In this document: piece by piece, positions 1 through 64,000 of the stretch | How the letters are laid out: each line of letters begins with the position of its first letter | Position numbering within the stretch: the first letter of the stretch is position 1 | Origin: Saprospiraceae bacterium | GTDB taxonomy: Bacteria > Bacteroidota > Bacteroidia > Chitinophagales > Saprospiraceae | Length of the DNA stretch: 64,000 nucleotides | Assembly (NCBI GenBank): GCA_020629515.1 | Contig: JAHDDE010000002.1 | Coordinates: forward strand, 134,010 to 198,009 | Direction: 5' to 3' | Notes under the pieces: generated by a model | Databases searched by the model: none | The model's input: the letters and a program-made list of their open reading frames with translations, nothing else | What the model was told of the DNA's origin: nothing | Translations under genes and position numbers: made by a program

Positions 1-997
1 GATCAATACAGTCCCTTATGTCCTTTTTATGAGTCATCTCTATATGTTGGTGAAGATATCGACAAGGTATAGAAATACCACCTGCTATTGATCCACCTGT
101 GGCATGTCTTTGTATAGCGGCCGTATCTGTACCTCCAGCAGGGAGAATTTCTATCTGGTGATCAATTTTTTCTTTATTAGCAACTTCTTTCATAAACTTC
201 ACCATTCGATAGTCACATATGGTACCACCATCTAATACTTTGATTGCAGCACCTTTACCTAATGAAGTTATTTTTTCGTGAGGTTGAGAGTTAGGTATAT
301 CACAGGCCAGCGTTACGTCAAGATTAATTCCAAAATCTGGGTTGACTCCAGAAGCTATAGCTGTAGCACCTCGCAATCCCACTTCTTCTTGTACAGTAAA
401 GGCACCATATATATCGCAAGACACCTCAGTTTTGGCCAGTTCACGTAATGCTTCTATAAGGATAAAAACACTAACTCGATTGTCTAAAGATTTAGCATTT
501 ACACAATCTCCCATTTCTATCAATTCGCTTATTCTAGTAATAGGGTCTCCAACGCTGATAACTTTGTCTACATCTTCTTTGCTTAATCCTGTATCTATAA
601 AAAAGTCGCTGATCTCAGGCATTTTTTTCCTCTCTTCGGGCTTCATTATATGAATGGGTTTAGTTCCCATTACTCCGACAATATCCTGTTTTCCATGAAT
701 CATAACACGTTGGGCTGTCAGGGTTTTAGGATCAAATCCTCCCAATGGATGAAATCTAATAAAGCCATCATCATCTATGTGAGTAGCTATAAAGCTTATC
801 TCATCCATATGTGCAGCAATAAGTACTTTTTTGTCACCTGTTCCTTTTTTAATAGCTATGACATTGCCCATAGCATCAATCTGGACCTCGTCGACGAGGT
901 CCTTGACTTCATTAATGATATACTCTCTAATATTTTGTTCAAATCCTGGTGCTCCAGATACTTTGCATATCTCAGCCAATAGTTGTGTGTTGATCAT
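1..997 (-). CDS. M42 family metallopeptidase (glutamyl aminopeptidase/endoglucanase-like), 3' end truncated by window edge
   Basis: Reverse-strand translation begins MINTQLLAEICKVSGAPGFEQNIREYI and contains AAHMDEISFIATHI, ...NAKSLDNRVSVF..., VQEEVGLRGA and GGTDTAAIQRHATGG. These are typical M42 metal-binding and catalytic motifs. Absent from the ORF track because it is open at the edge. Confidence 0.9.
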   Translation of the reverse strand, partial: MINTQLLAEICKVSGAPGFEQNIREYIINEVKDLVDEVQIDAMGNVIAIKKGTGDKKVLIAAHMDEISFIATHIDDDGFIRFHPLGGFDPKTLTAQRVMIHGKQDIVGVMGTKPIHIMKPEERKKMPEISDFFIDTGLSKEDVDKVISVGDPITRISELIEMGDCVNAKSLDNRVSVFILIEALRELAKTEVSCDIYGAFTVQEEVGLRGATAIASGVNPDFGINLDVTLACDIPNSQPHEKITSLGKGAAIKVLDGGTICDYRMVKFMKEVANKEKIDHQIEILPAGGTDTAAIQRHATGGSIAGGISIPCRYLHQHIEMTHKKDIRDCID

Positions 998-1169
998 ACC
1001 TTCTTAAAAGTTGGGTTAAATACCGATTTTTTAAATTGTCTCTTTTCTTTACTTGATGTAAAAAATCCTACAATTATAACTTTTCATTTCAGTTTATTCA
1101 AAAAAGATATTTAGCTATATATCATATTAGCCTTTGTATTTTGTCCTTTGAAAAAAATAATTTTGACCA

Positions 1170-2627
1170 TTGTCACTTATCAAACAATTAGCTGGACAGA
1201 CAGTGATTTATGGGTTAGGCCAGATCCTACCCAAAATTCTTCATTTCATTGTGTTCACAACTTATTTAACCAATAGGCTAGTTGATCGTACCGAATATGC
1301 TATTTACTTAGACTTATATGCTTATACAGCATTACTTCTGGTTATATTTTCGTACAGGATGGATACTGCCATGTTTCGATTTGGTAAATCCAAAGATGAT
1401 TTATCAAAGGTATATAGTACAGCTTTACTCCCTCTATTTTTTAGTTCTCTGGTCGTAATTTTGATAGGTCTCATTTTTGATCAGCATATCGCCAATTGGC
1501 TTACGTATCCTGACAATGCTTATTATATAAGATGGTTTAGCTGGATTATTGCGCTTGATATTCTTAATCTGATGCCATTTGCTAAATTGAGATTGGAAGG
1601 TAGAGCCAAGCTTTTCGTATTTTATAGAATAGCTAATGTATTATTAACAGTATTCTTAGTTCTTTTCTTTTTAGAATGGGCTCCCGAAATGAGCCAAACA
1701 TGGATTCCTATTGCGTCCAATGATATTGATTTTGTGTTTATGGCTAATTTGATCGCCAGTTTTACTTTATTTATAGTTTTGATCAGTTTTCATTTTCCAA
1801 GAAATCTTGCGATAAATCGAACATTATGGAGGAAAATGGTGCTATATAGTGCGCCTTTAGTAATAGTAGGTGTTGCTGCAAGTATCAATCAATTTTTTGC
1901 GGTACCACTTCAAAAATATTTATTAGGAGTGGAGGTTGAGTCTAATAAAGATCAAGCAGCCGTATATGGTGCCGTTCAAAAAATTGCCGCATTATTAGGA
2001 TTGTTTACTACTGCTTTTAACTATGCAGCAGAACCCTTCTTTTTTAAAAATTCAGATAACAAGGATGCTAAAAAAATTTATGGTCAAATTGCACTTTTAT
2101 TTGTGATATCAGCAGGTGTAATTAGTATTTCATTAAATTCCTTGATAGACATTTTTCAGATGATTATTGGGGAGGCTTATAGAGATGATATTTACCTTAT
2201 TCCTATATTATTAATGGCCTATCTTTTTCTGGGGATTTATTATAATGTTTCTATTTGGTATAAGCTTTCAGACCAGACACAATATGGTGCATATATATCT
2301 TCATTTGGAGCTTTTGTAACTCTATCTGGGAGTTTCTTGTTTTTACCTATTCTGGGAGTATCGGCATCAGCATGGGTAGCATTACTTTGTTATATTTCTA
2401 TGGTTGTTTTAGCCTGGTATTTTGGGCGTAGATTTTATCCCATAGAATATCCGCTTAAGCGGATAGGGCTTCATCTGGTTTTAATAGTTGTTTTTTTAGT
2501 TTTGGGATGGTGGATCAATCAAAAAGAGGGTTCACACATATTAATAGGGGCAGTTACTGTGTTCATTTATCTTGTTGCGATCTATATCTTGGAGTCTAAG
2601 CGTATAAAGATTATGATCGGCGATTAA
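1170..2627 (+). CDS. Polysaccharide/oligosaccharide flippase (MATE/Wzx-like membrane protein)
   Basis: 485 aa, many TM segments, MSLIKQLAGQTVIYGLGQILPKIL N-terminus typical of polysaccharide biosynthesis flippases; TTG start. Confidence 0.85.
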   Translation: MSLIKQLAGQTVIYGLGQILPKILHFIVFTTYLTNRLVDRTEYAIYLDLYAYTALLLVIFSYRMDTAMFRFGKSKDDLSKVYSTALLPLFFSSLVVILIGLIFDQHIANWLTYPDNAYYIRWFSWIIALDILNLMPFAKLRLEGRAKLFVFYRIANVLLTVFLVLFFLEWAPEMSQTWIPIASNDIDFVFMANLIASFTLFIVLISFHFPRNLAINRTLWRKMVLYSAPLVIVGVAASINQFFAVPLQKYLLGVEVESNKDQAAVYGAVQKIAALLGLFTTAFNYAAEPFFFKNSDNKDAKKIYGQIALLFVISAGVISISLNSLIDIFQMIIGEAYRDDIYLIPILLMAYLFLGIYYNVSIWYKLSDQTQYGAYISSFGAFVTLSGSFLFLPILGVSASAWVALLCYISMVVLAWYFGRRFYPIEYPLKRIGLHLVLIVVFLVLGWWINQKEGSHILIGAVTVFIYLVAIYILESKRIKIMIGD

Positions 2628-2788
2628 TAGAAATAGGTTTGGATATGATCTATTATGGAGACTCTATTTTTCATTACATACACTATTGCGGCTATAGTTA
2701 CAATGAATATTACGGCTTTCATATTTTTGAAAGCATCTTTATTTTTTTCCCTTGCAGTTTTGAATTTCTTGCGTCCAGTATATGACAT
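2624..2788 (-). CDS. Small single-TM protein (54 aa), not in ORF track
   Basis: Reverse strand reads MSYTGRKKFKTAREKNKDAFKNMKAVIFIVTIAAIVYVMKNRVSIIDHIQTYFY*, with a basic N-terminus then a TM helix. It starts 15 nt after the ribA stop. Confidence 0.5.
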   Translation of the reverse strand: MSYTGRKKFKTAREKNKDAFKNMKAVIFIVTIAAIVYVMKNRVSIIDHIQTYFY

Positions 2789-2803
2789 TTGATTAATTCT
2801 TAA

Positions 2804-3397
2804 TTATAATAGATGACCCATGGATTTGGCCTTGGTGTCTAAATATCCTTGGTTTGTTTTGTTAGGCTTGATGATCAAGGGTACCCTCCTATTTACTTTT
2901 ATGCTATTATGCTTTAATCCATTGATTTTTTCGGGATTATTAGTGATTAAGTTGACACTTTTAATTCCTAAGCTTTTCAAGATATGGGCAGCTACTGAAT
3001 AGTCTCTGTCATCTATTGCTAATCCTAATGCTTGGTTTGCTTCGATAGTATCCATCCCTTGCTCCTGATGCTTATAAGCAAGTATTTTATTAATGATCCC
3101 TATGCCTCTACCTTCTTGTCTCAAGTAGATTAATATTCCTTTTTCTCTGGCTATAATTTTCATACTTGCATCTAACTGCTGTCCACAATCACACTTCAAC
3201 GAATGGAAGATATCACCAGTTAGACATTCTGAGTGTACTCGGGTAGTGACAGGATTATCAAGGTCAATATCTGGATGATACAGCGCCAAATGTGGCATGG
3301 GATCTCCTTTATCATCGGTAAAAGCTGAAAACTTAAACTCACCCCATTCAGTTGGTAATAAGGTCTCAGCCTGATTGATTACTTTTTTATCCATCAT
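2804..3397 (-). CDS. ribA: GTP cyclohydrolase II
   Basis: LLPTEWGEFKFSAF..., VTTRVHSECLTGDIFHSLKCDCGQQL, YLRQEGRGIGIINKILAYKHQEQGMDTIEAN: GCHII motifs. Start placed at the internal Met because the track start (3463) overlaps rsgA. Confidence 0.95.
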   Translation of the reverse strand: MMDKKVINQAETLLPTEWGEFKFSAFTDDKGDPMPHLALYHPDIDLDNPVTTRVHSECLTGDIFHSLKCDCGQQLDASMKIIAREKGILIYLRQEGRGIGIINKILAYKHQEQGMDTIEANQALGLAIDDRDYSVAAHILKSLGIKSVNLITNNPEKINGLKHNSIKVNRRVPLIIKPNKTNQGYLDTKAKSMGHLL

Positions 3398-3413
3398 ATT
3401 TTTCAAACTCACT

Positions 3414-4361
3414 TCAATACTCTGTAATGCGCTCCCAATAGTTTTGGTTCTCGATTTCATCAATTAATTGTAAGTAGTTGGCATATCTTAACTCACTAAT
3501 ATATCCTTTTTCAATACCCTCCTTAATAGCGCAAGATGGCTCATTCCTGTGAGAACAATCTCCAAATCTACAATCCTCTGAATATTTAAAAAATTCCCTA
3601 AAATTATGTGCAATATCCATCACTTCTAAGTGATTAAAACTCAAAGTTTTTATCCCTGGGGTATCAATGATATGTGTAACCTCATTGACATCAAACATCT
3701 CTGCGAATGTCGTGGTGTGTTGACCTTTTCCACTAAAATTGGACAGATGTTGAGTCTTTAAGTTCAACTGTGGCAGTAAATTATTAATTAGAGAAGATTT
3801 TCCTACACCAGATTGTCCTGAGATGAGCGATATTTTATTGGCTATGATTGATTTTATATCATCTATTGAGGTTTGATCTGTCATACTACATTTGATGACA
3901 TTATAGCCTATGTCAGTGTATACATCCTTTAGGTACTCAAAGACCTCATTATCTTCTTCGTTCCAAAGATCACATTTATTAAAAAGTATATGAACTGGGA
4001 TATTATAAGGTTCTGTCATCAACAAAAATCTATCAATAAAACCCTGTTTTAATTTTGGCTCAACAATCGTCACGATTAACAAGGCTTGATCTACGTTACT
4101 TGCAATGAGGTGAAGAAAATGTTTTTTTCTTGGAGACTGTCTAACAACATAATTGGTTCGATTCTCAATCTTTTCTATTATGGCTATTTGACCTTCTATG
4201 CTATATTGTACCTTGTCTCCTACAGCAACTGGATTCGTAAGTTTTAATCCATTTAACTTAAACTTCCCTCGAATAATACCTGATATGGTATCACCATTCT
4301 CTTTATCTCTTATATCGTAGTATTTTCCTGTTGATTTGGTGATAATACCAGTTTTGAGCAT
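3414..4361 (-). CDS. rsgA: Ribosome small subunit-dependent GTPase A
   Basis: Circularly permuted GTPase motifs: NKCDLW, SGQSGVGKSSLINNLLP, DTPGIKTL, and the Zn-binding C-terminus CRFGDCSHRNEPSCAIKEGIEKG. Confidence 0.96.
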   Translation of the reverse strand: MLKTGIITKSTGKYYDIRDKENGDTISGIIRGKFKLNGLKLTNPVAVGDKVQYSIEGQIAIIEKIENRTNYVVRQSPRKKHFLHLIASNVDQALLIVTIVEPKLKQGFIDRFLLMTEPYNIPVHILFNKCDLWNEEDNEVFEYLKDVYTDIGYNVIKCSMTDQTSIDDIKSIIANKISLISGQSGVGKSSLINNLLPQLNLKTQHLSNFSGKGQHTTTFAEMFDVNEVTHIIDTPGIKTLSFNHLEVMDIAHNFREFFKYSEDCRFGDCSHRNEPSCAIKEGIEKGYISELRYANYLQLIDEIENQNYWERITEY

Positions 4362-4364
4362 ATA

Positions 4365-5126
4365 TTAAGCTATTGTACTTTGAATAGTTCTTGCCTTAAG
4401 TTTATTCCTGAATTGGCTTATTTCGAGCAACAAACTTGGATCTTTTTCTAAGGCATTACCAATAACTATTACATTTGGTTTAGCCCTTTCTGCAGCCGCA
4501 AATTTTTCGACACTATCAATTCCTCCTCCGACAAAAATTGGAATATCGATGTGTTGTTTCACTTGTTTGATTATCGAATCATCAGCAGGTTGTGAGGCAC
4601 CACTTCCAGCCTCTAAGTAAATACTTTTGATCCCGATTACTTCTCCTGCTATTGCAAGATCTATTATAGTATCAATATCTGATGGGTCGAGTGGATCAGT
4701 TTGCGTTAGTTTAGCAGCACTACTCGGATGTCCTCCATCGATCAAAATGTACCCAGTAGTTATTATTTCCTCAGTAATATTTTGCAATTGACGTGCAGCT
4801 CTTATATGCTTGCCAATGGCAAATTCGAAACTGCTACCAGACAATAAGCTAGGCAATAATATGCCATCTGCTGTATCAGCAAGTTGTAATAGAGAACCAG
4901 GAAATGACATTACAGGAGTAGCTGTAATCGACTTAATATCATATATTATGTCAGAACAATTTATGGGACGATCGGTGCTGCCTCCTACAAGTATTAAATC
5001 TGCCATATTGCTGCTCAAAAGAAGTTTTAACTGGCTATAAGTAGGCAAATTGACCTTTTCAGGGTCAATAAGGACTGCTACTAAAGGATAGTTAGTATTG
5101 TTAATCTTCTCAATTAGCATACTCAA
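4365..5126 (-). CDS. Geranylgeranylglyceryl/heptaprenylglyceryl phosphate synthase family protein
   Basis: PLVAVLIDPEKV..., ADLILVGGSTD, GYILIDGG, YLEAGSGA, IPIFVGGGIDS...: PcrB/GGGPS TIM-barrel signature. Confidence 0.88.
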   Translation of the reverse strand: MSMLIEKINNTNYPLVAVLIDPEKVNLPTYSQLKLLLSSNMADLILVGGSTDRPINCSDIIYDIKSITATPVMSFPGSLLQLADTADGILLPSLLSGSSFEFAIGKHIRAARQLQNITEEIITTGYILIDGGHPSSAAKLTQTDPLDPSDIDTIIDLAIAGEVIGIKSIYLEAGSGASQPADDSIIKQVKQHIDIPIFVGGGIDSVEKFAAAERAKPNVIVIGNALEKDPSLLLEISQFRNKLKARTIQSTIA

Positions 5127-5162
5127 AGGTATGCCTTTTCCTTATTCAGACGCAGCTAAAAG

Positions 5163-5190
5163 ATGGAATAAGACAATCGCCTTATTCCAT
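5163..5190 (-). terminator. Perfect 10-bp stem-loop, likely terminator of the sigma-factor transcript
   Basis: ATGGAATAAG-ACAATCGC-CTTATTCCAT; read on the minus strand it is followed by CTTTT. It lies between the sigma factor and GGGPS genes. Confidence 0.55.
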
Positions 5191-5226
5191 AGTGATTTTT
5201 CGATCTTGTTTAAAGCATTTACTGCA

Positions 5227-5841
5227 TCAAGCTACTTCTTTGATTACAGCGTATTTTGATTTTAGAAAAGCCAATGCCATAGAGATATGATTTTCAACTG
5301 TCTTTACTGAAATATTAAGGATTTCAGCTATTTCTCTATACTTGAGGTTTTCGAATCTACTCATGACGAATACTGCACGACATTTTGGGGGTAATAAATC
5401 TATATAAATATCAAGTCGATTTTTTGTATCTGAATATTCTAATAAGTGCTGAACGGTACAAGTATCATCTTGAATATCTATTTCAATTTCTTGGATCCTC
5501 TTGTTATTATCTCTGATATGATTAAGAGATCTGTTAGTTGCTGATCGCATGAGATATCCTTTGAGAGATGATTTAATATTAATAGTGGTCCGTTTTCTCC
5601 ATATAGTCAAGAAAAGTTCCTGTACTATATCCTCGGCATATCCTGGATCTCTAACGATCTGATAGCATCGATTGCAAAGTAACTGATAGTATTGATCAAA
5701 AAGATGTTCGATGGATTGAGGATTACTCTTCCTTAGTTCATTCAGTATGAATTTATCATCTATACTGAGATAATGCTTTTGTGTAGTGACAGCAAGGGGG
5801 GTAATTCTTGCTGACACTTGGTTTGTGTCAATTGGTCTCAT
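5227..5841 (-). CDS. RNA polymerase sigma-70 factor, ECF subfamily
   Basis: FDQYYQLLCNRCYQIVRDPGYAEDIVQELFLTIWRKR... region 2 and LPPKCRAVFVMSRFENLKYREIAEILNISVKTVENHISMAL region 4. Confidence 0.93.
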   Translation of the reverse strand: MRPIDTNQVSARITPLAVTTQKHYLSIDDKFILNELRKSNPQSIEHLFDQYYQLLCNRCYQIVRDPGYAEDIVQELFLTIWRKRTTINIKSSLKGYLMRSATNRSLNHIRDNNKRIQEIEIDIQDDTCTVQHLLEYSDTKNRLDIYIDLLPPKCRAVFVMSRFENLKYREIAEILNISVKTVENHISMALAFLKSKYAVIKEVA

Positions 5842-6031
5842 TTGGTTAAATCTTATGAATAATGTAGTGTACTATACAATAAATAGTACAGGAAAAATTA
5901 CTCTCCAAATATGTCTGCCTTTTATGCTAACAATTGGAACGGATGAGACACATTTTTCAACGATACTATCACAGACTATCTACAGGAAGTCTATACATGC
6001 AAAATTGGAATAATGTAATATGGATTTACTG

Positions 6032-6068
6032 AATTCTATCAGTTATGTAAGATAGAATTGTATTTTTT
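6032..6068 (+). terminator. Terminator-like hairpin plus U-tract upstream of the AraC gene
   Basis: AATTCTATC-AGTTATGTAA-GATAGAATT then GTATTTTTT. Confidence 0.5.
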
Positions 6069-6157
6069 GGTTATGTCATTCAGTTAGTATGACAAGATTT
6101 TTCATCTTGATACTATTTTCATATTATTTAAAGTGCTATAAAGGATTATGCTGATAA

Positions 6158-7036
6158 ATGAAATCGATAAGTAATAGGCCAGCATTAGAAAAAATATTAC
6201 CCTCTTTTGGTAGTTCTATAAGCTACAAAAGGTTTTATAATGAACAACCAGATGGAATAGCCGCTTGGCATTATCATCCTGAGATTGAGTTAGTTTATAT
6301 CGAACATGGGAGCGGTAAAAGACATATCGGGAATCATGTCTCTTATTATAATGAGGGAGACCTACTATTAATAGGGTCCAATGTGCCTCATTATGGATTT
6401 ACAGATAGACTTACTGATGGCAATACAGAGGTAGTCCTACAATTTAGACAGGACTTTTTAGGAGATGCGTTGGAGGAAGTGGTAGAATTTGACCGAATCA
6501 ATCAATTACTTAAGTTGTCTTTACATGGGATTTCTTATCATGGAGATATCAAAATTAATGTTGGTGAATTATTAGATGCGATGATAGAAATGAACCATTT
6601 TGATATGCTATTACATACTATAGGAATATTGCAAGAGTTGGCTAACTCGAATGAATATAAAATTCTAAATGCCTCTAACTCTGTAATAATAGCGAACCAA
6701 CAAGACAAAGATCGCATCAAGATTATCTATGATTATGTCAGAGAGCACTTCCAAAGAGATATATCAGTACAAGAAATGGCTAAATTGACAAGCATGACAG
6801 TTCCTTCTTTTTGTAGATATTTCAAAAAACAAACGGGTAAAACTTTTACAAAATTTGTGAATGAGTTTAAGGTGATACATGCCTGTAAGTTATTATCAGA
6901 ATCGGCAATTTCGATTTCGAGTATATGCTATGAATGCGGATTCAATAATTTTTCGCATTTTAATAAACAGTTTAAACTTGTCACAGAAAAAAATCCAACA
7001 GAATATAGATCAGAGTTTAGGAAAGTAATCACTTGA
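6158..7036 (+). CDS. AraC family transcriptional regulator with N-terminal cupin domain
   Basis: WHYHPEIELVYIEHGSGKRHIG cupin; C-terminal HTH ...SISSICYECGFNNFSHFNKQFKLVTEKNPTEYR. Confidence 0.95.
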   Translation: MKSISNRPALEKILPSFGSSISYKRFYNEQPDGIAAWHYHPEIELVYIEHGSGKRHIGNHVSYYNEGDLLLIGSNVPHYGFTDRLTDGNTEVVLQFRQDFLGDALEEVVEFDRINQLLKLSLHGISYHGDIKINVGELLDAMIEMNHFDMLLHTIGILQELANSNEYKILNASNSVIIANQQDKDRIKIIYDYVREHFQRDISVQEMAKLTSMTVPSFCRYFKKQTGKTFTKFVNEFKVIHACKLLSESAISISSICYECGFNNFSHFNKQFKLVTEKNPTEYRSEFRKVIT

Positions 7037-7045
7037 ATAATTAAT

Positions 7046-8116
7046 ATGAATGTTAAATTTCCTTTTTTAGTTTGCTTTGCATTGATGACTCTTACGATGT
7101 CTTGTGATTCTCATAATAGCCAAAACCAACAAACAAAATCGAAGATTAAAGTTTTGATTATAGATGGTGAGAATAATCACGGTGTGTGGCCAATGACTAC
7201 GGTCATGATGAAAGATTATTTGGAGTCCTCTGGTCTATTTGAAGTTGATATTAATCGAAAGAAATATATGTGGCAAGGCCCTCATAGTGATCATAGGCAT
7301 GATGAAGCTTGGCGAAATAATTTATTATCTAAATATCCCTTAGAAGGCGGTAATGACGGTATTATAGTCGATGAGCCTAAAGAGGATAGTTTATTTGCGC
7401 CTAAATTTGAAACATATGATGTAGTGGTGAATAACCTGGGTTGGAACTCCTCCGAATGGCCTGAAACGACTAAGCAAAGTTTTGAGTCTTATATGTATGG
7501 AGGAGGAGGATTAGTTGTGATACATGCTGCCGATAATGCGTTTGGTAATTGGGAGGAGTACAACAAAATGATAGGCTTAGGCGGTTGGGGTGGCAGGTCC
7601 AAAGAGAGTGGACCATATGTGTATTATAACGACGCAGGAGAGAAAATTGTTGATTCGGGCGAAGGTGCTTGTGGTTCGCATGGACCTCAACAAGATTTTG
7701 TAGTGACTAATAGGACCTCTAAACATCCTATTACTTCGGGACTGCCAACTGAGTGGATGCATGGAGTGGATGAGTTGTATGATCGATTAAGAGGCCCAGC
7801 GGAGAATATGACCGTTTTGGCTACTGCATATTCGGATATAGAAAAAAATAGTCCTCCTTGGGATAAAAAAGTCAAGGGTACTGGTAGGCATGAGCCTGTT
7901 TTGATGACTATTGACTATGGCGAGGGAAGAGTGTTTCATTCTATTTTAGGACACAGTTATTATTCTATGGAATCGGTTGGGTTTATCACTACTTTTTTGA
8001 GAGGAGTAGAGTGGGCAGCTACAGGTAACGTGACGCAAGAGGTACCTATAGACTTTCCGAGCGAAGATCAATCAAAGCATAGAAAGTGGAAAGGCAATGT
8101 AGATATTGTTGATTAG
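7046..8116 (+). CDS. ThuA domain-containing lipoprotein
   Basis: Lipobox LTMSC; VLIIDGENNHGVWPMT..., GGGLVVIHAADNAF..., GRVFHSILGHSYYSM typical of ThuA-like proteins. Confidence 0.88.
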   Translation: MNVKFPFLVCFALMTLTMSCDSHNSQNQQTKSKIKVLIIDGENNHGVWPMTTVMMKDYLESSGLFEVDINRKKYMWQGPHSDHRHDEAWRNNLLSKYPLEGGNDGIIVDEPKEDSLFAPKFETYDVVVNNLGWNSSEWPETTKQSFESYMYGGGGLVVIHAADNAFGNWEEYNKMIGLGGWGGRSKESGPYVYYNDAGEKIVDSGEGACGSHGPQQDFVVTNRTSKHPITSGLPTEWMHGVDELYDRLRGPAENMTVLATAYSDIEKNSPPWDKKVKGTGRHEPVLMTIDYGEGRVFHSILGHSYYSMESVGFITTFLRGVEWAATGNVTQEVPIDFPSEDQSKHRKWKGNVDIVD

Positions 8117-8358
8117 CGCTCTACCTTTACTAAACGGTCATTTTTGAAGTGAATTCTTCTTTTTGTTTTTCCTTCACCGATGCTATATATGGCATAATCA
8201 CTGCCCATCTCAATCACTGAGTAAGATTCTACTTTTGAGGTGAATTCTGCAAGAGTCATTCCGATATCAGAGTTGGATATTAATCCTTTATTACAGGATA
8301 CTAACATGATGACGCAAAAAGAAAGTAAAGTCAATCGTGATAATATAGATAAATACAT
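8113..8358 (-). CDS. Hypothetical small lipoprotein
   Basis: 81 aa with lipobox-like LVSC; convergent with and slightly overlapping the ThuA gene. Confidence 0.55.
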   Translation of the reverse strand: MYLSILSRLTLLSFCVIMLVSCNKGLISNSDIGMTLAEFTSKVESYSVIEMGSDYAIYSIGEGKTKRRIHFKNDRLVKVER

Positions 8359-8553
8359 ATTACAAAATTATTTAATATATCAAATATAAGTTATTAGCAA
8401 CTATGATTGTATCTACAACTATAGAAAATCGTTATTAGCTCTATTACAAGTAAATCTGACTATGACGAATTTTGATTATTCAATGATGCTTATCATTTAT
8501 TTTTATTCGTCTGTGTATGAGTTATAAAGTGGGCAGTGAGCAGCATGAGAAAT

Positions 8554-8586
8554 AAAAAACCCTTAAGATTGACTTAAGGGTTTTTT
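8554..8586 (-). terminator. Rho-independent terminator downstream of tRNA (structurally bidirectional)
   Basis: AAAAAACCCTTAAG-ATTGA-CTTAAGGGTTTTTT immediately 3' of the minus-strand tRNA. Confidence 0.85.
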
Positions 8587-8595
8587 ATATTCTTG

Positions 8596-8669
8596 TAGCG
8601 TGAGGCGGGCTTGAACCGCCGACCTCAGGATTATGAATCCTGCGCTCTAACCAGCTGAGCTACCACGCC
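8596..8669 (-). tRNA. tRNA with CAU anticodon (elongator tRNA-Met most likely; tRNA-Ile2 not excluded)
   Basis: Cloverleaf on minus: GGCGTGG TA GCTC-AGCTGGTTA-GAGC G CAGGA-TTCATAA-TCCTG AGGTC GGCGG-TTCAAGC-CCGCC TCACGCT A. No encoded CCA. Confidence 0.95.
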
Positions 8670-8687
8670 AGATTTTCAAATCGGCTG

Positions 8688-8695
8688 CAAATATA
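8688..8695 (-). promoter_or_regulatory. Bacteroidota -7 element TATATTTG for the tRNA
   Basis: Matches TAnnTTTG, located 19 nt upstream of the tRNA 5' end. Confidence 0.5.
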
Positions 8696-8739
8696 GATTA
8701 AAATAGATTTCAAAGAAATAGAAATGTTATCTTGCCAAT

Positions 8740-9480
8740 ATGATTTTCCCAATTGGCGATACTAATGTGAAAGGTGGTTATAAACCTTTATTTAGTTATG
8801 GCTTGATCGCTATCAACATTGTAATATTTCTTTTTCAAGTTATGACTCCTGGTAATTTGGTTTGTGAGTTTGCGACTATACCTGGTGATGTAATGGATGG
8901 AAATAATCTTTTTACACTTTTTACCAGTATGTTTCTGCATGGAGGTTGGATGCATTTGATAGGCAATATGATGTTTTTATGGATTTTCGCGGACAACATT
9001 GAAGCAATTGTGGGGAATAAAAGATTTATTATTTTCTATTTATTAGGAGGACTTTTTTCTGCCGGCGTGCATATATTTTTTGAGTTATATACTGGTGGTT
9101 CGGTCACGGACAATTGTTGTATGCCATGTACTCAGGGTATGGATTGTGCCAATATAGCCCAGATGTGTACAGGATACATTCCATCTCTTGGGGCGAGTGG
9201 AGCCATTTCTGCTGTTATGGGAGCTTATTTGGTGATGTTTCCAAAGTCAAAGATCAAGATGTTATTTTTTGTAATGACCTTCGAGATTTCGGCTATATAC
9301 TTTTTGGGTTTGTGGTTTGCAGAGCAATTAATTTCTGGCGTGGGAAGTATCGGAATGTTTGCTGGCACCTCTGGAGGAGTGGCTTGGTGGGCACATATTG
9401 GCGGCTTTGTTTTTGGACTGGCATTTGGTTATTTATGCAAAAATCAAATGAAAGAAGTGCTTAGGCCTTATCAGCGTTGA
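8740..9480 (+). CDS. Rhomboid family intramembrane serine protease
   Basis: GGWMHLIGNMMFLWIFADNIE, PSLGASGAISAVMGAYL (catalytic Ser), WWAHIGGFVFGLAFG (catalytic His). Confidence 0.95.
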   Translation: MIFPIGDTNVKGGYKPLFSYGLIAINIVIFLFQVMTPGNLVCEFATIPGDVMDGNNLFTLFTSMFLHGGWMHLIGNMMFLWIFADNIEAIVGNKRFIIFYLLGGLFSAGVHIFFELYTGGSVTDNCCMPCTQGMDCANIAQMCTGYIPSLGASGAISAVMGAYLVMFPKSKIKMLFFVMTFEISAIYFLGLWFAEQLISGVGSIGMFAGTSGGVAWWAHIGGFVFGLAFGYLCKNQMKEVLRPYQR

Positions 9481-9523
9481 TGAAAAATTGTTTTAAAGCC
9501 TTTTTTCATAAGCTGAATAGTAT

Positions 9524-9531
9524 TACTTTTG
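9524..9531 (+). promoter_or_regulatory. Putative -7 promoter element TACTTTTG upstream of L25
   Basis: Matches TAnnTTTG about 35 nt before the L25 ATG. Confidence 0.45.
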
Positions 9532-9565
9532 CAATCCTTTTTGAAAATAAGATATCAAGTAAGAT

Positions 9566-10177
9566 ATGCAGGTCGTTCAGATAACTACAGAAGAAAGAAA
9601 TGATTTAGGTAAAAAAGCTACTAAAGCTTTGAGAGCCTCAGGTAAAATACCAGCAGTGGTGTATAGCAAGAATGGAGTAGCCCATTTTACCACTACACAT
9701 AACGACGTCAAGTCAATGGTTTATACACCCGATTTAAAAGTCGCTGAACTTAATGTGCAGGGAGGTGTTAAAAAAGCGCTAATCAAAAGCATCGATTTTC
9801 ACCCTGTGACAGATGCGATCATGCATATTGACTTTATCGAATTGATACCAAACCATCCAGTTAAAGCAGATATACCTGTGAGGTTCAAAGGAGTATCTCC
9901 AGGAGTAAAGTCTGGAGGTAAGCTTATGAAAGCGCTCCGAACTGTAAAAGTTAAAACAACTCCAGAGGCATTAGTGGACGAACTTTTTGTTGATATTTCA
10001 TCACTTCAGTTATCTGAGGCAGTAAGAGTGAGAGATATTGAGACACCAGAAGGACTCACTATAGAAGTTGAACCAGCAACTCCGATAGCAGTTGTAGAAG
10101 TACCAAGAGCCCTTAAGGGTAAAGGTGCTGAAGGAGAAGAAGGCGCTGAAGAAGAAGAAGGTGCTGAAGAAGCATAG
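9566..10177 (+). CDS. rplY: 50S ribosomal protein L25/general stress protein Ctc
   Basis: RNDLGKKATKALRASGKIPAVVYSKNG..., HPVKADIPVRFKGVSPGVKSGGKLMKALRTVKV; acidic Glu/Ala-rich C-terminal tail. Confidence 0.95.
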   Translation: MQVVQITTEERNDLGKKATKALRASGKIPAVVYSKNGVAHFTTTHNDVKSMVYTPDLKVAELNVQGGVKKALIKSIDFHPVTDAIMHIDFIELIPNHPVKADIPVRFKGVSPGVKSGGKLMKALRTVKVKTTPEALVDELFVDISSLQLSEAVRVRDIETPEGLTIEVEPATPIAVVEVPRALKGKGAEGEEGAEEEEGAEEA

Positions 10178-10185
10178 ACTCTCAC

Positions 10186-10650
10186 TTGTTCTCAATTAAA
10201 ATATTCAGTTTAATTTTCTTAGGACTTTACTATTCTTGTTTTAAGTCCTGTGAAGAACAACACGATGTACGTTCAGAGGTGGTTTCTGAGGCGTTAAACT
10301 ATCTTGGCAATTCCTATCAATATGCGGGACGAGGACCAGATCATTTTGATTGCTCAGGATTAGTCAGTAAGGTGTATGAAAAAGTGGGTATTACTATAAG
10401 AGGATCTTCTAAATCTATAAGTAATGTGCATCGTGGTATCCCAATTGATGATGTCAAAAGAGGAGATTTGATTTTTTACATTAAACAGGGAACGGTTTTT
10501 CATGTTAGCATTGTAGTAAATGTTGGAGACGAACTAATAGAGGTAGTCCATAGTACGACATCAAGAGGCGTTATCCGAGAAAATATTTTAGCCTCACCGT
10601 ATTGGAAAGAAAAGATACATAAAGTCATATCTTTATCAGCTTTCAAGTAA
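10186..10650 (+). CDS. C40 family (NlpC/P60) peptidase
   Basis: ALNYLGNSYQYAGRGPDHFDCSGLVSKVYEKVGI..., RGDLIFYIKQGTVFHVSIVV: Cys/His motifs of NlpC/P60. Confidence 0.9.
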   Translation: MFSIKIFSLIFLGLYYSCFKSCEEQHDVRSEVVSEALNYLGNSYQYAGRGPDHFDCSGLVSKVYEKVGITIRGSSKSISNVHRGIPIDDVKRGDLIFYIKQGTVFHVSIVVNVGDELIEVVHSTTSRGVIRENILASPYWKEKIHKVISLSAFK

Positions 10651-10697
10651 TCACTGTGGGATTTATCAAAATTATAAAATCAATATTAGGTATCAGA

Positions 10698-11282
10698 ATG
10701 AAAAAAGGTAGAAAGAACGTCATTTTATTTGGACCACCAGGATCTGGTAAAGGGACACAGGCCAAACAGCTCGAAAAAAAGTTTGGATTAATACAAGTGT
10801 CAACAGGAGATTTATTTAGATATGAACTGGGCAATAATACACCATTAGGCCAAAAGGCGAGATCTTATATGGATAAAGGGCAGTTGGTACCAGATGAGAT
10901 AACCATAGGTATGCTCAAAAATAAGATTGATCAATACCCAGATTGTGGAGGTTTTATTTTTGATGGTTTCCCTAGAACGATTCCTCAAGCAGAGGCGCTG
11001 GATAATCTTTTGTCTGATGGAGAAGAACAAGTAGACCAACTTATTTCACTTAAAGTAGATGATGATGAAATAGTCAGACGATTATTAGAAAGAGGAAAGA
11101 CGAGTGGCAGGGCTGATGACGCTAATGAGGAAGTAATCAGAAAGAGAATAGAAGTTTATAAGGCTGAAACAGCTCCAGTCTATGCGTACTATGATAAAAA
11201 GAGTCTCTCAGTAGAAATAGAAGGTATCGGTTCAATAGAAGAGATAAACGATAGACTGAACGCTTTGATCGATTCAATATAA
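10698..11282 (+). CDS. adk: Adenylate kinase
   Basis: NVILFGPPGSGKGTQAKQLEKKFGLIQVSTGDLFR, GFIFDGFPRTIPQAEAL, SGRADD; start at MKKGRKNVILFG. Confidence 0.96.
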   Translation: MKKGRKNVILFGPPGSGKGTQAKQLEKKFGLIQVSTGDLFRYELGNNTPLGQKARSYMDKGQLVPDEITIGMLKNKIDQYPDCGGFIFDGFPRTIPQAEALDNLLSDGEEQVDQLISLKVDDDEIVRRLLERGKTSGRADDANEEVIRKRIEVYKAETAPVYAYYDKKSLSVEIEGIGSIEEINDRLNALIDSI

Positions 11283-11288
11283 CAGATA

Positions 11289-12287
11289 TTGTCAGAACGC
11301 AACTTTGTAGATTACGTTAAAATATGTTGTCGCTCAGGAAATGGAGGACCCGGCAGTAGTCATTTTTTTAGAGATAGATTACAGCCAAGAGGAGGTCCTG
11401 ATGGAGGAGACGGAGGAAGAGGAGGACATATTATCATCAAAGCAAATCCTCAGTTGTGGACGCTACTTCATCTTAAATATCGCAAGCACGTATTAGCAGG
11501 TCATGGTGAGTCAGGAGGTTCCTCTAGAAAAAGTGGTGCTAATGGAATAAGTGAGATTTTGGAGGTTCCTTTAGGTACGGTGGCTAAAGATGCCGAGACT
11601 GGGGAGATAGAATTTGAAGTTACTGAAGAGGGTGAAGAATATATCCTTGTTGAAGGTGGCAAAGGGGGATTAGGTAATGCACATTTTAAGTCTTCTACTA
11701 ATCAGTCTCCACAATATGCCCAGAGCGGTATACCAGGCAAAGAAGAATGGAAAATACTAGAACTCAAGCTACTTGCAGATGTAGGTTTAGTTGGGTTCCC
11801 TAATGCTGGAAAGTCCACCCTATTATCATCAATCAGTGCTGCCAAGCCTAAGATAGGAGACTACCCTTTCACCACATTAACGCCAAATTTGGGAATTGTA
11901 GGATATCGAAATAATAGATCCTTTGTGATGGCCGATATTCCAGGTATCATCGAAAAAGCTCATGAAGGAAAAGGATTAGGGCACAGATTTCTAAGACATA
12001 TAGAGAGAAATAGTTTGTTGCTTTTTATAATTCCATCAGATAGCGATAGCATCAAGGAACAATATTTTATTCTACTCAAAGAATTAGAGATGTTTAACCC
12101 AGAATTGTTACATAAGCCACGCTTCTTGGGTATTTCGAAAAGTGATTTGATAGACGAGGAATTAAAAGAATTGATTTTAGAGGATATGCCGGAGGGAGTC
12201 CACTTTTCCTTTTTCTCTGCGGCTACAGGAGATGGTTTAGTACAGCTAAAGGATGAAATCTGGAAGTTATTGGTTAAAGAATATTAA
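11289..12287 (+). CDS. obgE: GTPase ObgE/CgtA
   Basis: Gly-rich Obg fold [31 protein letters not shown] and G-domain [45 protein letters not shown]. Confidence 0.97.
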
Positions 12288-12820
12288 TCTATACTGTCTT
12301 TAACTTGATCCAATGTTGTATTGAATTTGGACCAAAATTCCGCAAATAGATTTTTAAAAGATTCTAACATCCATCCACCATCTTGACTCACGGATACCAG
12401 ATGATCATATAATGTACTTTGTTCCATATATGATTCTGTCAACACTTTCAAATTAGAGAGCATTATCAGAAGCCCTCCGATAATAAAAGCAGCGACTAAA
12501 CCTAATAGGGCTCCGCCTGCTAATTGATTGATAAAATTGACATTGGCAGCTCTCAACATATCTTCTATCTTTTCGCCGATGAATCTAAGGATTAACATAA
12601 CAGCAAAAAAGACGATTAAAAATCCAAGGATAAATTCCATCGCTGGATTAATATTTACAACATCCTGAACGTATGATATAAAGAGTGGAGAAAACTTTAG
12701 AGCCACTACTAAACCAATTAAGATAGACATGGTATCCACAACAGTATTGATAAGACCTTTGGTATATCCTCTATAAAAGGCATAACTAATCACCAATGCT
12801 GCAAAAAGGTCAATAATCAT
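12284..12820 (-). CDS. CvpA family membrane protein
   Basis: [45 protein letters not shown] with four predicted TM helices; start refined to the internal Met. Confidence 0.85.
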
Positions 12821-12983
12821 TATGATATATATTGTGAGGGACAAAAATATGCGAAAAGAATAGAAACAGCTAATGTTGGTCTTCAATAATTAGTTAGAGA
12901 ACGTTTGGAATTAAGATATAAACTATTGAAATTGTGCTTTTAATAAATGGCAATTAAATATAATTTGATACATAACGATTAAA

Positions 12984-14906
12984 ATGGCTCAAGTAAACTA
13001 TACAGAAGACAATATTAGATCCTTAGATTGGAAAGAGCACATCAGACTTAGACCTGGGATGTATATAGGTAAGTTAGGTGATGGGTCTGCCCAGGATGAT
13101 GGTATATATGTCCTGTTAAAAGAGGTACTTGATAATTCTATAGACGAATATGTTATGGGTTTTGGTCGGGAGATTAAAATTCAGGTTAAAGATGGTGTCG
13201 CAGTCATAAGAGACTATGGTAGAGGAATTCCTTTAGGCAAGGTAGTGGACTGTGTGTCTAAGATTAATACAGGAGGAAAATATGACTCTAAGGCATTTAA
13301 AAAATCTGTGGGTCTAAATGGTGTAGGGACTAAGGCTGTCAATGCATTGTCGAGTTACTTTAAGGTGCAAGCCATCAGGGATGGAAAGACGAAAGTTGCT
13401 GAATTCTCCAATGGGGAGTTGGAGAATGAGAGTAAGATTGTAAAGTCGGACGATATCAATGGTACGGAGGTTACTTTTCATCCTGATGAGAGTATATTCA
13501 AAAATTATAAGTTTAGAGCAGAGTACATAGAAAATCAGCTATGGAACTATGCTTATCTCAATGCAGGGTTAAGGATACATTTTAATAATAAGGTTTTATA
13601 CAGTAAGGATGGTTTACTTGATTTACTTTCTAATAAAACCAAGCCAGAACAACTGAGATACCCGATTATTCATCTAAAAGGAGATGATATAGAATTGGCC
13701 TTGACACATGGCAATCAATATGGAGAGGAATACTACTCTTTTGTAAATGGACAAAATACCACACAAGGAGGAACCCACCTTGGAGCTTTCAGAGAGGCTA
13801 TAGTAAAAACTATCAGAGATCATTTTAATAAGAATTATGATGCACGGGACATTCAGTCCTCAATCATAGGAGCTATTTCTGTTAGGGTAGAAGAGCCAGT
13901 GTTTGAATCTCAAACTAAAACTAAACTGGGTTCGCAGACCGTTGGGCCTGATGGTCCTACTTTACGATCTTTTGTTATGGATTTCGTCAAAGCGAATTTG
14001 GACAACTATCTGCATAAAAATGTAGAGGTAGCTAAAGCTATCCAAAAGAGGATCGTACAGTCAGAAAGAGAGAGAAAAGAAATCTCAGGCATCAAAAAAT
14101 TGGCTAATGAAAGAGCTAAAAAAGCCAATCTTCACAACAAAAAATTAAGGGATTGTAGGATTCACTACAATGACAAAAAGAAAGTCGATGAGGAGCTAAA
14201 ATTGGCTTCAAGTATATTCATCACGGAGGGAGATTCGGCAAGTGGGTCTATAACTAAAGCTAGAGATGTTAAAACACAAGCGGTTTTCAGTCTAAGAGGT
14301 AAACCACTGAATTGCTACAATATGACCAAAAAAGTGGTCTATCAAAATGAAGAGTTTAACCTATTGCAACATGCGCTAAATATTGAAGATGGTCTTGAAG
14401 GATTGAGATATAATAAAGTGATCATAGCTACTGATGCAGATGTAGATGGTATGCATATTAGATTATTGTTACTGACATTTTTTCTTCAGTTTTTTCCAGA
14501 TTTAGTCAAACAAGGACACCTATTTATTTTGGAGACTCCCCTGTTTAGGGTTCGTGATAAGAAAAAAACTTTTTACTGTTATAGTGAAGAAGAAAAAGCC
14601 AAGGCGGTTGAGCAATTAAGAGGTAAGGCAGAGATAACAAGGTTTAAAGGGCTTGGTGAGATTTCGCCATCAGAATTTGAAGATTTTATTGGAGTGAGCA
14701 TAAGATTAGAGCCCGTATATCTATCTGGTAATACAGATATAAATGAGATACTCAGCTATTATATGGGCAAGAATACTCCTGAACGCCAGAAGTTTATAAT
14801 CAACAACTTAAAGGTCGAACTATTAGATGTAGATGGCGAAGATGTGGTACTGGATAAAAGCAAAAAGACTCGGAAGCAAGAAGTATTAGAAGAAGTGACT
14901 GCATAA
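12984..14906 (+). CDS. parE: Type IIA DNA topoisomerase subunit B (topoisomerase IV ParE-like)
   Basis: [73 protein letters not shown]. Confidence 0.92.
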
Positions 14907-15019
14907 TTGGCTGACATAATGTCGTATCTCAGAGAGGTTATATGACATAATATGTTAGATGTTATGGAAATGATGGCTTGGTAAGCTTATTGTGATTGTT
15001 TCTCCTCAAAGCCTAATAT

Positions 15020-17419
15020 ATGTTTAGCAACAAATTTGTGTTAAGTCAAATAAATGAAGATGGTGAGTTTACACCTTTAATTTCTCTTGATGACGAAGCC
15101 AAGTTGAATGAAGGAGAAATACCAAAAACATTGCCTCTTCTTGCACTCAAGAATACAGTACTTTTTCCTGGAGTTGTCATTCCGATTACCATAGGCAGAG
15201 ATAAATCCATTAAAGCAGTTAAGTCTGCATATGATGCACATAAGTTCTTAACAGTTCATTCTCAAAAGGAGATAAAAAATGAAGATCCTTCATTAGATGA
15301 TTTATATAGCATTGGAAGTATTGCCAAGATCATCAAGATGATAAAAATGCCTGATGGCAGTACCACTGCAATCCTACAGGGTAGAGCCAAAAGTGATTTA
15401 CTTAATCTAACGCAAGAAACTCCATTTTTAGAAGGAGAGATTGAGGTGATGTCTGAAGAGGCCATAAAAGATGATCTTGAATTTGATGCGACACTATCTT
15501 CAGTAAAAGACTTGGCCAGAAAAATTATTGAACTATCACCGCAGATTCCATCTGAAGCAGTGACAATGTTAGATAATATGAAAAATCAATCATTTTTGAT
15601 CAATTTCATTGCTTCTAACTTAAATATCAATGTCAAGCAAAAGCAAGAAATATTAGAAATTCCAAGTATCATAGAAAGAGCTAAAAAAGTTTTAGCTCTG
15701 TTGGATGCTCAATTACAACTGTTGGAGTTAAGAACCAAAATAGAAAGCAAAGTTAGAACTGATATTGAAAAACAACAGCGAGACTATTTTTTAAATCAGC
15801 AACTTAAGACCATCCAAGAGGAGCTTGGCCAAAATCCGCAACAGGAGCAGATTAATGAGTTGGCTAAAAGGGCCAAGAAAAAATCATGGCCAAATCATGC
15901 CCGAGAGCAGTTCTTAAAGGAATTGAATAAGGTGAAAAGAATAAATCCCCAAGTGGCAGAATATTCTGTTACCTTAAATTATCTTGAGTTATTACTTGAT
16001 CTCCCATGGAACTCTTTTACCAAGGATAACTTTGATCTCAAGAAAGTTAAACAGGTCTTGGACAAAGATCATCATGGTCTTGACAAGGTTAAAGACAGGA
16101 TAATTGAACACTTGGCTGTACTCAAATTAAAAGGAGACATGAAAGCTCCAATAATTTGTTTGGTTGGTCCTCCAGGAGTTGGTAAGACCTCATTAGGTAA
16201 ATCTATCGCTAAAGCGTTAAAAAGAAATTTTATAAGGATGTCCTTGGGGGGATTGCATGACGAGAGTGAAATAAGAGGACATAGAAAAACCTATATTGGT
16301 GCTATGCCAGGTCGTATTGTGCAATCATTGAAAAAAGCTGGATCTTCTAATCCGGTATTCATCTTGGATGAGATTGACAAAATTGGAAAAGATTTTAGAG
16401 GAGATCCTTCTTCTGCATTATTGGAGGTATTAGATCCTGAGCAAAATGGTACTTTTTATGATAACTATCTGGAGTTGGAGTATGACCTTTCGAAGGTGAT
16501 GTTTATAGCTACGGCTAATTCGCTGAGTACGATCCAACCGGCCTTATTAGACAGGATGGAGATCATTAATTTGAGTGGATACTCTACTGAGGAGAAAATA
16601 GAAATTGCTAATAAGCATTTGATTCCTTTTCAGCGAAAAGATCATGGACTACACAGTAAACAAGTAAGTGTGTCAAAGGCGGTTATCTCTAAGGTTATAC
16701 AAGATTATACAAGAGAGTCTGGAGTGAGATCCTTGAGCCGACAGATTGCAGGACTAATGAGAAATGCTGCCAAGCAGATTGCCATGGATGATGTCAAGAA
16801 AGTGACAGTAAAAAAGGATGATTTAGAAGATATACTTGGTCCAACTAAGTATTCGAATGAGAAGTATAACAATACAAAACTATCAGGTGTCGCGATAGGT
16901 CTTGCTTGGACCAGAGTAGGAGGAGATATGTTGTATATCGAAGCCAGCCTGAATAAAGGTAAAGGCAAACTTACACTTACAGGAAATCTTGGCGACGTGA
17001 TGAAAGAATCAGCCACTACAGCACTGAGCTATATAAAAGCAAACGCTGAAGACATTGGTATAGAAACCACGAAATTTAGTGAATATGATGTTCATATCCA
17101 CGTACCAGAGGGTGCTATACCTAAAGATGGTCCAAGTGCCGGCATAACCATGTTGTCAGCGCTTAGTTCCGCATATTTGGGTAAACCAGTAAAGCCTTAC
17201 TTGGCTATGACAGGGGAGATTACTTTGAGAGGTCAAGTTCTACCAGTAGGGGGTATCAAAGAAAAAATATTAGCGGCCAAAAGATCGGGTATCAAGGAAA
17301 TTATATTGTGCGCAGAGAATGAGAAACATGTCAAACAAATACCTCAAGAATATTTGACTAATTTGACATTTATATACGTAGACCAGATGAAGGACGTGCT
17401 CAAAAATGCATTAAGTTAA
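15020..17419 (+). CDS. lon: ATP-dependent endopeptidase Lon
   Basis: CLVGPPGVGKTSLGKSIAKAL, GLHDESEIRGHRKTYIGAMPGRI, catalytic PKDGPSAGITM. Confidence 0.98.
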   Translation: MFSNKFVLSQINEDGEFTPLISLDDEAKLNEGEIPKTLPLLALKNTVLFPGVVIPITIGRDKSIKAVKSAYDAHKFLTVHSQKEIKNEDPSLDDLYSIGSIAKIIKMIKMPDGSTTAILQGRAKSDLLNLTQETPFLEGEIEVMSEEAIKDDLEFDATLSSVKDLARKIIELSPQIPSEAVTMLDNMKNQSFLINFIASNLNINVKQKQEILEIPSIIERAKKVLALLDAQLQLLELRTKIESKVRTDIEKQQRDYFLNQQLKTIQEELGQNPQQEQINELAKRAKKKSWPNHAREQFLKELNKVKRINPQVAEYSVTLNYLELLLDLPWNSFTKDNFDLKKVKQVLDKDHHGLDKVKDRIIEHLAVLKLKGDMKAPIICLVGPPGVGKTSLGKSIAKALKRNFIRMSLGGLHDESEIRGHRKTYIGAMPGRIVQSLKKAGSSNPVFILDEIDKIGKDFRGDPSSALLEVLDPEQNGTFYDNYLELEYDLSKVMFIATANSLSTIQPALLDRMEIINLSGYSTEEKIEIANKHLIPFQRKDHGLHSKQVSVSKAVISKVIQDYTRESGVRSLSRQIAGLMRNAAKQIAMDDVKKVTVKKDDLEDILGPTKYSNEKYNNTKLSGVAIGLAWTRVGGDMLYIEASLNKGKGKLTLTGNLGDVMKESATTALSYIKANAEDIGIETTKFSEYDVHIHVPEGAIPKDGPSAGITMLSALSSAYLGKPVKPYLAMTGEITLRGQVLPVGGIKEKILAAKRSGIKEIILCAENEKHVKQIPQEYLTNLTFIYVDQMKDVLKNALS

Positions 17420-17503
17420 ATGCCTGTTAAATGAACCATTAGAGTTTTGAAAGGTGTTTTTTACCAATTCAATATTTAATATCTTTATTAGCTAATAGAA
17501 ATA

Positions 17504-18157
17504 ATGAAAAGCCTAAAAAAGATTATTTTACTCGTTTTGTTGATGATATCTATTGGATATATCACATCAATGAATGCACAGTCTTCGGCTAATTCTGTAA
17601 TTCAATTTTCTGGACGAGTCATTAACACAGAAAATGGAAAAATTGAGAAGATAATCTATGCTAATATAGCTGTCAAAGGTACCCCTCGAGGTACGAGTTC
17701 AGGGATAGATGGCTTTTTCTCTCTAGCAGTAGCTAAGGGAGAGACCGTACAATTTAGTAGTGTTGGGTATGAGTTAACAGAATTTGTAATACCTGCTGAT
17801 ATCGAAGGCAATATGTATTCTAAGGATATCATCATGAAGAAAGACACACTTTTCTTGCCTGAAGCAATGATATATCCGTGGCCTGATAAGGACTTTTTTA
17901 AGATTGAATTTTTAGCCCTTGAAGTAAGCAATGCCTTAGAAGATGTGGTAGCTGAAAATCTTTCTCCTGAGAGATTAGAAATACTAAGAGAGATATTGCC
18001 CGTGGATGGAGGAGAAGTTTCGAAAATCGAACTTCAGCAGGCCGCTCAAGCCTATTATTATAATGGTCAATTGCGCCCTCAAAATGTTTTTAACCCACTT
18101 TCATGGAAGAAGTTTATTGACGCCATTAAAAAAGGTGACTTCAAAAAGAAAGAATAA
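17504..18157 (+). CDS. Carboxypeptidase-like regulatory domain-containing secreted protein
   Basis: Signal peptide then FSGRVINTENGKIEKIIYANIAVKGTPRGTSSGIDGFFSLAVAKGETVQFSSVGYE. Confidence 0.8.
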   Translation: MKSLKKIILLVLLMISIGYITSMNAQSSANSVIQFSGRVINTENGKIEKIIYANIAVKGTPRGTSSGIDGFFSLAVAKGETVQFSSVGYELTEFVIPADIEGNMYSKDIIMKKDTLFLPEAMIYPWPDKDFFKIEFLALEVSNALEDVVAENLSPERLEILREILPVDGGEVSKIELQQAAQAYYYNGQLRPQNVFNPLSWKKFIDAIKKGDFKKKE

Positions 18158-18272
18158 GTAGGCTCAAGATACAAATTAATAGTTTTCATTTTTATTCTTA
18201 TAAATGACATCATAAATATGATATAGATTGTTCTTTGTTAGGACTATCTCTATTTTTGCCCAAAATTTTATT

Positions 18273-19226
18273 GTGAAGGTTACAGAGTATTTTGAGAAGA
18301 GCGAAGATACCTTAGTATCTTTTGAGGTTTTGCCCCCACTTAAAGGGGGAAGCATGAAAAGTATATTTGATACACTTGACCCTTTGATGGAATTTAAACC
18401 TCCATTTGTAGATGTCACTTATCATCGAGAAGAGTATATATACAATCAACGTGAGAGTGGTTATTATGAGAAGATAGCAATTCGTAAGCGACCAGGTACA
18501 GTTGGTATCTGTGCGGCCATAATGCACAGATACGGAGTAGATGCGGTACCTCATCTGCTATGTGGGGGTTTTACCAAAGAAGAGACAGAAAATGCGTTGA
18601 TAGACTTGAATTTTTTGAATATCAATAATGTTTTGGCACTAAGAGGCGATGCAAGAAGATTTGAAGATAAATTTGTGAAACAACCTGGAGGTCATGCAAA
18701 TGCTTTGGGTTTGGTCCAGCAAATGCAAAAAATGAATAAGGGTGAATACCTTGACAAGGGTATCGATAATGGGACTAAAACAGACTTTTGTATTGGTGTA
18801 GCAGGTTACCCTGAAAAACATTTTGAATCTCCTAATTTTGAGTTGGATCTAGATTATACCAAACAAAAAATTGACGCTGGAGCCTCATATATTGTCACGC
18901 AAATGTTTTTTGATAATGATAAGTATTTTGAGTACGTGGATAAGTGCCGTTCAATTGGAATCAACGTGCCTATAGTACCCGGTTTAAAGCCAATGACCAA
19001 AAAATACCAATTAAACTCGATCCCGAGACGATTTTATATTAATCTGCCAGAAGCATTGTCAAAAGAAGTTGCAAAGGCTAATAATAGCGCCGCAGTTAAA
19101 GAGATAGGTATAGAGTGGGCTATTGAGCAGTGTAAGGAGCTCAAAGCTAAAAATGTCCCTTGCTTACATTTCTACACCATGGGAGATTGGGAAACCTCTA
19201 AGAGGATCATCGAGAAAGTATTCTAA
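18273..19226 (+). CDS. metF: Methylenetetrahydrofolate reductase
   Basis: VSFEVLPPLKGGSM..., FVDVTYHREEY..., ALRGDARR..., FCIGVAGYPEKHFESPN..., VTQMFFDNDKYFEYVDKCR. Start refined to GTG. Confidence 0.95.
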   Translation: MKVTEYFEKSEDTLVSFEVLPPLKGGSMKSIFDTLDPLMEFKPPFVDVTYHREEYIYNQRESGYYEKIAIRKRPGTVGICAAIMHRYGVDAVPHLLCGGFTKEETENALIDLNFLNINNVLALRGDARRFEDKFVKQPGGHANALGLVQQMQKMNKGEYLDKGIDNGTKTDFCIGVAGYPEKHFESPNFELDLDYTKQKIDAGASYIVTQMFFDNDKYFEYVDKCRSIGINVPIVPGLKPMTKKYQLNSIPRRFYINLPEALSKEVAKANNSAAVKEIGIEWAIEQCKELKAKNVPCLHFYTMGDWETSKRIIEKVF

Positions 19227-19281
19227 GTCAGAGTATCAGAACTGGCAGCGAAGGACGGGTCTGATCCGTTAAATAAAGACT

Positions 19282-19302
19282 ACCTATTGATATTCAATAG
19301 GT
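19282..19302. repeat. Perfect 9-bp inverted repeat upstream of sigma factor
   Basis: ACCTATTGA-TAT-TCAATAGGT, 19 nt before the ATG at 19322. Confidence 0.7.
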
Positions 19303-19321
19303 TAATAGCTATTTTTAGAAA

Positions 19322-19885
19322 ATGGATATAGTATTTAGACTGGATCAGGAGCAAGACTACATTGCTGCTTGTGGGCGCAACGAAAGGTGGGCTCAGGAGA
19401 TCTTGTATAAGCAATACTATCCACAGATGATGGCAGTCTGTCTTAGATATTCTAATAATAGAGAAGATGCATTAGACATTCTTCATGAGGGTTTTATAAA
19501 GGTCTTCAAACACATAAATCGATTTAATAAGGGTACCAGCTTAAATGCCTGGATTAAAAGAATTATGGTTAATACTGCCATAGACTTTTATCGAAAGAAT
19601 GTTAGGAGGCGTACAGAAAATCTGGATACGGTATATGATATGAGCAGTAAGAATCCTGATATCTTGAGCCAGTTAGCAACTAAAGATATCTTGAGCTGCC
19701 TGCAGCAATTATCACCATCCTATAGAACTGTATTTAATCTTTATGTGTTAGAAGGCTATTCTCATAAAGAAATTGCGGATCAGTTAGAAATTACGGAGAG
19801 CACTTCGAGATCTAATCTGGTCAAGGCAAGAGGGAAATTGAGGACATTATTGATATCGATGAGCAAGGATTATGAGCGAAGATAG
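19322..19885 (+). CDS. RNA polymerase sigma factor, ECF-like
   Basis: YKQYYPQMMAVCLRYSNNREDALDILHEGFIKVFKHINRFNKGTSLNAWIKRIMVNTAIDFYRK; region 4 LSPSYRTVFNLYVLEGYSHKEIADQLEITESTSRSNLVKAR. Confidence 0.95.
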   Translation: MDIVFRLDQEQDYIAACGRNERWAQEILYKQYYPQMMAVCLRYSNNREDALDILHEGFIKVFKHINRFNKGTSLNAWIKRIMVNTAIDFYRKNVRRRTENLDTVYDMSSKNPDILSQLATKDILSCLQQLSPSYRTVFNLYVLEGYSHKEIADQLEITESTSRSNLVKARGKLRTLLISMSKDYERR

Positions 19886-21215
19886 GTTTGATCAAGACAT
19901 AAGGAAGATTTTAGAAGAGAGCCAAGAGACCTATGATGGTCAAAGTTGGGAACTTTTGTCTAAAAAGTTGGATTCTGTGGATGCAGTAACCGACGAAGAG
20001 TTGCAAGACATAGTGGTAGATAAACTTTCTAATCATAAAGAACCAGTCATTGAAAGTCATTGGCAGAAACTCAAGACGGAATTAGAGGAACTGGAGAAAA
20101 GAAGATATAGGCTATGGGCGATTAAGTTATCGGAGGTTGTGATTGTGTTACTATTACTTCTAACATATTTTAACTACAATAACTTATCTCAGAAAGTTAA
20201 GATTGATACTTCAGAAGGTTCAGTATTGCAATATGCTGATAATGCAGACGGTTTTATTAAAAGTTCGACTGAAAAGGGAGCACCAGATAAAATTGAAGGA
20301 TTGTCGATTATTGAAGTTGATAAGAGCTCAAAAATTGGGACACTTCAAAATATTATAGTTGATGCATTGCCTAGATTGAATTTTGGGTTAGTAAAAATTG
20401 AGAAAAATGTACATGAAATAGTCGATCATGTTACTTCGAGCATACCATCTATCCCTAATAAACCCATAAGAGAACTAATTATTCCTACACGTTTTATAAC
20501 ACCGTTATCTTACGTAGTTCACTTAGAAGAGCATTCGGATTATCTACATAAAAACGATGGACTATGGTTATCTCTCGATTTTTCACAGGATATCAATTTG
20601 GTCAATTCAGGGCTTAATTTTGGTTATATCAAATCTCAGGTTAATTCAGGGCTTTCAGGTCAATCTGTTGGTATGTCTTTATCATATCAAAAAAAGAATG
20701 TTGAATTTACCGGAGGATTAGGATATAGTCATAAAAGCTATGCACCTGGTTTATTAAGAGGTTTTACCAAAGCAAGCTTAGACACTTATCTCGAGACACA
20801 GATAGACCAGATAAGGTTTAAACAGTTGCATATTCCTGTTACTCTTAAGGTACACGGTTTGAATAGAACTAATAGCAATTTGTACGCTGTTGCTGGTATA
20901 GGAGCAAATATCATAATGGATTATAACTATTCATTAGAAAAGTCAGTTCAGCCAACAGCGAGAGTAGCATCCTTGGTAGATAATAGTGATATCGATATAA
21001 CGGAGTTGCCTTTAGGTACTGGTGAGGGAGGATCGATTCATGACAATACTTACTTTACTGCTATTCTTGGATTTGGAATGCAAGCTAATCTTAAAAACAA
21101 TTCAGCATTTTTCATTCAGCCTCAGTATCAATTTAATTTTAGTGGTGGATTAAACCAATATGTTCAAAAAGTGCACTCAATTAATATTCAGGCTGGGCTG
21201 AAGTTCAAGTTTTAA
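19872..21215 (+). CDS. Sigma-linked membrane protein with N-terminal helical repeats, one TM and C-terminal outer-membrane beta-barrel-like domain
   Basis: Overlaps the sigma gene by 14 nt; TM LWAIKLSEVVIVLLLLLTYF; C-terminal aromatic/alternating strands ending IQAGLKFKF. Confidence 0.7.
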   Translation: MSEDRFDQDIRKILEESQETYDGQSWELLSKKLDSVDAVTDEELQDIVVDKLSNHKEPVIESHWQKLKTELEELEKRRYRLWAIKLSEVVIVLLLLLTYFNYNNLSQKVKIDTSEGSVLQYADNADGFIKSSTEKGAPDKIEGLSIIEVDKSSKIGTLQNIIVDALPRLNFGLVKIEKNVHEIVDHVTSSIPSIPNKPIRELIIPTRFITPLSYVVHLEEHSDYLHKNDGLWLSLDFSQDINLVNSGLNFGYIKSQVNSGLSGQSVGMSLSYQKKNVEFTGGLGYSHKSYAPGLLRGFTKASLDTYLETQIDQIRFKQLHIPVTLKVHGLNRTNSNLYAVAGIGANIIMDYNYSLEKSVQPTARVASLVDNSDIDITELPLGTGEGGSIHDNTYFTAILGFGMQANLKNNSAFFIQPQYQFNFSGGLNQYVQKVHSINIQAGLKFKF

Positions 21216-21801
21216 ACACAATTTGATTCTCTTTATATAGTGTATACCAGTTTTTCCAGCCAACCACAGCTAGGATAGCATAAGTTGCATATAATATAGA
21301 GATAAGAGGAGCTCCACGACTAAAATAAATATACACACAGATAATATCAATAATGATCCAATAACCCCAAGTATCTATGATTTTATAGACCATGAGTGAG
21401 GTGGCTAATACAGAAAGGATAGAAGTAAAGCCATCTAAATATGGGAATGCCGCATCAGAATTAAGAGCCATAATATAACCAGTAGGATAAGATATCAGAA
21501 GAACTACTACGAGATACGCAATGTTTTTAGATATACCTATACTGCTTATTCTTAACTGAGAAGTATTATTCTTTCCAGACTTCCACATAACTAATCCACA
21601 TACCGCAATAAAGGCATAAAAGATTTGGATCATTCCATCAAAATAAAGATTGAGATTGATGAAGTCTTCACAGGCTATTGCTATAGTGCTAATGAAACTA
21701 TAAATCCAACATTGGTTTTTATTGTAGGCAGCAAAGAGGACATAAAGGATACCAAAAATGAAGCCTACCCACTGAAATGTACTAATCGAGACTAAGTCCA
21801 T
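21205..21801 (-). CDS. pnuC: PnuC family nicotinamide riboside (or thiamine) transporter
   Basis: WVGFIFGILYVLFAAYNKNQCWIYSFISTIAIA..., DIWGYWIIIDIICVYIYFSRG-type arrangement (DTWGYWIIIDIICVYIYFSRGAPLISILYATYAILAVVGWKNW). Confidence 0.9.
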   Translation of the reverse strand: MDLVSISTFQWVGFIFGILYVLFAAYNKNQCWIYSFISTIAIACEDFINLNLYFDGMIQIFYAFIAVCGLVMWKSGKNNTSQLRISSIGISKNIAYLVVVLLISYPTGYIMALNSDAAFPYLDGFTSILSVLATSLMVYKIIDTWGYWIIIDIICVYIYFSRGAPLISILYATYAILAVVGWKNWYTLYKENQIVFKT

Positions 21802-21811
21802 TAGCGGGATG

Positions 21812-24217
21812 CTATTCTTTGATCACAATATCAACAGAAAACTTTGCTTCGACCACAATAGGATTAGTATTGGCTATTATATCTAAGGTCTTGTCGATAG
21901 AACCTTCCATTCCAGCACTGTCAAAAATAGCTACAATTTTGCCTCTATCTCCTGGAGGGATAGCTTCTTGCGGCCAGCTGATATCTGTACACTTACAAGC
22001 CGTTACAAGATCTATTATAAGCTCTTCTGACCCAGTATTTTCGAATTCAAACACAATTTCTTTGGTCTCTCCTTGAACAATTGTACCTATATCGATATCA
22101 TTTTCTTTAAAGCTTATGATGGGGTATTTTTTCTGTTTCTTTACGCTTTGAGTACCACCATTATAGTCTTTATCTCGGTTGACTTCTCTTTTGATCTGAA
22201 TGGTTGTTGGACCAGCTATAATTTTGAATTCAGTTCTTCTATTGAATCTATGTTCCTCGTCGGTACACCTTGTACCATTGGTACATTTATTCAGTATTTT
22301 GGACTCACCATAACCGACGGCCTGAATTCTTGATTCTTCTATACCTTTATTAACCAACCAGTTTTTCGCAGATTGAGCTCTTTTTTGACTTAGATCTTTA
22401 TTATATGGTGTTGTACCCCTTGAATCAGTATGAGAAGATAACTCAATGACCATATCACTATATTCATTCATCAAATCATTGATTATTGTCAAATCAATTT
22501 CTGCGTCCGGTAGGATGTCCCATTTTTCAAAATCGTAGTAGATATTATTAAGCCTTATAGGCTCATTGATTGTAACTGTCTCTATGGTATATTCAGGCAA
22601 CTCAGGTTCTATGATTTCTTTTTCAAGAACTACTTTTTTACGAATGCTTTTATCATCAATAACTCCATAGGTTGTAAAGTCTGATGTATCTGATACGTAT
22701 CCCTCTTTAGTAGTGATTATCCTATATTTTCTTTCTGAAAACAATGGATACTTAAATCTATATTCATCTTCTTGAGTTTGTGAATCACTCTCTTCTATAG
22801 TTTGATCCAATAACATTACGGTAGCTCCTTTCAATGGTTTTTCTTTACCATCTATCACTTCTCCTACACCGACTAATAGATCTATGGCCAATTGCCTAAT
22901 CTCGAATCTGTATATATCAAAGCAACATGTCTCACTTTTTAGCTTCTTCTTTTTATCATCAGGTCTATTTGATACTAAATAACCTTTAGAGCCATCATTA
23001 TTAAATGAAATCGAGTAATCATCAAACCTACTATTATAGTGATTGCCCAAATTAATTGGATTGGTCCAGATTCGACCGTCCCAAGAACTTTTATATATAT
23101 CCATATTACCTAACCCTGGAAGTGCAGCTGTACTAAAGTATAAGTCTCCGTCATGATAAAATGGCGATACATCATCTTCTGAAGTATTGATAGTCTCACC
23201 CAAATTAACTGGAGGACCAAACCCTTCTCCTTCTAAACGCGAATAATAAATATCATATCCACCAAAACCCCCTTCCATGTCTGATACAAAGTATAGGACT
23301 TCTTCTCCCAACAATTCACCCATGGCAGGTTGCATAGCTATATATTCTCCATTGACATTTGGCACAGGATTAGAAGGACTCCATTCGTCATCACCCATCT
23401 GACTCGAGTATATAGTAGACGAAACTACAGCATCATTTTGAAGCATCTGACGACAGAAATACATTGTCCTTTTATCTTTAGAAAAGGTAATACCCGATAC
23501 ATGGAAATCATCTCTATTGACTTTCCTTGACAAGACCTGTGGCTTTTCAAAACCTTTATCCGTGATAGCACTCTGATATATTTTGGCATGATAGTCCGTT
23601 TCATTTCCATCGAGGACTATCTCTTTTCTTCTCTTGAATGATGAAAAATAAAGCGTTTCATCATCATATTGTACAGGACTATACTCGCCACTACCTGAAT
23701 TGATCTCTTCTCCACCAAAGAATACCACTAAATCATTATTTGGGGATTGTGTACCCGCTTGAGAGATACCATCTAATTCATTTTGTGCAAGGGCCCTTAG
23801 TTCTTCATCATCACTGAGAGATAAAAATCGGTCAAATTCAATTTTAGCCTCTTGATCTTTGCCCATTGCACGTAATACTTTTCCATAAGAATATCGGTCT
23901 TCGATAAAAACATTATCGACATCTTCTTCAAGCACTCTGGAGTACCATCGCTCGGCATTTTTATAATCTCTCATTTTGTAATAAGAATATCCTATTGATA
24001 GGGCAACATCATTGGACTTAGCCTCTTTGTATATATTTCTATACCATTCTAATGCATTGAAATAATCACCTAATTCCATCTGTTCATCAGCTGTTGCATA
24101 CATCTCATCCAGTTTATAGGACTTGAGAGGTTGTGCCATTATCTGATTAAGCATACAACTTATAAAAAGTAAAAACAGAGTATATCTTAAGTTAATTTTG
24201 ATCATCGTCTTAATCAT
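21812..24217 (-). CDS. OmpA family protein with TPR, PD40 propeller, CRD-like domain and C-terminal DUF1573-like domain
   Basis: TPR-like N-terminus; propeller motifs LYFSSFKRR, EVLYFVSDMEGGFGGYDIYYS; OmpA motif IELSSHTDSRGTTPYNKDLSQKRAQSAKNWLVNKGI; C-terminal IVFEFENTGSEELIIDLVTACKCTDISWPQEAIPPGDRGKIVAIFD. Confidence 0.9.
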   Translation of the reverse strand: MIKTMIKINLRYTLFLLFISCMLNQIMAQPLKSYKLDEMYATADEQMELGDYFNALEWYRNIYKEAKSNDVALSIGYSYYKMRDYKNAERWYSRVLEEDVDNVFIEDRYSYGKVLRAMGKDQEAKIEFDRFLSLSDDEELRALAQNELDGISQAGTQSPNNDLVVFFGGEEINSGSGEYSPVQYDDETLYFSSFKRRKEIVLDGNETDYHAKIYQSAITDKGFEKPQVLSRKVNRDDFHVSGITFSKDKRTMYFCRQMLQNDAVVSSTIYSSQMGDDEWSPSNPVPNVNGEYIAMQPAMGELLGEEVLYFVSDMEGGFGGYDIYYSRLEGEGFGPPVNLGETINTSEDDVSPFYHDGDLYFSTAALPGLGNMDIYKSSWDGRIWTNPINLGNHYNSRFDDYSISFNNDGSKGYLVSNRPDDKKKKLKSETCCFDIYRFEIRQLAIDLLVGVGEVIDGKEKPLKGATVMLLDQTIEESDSQTQEDEYRFKYPLFSERKYRIITTKEGYVSDTSDFTTYGVIDDKSIRKKVVLEKEIIEPELPEYTIETVTINEPIRLNNIYYDFEKWDILPDAEIDLTIINDLMNEYSDMVIELSSHTDSRGTTPYNKDLSQKRAQSAKNWLVNKGIEESRIQAVGYGESKILNKCTNGTRCTDEEHRFNRRTEFKIIAGPTTIQIKREVNRDKDYNGGTQSVKKQKKYPIISFKENDIDIGTIVQGETKEIVFEFENTGSEELIIDLVTACKCTDISWPQEAIPPGDRGKIVAIFDSAGMEGSIDKTLDIIANTNPIVVEAKFSVDIVIKE

Positions 24218-24220
24218 TTT

Positions 24221-25303
24221 CTATAGTTGTGGACAAAAGATTACTGACTTAACATTGGGCTCTTTATAGATACGGCCAATATAACCTACGGATAGTTCGA
24301 AAGCTCCACCACCCGCATCGCTTAAAGTTGAGGTAGTGACATCGTAACTTATACCTACTTTGATATCTCCTAATTGGATACCTGCGATCAATTCAAAAGC
24401 ATCACCTAATCTATACCCCAATCCAGCAGAAAGAATGGTTCCATTATCAACATCCATCAAGTAGTCTGCTATGCCTTGTATTGCAAATTCGCTTGACGAT
24501 GATTTCGCTTGATAGATGAAAGCGGGATTAATTCTTAGTTTTTCTGTAGTTAAGAATGAGGCCTCTCCAGTCATAGTAAGACGTTTACCAAAACCGACTC
24601 TTCTGTTGTTATTAGGATTTGTCGGAGGATTTGGATTGCCGGGGTCCGGATTAGGGTTAGACTGCACAGTTACTAATGATATATTAGGAGAGGTTATATG
24701 AGCAGCCGTTAATCCAATCCTGAATAAATCACCTTGCTTATTTAATATGCTCTTATAACTAAAGCCTAAAGAATAATCTGAAAACGATGTATTAACATTG
24801 CCTTGATCATCAGCAGGAAACAGCTCTGCTGGTCCACCTATAAGAGAAAGTGGGAGTCTAATATCGTTAGTATTAAATCCTTGAGCGCCACTTCCATACG
24901 TTAACCCTACTGATAAGACATTATTATAATCCTTGTCGAGACCATAATGGTACCCTAAATTCAAACCAGTCATTTGCTGCTTAAAACTAAGAGACCCTGA
25001 TCTATCAGAAACGAAAGAAAGTCCTCCTGCGAGCCAATCATTTTCAGTAAGTAACCCACCCTTGATATTGACCTCAACAGAAGCAAAAGGAGTTGTATAG
25101 GGATTACTATTGCCAATGGATCTCCATTGATCTCTATAGATAGCACTAACCCTATAAGTACCTTTAAATGACCCTGTAAAAGCTGGATTGACAGAAACAG
25201 GAGCCATTTTAAAATTGGTAAAATGGATGTCTTGAGTCCGTCCTATAGAGTAAAGCGACAAAATCACCATTACCAAAGCACACTTTTTAAATAATTGAGG
25301 CAT
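24221..25303 (-). CDS. PorP/SprF family type IX secretion system membrane protein
   Basis: QDIHFTNFKMAPVSVNPAFTGSFKGTYRVSAIYRDQWRSI, typical PorP/SprF N-terminus, paired with the OmpA/PD40 gene. Confidence 0.93.
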   Translation of the reverse strand: MPQLFKKCALVMVILSLYSIGRTQDIHFTNFKMAPVSVNPAFTGSFKGTYRVSAIYRDQWRSIGNSNPYTTPFASVEVNIKGGLLTENDWLAGGLSFVSDRSGSLSFKQQMTGLNLGYHYGLDKDYNNVLSVGLTYGSGAQGFNTNDIRLPLSLIGGPAELFPADDQGNVNTSFSDYSLGFSYKSILNKQGDLFRIGLTAAHITSPNISLVTVQSNPNPDPGNPNPPTNPNNNRRVGFGKRLTMTGEASFLTTEKLRINPAFIYQAKSSSSEFAIQGIADYLMDVDNGTILSAGLGYRLGDAFELIAGIQLGDIKVGISYDVTTSTLSDAGGGAFELSVGYIGRIYKEPNVKSVIFCPQL

Positions 25304-25379
25304 ATGTAAAGATTATCTTTATATCAAATATCGTAAGTTATTACTAATTAAGTGAAGATAGATAAGGCTTGGATTTCAT

Positions 25380-26372
25380 ATGATTGACTCTCGTAGAATT
25401 AGCAACATACTCTTATTATTATTCCTTGTTTCATCATTTGATCATGCTATAGCCCAATCTTCACCTCAATCAAACGCAACAATCGATCAAATTGCTATAG
25501 ATACACTCAATAAAAATCGATTAAAATTTATAACAATTACAGGCGCTAGTACTTATACAATAGGATCAGTTGGTCTTTATTTTTCATGGTATAAGGACTA
25601 TCCTACCTCCTCTTTTCATTTTTTTAATGATTTTGATGAGTGGCATAATGTAGATAAGCTTGGCCATACCTTTTCTGCTTATTCCCAAACTGATCTTATT
25701 TATAAAGGATTTAAGTGGGCAGGGCTGAATGATGATCAGTCCTTATTATGGAGTTCGGCATCTGCTACACTTTTCCAGTCTACTATAGAAATAATGGATG
25801 GATTTTCTAGGCAGTGGGGCTTTTCGTGGACAGATTTTGGTGCTAATCTAATGGGTAGTGGTCTTTATGTCGCCCAACAAAAAGTATGGAAAGAACAAAA
25901 GATAAGATTGAAATTTTCGAGTCACATTAATTCTTATGAATTTGCAAATGATCTTAGGGGCCAAAACATTGATCTTCACTCTAGAGCTAATGATTTATTT
26001 GGCTCTGGATTAGAATCCATATTAAAAGATTATAATGCGCAGACCATATGGCTTAGTGGTAATCTGAATGCATTATTTAATACGGATAGATTTCCAGATT
26101 GGATGAACATATCGGTTGGTTATGGTGCGCAGAACTTATATGGAGGATTTGACAATGTTTGGTTCGAGGATGATGGGCAGAAAGTAGATCTCAGGAATCA
26201 AGAAAGATATGGACAGTTTTATTTATCACTTGATGCAGATTTATCAAAGATTCATACTTCCTCTAAATTTTTTAGAACACTCCTTGATGTGTTGAATGTC
26301 TTAAAAATGCCTTTTTCTGCATTAGAAATTAATACCTTGGGAGAGCTTAAGTTTAAGATCATTCATTTTTAA
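25380..26372 (+). CDS. DUF2279-like (YfiM-like) protein
   Basis: DEWHNVDKLGHTFSAYSQTDLIYKGFKWAGL, EIMDGFSRQWGFSWTDFGANLMGSGLYV. Confidence 0.75.
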   Translation: MIDSRRISNILLLLFLVSSFDHAIAQSSPQSNATIDQIAIDTLNKNRLKFITITGASTYTIGSVGLYFSWYKDYPTSSFHFFNDFDEWHNVDKLGHTFSAYSQTDLIYKGFKWAGLNDDQSLLWSSASATLFQSTIEIMDGFSRQWGFSWTDFGANLMGSGLYVAQQKVWKEQKIRLKFSSHINSYEFANDLRGQNIDLHSRANDLFGSGLESILKDYNAQTIWLSGNLNALFNTDRFPDWMNISVGYGAQNLYGGFDNVWFEDDGQKVDLRNQERYGQFYLSLDADLSKIHTSSKFFRTLLDVLNVLKMPFSALEINTLGELKFKIIHF

Positions 26373-26386
26373 ATTTTCTATTCAAA

Positions 26387-27175
26387 ATGAAAGAATATAT
26401 CATCTTACTATTACTGACATTATGTATTGGTTGTCAAGATAAAATGCAGCCGGAACGTATGCTGCCAGATATCAATCCCGACTGGTATAATGTTGGATTC
26501 TTAATCATGGATGGTGTGTACAACACTGAATTAACCGCACCGTATGATATATTTCAGCATACCCAATATCGAGATGGGATTAAGGCGATGAATGTATTTA
26601 CTATAGCCAATACTTTAGAACCAGTTACGTCTTTTGAGGGCCTTAGAATTCTTCCTGATTATGATTATCTAACAGATGAATTACCTCATATCGATATTCT
26701 AGTAATTCCAAGTGCTGAACATCATTTAGATAGTGATCTGGAGGATGCTGCAATGATAGATTGGGTAAGTAAAGTCGGTCAATCCGCTGATTTTATAACA
26801 AGTCATTGTGATGGAGCATTTGTCTTGGCCAAGGCGGGCCTACTTGACAACTATATCAGCACTACTTTCCCAAGTGATGTTGACAAGTATCGTAAGATGT
26901 TCCCACAATTGGATGTAAGGGAAGATGTGTTATTTGTTCATGATGATAAGGCAATAACTTCTGCCGGAGGTGCTAAGTCGTTTGAAGCATCACTTTATTT
27001 ATGTGATGTACTATATGGCCCCGAGATTACTAAAAGCATAGCCAAAGGATTAGTGTTGGATTGGGAGCTCAGTGAGGTAGATTATTTTAACCCAGAGAAC
27101 GTAAAAGAAGAAATGAAAATTATCGAAGTAAAACCTAAAAAAGTCTTATTTGACAAGGCTATCTTGGTGATGTAA
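26387..27175 (+). CDS. DJ-1/PfpI family lipoprotein
   Basis: VGFLIMDGVYNTELTAPYDIFQHT, DFITSHCDGAFVLAKAGLLD; lipobox LCIGC. Confidence 0.85.
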   Translation: MKEYIILLLLTLCIGCQDKMQPERMLPDINPDWYNVGFLIMDGVYNTELTAPYDIFQHTQYRDGIKAMNVFTIANTLEPVTSFEGLRILPDYDYLTDELPHIDILVIPSAEHHLDSDLEDAAMIDWVSKVGQSADFITSHCDGAFVLAKAGLLDNYISTTFPSDVDKYRKMFPQLDVREDVLFVHDDKAITSAGGAKSFEASLYLCDVLYGPEITKSIAKGLVLDWELSEVDYFNPENVKEEMKIIEVKPKKVLFDKAILVM

Positions 27176-27180
27176 ATAGC

Positions 27181-28227
27181 TTATTTTCTTGGTTTAAACT
27201 TTGAATCATCCAATATTTGCTGAGGATCGTTAAGATTGATCAATTGTTGAATACTCGTTTCAGGGTATCTTTTCATATAGGATTTGACAATCTGCCATCC
27301 CATATAATTAGCTGTTCTACCTGGTGATTCCGGGGGCATACCTGGGGATGTTGGAGCTGGGCCTATTAGTTTGTTAAATTTTCTCAAATCTGTTTCATAG
27401 AATAAATTTTTCTCGAAAAATAGATCCCACATTTGCACCTCATTATTCTGGCACCAACTATATTGATCTGGACTATATTCTATAACCATATGATCTGGCT
27501 TGAAACTTAATATTTGATCCATAATATATAGTTTTTTGCCACCCCAGATCATTAGCGACAAAAAGTCAGATTGAAGAGGTGGCGTCAGTTTGTCCTCAAC
27601 TAATACTTCTGCTACTTTTTTGGAGATATAGTTTTTATTATAAGCTTTGGTTAGATAGGAGGAGAACGAAGGGTTAGTAGGATCAATTTTATCATAAGGA
27701 AAGTCGGGCCCTAAGAACATATCCAAACCAATACCTATTCCCTCCTGCTTAATATCATCAAATACAAAGCATTGATATACGAATCCAGAAATAAATGTGT
27801 AAACAGTAGGCACCTGTCGGACATCAAAAATCTGCATATAATTCTCAAGTGCTTGATCGATTTCTGGCTTGAAGGGATTAAAATCGTCATAGATTTTATT
27901 AACATCATTATTGAGTTTGATATACCCAGAGTCAGACACCATTCTAATGATTTCTTCCTTTACTATATCCGCATTATCAGGTAAAGCCAATATTTGATTG
28001 ATGAATAAACTTGTAAACGCTGGGTGTGCGTCCTCTAAGCTTTGAAGTTGGATGGCAAATTGATCAGAACTAATAGAAGATAATTTTTGATCGTATCTGA
28101 TAATATTGCTCGTGATCGTGGGGTCAATCTTAGTCAATACTTCTATTGGTGCTCCTTCTTGACAGCCAGAAGAAAGAATTACGATAGATAAGATAAAAAA
28201 CAAAGATCTAAATAAGTATTCTTGCAT
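27181..28227 (-). CDS. GldB-like gliding motility lipoprotein
   Basis: Lipobox LSSGC; IIRYDQKLSSISSDQFAIQLQSLEDAHPAFTSLFINQIL and GIGIGLDMFLGPDFPYDKI... resemble GldB. Confidence 0.7.
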   Translation of the reverse strand: MQEYLFRSLFFILSIVILSSGCQEGAPIEVLTKIDPTITSNIIRYDQKLSSISSDQFAIQLQSLEDAHPAFTSLFINQILALPDNADIVKEEIIRMVSDSGYIKLNNDVNKIYDDFNPFKPEIDQALENYMQIFDVRQVPTVYTFISGFVYQCFVFDDIKQEGIGIGLDMFLGPDFPYDKIDPTNPSFSSYLTKAYNKNYISKKVAEVLVEDKLTPPLQSDFLSLMIWGGKKLYIMDQILSFKPDHMVIEYSPDQYSWCQNNEVQMWDLFFEKNLFYETDLRKFNKLIGPAPTSPGMPPESPGRTANYMGWQIVKSYMKRYPETSIQQLINLNDPQQILDDSKFKPRK

Positions 28228-28292
28228 ATCGGGAGTCTCTTTGACGGAAAAGAAACGTCATAAAAGAAAAGAGATTATAAATAAGTAGAACA

Positions 28293-29147
28293 ATGCATAA
28301 ACTGAACAAAAAAAAGCTGAATAAATTTATTCAAAAAGCACTTCATGAGGATATCATGGATGGAGACCATACTTCTTTGGCATGTATACCTAAAGATCAG
28401 ATTAGTACTGCGAGATTATTGGTCAAAGATGATGGTGTTTTAGCAGGGATAGCAATAGCAAAAAAAATTTTCAAATATCTGGATCCTGATGCTATAATTG
28501 AAATTGTTCATCCAGATGGATCTGCTGTTAAATATGGAGATGAGGCTTTTTATTTGACATGTAATGCACAAGCACTTCTAATGGGCGAACGATTAGCGCT
28601 TAACACGATGCAAAGACTCAGCGGAGTTGCAACGCTCAGCAGGGCATTTTATGAAGAGACTAAAGAATATCCTGTAACTATCCTGGATACAAGAAAGACA
28701 ACTCCGCTCTTGAGGTTTATAGAGAAGTGGGCAGTAGAAGTAGGCGGTTGTAGTAACTATAGGGATGGTCTATATGATCGTATCATGATTAAGGACAATC
28801 ATGTTGATGCTGCAGGGAGTATCACATCCGCCGTAGCACGAGTTAGAAAATACTTAAAAAAGAAAAAGAAAAACCTCGAAATGACTATTGAGGTAAGAAA
28901 CTTTGAGGAGTTAGAGGAAGTATTAGGATTAGGTGGTCACCCGAGAGTGATGCTGGATAACTTCAAGATATCAGATATGAAGAAAGCTGTTAAGCTGGTA
29001 AATAAGAGATTAGAGGTTGAAGCATCCGGTGGCATTAAGCTGAATAATGTCAAAAAAGTCGCTGCTACAGGAGTTGATTTTATTTCCGTAGGAGCGCTGA
29101 CACATTCAGCTCAAAGCCTGGATTTAAGTCTCAAGATTATCAAATAA
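28293..29147 (+). CDS. nadC: Carboxylating nicotinate-nucleotide diphosphorylase
   Basis: DHTSLACIP, ALNTMQRLSGVATLSRAF, LDTRKTTPLLRFIEKWAVEVGGCSNYRDGLYDRIMIKDNH. Confidence 0.96.
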   Translation: MHKLNKKKLNKFIQKALHEDIMDGDHTSLACIPKDQISTARLLVKDDGVLAGIAIAKKIFKYLDPDAIIEIVHPDGSAVKYGDEAFYLTCNAQALLMGERLALNTMQRLSGVATLSRAFYEETKEYPVTILDTRKTTPLLRFIEKWAVEVGGCSNYRDGLYDRIMIKDNHVDAAGSITSAVARVRKYLKKKKKNLEMTIEVRNFEELEEVLGLGGHPRVMLDNFKISDMKKAVKLVNKRLEVEASGGIKLNNVKKVAATGVDFISVGALTHSAQSLDLSLKIIK

Positions 29148-29252
29148 TCATTGAGGGTAGGTTAGAAAAAGAAAGATGAGTAGTGCCCCGAAGAATACAA
29201 GTGCTAACCAAAAACGAGTATCTCGGTACATGCTTTGACTGTCGTGAATCAT
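29148..29252 (-). CDS. Candidate 34-aa single-TM protein, not in ORF track
   Basis: Reverse strand MIHDSQSMYRDTRFWLALVFFGALLIFLFLTYPQ*; convergent and abutting nadC. Confidence 0.35.
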   Translation of the reverse strand: MIHDSQSMYRDTRFWLALVFFGALLIFLFLTYPQ

Positions 29253-29699
29253 TTGTGAGTTTTTGGTCTGTGTGTAAAATGTTCACCATAAGCATTAAAA
29301 AACTTTGGTATTAAATAAAAACTGTAAAACTCGCTCTGCTCTTTAGCATCGGCGATTTAGTAAATTCTAAAATCAGATATGATGTATCTGATATGACTAC
29401 CAAGATGCCAAAACGATGCCATAGCATTTTTTTATAATGTGTGATTTATACCCCTACCCCTATTTGATTTTGGGTGGAATATACATGATGAATTTTTACT
29501 AATCGTAAGCAGCTAATAGTCAAATACCATTGAAGGAAAAGAATAGAAAATTTATTAATGTGTTTTGTAGATTAATTATTAAAATACCCTAAAACTTTAG
29601 ATTTTTTATACACTTAGATCACTCTAAACCTTCTTCGTTCTGTCAATTTCAGTTTAGATCAGAATAGCATACTGTAATAATTCTCTATAAGAAATGAAT

Positions 29700-30731
29700 C
29701 TATGCGCTTAATGCCTTTTTAATTCTTTTGATGAGATAGGGTCCAGCATAGATAAGACCACTGTATACTTGGATTAAGTCTGCTCCAGCGTCAATTTTTT
29801 CTTTGGCAGATTGGACATCGGTTATTCCTCCGACACCTATTAGGGGAATTTGGGACTGAGACTTTGTGCTTATATATCGGATCACTTCTGTGGATCTTTT
29901 GTTGAGTGGTCGTCCACTTAAACCTCCCGCACCGATCTGATTAATTTCTTGATCAGTAGTTTGGAGATTATCTCTTGAGATAGTTGTATTAGTAGCTATT
30001 AGCCCATCCATATTAAGTTCTATGCAGATTTCGATTACATCGTCTATTTGCTCATTGGTGAGATCTGGAGCGATCTTGAGTAGGATAGGTTTTTTCTTTT
30101 CGTATTTGCTACGCTCATCTAAGAGTGTAGAGAGAATTTTACTCAATGGCTTTTTGTCTTGGAGTTCTCTGAGGCCAGGTGTGTTAGGCGAGCTTAGATT
30201 AACTACGAAATAGTCTACGTAATCGTACAACTTCTGAAAACAGATTAGATAATCCTTATAGGCTTCATCATTTGGAGTTACTTTGTTTTTTCCAATGTTT
30301 CCCCCCAGAATGAAATCTCTATTCTTATTAAGTTTTTTCAGATTGTTGACGAGCTCATCTACGCCGCCATTGTTAAAACCCATTCGGTTGATAATGCCTT
30401 TATCGGATATTAATCTGAAAAGTCGAGGTTTGGGGTTGCCCGCTTGGCCCACAGGAGTGACCGTGCCAACTTCTATGAATCCAAACCCCAATTGAGCCAT
30501 TTCTTTGATGTACTTTCCATCTTTATCAAACCCTGCGGCAAGACCTACGGGATTTTTAAAGGTAAGTCCCCAAAGTTCTCTTTTGAGAGATTCATCATCG
30601 AGCCGAAAGGATTGCTTCAGGATGGAGGAAACGATAGGTGTTTTAGATACAATTTTGAATAATGTAGTTGTAATATGATGTGCCTTTTCTGCTTGAAAAG
30701 AGAAAAGCAAAGGTTTAATTAATTGATACAT
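29700..30731 (-). CDS. pyrD: Quinone-dependent dihydroorotate dehydrogenase
   Basis: [80 protein letters not shown]. Confidence 0.97.
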
Positions 30732-31427
30732 TTATGAGATTGTGGATATTTCCTTTTTGAGATTTTCTAAGTCTCTTATTAATAGTCTTTTTCTATTGAA
30801 GGTGAGTAGGTTTTTAGCTTTTAACTCATTGAGGACAGTAGTAACTGTCTGGCGACTGGTTGCCGTCATGTTGGCAATTTCTTGATGTGTGATAAACTTT
30901 CTAACTACCCACTCATATCCTACTCTTTGTCCTTTTTTGCTATTGAGATCTATCAGATATTCTACGATCCTACTTCGAGAATCTTTAAATACTAAAGCTT
31001 CTAATCGCTTCTCCATTTCTAATGCTCTGCTGCCGATCAGATTCATCATGAATAAATAAAGAGGGTTATGTTCCTTGAACATTTTTTTCATTCCTTCTTT
31101 ACTAATTTCACAGATTTCTGTTGGCTCCATTGCTATGGCATAGTCTCTTCTCTTGTTATGTCCAGCGATAGCTAACTCTCCAAATATCTCTCCTGGGCCT
31201 AAAATGGCTTTAGTGATAGACTTCTCGCCATGGTGATCTGTCGCAATTTTAACCCTGCCAGAAGAAATGAAAAAAACTTTATCTGCCATTTCGGAAGGTT
31301 CAAAGATCAAATCATTCTTTTTAAACGAGTTGTAGGAATGGTTAGGAGATGGTATACCCAACTTCTTTGGGCAGAAGATCCCTTCTGCATCAATATTTTC
31401 TAAATACCAAACATTGGAATTATCCAT
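30732..31427 (-). CDS. Crp/Fnr family transcriptional regulator
   Basis: cNMP-binding fold VFFISSGRVKIATDHHGEKSITKAILGPGEIFGELAIAG; HTH FITHQEIANMTATSRQTVTTVLNELKAKNLL. Confidence 0.95.
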   Translation of the reverse strand: MDNSNVWYLENIDAEGIFCPKKLGIPSPNHSYNSFKKNDLIFEPSEMADKVFFISSGRVKIATDHHGEKSITKAILGPGEIFGELAIAGHNKRRDYAIAMEPTEICEISKEGMKKMFKEHNPLYLFMMNLIGSRALEMEKRLEALVFKDSRSRIVEYLIDLNSKKGQRVGYEWVVRKFITHQEIANMTATSRQTVTTVLNELKAKNLLTFNRKRLLIRDLENLKKEISTIS

Positions 31428-31490
31428 TAGAAATTGAGTTTAAGAAAGCCAAAATTATGAAAACTATTAATTTCTCTTTATCTCAACACA

Positions 31491-33254
31491 CTAATCTTGG
31501 TCTGGTTGCAATCGAAGGGTATCAATCAAGTCATCTAACAAAGGATTGATTTTTATCAGGTGATCATATTTTTCCTTTGCAGTATAAAGTTTCTTTTCAA
31601 CTTTGATTTCACTATCTGGGAAAAGCTCCCGATTTACATTGATTTCTATATTCAGATCATTTTGATTAAAATGATCTCTCAGAATTGAGTATAACCCAGT
31701 TTCTTGTTGTATTTCTTCTTTGGCAATAGTAGATGGTACAGATCCAATGATTTTTTTATCCTCTATGGATAGCTTTACATTTTTTAAAATAGATGAAGAG
31801 GTGGGTGATTCTTGTTGGCGAGCATACTCCATCCATATAGTATTGACTTCATCAATATTGAGTTCTTTTTGTGAGTTGGTTTTATTGTTTATTTCTTCTT
31901 GTGCTTGGCTGATGAGCGCATCTATAGAGGAAATATGGGGTGATTCTATTTTAGTGTCTTTTACTGTGATCGATGGTCGATCTATAGATTTTTTGACTTC
32001 CTCTTTTTCTATAGAGATTGGCCCTCCTCGTTCTATCTCATTGGGTTTGTCTTCTGACGGCGCAGATGGAATTGTTGGGGTAGGAGGTATAGGATCAAGA
32101 GAGGTAGAAGTAGGATTAGTTATCTGGGGTTCAGTGTTTTTTTTTTGATCAGATATTGTATGATCTGGTTCTATCTGTCTCGAGGCATAACAAATTTTTA
32201 GAAGTGCTATCTCTATGTGAAGTCTTTTATCTTTAGCTTTAGCATAATTAATGTCGCAATCATTAGACAGGGATAAGGCAGTAAGTATGGTACTATAAGT
32301 GATATGATTAGACTGCTCCATATACTTCTCCTTTAGTGCATCACTGAGCTGCATCAATCTTTGAGTAGGTTCTTGTTTGCAATACATTAGGTTGCGCAAG
32401 TGTTTGGACAATCCATTCATAAACGTGTCACCTTCAAAACCATTGGCAAGTACCTCTTCTAATAGCAACAGGAGGTTAGGCCCATCCTCTCTAAGTAACA
32501 AGTCCGTTGCTCTAAAAAAATAATCATAATCGAGAAGATTTAGATTTTCTATGACAGATTTATAGGTGATACTATTGTTACTTGCGCTTGCTATTCTATC
32601 ATATATAGATAAAGCATCTCTCATCGCCCCATCTGCTTTTTCAGCTATGGTATACAGTGCATCATATTCAGTTGAAGTTCCTTCTTGTAGGGATATTGCT
32701 TCGAGCTGTTTGATGATATCTGGAACCATAATGCGTCTAAAGTCATACAACTGACATCTACTCATTATGGTAGGCAATATTTTATGCTTTTCTGTCGTAG
32801 CCAATATAAATATGGCATAAGGAGGAGGTTCTTCTAATGTCTTGAGAAAAGCATTAAATGCTGAAGTGGTCAACATATGTACCTCATCAATTATAAATAC
32901 CTTGTATTTACCTTGTTGGGGCTGAAATCGCACTTGCTCGATGAGCGATCTCATATGTTCTACAGTATTATTAGATGCCGCATCGAGCTCCACTATATTC
33001 ATGGAGATATCAATCTGCGTATCAGCATAGCTGCCATCTACTATCGCCGCTTTTGGGTCTTTCATATTGATGACCTTAGCCAATAATCTGGCACAGGTTG
33101 TCTTACCTACTCCTCGAGGCCCACAAAACAAAAAAGCATGAGCTAACTTATCTGACAACAGCGCATTTTTGAGTGTAGAAGTGATATGCTCCTGACCCAC
33201 CACATCTTCAAATTTTTGTGGTCTATACTTCCTTGCTGAAACGATGTAACTCAT
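31491..33254 (-). CDS. dnaX: DNA polymerase III subunit gamma/tau
   Basis: MSYIVSARKYRPQKFEDVVGQEHITSTLKNALLSDKLAHAFLFCGPRGVGKTTCARLLAK, VFIIDEVHMLTTSAFNAFLKTLEEPP. Start refined from 33308 to 33254. Confidence 0.96.
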   Translation of the reverse strand: MSYIVSARKYRPQKFEDVVGQEHITSTLKNALLSDKLAHAFLFCGPRGVGKTTCARLLAKVINMKDPKAAIVDGSYADTQIDISMNIVELDAASNNTVEHMRSLIEQVRFQPQQGKYKVFIIDEVHMLTTSAFNAFLKTLEEPPPYAIFILATTEKHKILPTIMSRCQLYDFRRIMVPDIIKQLEAISLQEGTSTEYDALYTIAEKADGAMRDALSIYDRIASASNNSITYKSVIENLNLLDYDYFFRATDLLLREDGPNLLLLLEEVLANGFEGDTFMNGLSKHLRNLMYCKQEPTQRLMQLSDALKEKYMEQSNHITYSTILTALSLSNDCDINYAKAKDKRLHIEIALLKICYASRQIEPDHTISDQKKNTEPQITNPTSTSLDPIPPTPTIPSAPSEDKPNEIERGGPISIEKEEVKKSIDRPSITVKDTKIESPHISSIDALISQAQEEINNKTNSQKELNIDEVNTIWMEYARQQESPTSSSILKNVKLSIEDKKIIGSVPSTIAKEEIQQETGLYSILRDHFNQNDLNIEINVNRELFPDSEIKVEKKLYTAKEKYDHLIKINPLLDDLIDTLRLQPDQD

Positions 33255-33309
33255 TGAGTTGCGATAATACGAAGAATGTATTATTCTTTCTCTAAAGAAT
33301 GCGGTCAAT

Positions 33310-33355
33310 GTACTATTGCCCTCGGCGAGGGACTTTTGCAGTCGGCAAAAGGTAC
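33310..33355. other. Compact three-way-junction-like inverted-repeat element upstream of dnaX
   Basis: GTAC [CCCTC-GGC-GAGGG] [CTTTTGC-AGTCG-GCAAAAG] GTAC. Confidence 0.5.
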
Positions 33356-33588
33356 TGTCTTAAAAAGCATCTGATTTCTTAAAGGGAGCTACACCTACTT
33401 CACTTCTTATCATGATCAATGATCCAAAAGCATTACATATGATGCCTTTTGCAAACGCATGAGTAAGTGACTATCAATTAAAGAGTGTTGACAATTGTGG
33501 CAAGAGTGTCTCATAATTATAAAACAAATTTAACAGCCATCATGCAATTCCTCTGCACGTTGTTCCTTATTATAGCTGATATATAAAA

Positions 33589-36500
33589 ATGAATATGCAA
33601 ACGAGCTTAACCCTGGATAATAAAGAGCATCAATCTCAAAAGAAAGGGAACTATAATTATCACTATAATCGTCTTAATCCTGCTCAAAAGAAAGCAGTAG
33701 ATCAAATCGAAGGTGCAGTGATGGTCATAGCTGGTCCGGGTACGGGCAAAACTCAAATACTGGCTGTACGGATTGCCAAAATATTGGCTGAGACAGATGC
33801 TCAAGCTCATAATATACTATGTCTGACCTTTACGGATGCAGCGACTATAGCTATGCGTCGTCGGTTAGTCCAGATCATAGGAGCGGCGGCACATCAGATT
33901 CACATTTATACTTTTCATGGATTTTGCAATCAGATCATACAGGAGAACCTAGGCATTTTTGGCAATTATAGACAACTCGAGGCGCTCACTGACCTCGAGA
34001 AAGTTGATGTGTTCTCTAAGATCATGAATGACTTACCTAATGGTCATATCCTGAAAAAACTGAAGAGCGAGCCTACTTATGAGTCAAAAAGATTGGACAA
34101 CCTATTTCAGATGATGAAAAAGGAAAACTTATCTGTTGAGATTATGCAGGAGCGTATCAAAGAGTATCTGGAGCGACAAAATGATCCTGAGCATAATCCT
34201 ACTATGTTTTATCAGCGGAAGTATAAATCTTTTAATGTAGGGGATAGAAAAGAGAAAGAATGGGATAAACTCATGACAAAGATGAACGAGTTAGGTGCTG
34301 CGGTAAAGCTCTTTCCACAATATCTACAGATCATGAAGGATATGGATCGATATGACTATCAGGATATGATCCTATGGGTACTGGAGGCATTTCAGAGGGA
34401 TGATCAGCTACTTGCTAATTATCAGGAGAGATATCAGTACTTCTTGGTAGATGAATTTCAAGATACTAATGGAGCACAGAAAGCCATACTTGAACAACTT
34501 ATTTCATTCTGGTCCGATGAAAGCCCAAATGTATTCGTCGTAGGAGATGATGATCAAGCGATATACAAGTTTCAGGGAGCCAATCTCTCCAATATCAAGG
34601 AGTTAAAGAATAAGTATGACCCCAGCATGATTGTCTTGGATCAGAACTATCGATCGAGTCAAAATATATTGGATATCGCCAAGGAATTAATAGCCTTTAA
34701 TCAAGAAAGAATTGTTAATGATGATGATACACTCAACAAAGACTTACGGGCTTCTCTGGACGGTATCAAGAATCATGGCTCTAAGCCTAAAGTCGTATCC
34801 TACCCTAATAATGTCCAAGAACAATCCGATATAGCGGATCGATTATACCAAGCTTATCAAAAAGGTATCAACCTTAAGGATACTGCGATCATCTATCGCA
34901 AACACAATCAAGTAGAAAAATTAGTTGAAGTATTAGAAAAGAAAGGTGTCCCGATTAATATAAAGAGGCGTGTCAACATACTGGACGAATCACTGACACG
35001 TAATCTATTGACGATACTCAGATATATCCAAGCGGAGTATAGACGACCAAATAATGCCGAAGATCTATTATATGAATTGATGCACTATCGATTCTTCAAT
35101 ATTCGCAGTGGAGACATCGCTAAGATGTCCATACATTGTAACAAGACCAAAGGTGAAGAAAATAGAATCTATCTGCGAGACCTGCTGAGTCAACGGGGAC
35201 GGTTGACACAATTGGGCCTGGGATCAGTTGAGCAGATCCTATTTCTGGGCGAACAATTAGAAAATTGGATCAGCGATATCGCCAATGTCACCTTGCAAGT
35301 ACTATTTGAAAATATAATCAATCAAGGCCATGTACTGAGATATGTCTTAAATCTGGCCGATAAGACATGGCAATTACAAATACTCAGCACCTTATTTGAT
35401 CTGATCAAAGAAGAAATGGCTAAAGCACCAGAACTGAAACTTGAAGAATTCCTACGGATGATAGAAAAAATGAAAGCTAATAAGATCAGCTTATCACTTA
35501 ATAAAGTCGTCTATGCCGAGAGCGGAGTCAATTTTTTAACAGCTCATAGCTCCAAGGGATTGGAGTTTGATCACGTAATTATACCTGGCGTCACTAAAAA
35601 TATCTGGGATAAGAATGTGAAGACCATGTTTCAATATTCCTATCCGGACAATGTCAATGAAGATGTAGAGACAAATACTGAGGACGAGAGGCGATTGATG
35701 TATGTGGCTATGACTCGAGCCAAAAGAGAATTAGAACTGTCATTTGGATTAGAAAACGAGGCAGGTAAAGAATTAGGCAGGAGCCAATTTATCGATGAGG
35801 TATTGGAGCGCACAGACATAGAGGTTACTCCTCTAAAGGTGGAAGAAGAACGGGTGAATGAATTTCAATATTTCACACTGTTAAAACAGAACAAAGAAGT
35901 CAAACTAATCGAGCATGACTTGATAGATAAAGTGTTAGATGGATATAAATTAAGTGTTACAGGACTTAATAAGTACCTCAAATGCCCATTGACCTTTTAC
36001 TTTGAGTCTATCTTAAGGATCCCAACTGCTCGTACCAAGTATATGGGTTTTGGTAGGGCCATACATAGATCATTAGAAGAATACCACAATGACCTGAACC
36101 AATCCAAGAAGCCGTCTCAGTCCGACCTCATCCGATACTTTCACTTAGGTATGAAAAATCATCGATCCCATTTCACCGACGAAGAATATGCCAATATGAC
36201 TGCATATGGCGAGGAGATCTTACCGAAGTATTATGAAGAAAGGTTGAAAGAACAAAAGGAGGATGTACAGTTTGGATTGGAAGTGAGGGTAGATCATGCA
36301 GAGTATGCTGGTGTGCCGATCAAAGGTGTATTGGACAAAGTGACCATCTACAAGGACTATGTAGATGTGGTAGATTATAAGACGGGTAACATTTTTAACG
36401 CAAAAGCAAAAAAGAAACTCAAAGGACCAAAAGATGAGACAGAGATTGGTGGAGATTATTGGAGACAGATTGTATTCTACAAGATTCTCTTAGACTCAGA

Positions 36501-36777
36501 TAAAAAGAATAACTGGCAGATGACATCAGGGTGGATGGACTTCATAGAGCCAGAGCGCAAGACTGATAAGTTCTTCAGGGAGAAAATAATGGTAACCCCT
36601 GAGGATATCGCAAAGGTGGGCGCACAGATAACAGATACTTGGACAAAAATTCAAAATCATGAATTTGATCAAGGTTGTCAAGAGGAGGACTGTACATGGT
36701 GTTCTTTTGTAAAAAATGATTTTATCTTTCTGGATGATCATCAGGAGGATGAAGATGATGTGCAGGATCAGGGATAA
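33589..36777 (+). CDS. UvrD/Rep-family ATP-dependent helicase fused to PD-(D/E)XK nuclease domain
   Basis: VIAGPGTGKTQILAVRIAKIL, LVDEFQDTN, VGDDDQAIYKFQGA, LDQNYRS, TAHSSKGLEFDHVIIPG, YVAMTRAKRELELSF; C-terminal VVDYKTGN and CQEEDCTWC. Confidence 0.93.
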   Translation: MNMQTSLTLDNKEHQSQKKGNYNYHYNRLNPAQKKAVDQIEGAVMVIAGPGTGKTQILAVRIAKILAETDAQAHNILCLTFTDAATIAMRRRLVQIIGAAAHQIHIYTFHGFCNQIIQENLGIFGNYRQLEALTDLEKVDVFSKIMNDLPNGHILKKLKSEPTYESKRLDNLFQMMKKENLSVEIMQERIKEYLERQNDPEHNPTMFYQRKYKSFNVGDRKEKEWDKLMTKMNELGAAVKLFPQYLQIMKDMDRYDYQDMILWVLEAFQRDDQLLANYQERYQYFLVDEFQDTNGAQKAILEQLISFWSDESPNVFVVGDDDQAIYKFQGANLSNIKELKNKYDPSMIVLDQNYRSSQNILDIAKELIAFNQERIVNDDDTLNKDLRASLDGIKNHGSKPKVVSYPNNVQEQSDIADRLYQAYQKGINLKDTAIIYRKHNQVEKLVEVLEKKGVPINIKRRVNILDESLTRNLLTILRYIQAEYRRPNNAEDLLYELMHYRFFNIRSGDIAKMSIHCNKTKGEENRIYLRDLLSQRGRLTQLGLGSVEQILFLGEQLENWISDIANVTLQVLFENIINQGHVLRYVLNLADKTWQLQILSTLFDLIKEEMAKAPELKLEEFLRMIEKMKANKISLSLNKVVYAESGVNFLTAHSSKGLEFDHVIIPGVTKNIWDKNVKTMFQYSYPDNVNEDVETNTEDERRLMYVAMTRAKRELELSFGLENEAGKELGRSQFIDEVLERTDIEVTPLKVEEERVNEFQYFTLLKQNKEVKLIEHDLIDKVLDGYKLSVTGLNKYLKCPLTFYFESILRIPTARTKYMGFGRAIHRSLEEYHNDLNQSKKPSQSDLIRYFHLGMKNHRSHFTDEEYANMTAYGEEILPKYYEERLKEQKEDVQFGLEVRVDHAEYAGVPIKGVLDKVTIYKDYVDVVDYKTGNIFNAKAKKKLKGPKDETEIGGDYWRQIVFYKILLDSDKKNNWQMTSGWMDFIEPERKTDKFFREKIMVTPEDIAKVGAQITDTWTKIQNHEFDQGCQEEDCTWCSFVKNDFIFLDDHQEDEDDVQDQG

Positions 36778-36862
36778 TAAAAAATAGGCCAACACGAATG
36801 CCGACCCATTTCCTTTTATACTATTGTTTTTCATTTAGTACTTCATACTGTATTAAAGTCTT

Positions 36863-37414
36863 TCATAGTTTCTCAAATTCTATAACTTCTAAGGAGAATT
36901 CCTCATCTGCGATTCCTCTGTCATAATCGATGTATACGCTCTTGGGAAAAAAGAACCTTTCATCATATACAACTAATATTCGATCAGCTTTAAGAATAGG
37001 CTCTTCAAATACTGGCAAAAAAAATTCAATATTCTCATCTGCGGCAATTTCAATTTGATTAAAAATATTATCTAAAGTGAACAGAATTTCCATCGATCCT
37101 ATTTCACAAAATGATATAGAAGAAAAAGGCCCAATAGAACTAGAAGATTCAACTATTTTGTTTTCTTCGATTAGGAGTGTTATTTCTGTGTCGGGGCAGA
37201 TCATATTTGACTGCCTGTAAACTATTCGGTAACTATCGATACTTAAACATCTCCATTTTTGAAAAGAATTATAAAAGGATAAGTAATCTTCATCAAATTG
37301 GGGTGAGGAAGGATAATTCTCCAAACAATCTAAATAAGTATTGAAATCATGATCACAACTACAAGAAATAAAGAAAATCGAAATAAAACCCCAAAACATA
37401 TTCTTATAAGTCAT
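36863..37414 (-). CDS. Hypothetical lipoprotein
   Basis: 183 aa, signal with lipobox-like FFISCSC; no recognised domain. Confidence 0.6.
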   Translation of the reverse strand: MTYKNMFWGFISIFFISCSCDHDFNTYLDCLENYPSSPQFDEDYLSFYNSFQKWRCLSIDSYRIVYRQSNMICPDTEITLLIEENKIVESSSSIGPFSSISFCEIGSMEILFTLDNIFNQIEIAADENIEFFLPVFEEPILKADRILVVYDERFFFPKSVYIDYDRGIADEEFSLEVIEFEKL

Positions 37415-37689
37415 TTTTTACAAATTGTCGATCCAGTAATTATATCCATTGAAAATTAAAATATCTATCATGGCGGCAGTTTTTGTATTTCTGTAGTCAT
37501 TTGATATAAAGCTACTCTTGAATAGTCCATAAGTATAGATATTTCTATCTGATTTACGTCAACTGCAGTTCCATGATTGAGAGGGTCTTGCACATGATTC
37601 TAACATAAGTCTTGACTCTCTCTTATAATAAATGAATCAAGCAAACTAAAAAATTCCCTTTATTTGAAGGGTCAAATTATATAGAGACT

Positions 37690-38052
37690 ATGAAAATATT
37701 TCACTATTTCTTGGCCTTTTTATTCTTAGTATTTGCTTTGGTGCAGTACAATGACCCAGATTACTATATGTGGATGCCACCCTATTTATTAGTGGCATAT
37801 ATTTCACTTAAAGCTGCCCTACTTAAGTACCATAAACTATGGTGCGGCATGTTGCTCTTCTTATTTGGGGTATGGATGAGTTTATATATGCCACATATCT
37901 ATCAGTGGTTTAAGGATGGCATGCCATCTATAGCGGAGTCGATGAAAGCTGAATCACCCTATATAGAATTAGCCCGAGAATTTTTTGGACTGTTACTTTG
38001 TTTTATAGCAACAGGCTACTTTTTTATCTTAGCATCCAAATCTTCAAAATGA
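37690..38052 (+). CDS. TMEM220-like small membrane protein
   Basis: FALVQYNDPDYYMWMPPYLLVAYISL...: QYNDPD motif of the transmembrane 220 family. Confidence 0.7.
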   Translation: MKIFHYFLAFLFLVFALVQYNDPDYYMWMPPYLLVAYISLKAALLKYHKLWCGMLLFLFGVWMSLYMPHIYQWFKDGMPSIAESMKAESPYIELAREFFGLLLCFIATGYFFILASKSSK

Positions 38053-40448
38053 AAGCTTTTTTAATTTCAATTGCTGTTTTCTTTATTTCAATATCTATCG
38101 CAGCTCAGACCATCCAGAATGGGTTTTTCGACTTCTCTTACGCTGAGGATGAAGGAAAGATCTATCTATTAATTGATGACGAAGATCTAGATAAACAATT
38201 TCTATATGTGAACGCGCTATCAGCAGGATTAGGATCCAATGATATAGGATTGGATAGAGGCCAGCTGGGAAGTGAACGAATAGTAAGTTTTAAAAAAGCA
38301 GGAGAGAAGTTGCTGATGGTTCAGCCCAATCTGGATTATCGAGCAATTAGCGACAATGAATTAGAGCGTAAAAGTGTGGAAGAGGCTTTTGCTAAATCTG
38401 TCTTATGGGGATTTAAGATTGGCGATAAAGAAGGAAATCGATATAAGATCGATTTGACCGATTTCTTAATGAGAGATGCGCATGGGGTATCTCAACGACT
38501 TAAGCGATCTAAGCAAGGAAGCTTTAAACTGGATAAAAGTAGATCTGCTGTATGGATGGATCGAACTAAGACCTTTCCTGATAATACAGAATTTGATGTA
38601 CTCTTGACATTTACAGGTCACGCTGAAGGAAGGTATGTGAGATCAGTAACTCCTAGTGCTGATGCCATCACCTTGCATCAACATCATTCCTTTGTAAGGT
38701 TACCAGACGATAACTATCAGCCAAGGAAATTTCATCCTTATGCAGGGTATTTTCCTATGTCCTTTTATGACTATGCTGTTGCTATAGAAGATGATATCGA
38801 GCAGCGATATATATATAGACATAGATTAGCTAAAAAGGACCCAAGTGCTCAAGTTAGCGAACCAGTAGAGCCTATCATCTATTATATGGATCCTGGATGT
38901 CCAGATCCCGTTAAATCTGCTCTGATGGCTGGGGCAGCTTGGTGGGATCAAGCCTTTCAATCTATAGGCTATGCGCCTGGTACTTTTCAGATTAAAGAAT
39001 TACCGGAGGGAGCGGATATGCTGGATGTAAGATATAATGTGATCCAGTGGGTGCATCGCAGTACACGAGGGTGGTCCTATGGAGCTTCTGTATCTGATCC
39101 AAGAACTGGTGAGATCATTAAAGGTCATGTATCACTTGGTTCTCTTAGAGTTCGTCAGGATTTTCTTATTGCTCAAGGATTATTATCACCCTATGCCGAG
39201 GATGATGATAACCATGATCCGATGTTGGCTTTAGCCTTATCAAGGCTCAAGCAATTAGCGGCACATGAGGTAGGACATACCATTGGTTTGGCCCATAATT
39301 TTGCAGCCAGCTACAATGATAGAGCCTCGGTTATGGATTATCCACACCCTTATGTAACCATGGATGATGCTGGCAGGATAAGCTTTGATCAAGCCTATGA
39401 TGATAAAATCGGGGATTGGGATAAGTTCACTATTGGATATGGTTATCAAGATTTTGCTGATGATATTGATGAAGATGAAGCGCTTAACGAGATGATTAAT
39501 CAGGCTCAATTGGATGGATTTCTCTTTATTTCTGATAGCGATGCTCGACCAGCAGGTGGAGCACACCCCAATGCTCATTTATGGGATAATGGTGCTGATC
39601 CTGTTGAGGAGCTGAATAGATTAATGGGTATTAGAGCCAAGGCTCTTAGTCAATTAGGAGAAAATAGTATTACAGAGGGTACACCTATGAGTGAGTTAGA
39701 AAAAGTATTAGTACCTATCTATCTTTTGCATAGATATCAAGTTGATGCAGTATCAAAGTTAATAGGAGGGTTAAACTATCAATATCATGTTAAAGGGGAT
39801 GTGATGAATCATAAGGTAACACCTGTTGATTACAAAATTCAGAATAGAGCAGTCGAGTCTTTACTTAATACGCTTTCATCACAGCATCTCAGATTGCCAT
39901 CAAATCTATTAAGATTGATACCTCCACCGGCATATGGATATCCACGGAGTAGAGAGACATTTAACAGTAAAACTAATCTGGCCTTCGATCCTTTGTCCGT
40001 TGCTGAAAGTCATATACACATGACTTTGCAGTTTATGCTGCATCCAGATAGATTGGCGAGGATACATCGTCACGGGGCGACAGGTATGAGTGTCGTAGAG
40101 TTGGAGCCCTTTTTAGACCAAATAGTCGAACATCTATTCGCCATGAAGTCAGAAGATTCTTACGATCAAGAGCTCAACCAATTGGTTCAGAAGATATTAG
40201 TGACACACTTGTTGCAATTGTCAAGTGACTCAAGTGTGGATATCAATGTGGCAGCAGTGGCCCATCACGCTCTACATAAGGTTGGAGATAATTACTTAAA
40301 GAATTCATCAATTGCTCATAACTATTATCTGATGGAACTTATCAATCAATCGAAGATACATGGAGATGATTTTAGTCTACCAAAAATAAGTAATATGCCT
40401 CCTGGATCGCCAATAGGTTGTGGTATGATGGATCATCTGAAACCATAA
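38049..40448 (+). CDS. Zinc-dependent metalloprotease (DUF5117/DUF4953-like)
   Basis: Signal peptide; AAHEVGHTIGLAHNFAAS zinc-binding HExxHxxGxxHN; SVMDYPHPYV. Start refined. Confidence 0.9.
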   Translation: MKAFLISIAVFFISISIAAQTIQNGFFDFSYAEDEGKIYLLIDDEDLDKQFLYVNALSAGLGSNDIGLDRGQLGSERIVSFKKAGEKLLMVQPNLDYRAISDNELERKSVEEAFAKSVLWGFKIGDKEGNRYKIDLTDFLMRDAHGVSQRLKRSKQGSFKLDKSRSAVWMDRTKTFPDNTEFDVLLTFTGHAEGRYVRSVTPSADAITLHQHHSFVRLPDDNYQPRKFHPYAGYFPMSFYDYAVAIEDDIEQRYIYRHRLAKKDPSAQVSEPVEPIIYYMDPGCPDPVKSALMAGAAWWDQAFQSIGYAPGTFQIKELPEGADMLDVRYNVIQWVHRSTRGWSYGASVSDPRTGEIIKGHVSLGSLRVRQDFLIAQGLLSPYAEDDDNHDPMLALALSRLKQLAAHEVGHTIGLAHNFAASYNDRASVMDYPHPYVTMDDAGRISFDQAYDDKIGDWDKFTIGYGYQDFADDIDEDEALNEMINQAQLDGFLFISDSDARPAGGAHPNAHLWDNGADPVEELNRLMGIRAKALSQLGENSITEGTPMSELEKVLVPIYLLHRYQVDAVSKLIGGLNYQYHVKGDVMNHKVTPVDYKIQNRAVESLLNTLSSQHLRLPSNLLRLIPPPAYGYPRSRETFNSKTNLAFDPLSVAESHIHMTLQFMLHPDRLARIHRHGATGMSVVELEPFLDQIVEHLFAMKSEDSYDQELNQLVQKILVTHLLQLSSDSSVDINVAAVAHHALHKVGDNYLKNSSIAHNYYLMELINQSKIHGDDFSLPKISNMPPGSPIGCGMMDHLKP

Positions 40449-40492
40449 ATCAGGAAAATAATAGTATTAAAAAAATCAGGGAATTACGATAA

Positions 40493-41050
40493 ATGATAAT
40501 TACGATATCTGGAGATATAGGAAGTGGAAAAAGTACTTGTGGTAGGCTACTTCAAAAGAAGTTAGATTTTGACTATTTGTCTACCGGTGCCATCCAGAGG
40601 AAGATTGCGGAAGAGATGGGAATTACCACATTAGAGCTTAATCTCCTATCTGAAAAAGATACTTCAATAGATGATAAAATAGATAATCATACTCGTGAGT
40701 TGAATGAATCTCAACAAAACTATATAGTCGACTCAAGATTGGCGTGGCATTTTATTCCATCTTCATATAAGGTTTTTCTCTCCTGCCAAGATGAAATAGC
40801 GGCTCACAGGATATTCAATGATGAAGGGCGAGTATCGGATGAAAATTCAAAGACTGTTTTGCAACTCCTTGATAAAATAAAGGATCGAAGAAAAAGTGAG
40901 AAAAGACGATTCTTGCAGAAGTATGGGATTGACTTTGAAGATCTTTCTAATTATGATCAGATTATTGACTCTTCATTTTTTACTCCCGAAGAAATCGTTA
41001 CAATGATACTTGATGGCATCAAGATGTATCAAGGCAGTGATATGGATTAA
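40493..41050 (+). CDS. Cytidylate kinase-like P-loop kinase (archaeal CMK-like)
   Basis: MIITISGDIGSGKSTCGRLLQKKLDFDYLSTGAIQRKIAEEMGITTLELN; VDSRLAWHFIP. Confidence 0.75.
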   Translation: MIITISGDIGSGKSTCGRLLQKKLDFDYLSTGAIQRKIAEEMGITTLELNLLSEKDTSIDDKIDNHTRELNESQQNYIVDSRLAWHFIPSSYKVFLSCQDEIAAHRIFNDEGRVSDENSKTVLQLLDKIKDRRKSEKRRFLQKYGIDFEDLSNYDQIIDSSFFTPEEIVTMILDGIKMYQGSDMD

Positions 41051-41469
41051 ATAAATCTATTCTTCAGCTGAGGATCAGGTAGTATACACTGCTCCGCTTT
41101 ACCAAACCATTGATATCTGTTTCTTGCAATCCATCGGTAGATTGTATTCCTGACCTTGACAGGAATTAGTGCAAGTGGCATGAGCAATAACCATATACCG
41201 CCAAGAATTTTGATGATTCTGAAGGTTACATCAGATTGTGTATAGAGCTTACCTTGATCTAATAGAGCCACCGTAGTGATCTCTTGATCCATCTTAAGTT
41301 GTTTGCGGATGGATTTACCATTGTCTTGTTGAAGAGCGCAAAAAAGAAACTGTTCTTTTTTATCCACCTTGATCAAGAATTGGACAAAACCATCACAAAG
41401 GATGCATTGTCCATCATAATATAGTATTGGACTATCCTTAGATAGTGCTAATTGATTTTGGTAGTCCAT
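41047..41469 (-). CDS. DCC1-like thiol-disulfide oxidoreductase family protein
   Basis: PILYYDGQCILCDGFVQFLIKVDKKEQFLFCALQ: DCC/DUF393 DGxCxxC motif. Confidence 0.88.
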   Translation of the reverse strand: MDYQNQLALSKDSPILYYDGQCILCDGFVQFLIKVDKKEQFLFCALQQDNGKSIRKQLKMDQEITTVALLDQGKLYTQSDVTFRIIKILGGIWLLLMPLALIPVKVRNTIYRWIARNRYQWFGKAEQCILPDPQLKNRFI

Positions 41470-41500
41470 AATATTTTGTTCTACTGTAGAATGGTACTCA

Positions 41501-42868
41501 TTAAGTGAATATAGCTTCCATTAACTCTTCTACCTTTCCAATGGTTTTGACATGAATATGGTTGAACTGACTGGAGTCGATTTTTTTATGATACTTTGAT
41601 ATAAATATTTGATCAAAACCTAATCTCGCAGCTTCCTGTATTCTTTGTTCTATTCTATTGACAGACCGAACCTCTCCAGATAAACCAATCTCTGCGGCAA
41701 AACTTATTTTCTTGTTTATAGGTATATCATTTAAAGAAGAAATAAGAGCTGCCATCACGGCTAAGTCGATGGCAGGGTCTGTCACCTTGATGCCCCCAGC
41801 TATGTTGAGGAATACATCATTTTGGCTAAAATATAGCCCACATTTTTTTTCGAGAACTGCGAGAAGCATGCTCATTCTTCTCACATCAAATCCTGTAGTA
41901 GACCGTTGTGGTGTACCATAGATGGCAGTTGACACTAATGCCTGAGTTTCTATCATCAATGGCCTTGCTCCTTCCATAGTGCATGCCACGGCACTACCGC
42001 TGAGATGATCTTCAGATTGAGACAAGAGAAGTTCTGAAGGATTGTTAACGGGCCTAAGACCACTTTGTTCCATCTCATAAATGCCTATTTCATCTGTTGA
42101 GCCAAATCTGTTTTTTATTGTTCTCAGTATCCTATACACATAGTTCCTGTCTCCTTCAAATTGTAAAACAACGTCCACTATATGTTCTAATATTTTAGGT
42201 CCCGCAATGCTTCCTTCTTTATTGATATGACCTATAATGAAGACGGGTATATTAGTATGCTTGGCAAATTGTTGGAGCTTGGAGGTACACTCTTTTATCT
42301 GACTGACAGATCCCGCTGTACTATCGATCTGTTTGGTATAAACCGTTTGGATAGAGTCGATCATGAGCATCTGTGGCTTACTATCATAGGCAATGTCTAA
42401 AATTTTATCTAAGTCAATTTCGGCAAGAATAGAGCAATGTGGATTATGTCCTGCGATTCTTTCGGCTCTCATTTTAATCTGATAGGGGCTTTCCTCACCT
42501 GAGACATAAAGCACTTTGGCATTTGCTTTAGTGGCTAATTGAAGCATAAGAGTTGACTTGCCAATACCCGGTTGTCCTCCAATTAGTACTATGGACCCAG
42601 GAACAATCCCACCACCTAAAACTCTCGAAAGCTCTTTGTCAAAATCGATAATGTATCTCGATATGTTAGGGGCGGTAATCTGTGTTATTGGGATCGGTCT
42701 ATTATCATCCTTCGAAAATTTTGATTTGACTGCCGCTTTACTCGAAGATTTATTAACAACTTCTTGAGGCTTTAAAGTATTCCACTCTCCGCAAGAAGAG
42801 CACTTACCTTCCCATTTTACGAACTGTGCATTGCAGTTGGAGCAAACATGTATAGTTTTTGTTTTCAC
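41501..42868 (-). CDS. radA: DNA repair protein RadA
   Basis: Zn finger CSNCNAQFVKWEGKCSSCGEWNT; GGQPGIGKSTLMLQLA; KNRFGSTDEIG; Lon-like C-terminal domain. Confidence 0.97.
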   Translation of the reverse strand: MKTKTIHVCSNCNAQFVKWEGKCSSCGEWNTLKPQEVVNKSSSKAAVKSKFSKDDNRPIPITQITAPNISRYIIDFDKELSRVLGGGIVPGSIVLIGGQPGIGKSTLMLQLATKANAKVLYVSGEESPYQIKMRAERIAGHNPHCSILAEIDLDKILDIAYDSKPQMLMIDSIQTVYTKQIDSTAGSVSQIKECTSKLQQFAKHTNIPVFIIGHINKEGSIAGPKILEHIVDVVLQFEGDRNYVYRILRTIKNRFGSTDEIGIYEMEQSGLRPVNNPSELLLSQSEDHLSGSAVACTMEGARPLMIETQALVSTAIYGTPQRSTTGFDVRRMSMLLAVLEKKCGLYFSQNDVFLNIAGGIKVTDPAIDLAVMAALISSLNDIPINKKISFAAEIGLSGEVRSVNRIEQRIQEAARLGFDQIFISKYHKKIDSSQFNHIHVKTIGKVEELMEAIFT

Positions 42869-43049
42869 GATGTATATGAAAAGTTGTTATGAATAATTTG
42901 ATTTTTTTTATTTATTTTCGACAAAAGATGTGGCTTTTGAAAATTGGTACGTCTTAGTATTGTGAGGAGTGATCAAGAGATGTAAGTTATAAAAGAGAAT
43001 AAAAGATATTTAAAGATAGATTGTTTTCAATTGGTTTTTTGGGGTTATG

Positions 43050-43078
43050 CAGGGTACTTTTTGTACCCTGTTTTTTTT
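43050..43078 (+). terminator. Strong intrinsic terminator in + orientation with no + strand gene upstream
   Basis: CAGGGTAC-TTTTT-GTACCCTG-TTTTTTTT; the tail abuts the minus-strand dksA-like stop codon. Confidence 0.75.
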
Positions 43079-43430
43079 ATGCGCATTTAATGCATCTATC
43101 GCTCTCAGGCATAAGCATTAGCCGTTTAGGATTTATGGATTGTTTACAATTTTTGCATTGTCCAAATCCAGGATTATCCACTTTTGATAAAGCTACTTGA
43201 AGTTTAGCTAATTTCTTTCTCCGATTTCTTAGACTGGCTTCGACTACACTTTTGTTATTGATAGCATCCATTCTGCTTATCCTTCCAATAGAATTTTCGG
43301 GCGCTACGGGAGCGGCACTTTCTTCCATTTGAGCAATTTCAGATGTCAACTTTTTAATCAATTGTCTTATTTCCTGCTTTAATATTTTGATTTCTTCTTG
43401 TTTCATCAATTCTAAATTATTAATTTTCAA
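43077..43430 (-). CDS. TraR/DksA family zinc-finger transcriptional regulator
   Basis: DNPGFGQCKNCKQSINPKRLMLMPESDRCIKCA C4 zinc finger. Confidence 0.88.
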   Translation of the reverse strand: MKINNLELMKQEEIKILKQEIRQLIKKLTSEIAQMEESAAPVAPENSIGRISRMDAINNKSVVEASLRNRRKKLAKLQVALSKVDNPGFGQCKNCKQSINPKRLMLMPESDRCIKCA

Positions 43431-43446
43431 TCAGTTATGACAACCT

Positions 43447-43749
43447 GTGTATATGAGTCAATGTAGATGGACTTTTTATGATCCTAATGAAGGTACCCAA
43501 ACTTTGGGGCTATATCATGGTGATGAGTCAGGACATGTCATGATATATCTCAATGAGCAAGTTGTAATTATTGACTTTGAAGTTCATCAAACAAAGTCTT
43601 ATTCGCTCATGTTTAATCAATCTCTGTTGGAATTAAAACTCAATAAGATAAACGGAGAATTCTTATATAAATTTGAAGGTACCCGAGTGAATGAGGCTAA
43701 ATCATCGCTTGATAGGATTAAAAGTCTCTTTTCTTTTCCTTTTTCTTAG
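43447..43749 (+). CDS. Hypothetical protein
   Basis: 100-aa ORF in a consistent slot upstream of scpB; no recognised domain. Confidence 0.55.
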   Translation: MYMSQCRWTFYDPNEGTQTLGLYHGDESGHVMIYLNEQVVIIDFEVHQTKSYSLMFNQSLLELKLNKINGEFLYKFEGTRVNEAKSSLDRIKSLFSFPFS

Positions 43750-43786
43750 ATTATTGATCACTTTACATTTTGATATAGATACTGAA

Positions 43787-44362
43787 ATGAATAGTACTAA
43801 AGATAGAGTTGACCTATATATTGAGGCTCTTATTTTTGCCGCAGAATATGCGCTGTCGGTCGAAGAAATAAGATCTGCCACTAATAACACCTTTGGACAG
43901 AAGTTTTCTATTAAGGATATAGAAAAACATTTATCTACAATATCCGCCAAATACGAAAGTGATGAATTTGCGATACACTTGATACCTATAGCACAGGGAT
44001 ATATGTTTATGACCAAATCAAGATATCATAAAATCATAGGAGATTATCTAAGACAGAATGAAAAAAAGAGATTATCCAAGTCTGCTATGGAAACACTGTC
44101 AATTGTAGCTTATAAGCAACCTATAACTAAGTCTGGTATCGAGAGTATAAGGGGTGTTGGTTGTGATTATGCTGTTCAGAAGTTATTAGAAAAAGAGCTA
44201 GTGGAGATAAAAGGAAGACATGAGGGTCCAGGAAGACCATTGTTATATGGTACTACAATTAAATTTTTAAACCATTTTGGGATCAAGGATACTAAAGAAT
44301 TGCCGAACCTTAAGGAGTTCGAAACTGTTGAAAATACTATTGGAGAAGAAGTAGAAAGCTAA
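43787..44362 (+). CDS. scpB: SMC-Scp complex subunit ScpB
   Basis: VDLYIEALIFAAEYALSVEEIRSAT..., AMETLSIVAYKQPITKSGIESIRGVGCDYAVQKLLEKELVEIKGRHEGPGRPLLYGTT. Start refined. Confidence 0.95.
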   Translation: MNSTKDRVDLYIEALIFAAEYALSVEEIRSATNNTFGQKFSIKDIEKHLSTISAKYESDEFAIHLIPIAQGYMFMTKSRYHKIIGDYLRQNEKKRLSKSAMETLSIVAYKQPITKSGIESIRGVGCDYAVQKLLEKELVEIKGRHEGPGRPLLYGTTIKFLNHFGIKDTKELPNLKEFETVENTIGEEVES

Positions 44363-44365
44363 AAA

Positions 44366-44890
44366 ATGAAAGGAGTATTAGTAAATAAGGTGGCTCAAAG
44401 TAGTTTGGAGACTATTAATTTGGAGAAGTATTATCCAGTCGCAATGGTAAATGAATTGGATATAGCAGACTATCTCTTTAAAGGATTAATATTAAAGGAA
44501 AAAGATTTTAGAAGCGCCCTAAAAGAATTGGATTGGAGTATATATGCTGATACTACCTTGTGTGTACACTGTTCTACTGATGCCATTATCCCAGTATGGG
44601 CGTATATGCTGATCAGTACCTATGCAGAATCTTACTGTAAGACTATTTATCAAGGTAGTCCGTCAGAGTTTATTAAGTTTCATTATTACAAAGTGTTGGC
44701 TGAGATAGATTATGATCAGTACCAAGATAGTAGAGTGGTTATCAAAGGATGCAGTGACAAGCCTGTCCCACCCGCTGCTTATGCTTATATAACTGAGAAG
44801 TTAAAGCCTTTTGCCCAAAGTATTATGTATGGAGAACCATGCTCTACCGTACCAATATTCAAGCGACCTAGGAAGTTGAAATCATCCTAA
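44366..44890 (+). CDS. DUF2480 family protein
   Basis: INLEKYYPVAMVNELDIADYLFKGLILKEKDFR..., CSDKPVPPAAYAYITEKLKPFAQSIMYGEPCSTVPIFKRPR. Confidence 0.82.
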   Translation: MKGVLVNKVAQSSLETINLEKYYPVAMVNELDIADYLFKGLILKEKDFRSALKELDWSIYADTTLCVHCSTDAIIPVWAYMLISTYAESYCKTIYQGSPSEFIKFHYYKVLAEIDYDQYQDSRVVIKGCSDKPVPPAAYAYITEKLKPFAQSIMYGEPCSTVPIFKRPRKLKSS

Positions 44891-44944
44891 ACAAAATGTT
44901 GGTACATTTTTAGTATTTATATTATTTCATCTAAACTTCTAATT

Positions 44945-45850
44945 GTGAAAAGATTATTTACTCAATACGCTTTATTAGGTACGTGTGTTTTTTCTTTTTT
45001 GGTTTTTTTGTCTTCTGCAGATAATAAGATAGCGAGAGTAGATAATTCACTTCATAATATTGCACAGATCGTCCGAGCTCCTGATATCAATAAGCAATTT
45101 GATTGGGCGGGTGAGATATTACCATTTACAGCTGATGCTAAGGAAAGATTGGATAGAGAACTTATGGTCAATACTTATTACCATTCTAGCACACTACAAG
45201 TATTGAAATTAGCTAATAGATACTTTCCGACTATTGAAAGAATTTTAAATGAACATGGTATTCCAGAAGATTTTAAATATTTAGCAGTGGCGGAGAGTGG
45301 CCTTCGACATGTAAAATCCCATGCCAATGCAAAAGGATTCTGGCAATTTAGAAAAATGGCTGCCAAGGAATATGGATTAGAAGTAAATGATGAAGTTGAT
45401 GAAAGATACCATATAGAAAAGTCTACCCGAGCGGCCTGCAAATACTTGTTATGGCTTAAGAGCAAGTTTGGTACTTGGACTAATGCATCTGCAGCATACA
45501 ATGTGGGACCGACAAACTTCAAAAAAGAGATGACCATACAGGGTGAATCAAATTTTTATGATATGAATTTGAATCAAGAAACGAGTAGATACATTTACAG
45601 ACTGGTAGCGATTAAGGAGATAATGACTAACCCAGAATCTTTCGGATTTTATATAGAAAGTCAAGAAAAATATCCGCCATTAGATAATTTTTATGAAGTC
45701 AAGGTCGATAAATCTATTAAGAGCTGGGGAGACTTTGCTCACGAACATGGTATCACCTACCGAGAGCTTAAGAGATACAACCCTTGGTTAAGAGACAACC
45801 ATTTGACTGTTATTAAGAATACTTACATGATCAAGATTCCGAGATCTTAG
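44945..45850 (+). CDS. Lytic transglycosylase with C-terminal LysM-like segment
   Basis: GIPEDFKYLAVAESGLRHVKSHANAKGFWQFRKMAAKEYGLEV..., NASAAYNVGP; LysM-like FAHEHGITYRELKRYNPWL. Confidence 0.9.
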   Translation: MKRLFTQYALLGTCVFSFLVFLSSADNKIARVDNSLHNIAQIVRAPDINKQFDWAGEILPFTADAKERLDRELMVNTYYHSSTLQVLKLANRYFPTIERILNEHGIPEDFKYLAVAESGLRHVKSHANAKGFWQFRKMAAKEYGLEVNDEVDERYHIEKSTRAACKYLLWLKSKFGTWTNASAAYNVGPTNFKKEMTIQGESNFYDMNLNQETSRYIYRLVAIKEIMTNPESFGFYIESQEKYPPLDNFYEVKVDKSIKSWGDFAHEHGITYRELKRYNPWLRDNHLTVIKNTYMIKIPRS

Positions 45851-45851
45851 A

Positions 45852-46766
45852 TTATAAACTGAATTTAGTTAGATTGACAAATCTTTCTACTCGACTATTA
45901 ATTTCTTCTTTAGTAAGTGATTTTATTCTGTAGTTAGAAAAATCTTCAACTACGAAGGAAGCCATAACGGAACCATGTATTATAGCTCTTTTCATATTTT
46001 CAAATGAGGTATCTCCAGTCATAGCGATATAACCTAAAAATCCTCCAGCAAAACAATCTCCAGCTCCAGTAGGGTCGATTACATTCTCTAGTGGAAGGGC
46101 GGGAGCAAAAAAGACATTATTTCGATCAAACAGAAGAGAGCCATGTTCTCCTTTTTTAATAATTAAGTATTGAGGGCCCATTTCGAATATCTTTGCAGCA
46201 GCCTTGACTAATGAATGCTCTCCGCTTAACATTCTGGCTTCTTCATCATTGATGGTCAGTACGTCACAAAGTTTGATAGCCTCCAATAATTTATCATAAG
46301 CACTATCAATCCAAAAGTTCATCGTATCTAAAACCACTAATTTAGGTTTAGAGCTCAACTGCTTCATGACACTTATCTGTATGTCTGGAGTAAGATTACC
46401 CAAAAGTATATATTCAGAATTTTTGTAGCTGTCTGGTAAAATAGGGTCAAACTCGCCCAAGACATTGAGATCAGTAGTAAGAGTTACTCTGTCTATCATA
46501 TTTTCTAAATATCGGCCAGCCCAAAAGAAGGATTTCCCCCCAGCTACAGTTTTCAATCCCTCAAGAGATACTCCTTTATTGGACAAATCGTCTAACTCTG
46601 ATTGTGGAAAATCATCTCCGATGATTGAGACAAGATTAATGTCTTTAGTAAAATAACTTGCTGCATAGCTGCTATATTGGCTAGACCCGCCAACTACCAT
46701 ATCAACATTGCCATGAGGTGTCTCGAGAGAATCAAACGCCACTGTACCAACTGTAAGAAGACTCAT
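45852..46766 (-). CDS. PfkB family carbohydrate kinase
   Basis: GGSSQYSSYAASYFTKDINLVSIIGDDFP, TINDEEARMLSG, DPTGAGDCFAGGFLGYIA. Confidence 0.93.
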   Translation of the reverse strand: MSLLTVGTVAFDSLETPHGNVDMVVGGSSQYSSYAASYFTKDINLVSIIGDDFPQSELDDLSNKGVSLEGLKTVAGGKSFFWAGRYLENMIDRVTLTTDLNVLGEFDPILPDSYKNSEYILLGNLTPDIQISVMKQLSSKPKLVVLDTMNFWIDSAYDKLLEAIKLCDVLTINDEEARMLSGEHSLVKAAAKIFEMGPQYLIIKKGEHGSLLFDRNNVFFAPALPLENVIDPTGAGDCFAGGFLGYIAMTGDTSFENMKRAIIHGSVMASFVVEDFSNYRIKSLTKEEINSRVERFVNLTKFSL

Positions 46767-46782
46767 TATTTGAAGTTTTGCG

Positions 46783-46790
46783 CAAATGTA
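46783..46790 (-). promoter_or_regulatory. -7 element TACATTTG for the PfkB-kinase gene
   Basis: TAnnTTTG 16 nt upstream of the start codon. Confidence 0.5.
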
Positions 46791-46897
46791 AAAACTAATA
46801 GCATAAACATTGGAGGTATCGGTGGAATGTCATTACTTTGTTGAACTGAGGTAGAATATATCCTCAGCAAAGAAAACTACACTAAATTTTTAAAATT

Positions 46898-47101
46898 ATG
46901 ACTTATTCATTTTTAGCATTCTTAGGAGGAACAGAATTGATGGTTGTGGCTTTTATCGTTCTCCTTTTATTTGGAGGAAAAAAATTGCCAGAATTAATGA
47001 AGGGATTGGGTAAAGGAATAAGAGAATTCAATAGTGCAAAGGCGAATATAGAAAGTGAGATAAAAGAGAGCATGAAGGAAATAGATGATACTTCCAAGTA
47101 G
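46898..47101 (+). CDS. tatA: Sec-independent translocase TatA/TatE subunit
   Basis: [39 protein letters not shown]. Confidence 0.96.
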
Positions 47102-47148
47102 TATCCTTCTCTGACAAGGTCAGTCTAAACAATAAAAATCTCTTTTCT

Positions 47149-47655
47149 ATGATCAGGTCAACCTTGTTATTTTTCTTTTTGTCCATGTTCACTTCCTTAT
47201 GGGCTCAATCAGAGACCATGTACACCAAGCTTGATTCTTGTATGTTAGTATACAGGGATGCGGTATTGTCAGAAGATATCGATCAACTTATCGCTCTTAC
47301 TCATCCTAATATCATTAAACTCGCCGGAGGACAAGAATTTGTGCATAATTCCTTCTTAGAAGACACAAAGATGTATCATGAGATGCAACTTCGGCTGGAT
47401 AAAATGCAGACTAAAGGAGAATCAAAAATCATTAAATCAGGAGAAGAATTACATGCTTTAGTCCCATATGTAAAAGAATTTATCACGGTTGATGGGAGTA
47501 ATTATAAAGAGGAAAATTTTTATCTGGCTGCCTCAGTAGATATGGGTATGACCTGGACTTTCGTGGACATGAAAAAGTATGATAGTGAAAGCATTAGGGT
47601 ATTTGTGCCAGAATATAATGGGAGATTGGATATTTTCTTAAATCTGAACAATTAG
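47149..47655 (+). CDS. Secreted hypothetical protein (possibly NTF2/SnoaL-like)
   Basis: Signal peptide LWAQ; YRDAVLSEDIDQLIALTHPNIIKLAGG. Confidence 0.55.
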   Translation: MIRSTLLFFFLSMFTSLWAQSETMYTKLDSCMLVYRDAVLSEDIDQLIALTHPNIIKLAGGQEFVHNSFLEDTKMYHEMQLRLDKMQTKGESKIIKSGEELHALVPYVKEFITVDGSNYKEENFYLAASVDMGMTWTFVDMKKYDSESIRVFVPEYNGRLDIFLNLNN

Positions 47656-47660
47656 TCTTT

Positions 47661-48164
47661 TTACCACCACTTAAAAATTTCTGGAGTTGTAACCCACTGG
47701 CTCCAAGACTGGTTATAAGTATGTAGCGTATCCGTTAAGATTCGCTGATCATTTACGATAGGAAATCCGCAGTTCACCCACTCGAAGATGCTACCGTATA
47801 AATTATGGACTTCCTGAAATCCAGAGGCAATTAATTTTTCACCGATTTTTTCACTTCTATATCCAACAGAGCAGTAGATTATGATGGGTTGCCCCTTTGG
47901 TATATCCTTAACCAAGGACAGTCCAAATGTTTTAAAGCCTACGTGAACAGCATTTTCTATATGACTGACTGTATATTCATTGATTTCGCGACTATCTAAG
48001 AACAAAAATGAATCTCTCTTGGCATAGGCATCTTCTACTGATATAGTAGGAACAGAAAAGTCCAATAGACCGATCAATTCTTCATTGAATTTATCATTTC
48101 TGACATCTTGACTAAAGCCAATGAAATAAACAAGCGATAATATAGCGATCAATCTTTTTTTCAT
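47661..48164 (-). CDS. Secreted rhodanese-like domain protein
   Basis: LFLDSREINEYTVSHIENAVHVGF..., IIYCSVGYRSEKIGEKLIASGFQEVHNLYGSIFEW with active-site Cys. Confidence 0.92.
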   Translation of the reverse strand: MKKRLIAILSLVYFIGFSQDVRNDKFNEELIGLLDFSVPTISVEDAYAKRDSFLFLDSREINEYTVSHIENAVHVGFKTFGLSLVKDIPKGQPIIIYCSVGYRSEKIGEKLIASGFQEVHNLYGSIFEWVNCGFPIVNDQRILTDTLHTYNQSWSQWVTTPEIFKWW

Positions 48165-49246
48165 TTGATCATTTTTGGCCCATCTCCTACCTGATCATAT
48201 ATGATCCGATTATTTTCTGTGAGCTCCATAACCTGTTCTTGGATAAATTGAGCAGCCTCCTCTTTAATGTTATCTGGATAAAGAATGTGCACATTTGGTC
48301 CAGCATCAAGAGTGAACATGATTGGTAAGTTGGATTCTTTTCTAAAAGCTCTTATTCTTTCAATACATGTTAAAGTATTTGGTTTCATAAGCATATATGA
48401 AGGGTTAGAACACATCATTAGTGCATGAAGAGTCATAGCCTCTTCTTCTACAATCTCGATAAATTGTTCCATATCGTTAGAAGCCATACTATCCAAAATT
48501 CGTTTCATATTCATTTTGGCTTGTTCGTATCTTTTAGAAGCATATATATTGGTGTCCATAAGAGCGTGTCCAGCAGTAGAGGAGACTGATTTTTTATCGC
48601 CGCTTATGATGGCTACATCGTCGTGAAAGTGCTTAAAAGTTGAGTGAACATCATTATGTCCAACGGCATGAAGGTCAGAAGAATGATCAATATACTTTGA
48701 AATTCCCCAAGCAGCTAATTTCCCATATATAGATCTTGACGCACTTCCACTACCTAATCGAGCTATGTGTGAAGCCTTCATGAAAAAAGCCTCCTTCTCT
48801 TGAAGTGTTGAAAACAAATTATCTTCTATACTGCAAAGACATAGAGCGAGAGCACTCATACTCGAAGCCGATGAAGCTATACCAGAAGAATGAGGAAAAC
48901 TATTTGAGCTCTTAATATTGAGATGAAGTTGTTGTAAAAAAGGGAATATAGGATGGAGAGATTTCAAGAATCTTTCTATCCGATTCAAAAATGAATCTTC
49001 TTTTTTCCCTTCAAACTCGAAGGTGATCCAATCTTGGTGGGGTTTTAAGGGACTATACTCAATAGACGTAATCGTATGAGCCTCGTTTAATGTGAAACTT
49101 ATAGAAGGATTGTTAGGTATTTGTATAGCTCGTTTGCCCCAATACTTGACAAGTGCAATATTAGAAGGGCTTTGCCATTTAACAGAGCCATTTATATCTT
49201 GTCCATTTTTAAGGACTAATTGGTCATTTTGATAAGAATTATTCAA
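48161..49246 (-). CDS. mvaD: Diphosphomevalonate decarboxylase
   Basis: WQSPSNIALVKYWGKRAIQIPNNPSISFTL, HSSGIASSASSMSALALCL, LGSGSASRSIYG, FTLDAGPNVHILY. Confidence 0.95.
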   Translation of the reverse strand: MNNSYQNDQLVLKNGQDINGSVKWQSPSNIALVKYWGKRAIQIPNNPSISFTLNEAHTITSIEYSPLKPHQDWITFEFEGKKEDSFLNRIERFLKSLHPIFPFLQQLHLNIKSSNSFPHSSGIASSASSMSALALCLCSIEDNLFSTLQEKEAFFMKASHIARLGSGSASRSIYGKLAAWGISKYIDHSSDLHAVGHNDVHSTFKHFHDDVAIISGDKKSVSSTAGHALMDTNIYASKRYEQAKMNMKRILDSMASNDMEQFIEIVEEEAMTLHALMMCSNPSYMLMKPNTLTCIERIRAFRKESNLPIMFTLDAGPNVHILYPDNIKEEAAQFIQEQVMELTENNRIIYDQVGDGPKMIK

Positions 49247-49254
49247 GGCTTTTT

Positions 49255-49911
49255 TTATTGGACGTTATGTGATATTTCAAAATCTTGTAAAACAATGTCC
49301 AATATAGGGTTTTGGCCCTTTTCGTAGACTTCTTTTAGGCGGTATCCATATAGTTTACTTGATTGATTCCAATAAAAAGCATTCATTTTGCCTCTGGTCA
49401 TTTTGATCAGGTCGTATATCGAGGTTTCCAGTTCTTTTTCGATCATTTCAACCAATATTTTTCCTTGAGTCTTTGATAGTTTTTTGAGAGGAGCCTCAAA
49501 TTCGTTTTGTAATTCTTTGGATAACTTTTTTAGATATTTTTTCTTTTTTCTTTTTTTCATATTGTTAGAGACATATTCTGCTTCTCTAAATATTCTGATC
49601 GCTTCTTTGGCATAAGGATATACTTTCGCGGCATATCTTCTATATTTTAGATATTTCAAATAGTCTTCATTGGATTCAAATCTGCGCGGTGAAGAAATAC
49701 TCACATTGTCGATTTGGGATACAATAATGGTATCTGACTCAGTGATCATAGCACTGACAACTTGACCATTGATCCTAAGTTGGGTTAGAGTGTCTTCTTT
49801 TTCTGTTAACACTTTGGTTTGGATTAATTGCATCGAAAGAGAATCCTCGTTTTGAGCATTTAGAGCAGTTATACCAATTAGTACAATGTAATATATATAA
49901 GTCTTCCTCAT
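49255..49911 (-). CDS. DUF4294 domain-containing secreted protein
   Basis: FESNEDYLKYLKYRRYAAKVYPYAKEAIRIFREAEYVSNNMKKRKKKKYLKKLSKELQNEFEAPLKKLSKTQGKILVEMIEKEL. Start refined to MRKTYIYY because a -7 box lies within the longer ORF. Confidence 0.85.
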   Translation of the reverse strand: MRKTYIYYIVLIGITALNAQNEDSLSMQLIQTKVLTEKEDTLTQLRINGQVVSAMITESDTIIVSQIDNVSISSPRRFESNEDYLKYLKYRRYAAKVYPYAKEAIRIFREAEYVSNNMKKRKKKKYLKKLSKELQNEFEAPLKKLSKTQGKILVEMIEKELETSIYDLIKMTRGKMNAFYWNQSSKLYGYRLKEVYEKGQNPILDIVLQDFEISHNVQ

Positions 49912-49920
49912 CAAATGGTG

Positions 49921-49928
49921 CAAAGTTA
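49921..49928 (-). promoter_or_regulatory. -7 element TAACTTTG for the DUF4294 gene
   Basis: TAnnTTTG about 10 nt upstream of the refined ATG, implying a near-leaderless mRNA. Confidence 0.45.
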
Positions 49929-50033
49929 TTAATTCCTTCACTTGACATAACGACGTAAGGTCTCGATAATATATAGATATGAAAGTGTTAAATTCTCATG
50001 ACTGTCCTGAGTTTAAACGATTACTTTTGTTCT

Positions 50034-50696
50034 ATGTTAAAATTTTTTTCAAAGGCGATTTCTTATCTTTTTCATCCGCTTTTTCTTTTTTATGGATTGT
50101 TATACCTGGTATATATGATCAACCCTTTCGCATTTAGGATAAGTGAAAGAAAGGAATTGAATATTACTTGGATAATGGCTTTTATCATTGTAGTACTATT
50201 TCCTTTGATCACAACATTATTAATGCGTGGACTGAAGTTGGTTTCTTCTCTTGAGATGGTAGACCCAAAAGAGAGAATAGGGCCAATGATTGCTACTATT
50301 GTATTTTACGTTTGGTTTTTTGTTAACATAAAAGACAATCCTTCTTACCCAGTTGCATTATCGGTAGTGGCACTTGGAGGTACTATAGCACTATGTTTAA
50401 GTTTTTTCATTAATAACTTTTCTAAAATTAGTTTACACACTGTTGGAGCAGGTTCTTTTGTTATGGGCATCATGATTTTATTGTTCAATTTTTCTTCTCC
50501 TCGGATTATATTCAGTGTGTTACATTGGGGCAGATATGAGATATCTCCGATGATCATAATGGCAGCGGCTATAATTATGGCTGGAGCTATAGGAAGTGCC
50601 AGACTATACCTTGATGCTCATAGACCTGCAGATATATATAGCGGTTATTTGATAGGACTATTTTCTCAAATAGTAGCCTTCAAGATTTTGGTATAG
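50034..50696 (+). CDS. PAP2-related membrane protein
   Basis: Six TM segments, terminal SARLYLDAHRPADIYSGYLIG matching the PAP2 C-terminal motif (SRxxxxxHxxxD-like). Confidence 0.7.
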   Translation: MLKFFSKAISYLFHPLFLFYGLLYLVYMINPFAFRISERKELNITWIMAFIIVVLFPLITTLLMRGLKLVSSLEMVDPKERIGPMIATIVFYVWFFVNIKDNPSYPVALSVVALGGTIALCLSFFINNFSKISLHTVGAGSFVMGIMILLFNFSSPRIIFSVLHWGRYEISPMIIMAAAIIMAGAIGSARLYLDAHRPADIYSGYLIGLFSQIVAFKILV

Positions 50697-50777
50697 TTGC
50701 ATCAAATTTATTGTTTGAAGGTTTATGACAGATAAAATTATTCAATTACTTAGTACCTTCGCCCGCCAATAGCAACC

Positions 50778-52010
50778 ATGAGTCATAAGTTAAATGAAAG
50801 ATTGAGTCACTTTGAGTTCCCGTTAGGGGTAAGAGTGATCAATAAAATATTCAAATCTTATGCATCCAAGGATTTTGATGCGGATGAGTTGCTCAAAAAT
50901 GCCCAGCGAAAGACTGGTTTAGATGACTTTGGAGACGAATTTTTTATTACGCCTTTGCGTAAACTTATAGAAGATCTTAACAATAGTACTGAGTTTCATG
51001 CACTAGGTGCTTTTCTTTTAAAAAACAAGATTCAGATCAATCTAATTAATAGGTTGTGGTCTCAATATTGGTTAAAACAAGAGCCAGAAATTTTGAAACC
51101 ACTACCTCCCAAAGTACTTATCACTGGCTTACAAAGAACAGGCACCACCTTTCTGCAAAGGTTATTAGGCAACTTACCTGAATTCAGAGGTGTATTGTCT
51201 TGGGAAATAGTTAATCCGGTGCCTAAGTCTAAAAAAAAGAATTATTACGGCATGTATGAAGCGCAATTGGCACATAAAGCGCTCAATTATATAGCACCAG
51301 AATTTAAATCGATACATTCTGTGAAGCATGATAGCTTGGAGGAAGAAGTCGTTATGATGGATCATGCTTTTGTGAGTACTGCCACCCAAGCGGCATTACA
51401 CATACCCAACTATGCTAAGTGGTTAGAGCAACAAGATCAAACGAGGGCCTATCAAGATCTTGAAATGTGGCTTCAGTTTTTGATGTGGAGAGAGCCAGCT
51501 GAAAAGTTTTTATTGTTAAAGAGTCCGCACCATATGGAGTATATGGATATGTTTATGTCTGTTTTTCCAGATACAAAAATCATCCACACACACAGAAGGC
51601 CCGAAAAAACTTTGGCGTCATACTGTAGTATGGTCCACTCTGGCAAAAAACTATTTATGCCGTCCACAGATAAGCATAGGATAGGTAAATATTGGTTAGA
51701 GAAGGATGCCCGATTAGTGAGACATTGTATGAAGTATCGTGAAAAACATGATGATCAATTTTATGATATTGCTTACAAGACACTAGTCAATGATCCAATA
51801 AGTACTGCTCAAGCTATCTATGACCATCTTGATATAGAATGGACAGATAAGCACTCATCGGCGACAGAAAAGTTTTGTGTTGATCACAAGAAAAATAAAT
51901 ATGGCAAACATGTTTATTCTTTGTCGGACTATGGTCTAACAGAAGAGCAAGTAAGGGCAGATTTTGAAGACTACTTAGAGCAGTATGATAGTTATTTAGA
52001 TTATAATTGA
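50778..52010 (+). CDS. Sulfotransferase family protein
   Basis: VLITGLQRTGTTFLQRLLGNLPEFRG (5'-PSB loop), DTKIIHTHRRPEKTLASYCSM (3'-PB). Confidence 0.9.
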   Translation: MSHKLNERLSHFEFPLGVRVINKIFKSYASKDFDADELLKNAQRKTGLDDFGDEFFITPLRKLIEDLNNSTEFHALGAFLLKNKIQINLINRLWSQYWLKQEPEILKPLPPKVLITGLQRTGTTFLQRLLGNLPEFRGVLSWEIVNPVPKSKKKNYYGMYEAQLAHKALNYIAPEFKSIHSVKHDSLEEEVVMMDHAFVSTATQAALHIPNYAKWLEQQDQTRAYQDLEMWLQFLMWREPAEKFLLLKSPHHMEYMDMFMSVFPDTKIIHTHRRPEKTLASYCSMVHSGKKLFMPSTDKHRIGKYWLEKDARLVRHCMKYREKHDDQFYDIAYKTLVNDPISTAQAIYDHLDIEWTDKHSSATEKFCVDHKKNKYGKHVYSLSDYGLTEEQVRADFEDYLEQYDSYLDYN

Positions 52011-52084
52011 TATATCAAATGGCTATTATTCAACAACTCTTTTTGGCCTAATTTACTGGCCTTTTCTATTAGTTGATATATCAA
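52007..52084. repeat. Two identical 12-bp palindromes TTGATATATCAA flanking a 54-bp spacer
   Basis: Copies at 52007-52018 and 52073-52084 between convergent genes. Confidence 0.8.
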
Positions 52085-52088
52085 TATA

Positions 52089-52556
52089 CTACTTTTCAAG
52101 TAAGTCGAATAACTCATCTAATTGGTCGTAATTTTTGAATCCAATCTTTGATTCATCGCTCCCTTGCACAATAATTCCTAAGGGTAAATTTGTAGACAAT
52201 TCGAATGATGAAGTGAAATTATCGTTGGCTAATTCGATCGTAATGGTACCATCTATTTTCGCTAAATAGGCAATCTGAAGATGACCATTTAAGTAAGAAA
52301 TTATGTGGGCATTATTTCGATCGCAGCATAATGCATAGGGCTCAATTTTTAGCACAGCTTCGTCGATAAGACTCGTGTCATTTTTGTCAAAATACAATAT
52401 GATTTTTGGCCCACTCACCCATTCTTTAATTGCGATTATATCTTCGATATCTATATCCTTCATATAAAACATTAAATAGTCTACACCTCTTGCTGCAAAA
52501 TATCTGGCATCTGTCAAGTTTGTTATATCAGATGCTATCACTTTTGTTTTTAACAC
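52089..52556 (-). CDS. Degenerate phosphoribosylanthranilate isomerase (TrpF)-like protein
   Basis: KVIASDITNLTDARYFAARGVDYLMF resembles KICGITNLEDARYAAEAGADALGF, but the Cys is absent and the protein is short (155 aa). GTG start. Confidence 0.6.
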   Translation of the reverse strand: MLKTKVIASDITNLTDARYFAARGVDYLMFYMKDIDIEDIIAIKEWVSGPKIILYFDKNDTSLIDEAVLKIEPYALCCDRNNAHIISYLNGHLQIAYLAKIDGTITIELANDNFTSSFELSTNLPLGIIVQGSDESKIGFKNYDQLDELFDLLEK

Positions 52557-52562
52557 TTTATA

Positions 52563-52904
52563 TTGCTTTTAATGAAGGAGCAAAGTTACTACGACTTAGT
52601 GTATTATGTTACCCAACAGATTCCAATTGGTAGAGTATCAACATATGGGGCGATTGCGGACTATTTGTCATTGGGTTCGGCGAGGATGGTTGGTTGGGCC
52701 CTTACAAGAGGCAATCAGTTTCAATTAAAAGAAGTACCTGCACACCGAGTAGTCAATAGCAAAGGAGAACTATCTGGTCGAATGCACTTTGGAACACCAA
52801 CCCGAATGCAGGAGTTGTTAGAATCAGAAGGCGTGAAAATAAAAAAAGATAAAGTAGAAAATTTTAAAGAGGTATACTGGCATCCTCAAGAGCTTGATGA
52901 ATAA
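52563..52904 (+). CDS. MGMT-fold alkyltransferase-like (ATL) protein
   Basis: IPIGRVSTYGAIADYLSLGSARMVGWALTRGNQFQLKEVPAHRVVNSKGELSGRMHFG: PCHR replaced by PAHR. Confidence 0.88.
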   Translation: MLLMKEQSYYDLVYYVTQQIPIGRVSTYGAIADYLSLGSARMVGWALTRGNQFQLKEVPAHRVVNSKGELSGRMHFGTPTRMQELLESEGVKIKKDKVENFKEVYWHPQELDE

Positions 52905-52910
52905 TAATAT

Positions 52911-53639
52911 GTGACCATGTCAAAAAGAATCAACCTTATATCGGGCCCGAGAAACATCTCTACAGCCTTGATGTATTCCTTCGGTAATAGAAGTGATACT
53001 ATTGCAATAGATGAACCCATGTATGCCTACTATTTGGCCAAAACTGGCATATCTCATCCTGGTGGATCCGAAGTAATCAATAGTTTGCCAATACAGATGA
53101 ATGAGGTGTTGGATCGTTTTTTTTATCAGCAGCTTAATGGGCAAAATTTATTTATCAAGGGTATGGCACATCATTACCATGGACTTTCTGATTTGAGCTT
53201 TCTTGATGATTTTATCAATATTTTTTTGATCAGGGAACCGTCTAAATTAATCGCCTCATTTGCGCAGGTAATCAATCAGCCTACCATACAAGATATAGGA
53301 CTTAAAATAGAATGGGAATTGTATAACTATTTGGTAGAAAGAGAACGACAAGTATTAGTATTAGACTCTGCAGAAATATTAAAGGATCCTTACAAAGTGT
53401 TATCATCAGTTTGTGAGTTTATAGGTATTCCATTCTCTGAAGAAATGATGTCTTGGCCCAAAGGTCCTAAGCCATTTGACGGTGTATGGGCTAAATATTG
53501 GTATGCTAATGTCTGGCAGTCAGAGGGATTTGTAAAACAAAAAACCAGTGATCGTATTTTTCCTCAACGACTTAGTTCTTTATTAAAAGAAGCTGAGTTA
53601 TATTACGACCGACTTTATAAGGAATCAATTAAAGCATAA
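52911..53639 (+). CDS. Sulfotransferase-like P-loop protein
   Basis: INLISGPRNISTALMYSFGNRSDTIAIDEPMYAYYL, FINIFLIREPSKLIASF. Confidence 0.75.
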   Translation: MTMSKRINLISGPRNISTALMYSFGNRSDTIAIDEPMYAYYLAKTGISHPGGSEVINSLPIQMNEVLDRFFYQQLNGQNLFIKGMAHHYHGLSDLSFLDDFINIFLIREPSKLIASFAQVINQPTIQDIGLKIEWELYNYLVERERQVLVLDSAEILKDPYKVLSSVCEFIGIPFSEEMMSWPKGPKPFDGVWAKYWYANVWQSEGFVKQKTSDRIFPQRLSSLLKEAELYYDRLYKESIKA

Positions 53640-53642
53640 AAA

Positions 53643-54542
53643 ATGTTACAAAAATTTGACCCTCGCAATAAGGATTTGCAGGTATGGGTGGGTGATCAAT
53701 TGTATCATAGAGATGATGCTAAAGTTTCAGTTTTTGATAGTGTTGTTCAAGGAGGAGACGCTGTTTGGGAAGGGCTCAGAGTGTATCCTGAAGGCGTACT
53801 ACTATTAGATCGCCATCTTAATAGACTTTATGAATCAGCCAAGGCTTTGGCATTCGTAGATATACCTTCTGAGGATATAATAAAGAATGCGATCAGAGAG
53901 ACTTTAACTGCTAATAAAATGGCCAGGGATACTCATATTCGTCTGACATTGACTCGTGGTAGCAAGATTACTTCAGGGATGGATCCTCGTCTAAATCAAT
54001 CTGGAAGTACTTTGATTGTACTAGCCGAATGGAAACCTCCAGTATATAACAATGATCAGGGTATTAAAGTGATCACCTCAACCATAAGAAGAAATAATCC
54101 TTCTTTTTTAGATTCAAAAATTCACCACAACAATCTTTTAAATAACATCCAAGCAAAAATTCAGGCCAATGTGGCTGGGGTTGATGCGGCTCTTATGTTG
54201 GATTATTTTGGATTTGCAGCTGAACTCAATGGCACTAATATTTTTATGGTAAAAAATGGAGAAGTTCATACACCAACTGCAGAAGCATGTTTACATGGCA
54301 TAACAAGAGGAATGATCATACAATTATGTAGAGAGAATAGCATACCTATAGTTGAAAGAAATATCTCCTTGACAGAATTGTATAATGCAGATGAAGTTTT
54401 TTGTTCAGGTACTATGGGCGAATTAACCCCGATTACTCACATTGATGGGCGAAGAATTGAAAACCGAAACGGTTCGAATCGTATGAAAGAGCTAATTAGT
54501 CAATTTGAATCCATCATACCAAAATATTGTATTGCGTTGTAA
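53643..54542 (+). CDS. Class IV aminotransferase (branched-chain aminotransferase/ADC-lyase-like)
   Basis: VFDSVVQGGDAVWEGLRVY, LLDRHLNRLYESAKAL, RLTLTRGS, AAELNGTNIFMVKNGEVHTPTAEACLHGITRGMIIQLCRE. Confidence 0.92.
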   Translation: MLQKFDPRNKDLQVWVGDQLYHRDDAKVSVFDSVVQGGDAVWEGLRVYPEGVLLLDRHLNRLYESAKALAFVDIPSEDIIKNAIRETLTANKMARDTHIRLTLTRGSKITSGMDPRLNQSGSTLIVLAEWKPPVYNNDQGIKVITSTIRRNNPSFLDSKIHHNNLLNNIQAKIQANVAGVDAALMLDYFGFAAELNGTNIFMVKNGEVHTPTAEACLHGITRGMIIQLCRENSIPIVERNISLTELYNADEVFCSGTMGELTPITHIDGRRIENRNGSNRMKELISQFESIIPKYCIAL

Positions 54543-54676
54543 TCTGTTATTTACCGTTATTGCAATTAGGTAGTAGAGGTTGATTGGTCTATCTTGTACA
54601 TGACTAAATATGGCACAATATTTTCTAATAATAGAGTGTTATTAAGTCGCATAGATTAATAGACCAACACTACTAT

Positions 54677-54901
54677 ATGAAGCATTGCTACATTTCAAAC
54701 CAAATTATTCAATTCTTATACGGTGAGCTTTCTGCTCTCGAACATCTCGAGGTAGAATATGCTATACACCACCAAGCAGAATGGCGTAGAAAATATCTCA
54801 AATTGAGTAAAGCGCACAACATGCTAGGTAAGTTTGCCTATCAGCCTAAAAGAAGAATTCTAAAATCTATACTCAAATATAGCAGAACTGCTACTGCATA
54901 G
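54677..54901 (+). CDS. Small anti-sigma-like hypothetical protein
   Basis: 74 aa, IIQFLYGELSALEHLEVEYAIHHQAEWRRKYLKLSKAHNML; resembles short ECF-regulator-like helical proteins. Confidence 0.55.
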   Translation: MKHCYISNQIIQFLYGELSALEHLEVEYAIHHQAEWRRKYLKLSKAHNMLGKFAYQPKRRILKSILKYSRTATA

Positions 54902-54961
54902 AAATTAGCAATTTTTCTATATATGATCTAAACCATTGTAGGTAATATGATGAGTATGCAT

Positions 54962-54969
54962 TACATTTG
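54962..54969 (+). promoter_or_regulatory. -7 element TACATTTG for recA
   Basis: TTG-N23-TACATTTG, 45 nt upstream of the recA ATG. Confidence 0.5.
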
Positions 54970-55014
54970 CTATTCATCACTATTTTCTATTCAAAAGGTT
55001 TAATACCATCATAT

Positions 55015-56052
55015 ATGTCAGCAGAAAAAGAAGCTAAACTCAAAGCTCTAAAACTTACTTTAGACAAATTAGATAAAACATACGGGAAAGGAACCATAAT
55101 GAAGCTTGGAGACAAGCAGGTGGTAGAAGTGGATGCCATCCCTACTGGTTCACTAACACTTGATATAGCATTGGGTATAGGAGGCTTCCCCAGAGGGAGA
55201 ATAGTTGAGATTTACGGTCCTGAATCTTCTGGTAAAACAACTTTGGCGATTCATGCCATAGCTGAAGCACAAAAAAAAGGGGGAATTGCAGCATTTATAG
55301 ATGCAGAGCATGCTTTTGATAAAACTTATGCAGAAGCTCTTGGTGTTGATACTGAAAACTTATTGATATCACAACCTGATAACGGAGAGCAAGCATTAGA
55401 AATCACTGAAAACCTTATTAGATCTGGTGCTATCGATATACTGGTGGTAGATTCTGTTGCTGCGTTAACGCCACGTAGTGAGATTGAAGGAGAAATGGGT
55501 GACTCAAAGATGGGACTGCAAGCACGCCTTATGTCGCAAGCGTTGAGAAAATTGACTGCTACCATCGGTAGAACAGGTTGCTGCTGTATTTTCATCAATC
55601 AGTTGAGAGAAAAAATTGGGGTTATGTTTGGTAACCCAGAGACTACAACTGGTGGAAATGCCTTGAAGTTTTATGCATCTATCAGATTGGATATACGTAA
55701 GTCGGGTACTTCTATTAAGGATAAAGAGGGGAATGTGGTAGGTAATCCTATCAAGGTAAAAGTTGTGAAGAACAAGTTGGCGCCTCCATTTAGGATTGCT
55801 TTATTCGAAATAACTTTTGGAAAGGGTGTGTCTAAGTTGGGAGAAATTATAGATCTCGGAGTCGATTTGGATCTCATAGGTAAAAGCGGATCATGGTATA
55901 GTTATAATGATACTAAAATCGCACAGGGAAAAGAATCCGCAAAGCAGTTTTTGGGAGACAATCCAGAGGTGGCAGAAGAAATCACTGAAAAGATTTTAGA
56001 CCATTATATGCCGGATAGGAAAGGGGCAAAAAAAGATGAAGTAGAAGCTTAA
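55015..56052 (+). CDS. recA: Recombinase RecA
   Basis: [83 protein letters not shown]. Start refined. Confidence 0.98.
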
Positions 56053-56054
56053 GA

Positions 56055-56705
56055 TTGAAAGCTAATCACGTGGAGATAACCCTCCATGGAGAGCAATTGC
56101 ACTTGCTCCCAGAAAAAGCAATTTATTGGCCTAAGGAGCAAGCCCTCATTTTATCAGATTTACATTTGGGCAAAGTGGATCACTTTAGGAAGGCAGGTAT
56201 CGCCGTACCAGAGAAGGCGGGATTGGCTAATTATGTACTTCTCCAAGAATTGATTAACTTATATGTTCCCCGATCGATGTATATTTTAGGAGATTTATTT
56301 CATAGTGAATACAATATAGACTGGGAAAGACTAAATGAATTCATTGATAGTTTTCCAGAGGTTGACTTTATCCTTATCAAAGGAAATCATGATATTCTAC
56401 ATAGCTCGCAATATGAACGCACTCAACTGGTTATCTACCAAGATCACCATACACTTGGTCCTTTTTACTTGAGTCATCATCCAGAAGAAAAAAACGGATT
56501 CTATAACCTTTGTGGACATATCCATCCGTGCATAAAATTGAGGGGTAAAGGGAGACAATATTTGAGATTGCCATGTTTTTATTTTGGAGAGCACGGAGGT
56601 ATCCTTCCTGCTATTGGAAGTTTTACTGGTCATCATCCGATAAAAAAAGGCCCTAAAGATGATGTTTATGCTATTGCAGACGGTCAAATCGTGAAAATTG
56701 CTTAA
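56055..56705 (+). CDS. pdeM: Ligase-associated DNA damage response endonuclease PdeM-like phosphoesterase
   Basis: AIYWPKEQALILSDLHLGKVDHFRKAGIAVP, YILGDLFHSEYN, LIKGNHD, LSHHPEEKNGFYNLCGHIHPC. Confidence 0.92.
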   Translation: MKANHVEITLHGEQLHLLPEKAIYWPKEQALILSDLHLGKVDHFRKAGIAVPEKAGLANYVLLQELINLYVPRSMYILGDLFHSEYNIDWERLNEFIDSFPEVDFILIKGNHDILHSSQYERTQLVIYQDHHTLGPFYLSHHPEEKNGFYNLCGHIHPCIKLRGKGRQYLRLPCFYFGEHGGILPAIGSFTGHHPIKKGPKDDVYAIADGQIVKIA

Positions 56706-56717
56706 GAAAGCATAAGT

Positions 56718-57332
56718 TTGCTGCAAAATTTGCACTTGGCAACTAAGGATAAAAAACACTACCAAACTTTTGAACAAGAGTTTTTGCCTCATATTGATGC
56801 ATTAAAGACCTTTGCCTTCCATTTATCATATAATGAAAGTGACGCAAACGATCTTGTCCAAGAGACCTATATGAAAGCCTTTCGCTTCATTGATAAGTAT
56901 GATACTGGAACTAATGCAAAAGCTTGGTTGTTTAAGATACTGAAGAACGCTTATATCAACGAGTATCGTAAGAAAAGTAAGCGTCCTACTCAAGTAGACT
57001 TTGAGGATATCGTAAATTATCATGATACTGATAATGATGTGCTCCCTGGATACATGGATCTGAGAGAAGAGATTTTTGATAATATGATGGGTGATGAAGT
57101 CACTATTGCTATCAATTCACTTCCTATAGATTTTAGAACTGTTTTGTTATTATGTGATGTAGAAGGATTTACCTATGAGGAGATCTCTAAGATTATTGAT
57201 GTCCCGATAGGTACGGTGAGATCAAGGTTGTTTAGAGCAAGAAATATGCTCAAAGACAAACTAAAGAATTATGCTGAGAAGAGAGGATATAAGGATATGA
57301 GGGGAAATAAAAAAGGAAAAGAGGAAGAATAG
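56718..57332 (+). CDS. RNA polymerase sigma factor, ECF-like
   Basis: HLSYNESDANDLVQETYMKAFRFIDKYDTGTNAKAWLFKILKNAYINEYRK; LPIDFRTVLLLCDVEGFTYEEISKIIDVPIGTVRSRLFRARNML. Confidence 0.95.
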   Translation: MLQNLHLATKDKKHYQTFEQEFLPHIDALKTFAFHLSYNESDANDLVQETYMKAFRFIDKYDTGTNAKAWLFKILKNAYINEYRKKSKRPTQVDFEDIVNYHDTDNDVLPGYMDLREEIFDNMMGDEVTIAINSLPIDFRTVLLLCDVEGFTYEEISKIIDVPIGTVRSRLFRARNMLKDKLKNYAEKRGYKDMRGNKKGKEEE

Positions 57333-57417
57333 AGGGGACGACAATAATTCACTTGATATGTACATCAAACTTTATTAGATTTGAAAAGACTTTATTAGAG
57401 ATTGTAATTTCGAAAAA

Positions 57418-57648
57418 ATGGCACACGAAAACCTACTGAACTTCTTTTCTCAACAAGTAAACCTTTATTTGGATAATCGTCTCACTGAAGAAAGCAGTAA
57501 GCACCTAATGGACGCTGTGAGTTGTGATGATGAGTGTAGCCAACTCTTTAATAAAGAAAAGACCTTTAGAGATTTCGTGAGAAATAATGTTAAAAGGCCT
57601 TGCGCGTCCAATGAGCTGATCAATTCTATAAAAAATAAGCTCGGTTAG
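57418..57648 (+). CDS. Putative anti-sigma factor (ZAS-like small protein)
   Basis: 76 aa, VNLYLDNRLTEESSKHLMDAVSCDDECSQLFNKEKTFRDFVRNNVKRPCASNELINSIKNKL; downstream of the sigma gene. Confidence 0.7.
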   Translation: MAHENLLNFFSQQVNLYLDNRLTEESSKHLMDAVSCDDECSQLFNKEKTFRDFVRNNVKRPCASNELINSIKNKLG

Positions 57649-57703
57649 CTCCTCTCGATATACGGTATTCATTATATCATTTCATTGATCTTAGTAAGTT
57701 ATC

Positions 57704-58774
57704 ATGCTAGATAAGTTAGAGTCTATCCATTCTCGTTATTTGGATATAGAAGAAAAATTGGCTGACCCATCGATAGTGTCAGATATGAAAGCGTATTCAA
57801 AATTGAATAAGGAATACAAATCCCTCAAAGAGTTAGAAGATTACTATCAGGAGTATAAGTCAGTCCATGATAATATCATTGGATCAAAGGAGATGCTACA
57901 AGATGATGATGCAGAGATGAGAGAGATGGCTCAGATGGAGTTAGAGACTTTGGAGGCACGTAAAGAAGTATTAGAAGAGGAAATAAAAATATTATTGATT
58001 CCAAAAGATCCTGATGATGACAAGGATGTCATATTTGAGATAAGATCAGGTACAGGTGGCGATGAGGCCAGCATATTCGCTGGAGACTTGTACAGGATGT
58101 ATAGTAAGTATTTCGAATCTCAAGGATGGAAAGTTGAAACTCTTTCAGTCAATGAAGGTACAGTTGGAGGTTTTAACAAATTAGTATTAGAGGTCACTGG
58201 TACCAACGTTTTTGGGCAATTAAAGTTTGAATCAGGGGCGCATCGAGTACAGCGTGTGCCAAAGACCGAATCACAAGGAAGAGTACATACCTCGGCAGCT
58301 ACAGTGGCTGTGATACCTAAATTTGAAGTAGAAGATATTGACATCAAAAAGGATGATCTTCGAACCGATACATTTAGAGCAAGTGGAGCAGGGGGACAAC
58401 ATGTTAACAAGACTGAATCAGGCGTTCGGTTTACTCATATACCTACAGGGATAGTCTCAGAATCAACAGACTCAAGATCTCAACATAAGAATAGAGAAAT
58501 CGCTCTCACAAGACTATATATCAAGATTCGCGAAGCTCAAGAGCAGAAAGTATATTCTGAACAGAAAGCACAAAGAAAATCTCTGGTAGGAAGTGGAGAT
58601 AGATCTGATAAGATTAGAACTTATAATTATCCTCAAAATCGTGTGACTGACCATCGTATTAACTTAACGCTATATAGTTTGGATAAGATCATCGAGGGGG
58701 ACATCGCTCCAGTGATAGAAGCTCTACAAGTATATGAGAATGCCGAAAAAATGAAATCAGGAGAAACAGTATAA
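57704..58774 (+). CDS. prfA: Peptide chain release factor 1
   Basis: EIRSGTGGDEASIFAGDLYRMYSKY, FRASGAGGQHVNKTESGVRFTHIPTGI (GGQ). Confidence 0.97.
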   Translation: MLDKLESIHSRYLDIEEKLADPSIVSDMKAYSKLNKEYKSLKELEDYYQEYKSVHDNIIGSKEMLQDDDAEMREMAQMELETLEARKEVLEEEIKILLIPKDPDDDKDVIFEIRSGTGGDEASIFAGDLYRMYSKYFESQGWKVETLSVNEGTVGGFNKLVLEVTGTNVFGQLKFESGAHRVQRVPKTESQGRVHTSAATVAVIPKFEVEDIDIKKDDLRTDTFRASGAGGQHVNKTESGVRFTHIPTGIVSESTDSRSQHKNREIALTRLYIKIREAQEQKVYSEQKAQRKSLVGSGDRSDKIRTYNYPQNRVTDHRINLTLYSLDKIIEGDIAPVIEALQVYENAEKMKSGETV

Positions 58775-58777
58775 TTG

Positions 58778-59932
58778 CTACTGGGGTTTACGCTTTTTGA
58801 AGTACCAAATCCCTACACAACCTAAAACAAATAATGCCATAGAAATCAGTTGAGCTTGAGATAACTGTGTGCCTAAAAAGTCATACCGAGGATTAACTCT
58901 TATATGCTCTACCAAAAATCTGGCAAAGCTCATAAGAACTAAATATAGACTGAACATAACTCCAGGCGTTTTAATCTTGAGCCTATTAAACCATAGAATA
59001 AAAAATATAATGATACTTGATAGAACTTCATATAGTGGAGTAGGAAAAACCTTTGGCGAAAGCTTGCGACAGTACTTATCCTCACATCCTTCTATGGCTA
59101 TACCATCATTGAGCACGTTGTGAGGATAGTCATATGCCCAAGCCCAATCAGGGAAAACAAACCATCCAGGTTTTGCTAATTCATTCACGATACCCCAATC
59201 GCCATCTCCTGATACCTGACAACCTATTCTTCCTATGCCATATCCTAAAATAAGCGCTGGAGCGATTGCATCTGCTACATGTATAGGAGGAATTCCATTT
59301 TTGTTCACATACCAAGCTATAGCTACAGTAGCGAGTATGAACCCTCCGTAAATAGTTAAACCGCTACCAGAGAATAGCTGACCTATCGGATCTGCCATAA
59401 AAGAATCCAGATTTTCTAAAATCGAAAAGAGACGAGCTCCCAAAATTCCGAATATGGCGGCTAAAACTATGATATCTCCAACTCGCTCATATGGATGTAT
59501 AGTTCGAGACACCTGTTTTGGGGTATCCAGTTTTTTCTTTAGGCCATCCCAATAGTAGTATCCACCAAAAATTAGTAGACCTAATAATCCTAATCCAAGA
59601 TGACCACGACCTGAAAAAACAAACCCCGCAGCATCTTCCTTAAATTCTGCAAAATTCATTATGACTTCTGGTACTTTATATCCGACAATAAATCCAAATA
59701 TGCCATTGGTGATCATTTCTTTGATATCAGGCCCCTTGCCTAACCACTCTTTTTGTGTAATAGCAGTAATGGTACCTTCAGATTCTTTTCTTTTGAGTTC
59801 TCTGTATAATATATACCCTAATGCGAAAAACCCACAACCCATAAGCAATCCAAACATCTGAATAACCGAAAGCCCGTTGTCTCTGGCAGTACCAAATAGA
59901 TCGTGAAGTAAGTAGGACAGATTAGGATACAT
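58778..59932 (-). CDS. lgt: Prolipoprotein diacylglyceryl transferase
   Basis: GYGIGRIGCQVSGDGDWG, PTPLYEVLSSIIIFFILW, ARFLVEHIRVNPRYDFLGTQLSQAQLISMALFVLG. Confidence 0.93.
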   Translation of the reverse strand: MYPNLSYLLHDLFGTARDNGLSVIQMFGLLMGCGFFALGYILYRELKRKESEGTITAITQKEWLGKGPDIKEMITNGIFGFIVGYKVPEVIMNFAEFKEDAAGFVFSGRGHLGLGLLGLLIFGGYYYWDGLKKKLDTPKQVSRTIHPYERVGDIIVLAAIFGILGARLFSILENLDSFMADPIGQLFSGSGLTIYGGFILATVAIAWYVNKNGIPPIHVADAIAPALILGYGIGRIGCQVSGDGDWGIVNELAKPGWFVFPDWAWAYDYPHNVLNDGIAIEGCEDKYCRKLSPKVFPTPLYEVLSSIIIFFILWFNRLKIKTPGVMFSLYLVLMSFARFLVEHIRVNPRYDFLGTQLSQAQLISMALFVLGCVGIWYFKKRKPQ

Positions 59933-59980
59933 AATTATAGTTAATATTCTTGGTCGTAAAATTACGGATTATATATAGGA

Positions 59981-61306
59981 CTACATCGCCCAGACTAATT
60001 GATCACCCGTGATTTCTGAAAGGGTTACTTTGGAGAGCGTATTAATGGCCTCCTGCGAATACGGCATTTGTATCTTTATATAATTATCAGTAAATCCAGT
60101 CATCATACCTTTTTGCTTAGCATGTTCAAAGAGTACCTTTCTATTAGTACCAATGTGATTTTGATAAAATTGAAGCTTTTTCTTAGTAGATAGATTTCTC
60201 AAGGATTCATTTCTCTGTCTACGTATATTGATAGGGATAACTCCTTCCATCTCTGCAGCAGGAGTATTGGCCCGCTCTGAGTAGGTGAATACATGAAGAT
60301 AGTTCACATCAAGATCAGCTAAAAAGTCAAAGGTTTCCTTAAAGTCTTGATCTGTTTCTCCAGGAAAACCTACTATCACATCTACTCCGATACATGCATG
60401 AGGCATAGAAGATCTGATCCAATTGACTCGATCAGCATAAAGTTCACGTTTGTACCTCCTGCGCATGAGTTTGAGGATTTTGTTTGATCCTGACTGTAGA
60501 GGGACATGGAAGTGTGGCATGAACCGCTTGGATTTGGAGACGAATTCGATGATTTCTTCTGTCAGTAGATTAGGTTCTATTGATGAGATTCGAAATCGAT
60601 CTATTCCATCTACTTTGTCTAATTCTTTTATTAAATCAATGAATAGCGCTTCTTTTTTGGGTTTACTGCCTTCAATTACTTCTGTTCCATTTCCAAAATC
60701 TCCCAAATTAACTCCAGTAAGCACAATCTCTTTAATACCTAATTCAGCGATTTTTTGAGCATTTGCTATCACATTTGATACCGTATCACTGCGACTTTTT
60801 CCTCGAGCCTGCGGTATAGTACAAAACGAACATTTGTAATTACAGCCGTCTTGGACTTTTAGAAATGATCGTGTACGATCACCATAAGAAAAAGCCTCTT
60901 CAAAAGTATTCGCTTGCTCTACATGTCCTGCTCGTACCATACCCTTATCGGGATTTTGTGAGAGGGTATCTACATAGTGAAGGATATTAAATTTTTCTGC
61001 AGCACCTAATACCAAGTCTACACCAGGGATAGACGCTATTTCTTCTGGTTTGAGCTGCGCATAGCAGCCTATCACGACCACTTTAGCATCAGGAGATTGT
61101 CTTAATACCTTTCTTACCGCAGAGCGACATTTACGATCTGCAAATTCTGTGACTGAGCAGGTATTCAGGACATATATATCCGCTACTTCATTAAACTGTA
61201 CCGTCGCAAAACCATGATCCTCAAATTGCCTTCTAATAGAAGAGGTCTCGGAGAAATTGAGTTTGCACCCTAAAGTGTGAAATGCTACTGACTGTGGTGT
61301 GGACAT
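59981..61306 (-). CDS. mtaB: tRNA (N6-threonylcarbamoyladenosine(37)-C2)-methylthiotransferase MtaB
   Basis: AFHTLGCKLNFSETSSI, VLNTCSVTEFADRKCR, FLKVQDGCNYKCSFCTIPQARGKSRS (radical SAM CxxxCxxC), VPLQSGSNKILKLMRRRY. Confidence 0.95.
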   Translation of the reverse strand: MSTPQSVAFHTLGCKLNFSETSSIRRQFEDHGFATVQFNEVADIYVLNTCSVTEFADRKCRSAVRKVLRQSPDAKVVVIGCYAQLKPEEIASIPGVDLVLGAAEKFNILHYVDTLSQNPDKGMVRAGHVEQANTFEEAFSYGDRTRSFLKVQDGCNYKCSFCTIPQARGKSRSDTVSNVIANAQKIAELGIKEIVLTGVNLGDFGNGTEVIEGSKPKKEALFIDLIKELDKVDGIDRFRISSIEPNLLTEEIIEFVSKSKRFMPHFHVPLQSGSNKILKLMRRRYKRELYADRVNWIRSSMPHACIGVDVIVGFPGETDQDFKETFDFLADLDVNYLHVFTYSERANTPAAEMEGVIPINIRRQRNESLRNLSTKKKLQFYQNHIGTNRKVLFEHAKQKGMMTGFTDNYIKIQMPYSQEAINTLSKVTLSEITGDQLVWAM

Positions 61307-61324
61307 AATCTGTAATAAACGCTG

Positions 61325-61332
61325 CAAACTTA
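61325..61332 (-). promoter_or_regulatory. -7 element TAAGTTTG for mtaB
   Basis: TTG-N20-TAAGTTTG about 18 nt upstream of the refined ATG. Confidence 0.5.
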
Positions 61333-61416
61333 GCAGTATTAAAGACCATTTACAATAGGAGTTGCGGATCTGTCATATTGAGCCACATCATACCTCAGTG
61401 TGTCTTTTCATTTTTC

Positions 61417-61445
61417 CTTGATGAAAAACGAAACAAAAAATCAAG
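61417..61445. repeat. Intergenic A-rich-loop hairpin CTTGAT-N17-ATCAAG
   Basis: CCTTGATGAAAAACGAAACAAAAAATCAAG; 6-bp stem. Confidence 0.45.
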
Positions 61446-61811
61446 CTAATATAAGGCTTCCCCTTACTACGGAAAACAGAAGCAAAATTTCAAGACAAAA
61501 CAATGTTAAATGAGGAAAAATATGGGGGGGGGGATTTTGATTTCAACTATATAGTGCTTATCATTACTTAGATTAATTCAAAGGCGTCAAATAAATTAAT
61601 CTTAACAAGTCGGGAAAATAAAAGGCAAAAAAAGAGAGCCAACAAGAACAGTTGTACTGTACTGTGACCCTCCATATCTATCGCTTAAAATAGAGTGTCA
61701 CAAATATATAGGTTACTTCTTTTATCTGCTGATGATTTTACTCGAGGGAGGCAAATCCGAAACTCCCTGATCAAGAAGTAGGGAAATTGTTAAAACCTAT
61801 AATTTTTAAAA

Positions 61812-62387
61812 ATGAAAAATGTAATTGTGTTACTGTTTATGACTGGATTTATTTTGGTGAGTTGTAGTGAAGGAGAATTTGATGTTTTACCAGAAAAATT
61901 CAATGAGCAAGAATTAATTTCCCAGACAGAAAAAGAATATCAGGAATTTATAGAGGAACATGGAAGTGTATCTATACAATTTGTGACTCTTGAGGAGTTA
62001 AATGATTTCAATAGAGCTCATGGACTAAAGGAATTAACTAAATTTGACTTTACAGAAGAGGAATGGGAATATCTTCAAAATCCTGCAGATTATGCTAAAC
62101 CTCGCTGTGATTCAGAGGTAAGTTATATTGGATTTATTGGAGATATGAATGGCAATGGCATATTTACAACCTTTGATCAGTATTTAGCTCAGGTTGGGGT
62201 AAACCAAAATATTGGAATACCAAATACTTGGAATGTTCCTGTTCAATACAGGAGGTACGGTCAATTTGATCATTTTGTAGAATATAGAGCCGCATGTTCC
62301 CCATATGAGCCAGCCGCTTTGGTATTAGATCAAGAAGATATCTGTACTTCCCAAAAAGTGTTGATTGGAGTGTTGCCTTGTCTTTAA
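61812..62387 (+). CDS. Hypothetical lipoprotein with a dockerin-like Ca-binding-loop motif
   Basis: Lipobox ILVSC; GDMNGNGIFTTFDQYLAQ resembles a type I dockerin/EF-like loop. Confidence 0.6.
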   Translation: MKNVIVLLFMTGFILVSCSEGEFDVLPEKFNEQELISQTEKEYQEFIEEHGSVSIQFVTLEELNDFNRAHGLKELTKFDFTEEEWEYLQNPADYAKPRCDSEVSYIGFIGDMNGNGIFTTFDQYLAQVGVNQNIGIPNTWNVPVQYRRYGQFDHFVEYRAACSPYEPAALVLDQEDICTSQKVLIGVLPCL

Positions 62388-62397
62388 ATTAGAAAAT

Positions 62398-62428
62398 ATA
62401 GGAGATAGAATTTATATCTATCTCCTAT
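62398..62428 (+). terminator. Perfect 11-bp stem-loop between lipoprotein and T9SS-cargo gene
   Basis: ATAGGAGATAG-AATTTATAT-CTATCTCCTAT; lacks a long U-tract, so it may be a weak terminator or RNA-processing structure. Confidence 0.5.
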
Positions 62429-62434
62429 CTATTT

Positions 62435-64000
62435 ATGAATAGAATGTATAAGATAGTAATCATAGTAAATTTCGTTATTGTATCTATAGCTTATGGACAA
62501 GATATTGTCTGGCCAATTGGTGATTATTCTACCATTTCATTTAATGGAGGTTTAGGAATGCTCCAATCTACAAACTCCTTCCAAGGGTCATTGAACGGAT
62601 ATTATCAATTAAGTGATGCTCAAACTATTAGTATCTCAATAGACGGTATTTATGATGTAGAAGGTCAAAAGCTTTATCCAATTTCTGAAGCAATCTCAAT
62701 CCTTAATTCTTCTATAGTACCGAACATGGATTCTTCAGTATTCAAAATATTTTTAGTTATCATTCAATCTAATCCGAGATATAAATTAATAATGTTAGAT
62801 TATCACATAAATGATAATACAATTGAACTCAGTGCAATTGGCATAATCAAAGATGATATCGGGAAAGAAATGCAAATTGTCCCACATAAGTGTGGAGGTT
62901 ATTGGCTGATCGTGCACTCATATGTTGGTAACACTTTTTATAGCTATAGAGTGTATAGTGATTTGACAGTTAGTAATACTCCTGTGATATCAGAAGTTGG
63001 TATTCGGCATACTGATAGCCATCATGAAAATGGCTCTTTTGATATAAAATTTTCGTTAAATACAAGTGTATTCGCATCGGAATACATCAACTTTACTGAT
63101 AACTTTGATATGTCTATAGAGATATTTGATATAGACATTTATTCAGGACGAATAAAAAAGCAATTTTCAATACCATACCAAAAAGGTCATTTTGGCGGCA
63201 CTGAATTTTCATCTAATGGACGTTTTTTATATTGTTATGAATTTTCGTCATTCGTAAGTCGAATTATACAGTACGAGATCTATCAAAATGACAGCTTATC
63301 AACTGTTGAATCAGCGTATACATTAGATGAAAGGACTGATTTTACTCAATCTGATATAAAAAGAGGCCCAGATGATAAGATTTATATCATACACACAAAC
63401 AATGCTATAAGTACTATAAGTAGACCAAATGAATCACGGGATAAGGCAAAATTTGAGCACGGAACTTTTCAAAATTCTATAGCTGGATTTACACAACTAC
63501 CTGATTATGACTTACCGCAAATGAATGGATATTCTAATGCCTCGCTGGGCAGTCTAGTGAATGATAAGAGTGTTTGTCCTGATGATGCTATAATATCATT
63601 AAACAATCTACCCTATGGAGAGGTGTATATCAACAATATTATAGTAGACGACCTAATTAATATTCCTGTAAAATCTGGAATAAATAGAATCTTCATAACA
63701 GATGATCTTTGCTCTTATACAGATAGCATTAATGTGTTAATGGACACTAATTATGAGGTATTGCCAAATGATACGACTCTGTGTATTGGAGACACTATAT
63801 CAGTTATTATTTCAGATTTAGATTATATCGAATGGACAGATGGTTCCCAGAATAAACATAGATCATTATTTGTACCAGGTACATACATAGTCAATTTCAA
63901 ATCACCAAACAATTGTTTCTTAAGAGATACCATAGAGATAATTGAATCAACGGATTGCCCTCCTGCCCCAAGCGATTGCAATACATATCTCCCCAATTCT
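62435..64000 (+). CDS. Large secreted protein, probable T9SS type B-sorted (gliding-motility-associated C-terminal) cargo; truncated at window edge
   Basis: Open frame to window end: MNRMYKIVIIVNFVIVSIAYGQDIVW..., FSSNGRFLYCYEFSSFV, RGPDDKIYIIHTN, SVCPDDAIISLNNLPYG, ending CPPAPSDCNTYLPNS, which matches the run-in to the (F)SPNGDG type-B sorting domain. Confidence 0.75.
   Translation, partial: MNRMYKIVIIVNFVIVSIAYGQDIVWPIGDYSTISFNGGLGMLQSTNSFQGSLNGYYQLSDAQTISISIDGIYDVEGQKLYPISEAISILNSSIVPNMDSSVFKIFLVIIQSNPRYKLIMLDYHINDNTIELSAIGIIKDDIGKEMQIVPHKCGGYWLIVHSYVGNTFYSYRVYSDLTVSNTPVISEVGIRHTDSHHENGSFDIKFSLNTSVFASEYINFTDNFDMSIEIFDIDIYSGRIKKQFSIPYQKGHFGGTEFSSNGRFLYCYEFSSFVSRIIQYEIYQNDSLSTVESAYTLDERTDFTQSDIKRGPDDKIYIIHTNNAISTISRPNESRDKAKFEHGTFQNSIAGFTQLPDYDLPQMNGYSNASLGSLVNDKSVCPDDAIISLNNLPYGEVYINNIIVDDLINIPVKSGINRIFITDDLCSYTDSINVLMDTNYEVLPNDTTLCIGDTISVIISDLDYIEWTDGSQNKHRSLFVPGTYIVNFKSPNNCFLRDTIEIIESTDCPPAPSDCNTYLPNS

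Follow-up and report, generated by a model that had tools for sequence, protein, structure and literature searches.

Does the dnaX gene of the window, the whole 64-kb stretch of DNA analysed here, encode one product or two? Its sense strand carries ten consecutive A residues near the end of the part that tau and a gamma subunit would share, and sites of this kind are already known from two settings. In Thermus thermophilus, transcriptional slippage in dnaX was measured (Larsen et al., 2000, as related in PMC5009743 and PMC1088944). Antonov et al. (2013; PMC3711429) list two-ORF dnaX genes with poly-A runs, nine of them with ten A, and propose transcriptional realignment. The dnaX of E. coli, as the same article presents it, uses the heptamer A_AAA_AAG, preceded by an element resembling a Shine-Dalgarno sequence and followed by a hairpin. 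The comparisons described below indicate that the A10 run of the window gene is very probably a programmed slippage site, at which RNA polymerase would slip such that a single gene gives rise to tau and to a gamma-like protein.

Results

The dnaX gene and its A10 run

The gene begins with an ATG at 33254 and belongs to a host genome of 3.9 Mb. A similarity search among named genomes places its nearest dnaX relatives in Saprospiraceae-like Bacteroidota. Its parts are listed here with the evidence for each.

31491..33254, minus strand: dnaX, DNA polymerase III subunit gamma/tau, with tau of 587 aa as frame-0 product (ORF, full-length gamma/tau family match)
32733..33197, minus strand: clamp-loader ATPase domain PF13177, residues 20-174 (domain match)
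32598..32717, minus strand: ATPase lid PF22608, residues 180-219 (domain match)
32154..32555, minus strand: domain III PF12169, residues 234-367, with which the gamma-like part ends (domain match)
32137..32146, minus strand: putative slippage run of ten A, beginning at the second base of codon 370 (sequence; A9-A11 kept in 118 of 142 dnaX genes)
32131..32133, minus strand: TGA closing the frame of one added A, 374-aa product (translation)
32120..32122, minus strand: TAA closing the frame of one lost or two added A, 377 aa with one lost A (translation)
31491..32136, minus strand: linker and C-terminal tail found in tau only, read in frame 0 (aligns with the same-genus dnaX through to its end)

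An earlier note on this DNA had read the minus strand as TCT GAT CAA AAA AAA AAC ACT GAA CCC CAG ATA ACT, with the ten A at 32146-32137, and its sequence, coordinates and frames are right. It had also counted the CAA before the run as codon 370 of 587, just past domains I-III, in agreement with a PF12169 match that ends at residue 367. Translation reproduces both short products that it had predicted: one added A leads to a stop after QKKKH (374 aa, 42.5 kDa) and one removed A to a stop after QKKTLNPR (377 aa, 42.9 kDa), compared with a predicted 66.6 kDa for tau.

Under the mechanism that we propose, RNA polymerase, on transcribing the run, would realign the all-A:U hybrid and release dnaX mRNAs with more or fewer A. 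Those with ten A, or with ten plus or minus multiples of three, would be translated into the 587-residue tau. In the remaining mRNAs the TGA or the TAA would follow within a few codons, and the product would be gamma-like, about 374-377 aa long, with its end just past domain III. In Thermus, gamma and tau are made at a ratio of about 1:1, and on that precedent a similar ratio would be expected in the host.

Conservation across Bacteroidota

The relatives comprise 142 dnaX genes from the family, order, class and phylum of the host, together with separate loci from named genomes; in each, the longest stretch of A around the end of domain III was taken as the run. Nine to eleven A occupy the equivalent place in 118 of the 142 genes (A9 in 41, A10 in 66, A11 in 11). 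Neither A8 nor A12 or longer occurs at the site in any of the 142, and the 24 genes without a run have at most A7. By kinship, 33 of the 36 family members carry the run, as do all 28 genes from the order's other families, all 36 sampled from elsewhere in the class and 21 of 42 from elsewhere in the phylum. The one same-genus dnaX found has A11, also with tau in frame. The earlier note had made absence of the run from relatives the test of its reading; the run recurs in the congener and throughout most of the family and order. When the linkers of the two congeners are aligned with MAFFT, their A runs are not placed together, and thus the flanks of the run have diverged.

Among the named loci, which were chosen by similarity and in which Bacteroidales are sampled unevenly, 30 of the 31 in the series L032-L062 have the run. 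It is missing from 46 of the 49 in the series L063-L111, whose titles read Bacteroidales, Prevotella, Muribaculaceae and similar; the three exceptions, L068, L070 and L104, belong to Crocinitomicaceae or Flavobacteriales. All 46 Bacteroidales-type loci have at most A7 at the site. Within the family, the run has been lost (no longer than A6-A7) in a Portibacter-like genus and in one further genome (L033, L148, L149 and L024), and close relatives keep it. These run-less family members offer a natural contrast on whether gamma is still made.

Stops in the other frames and reversed layouts

In the 87 run-bearing genes with tau in frame, both other frames close soon after the run. The added-base frame reaches a stop after a median of 2 codons versus 8 at control positions, which were taken farther along the same linkers (nominal p 2e-27), and the lost-base frame after 5 versus 14 (nominal p 9e-19). 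Both are closed within 12 codons in 83 of the 87 genes and at 30% of control positions. These counts treat related genes as independent, and the p-values are nominal; the effects are large.

The layout is reversed in 31 of the 118 run-bearing genes: frame 0 stops 0-7 codons past the run and the long frame goes on in another register. To enter that register 29 of them need one added base and two (L124 and L179) one lost base. A profile built from in-frame tau tails matches the out-of-frame tails in 30 of the 31. Reversed genes obtain tau only by a change of frame at the run, and the run must therefore be productively slippery in the phylum.

A tree of domains I-III from 157 genes, built with FastTree and with many weak branches, requires the layout to have switched between tau-in-frame and gamma-in-frame at least 15 times; when only branches with good support are counted, the reversed label must still change 8 times or more. 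Repeated switching is to be expected if slippage supplies all frames from either layout. Two close pairs, L172/L183 and L171/L179, have unlike layouts and nearly identical flanks. Both L172 and L183 read GATGGAG and then A10, and a one-base difference in the distance to the conserved ATAATTCC flips the frame of the tau tail.

An assembly error in the homopolymer is unlikely, since the A11 of the congener also leaves tau in frame and whole clades share one layout.

RNA polymerase or ribosome

Several features bear on the level at which the frame would change. The RNA:DNA hybrid of RNA polymerase spans 9-10 bp (PMC5009743), and the observed minimum of nine A lies near that length. Shifts in both directions among orthologues are given in PMC3711429 as a criterion for transcriptional realignment. 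Ribosomes of an E. coli translation system, according to PMC4363877, slide strongly at A11 and little at A9-A10. The earlier note had seen no strong hairpin 3' of the run, and folding concurs: the 70 nt downstream of the A10 reach -1.1 kcal/mol (z -0.13) and hold no stable fold. Transcriptional slippage fits best, given the nine-A threshold, the stops on both sides, the two shift directions, the absent hairpin and the rarity of an in-register AAG.

The frame could instead change on the ribosome, by -1 programmed frameshifting or by sliding on AAA codons, making gamma as in E. coli dnaX; we regard this as unlikely. Every run of nine or more A holds an in-register A_AAA_AAA heptamer, yet that heptamer needs seven A and the observed minimum is nine. 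The -1 frame, which equals the frame of one added base, has the tightest stops, but the stops of the lost-base frame are conserved too, and in two reversed genes the shift must go the other way. Poly-A sliding by ribosomes is described (PMC4363877), and in the part of the tRNA set that was recovered the one tRNA-Lys reads UUU. Against these points stand the lack of a stimulatory hairpin, an E. coli-type in-register A_AAA_AAG in only 12 of the 87 tau-in-frame genes, and a Shine-Dalgarno-like word upstream in only 12 of the 118 run-bearing genes (versus 1 of 118 in a control stretch). Most of these words are GGAG adjoining the run in one flavobacterial-looking group, which is not the E. coli spacing. 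At the window site the frame-0 codons are CAA AAA AAA AAC ACT, with no in-register A_AAA_AAG, and ATACAATATCTGATC contains no Shine-Dalgarno-like word about 10 nt upstream of the A10. Stimulators of the E. coli type are thus absent from the window site and follow no general trend in the relatives. Ribosomal slippage at the same run may nevertheless add to the change of frame.

That the frame would change in the mRNA and not during translation, and that it would do so in this organism, we infer; slippage by the host's RNA polymerase is presumed from that in other bacteria. Two findings weigh against the slippage reading, namely that 24 of the 142 genes and all of the Bacteroidales-type loci lack the run, and that the lost-base direction appears in only 2 of the 31 reversed genes. 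From the former it follows that gamma made by slippage is not required in every lineage. The preference of the earlier note for slippage over hairpin-stimulated ribosomal frameshifting is upheld, by sequence only.

A tract that varies in the DNA itself, with genomic run length differing between cells as in phase variation, is very improbable. Homopolymers mutate readily, and run length and layout do differ among species. However, layout is uniform within clades (nine G10 genes in one clade, for example), run length is confined to 9-11, and tau is expected to be essential, as is established for E. coli.

Conservation and rarity of the DNA run

What is conserved is the DNA run and not a peptide. 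Among the 118 genes the run falls in all three codon phases (61/38/19), and the peptides that it encodes vary, with EKKT, KKKT, VKKK and LKKN all represented. Lysine codons within the runs are AAA in 209 of 209 cases, compared with 2473 of 3692 elsewhere in the same genes. When codons are resampled synonymously, with the protein and the codon usage of each gene held fixed, a run of nine or more A is retained in 30.5% of draws on average. No second such run exists in the 155.5 kb of coding sequence of the 87 tau-in-frame genes. Selection at the protein level for lysines is ruled out by the exclusive use of AAA and the varying codon phase.

The run is also rare in its surroundings. It is the window's sole run of nine or more A, and the whole genome has only four further A10 runs. 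Matches to A9 number 72 genome-wide, in 67 separate runs, versus about 316 expected, a figure obtained by scaling the shuffled expectation of the window (5.18) to the genome; the genome-wide depletion is accordingly an estimate from the window and from pattern counts. Counted by length in the window, A runs become about 0.4 times as frequent with each further base from three to six, and beyond that 0.24, 0.23 and 0.1 times; this faster drop beyond six A indicates that long runs are depleted. Depletion of long A runs has been described for slippage-prone genomes (PMC1088944). A chance origin of the dnaX A10 is ruled out by its conservation, length threshold and rarity.

A run with no role in expression, whether a useful lysine patch or an AT-rich accident, could appeal to the KK always encoded at the run and to the 36% GC of the window, but this reading is already largely refuted and scarcely credible, as AAG occurs in none of the 209 lysine codons, codon phase varies, dnaX genes as GC-rich as 62% still carry the run, the genome is poor in long A runs, and a reversed gene whose run had no function could not make tau.

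Of the other four A10 runs in the genome, one lies well within a gene, one at the extreme 3' end of an ORF and two between genes. The first (L112:1453-1462, equal to C29:32152-32161 in the host's own genome) is in a gene that fuses an ammonium transporter, a histidine kinase and a receiver, where it falls in a stretch coding for RSKKKVL between the transporter and kinase domains. Apart from that in dnaX, it is the only A10 well inside a gene of this genome.

Discussion

The window gene matches T. thermophilus dnaX on all sequence features tested. Both have a sense-strand run of at least nine A, a tau frame that stays open through it and near stops in the other two frames (at 374 and 377 aa here), and in neither is a hairpin needed. 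The Thermus run is A9 and that of the window A10, the phyla are different, and slippage, measured in Thermus, is predicted for the window gene. The two-ORF genes of Antonov et al. likewise have a poly-A run in dnaX, and the 31 reversed relatives share their layout. Unlike them, the window gene encodes tau in one uninterrupted frame, so that slippage would give the short product and not the long one. The reversed relatives were compared with Antonov's nine A10 genes by layout, the species being named only in the supplement of that paper. E. coli dnaX is the same gene, and its gamma ends shortly past domain III, as predicted here; the window site differs from it in having no A_AAA_AAG, no Shine-Dalgarno-like element and no hairpin.

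In the literature searched, we found no description of poly-A dnaX slippage across Bacteroidota. The phylum-wide retention of the run, the repeated switching of layout and the absence from Bacteroidales thus appear to be new in that literature. There is perhaps an even chance that the dnaX slippage site is ancestral in the phylum, that the frame of the tau tail drifts near-neutrally while the run is under selection, and that Bacteroidales, along with several other lineages, lost the site.

If the proposed slippage is true, what is now a single textbook case, that of Thermus, would turn out to be the norm for dnaX in much of a large bacterial phylum. A long A run is costly, and its retention over such distances suggests selection for making both subunits. 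Whether gamma is needed has long been debated, and this retention is relevant to the question, for which the run-less lineages supply a natural contrast. Reversed dnaX genes may stand in annotations as truncated or frameshifted.

Opposite the tau linker, a 142-aa open frame at 31720-32148 on the plus strand takes its last codons from the T10 complement of the run, and it is most likely a mechanical ORF.
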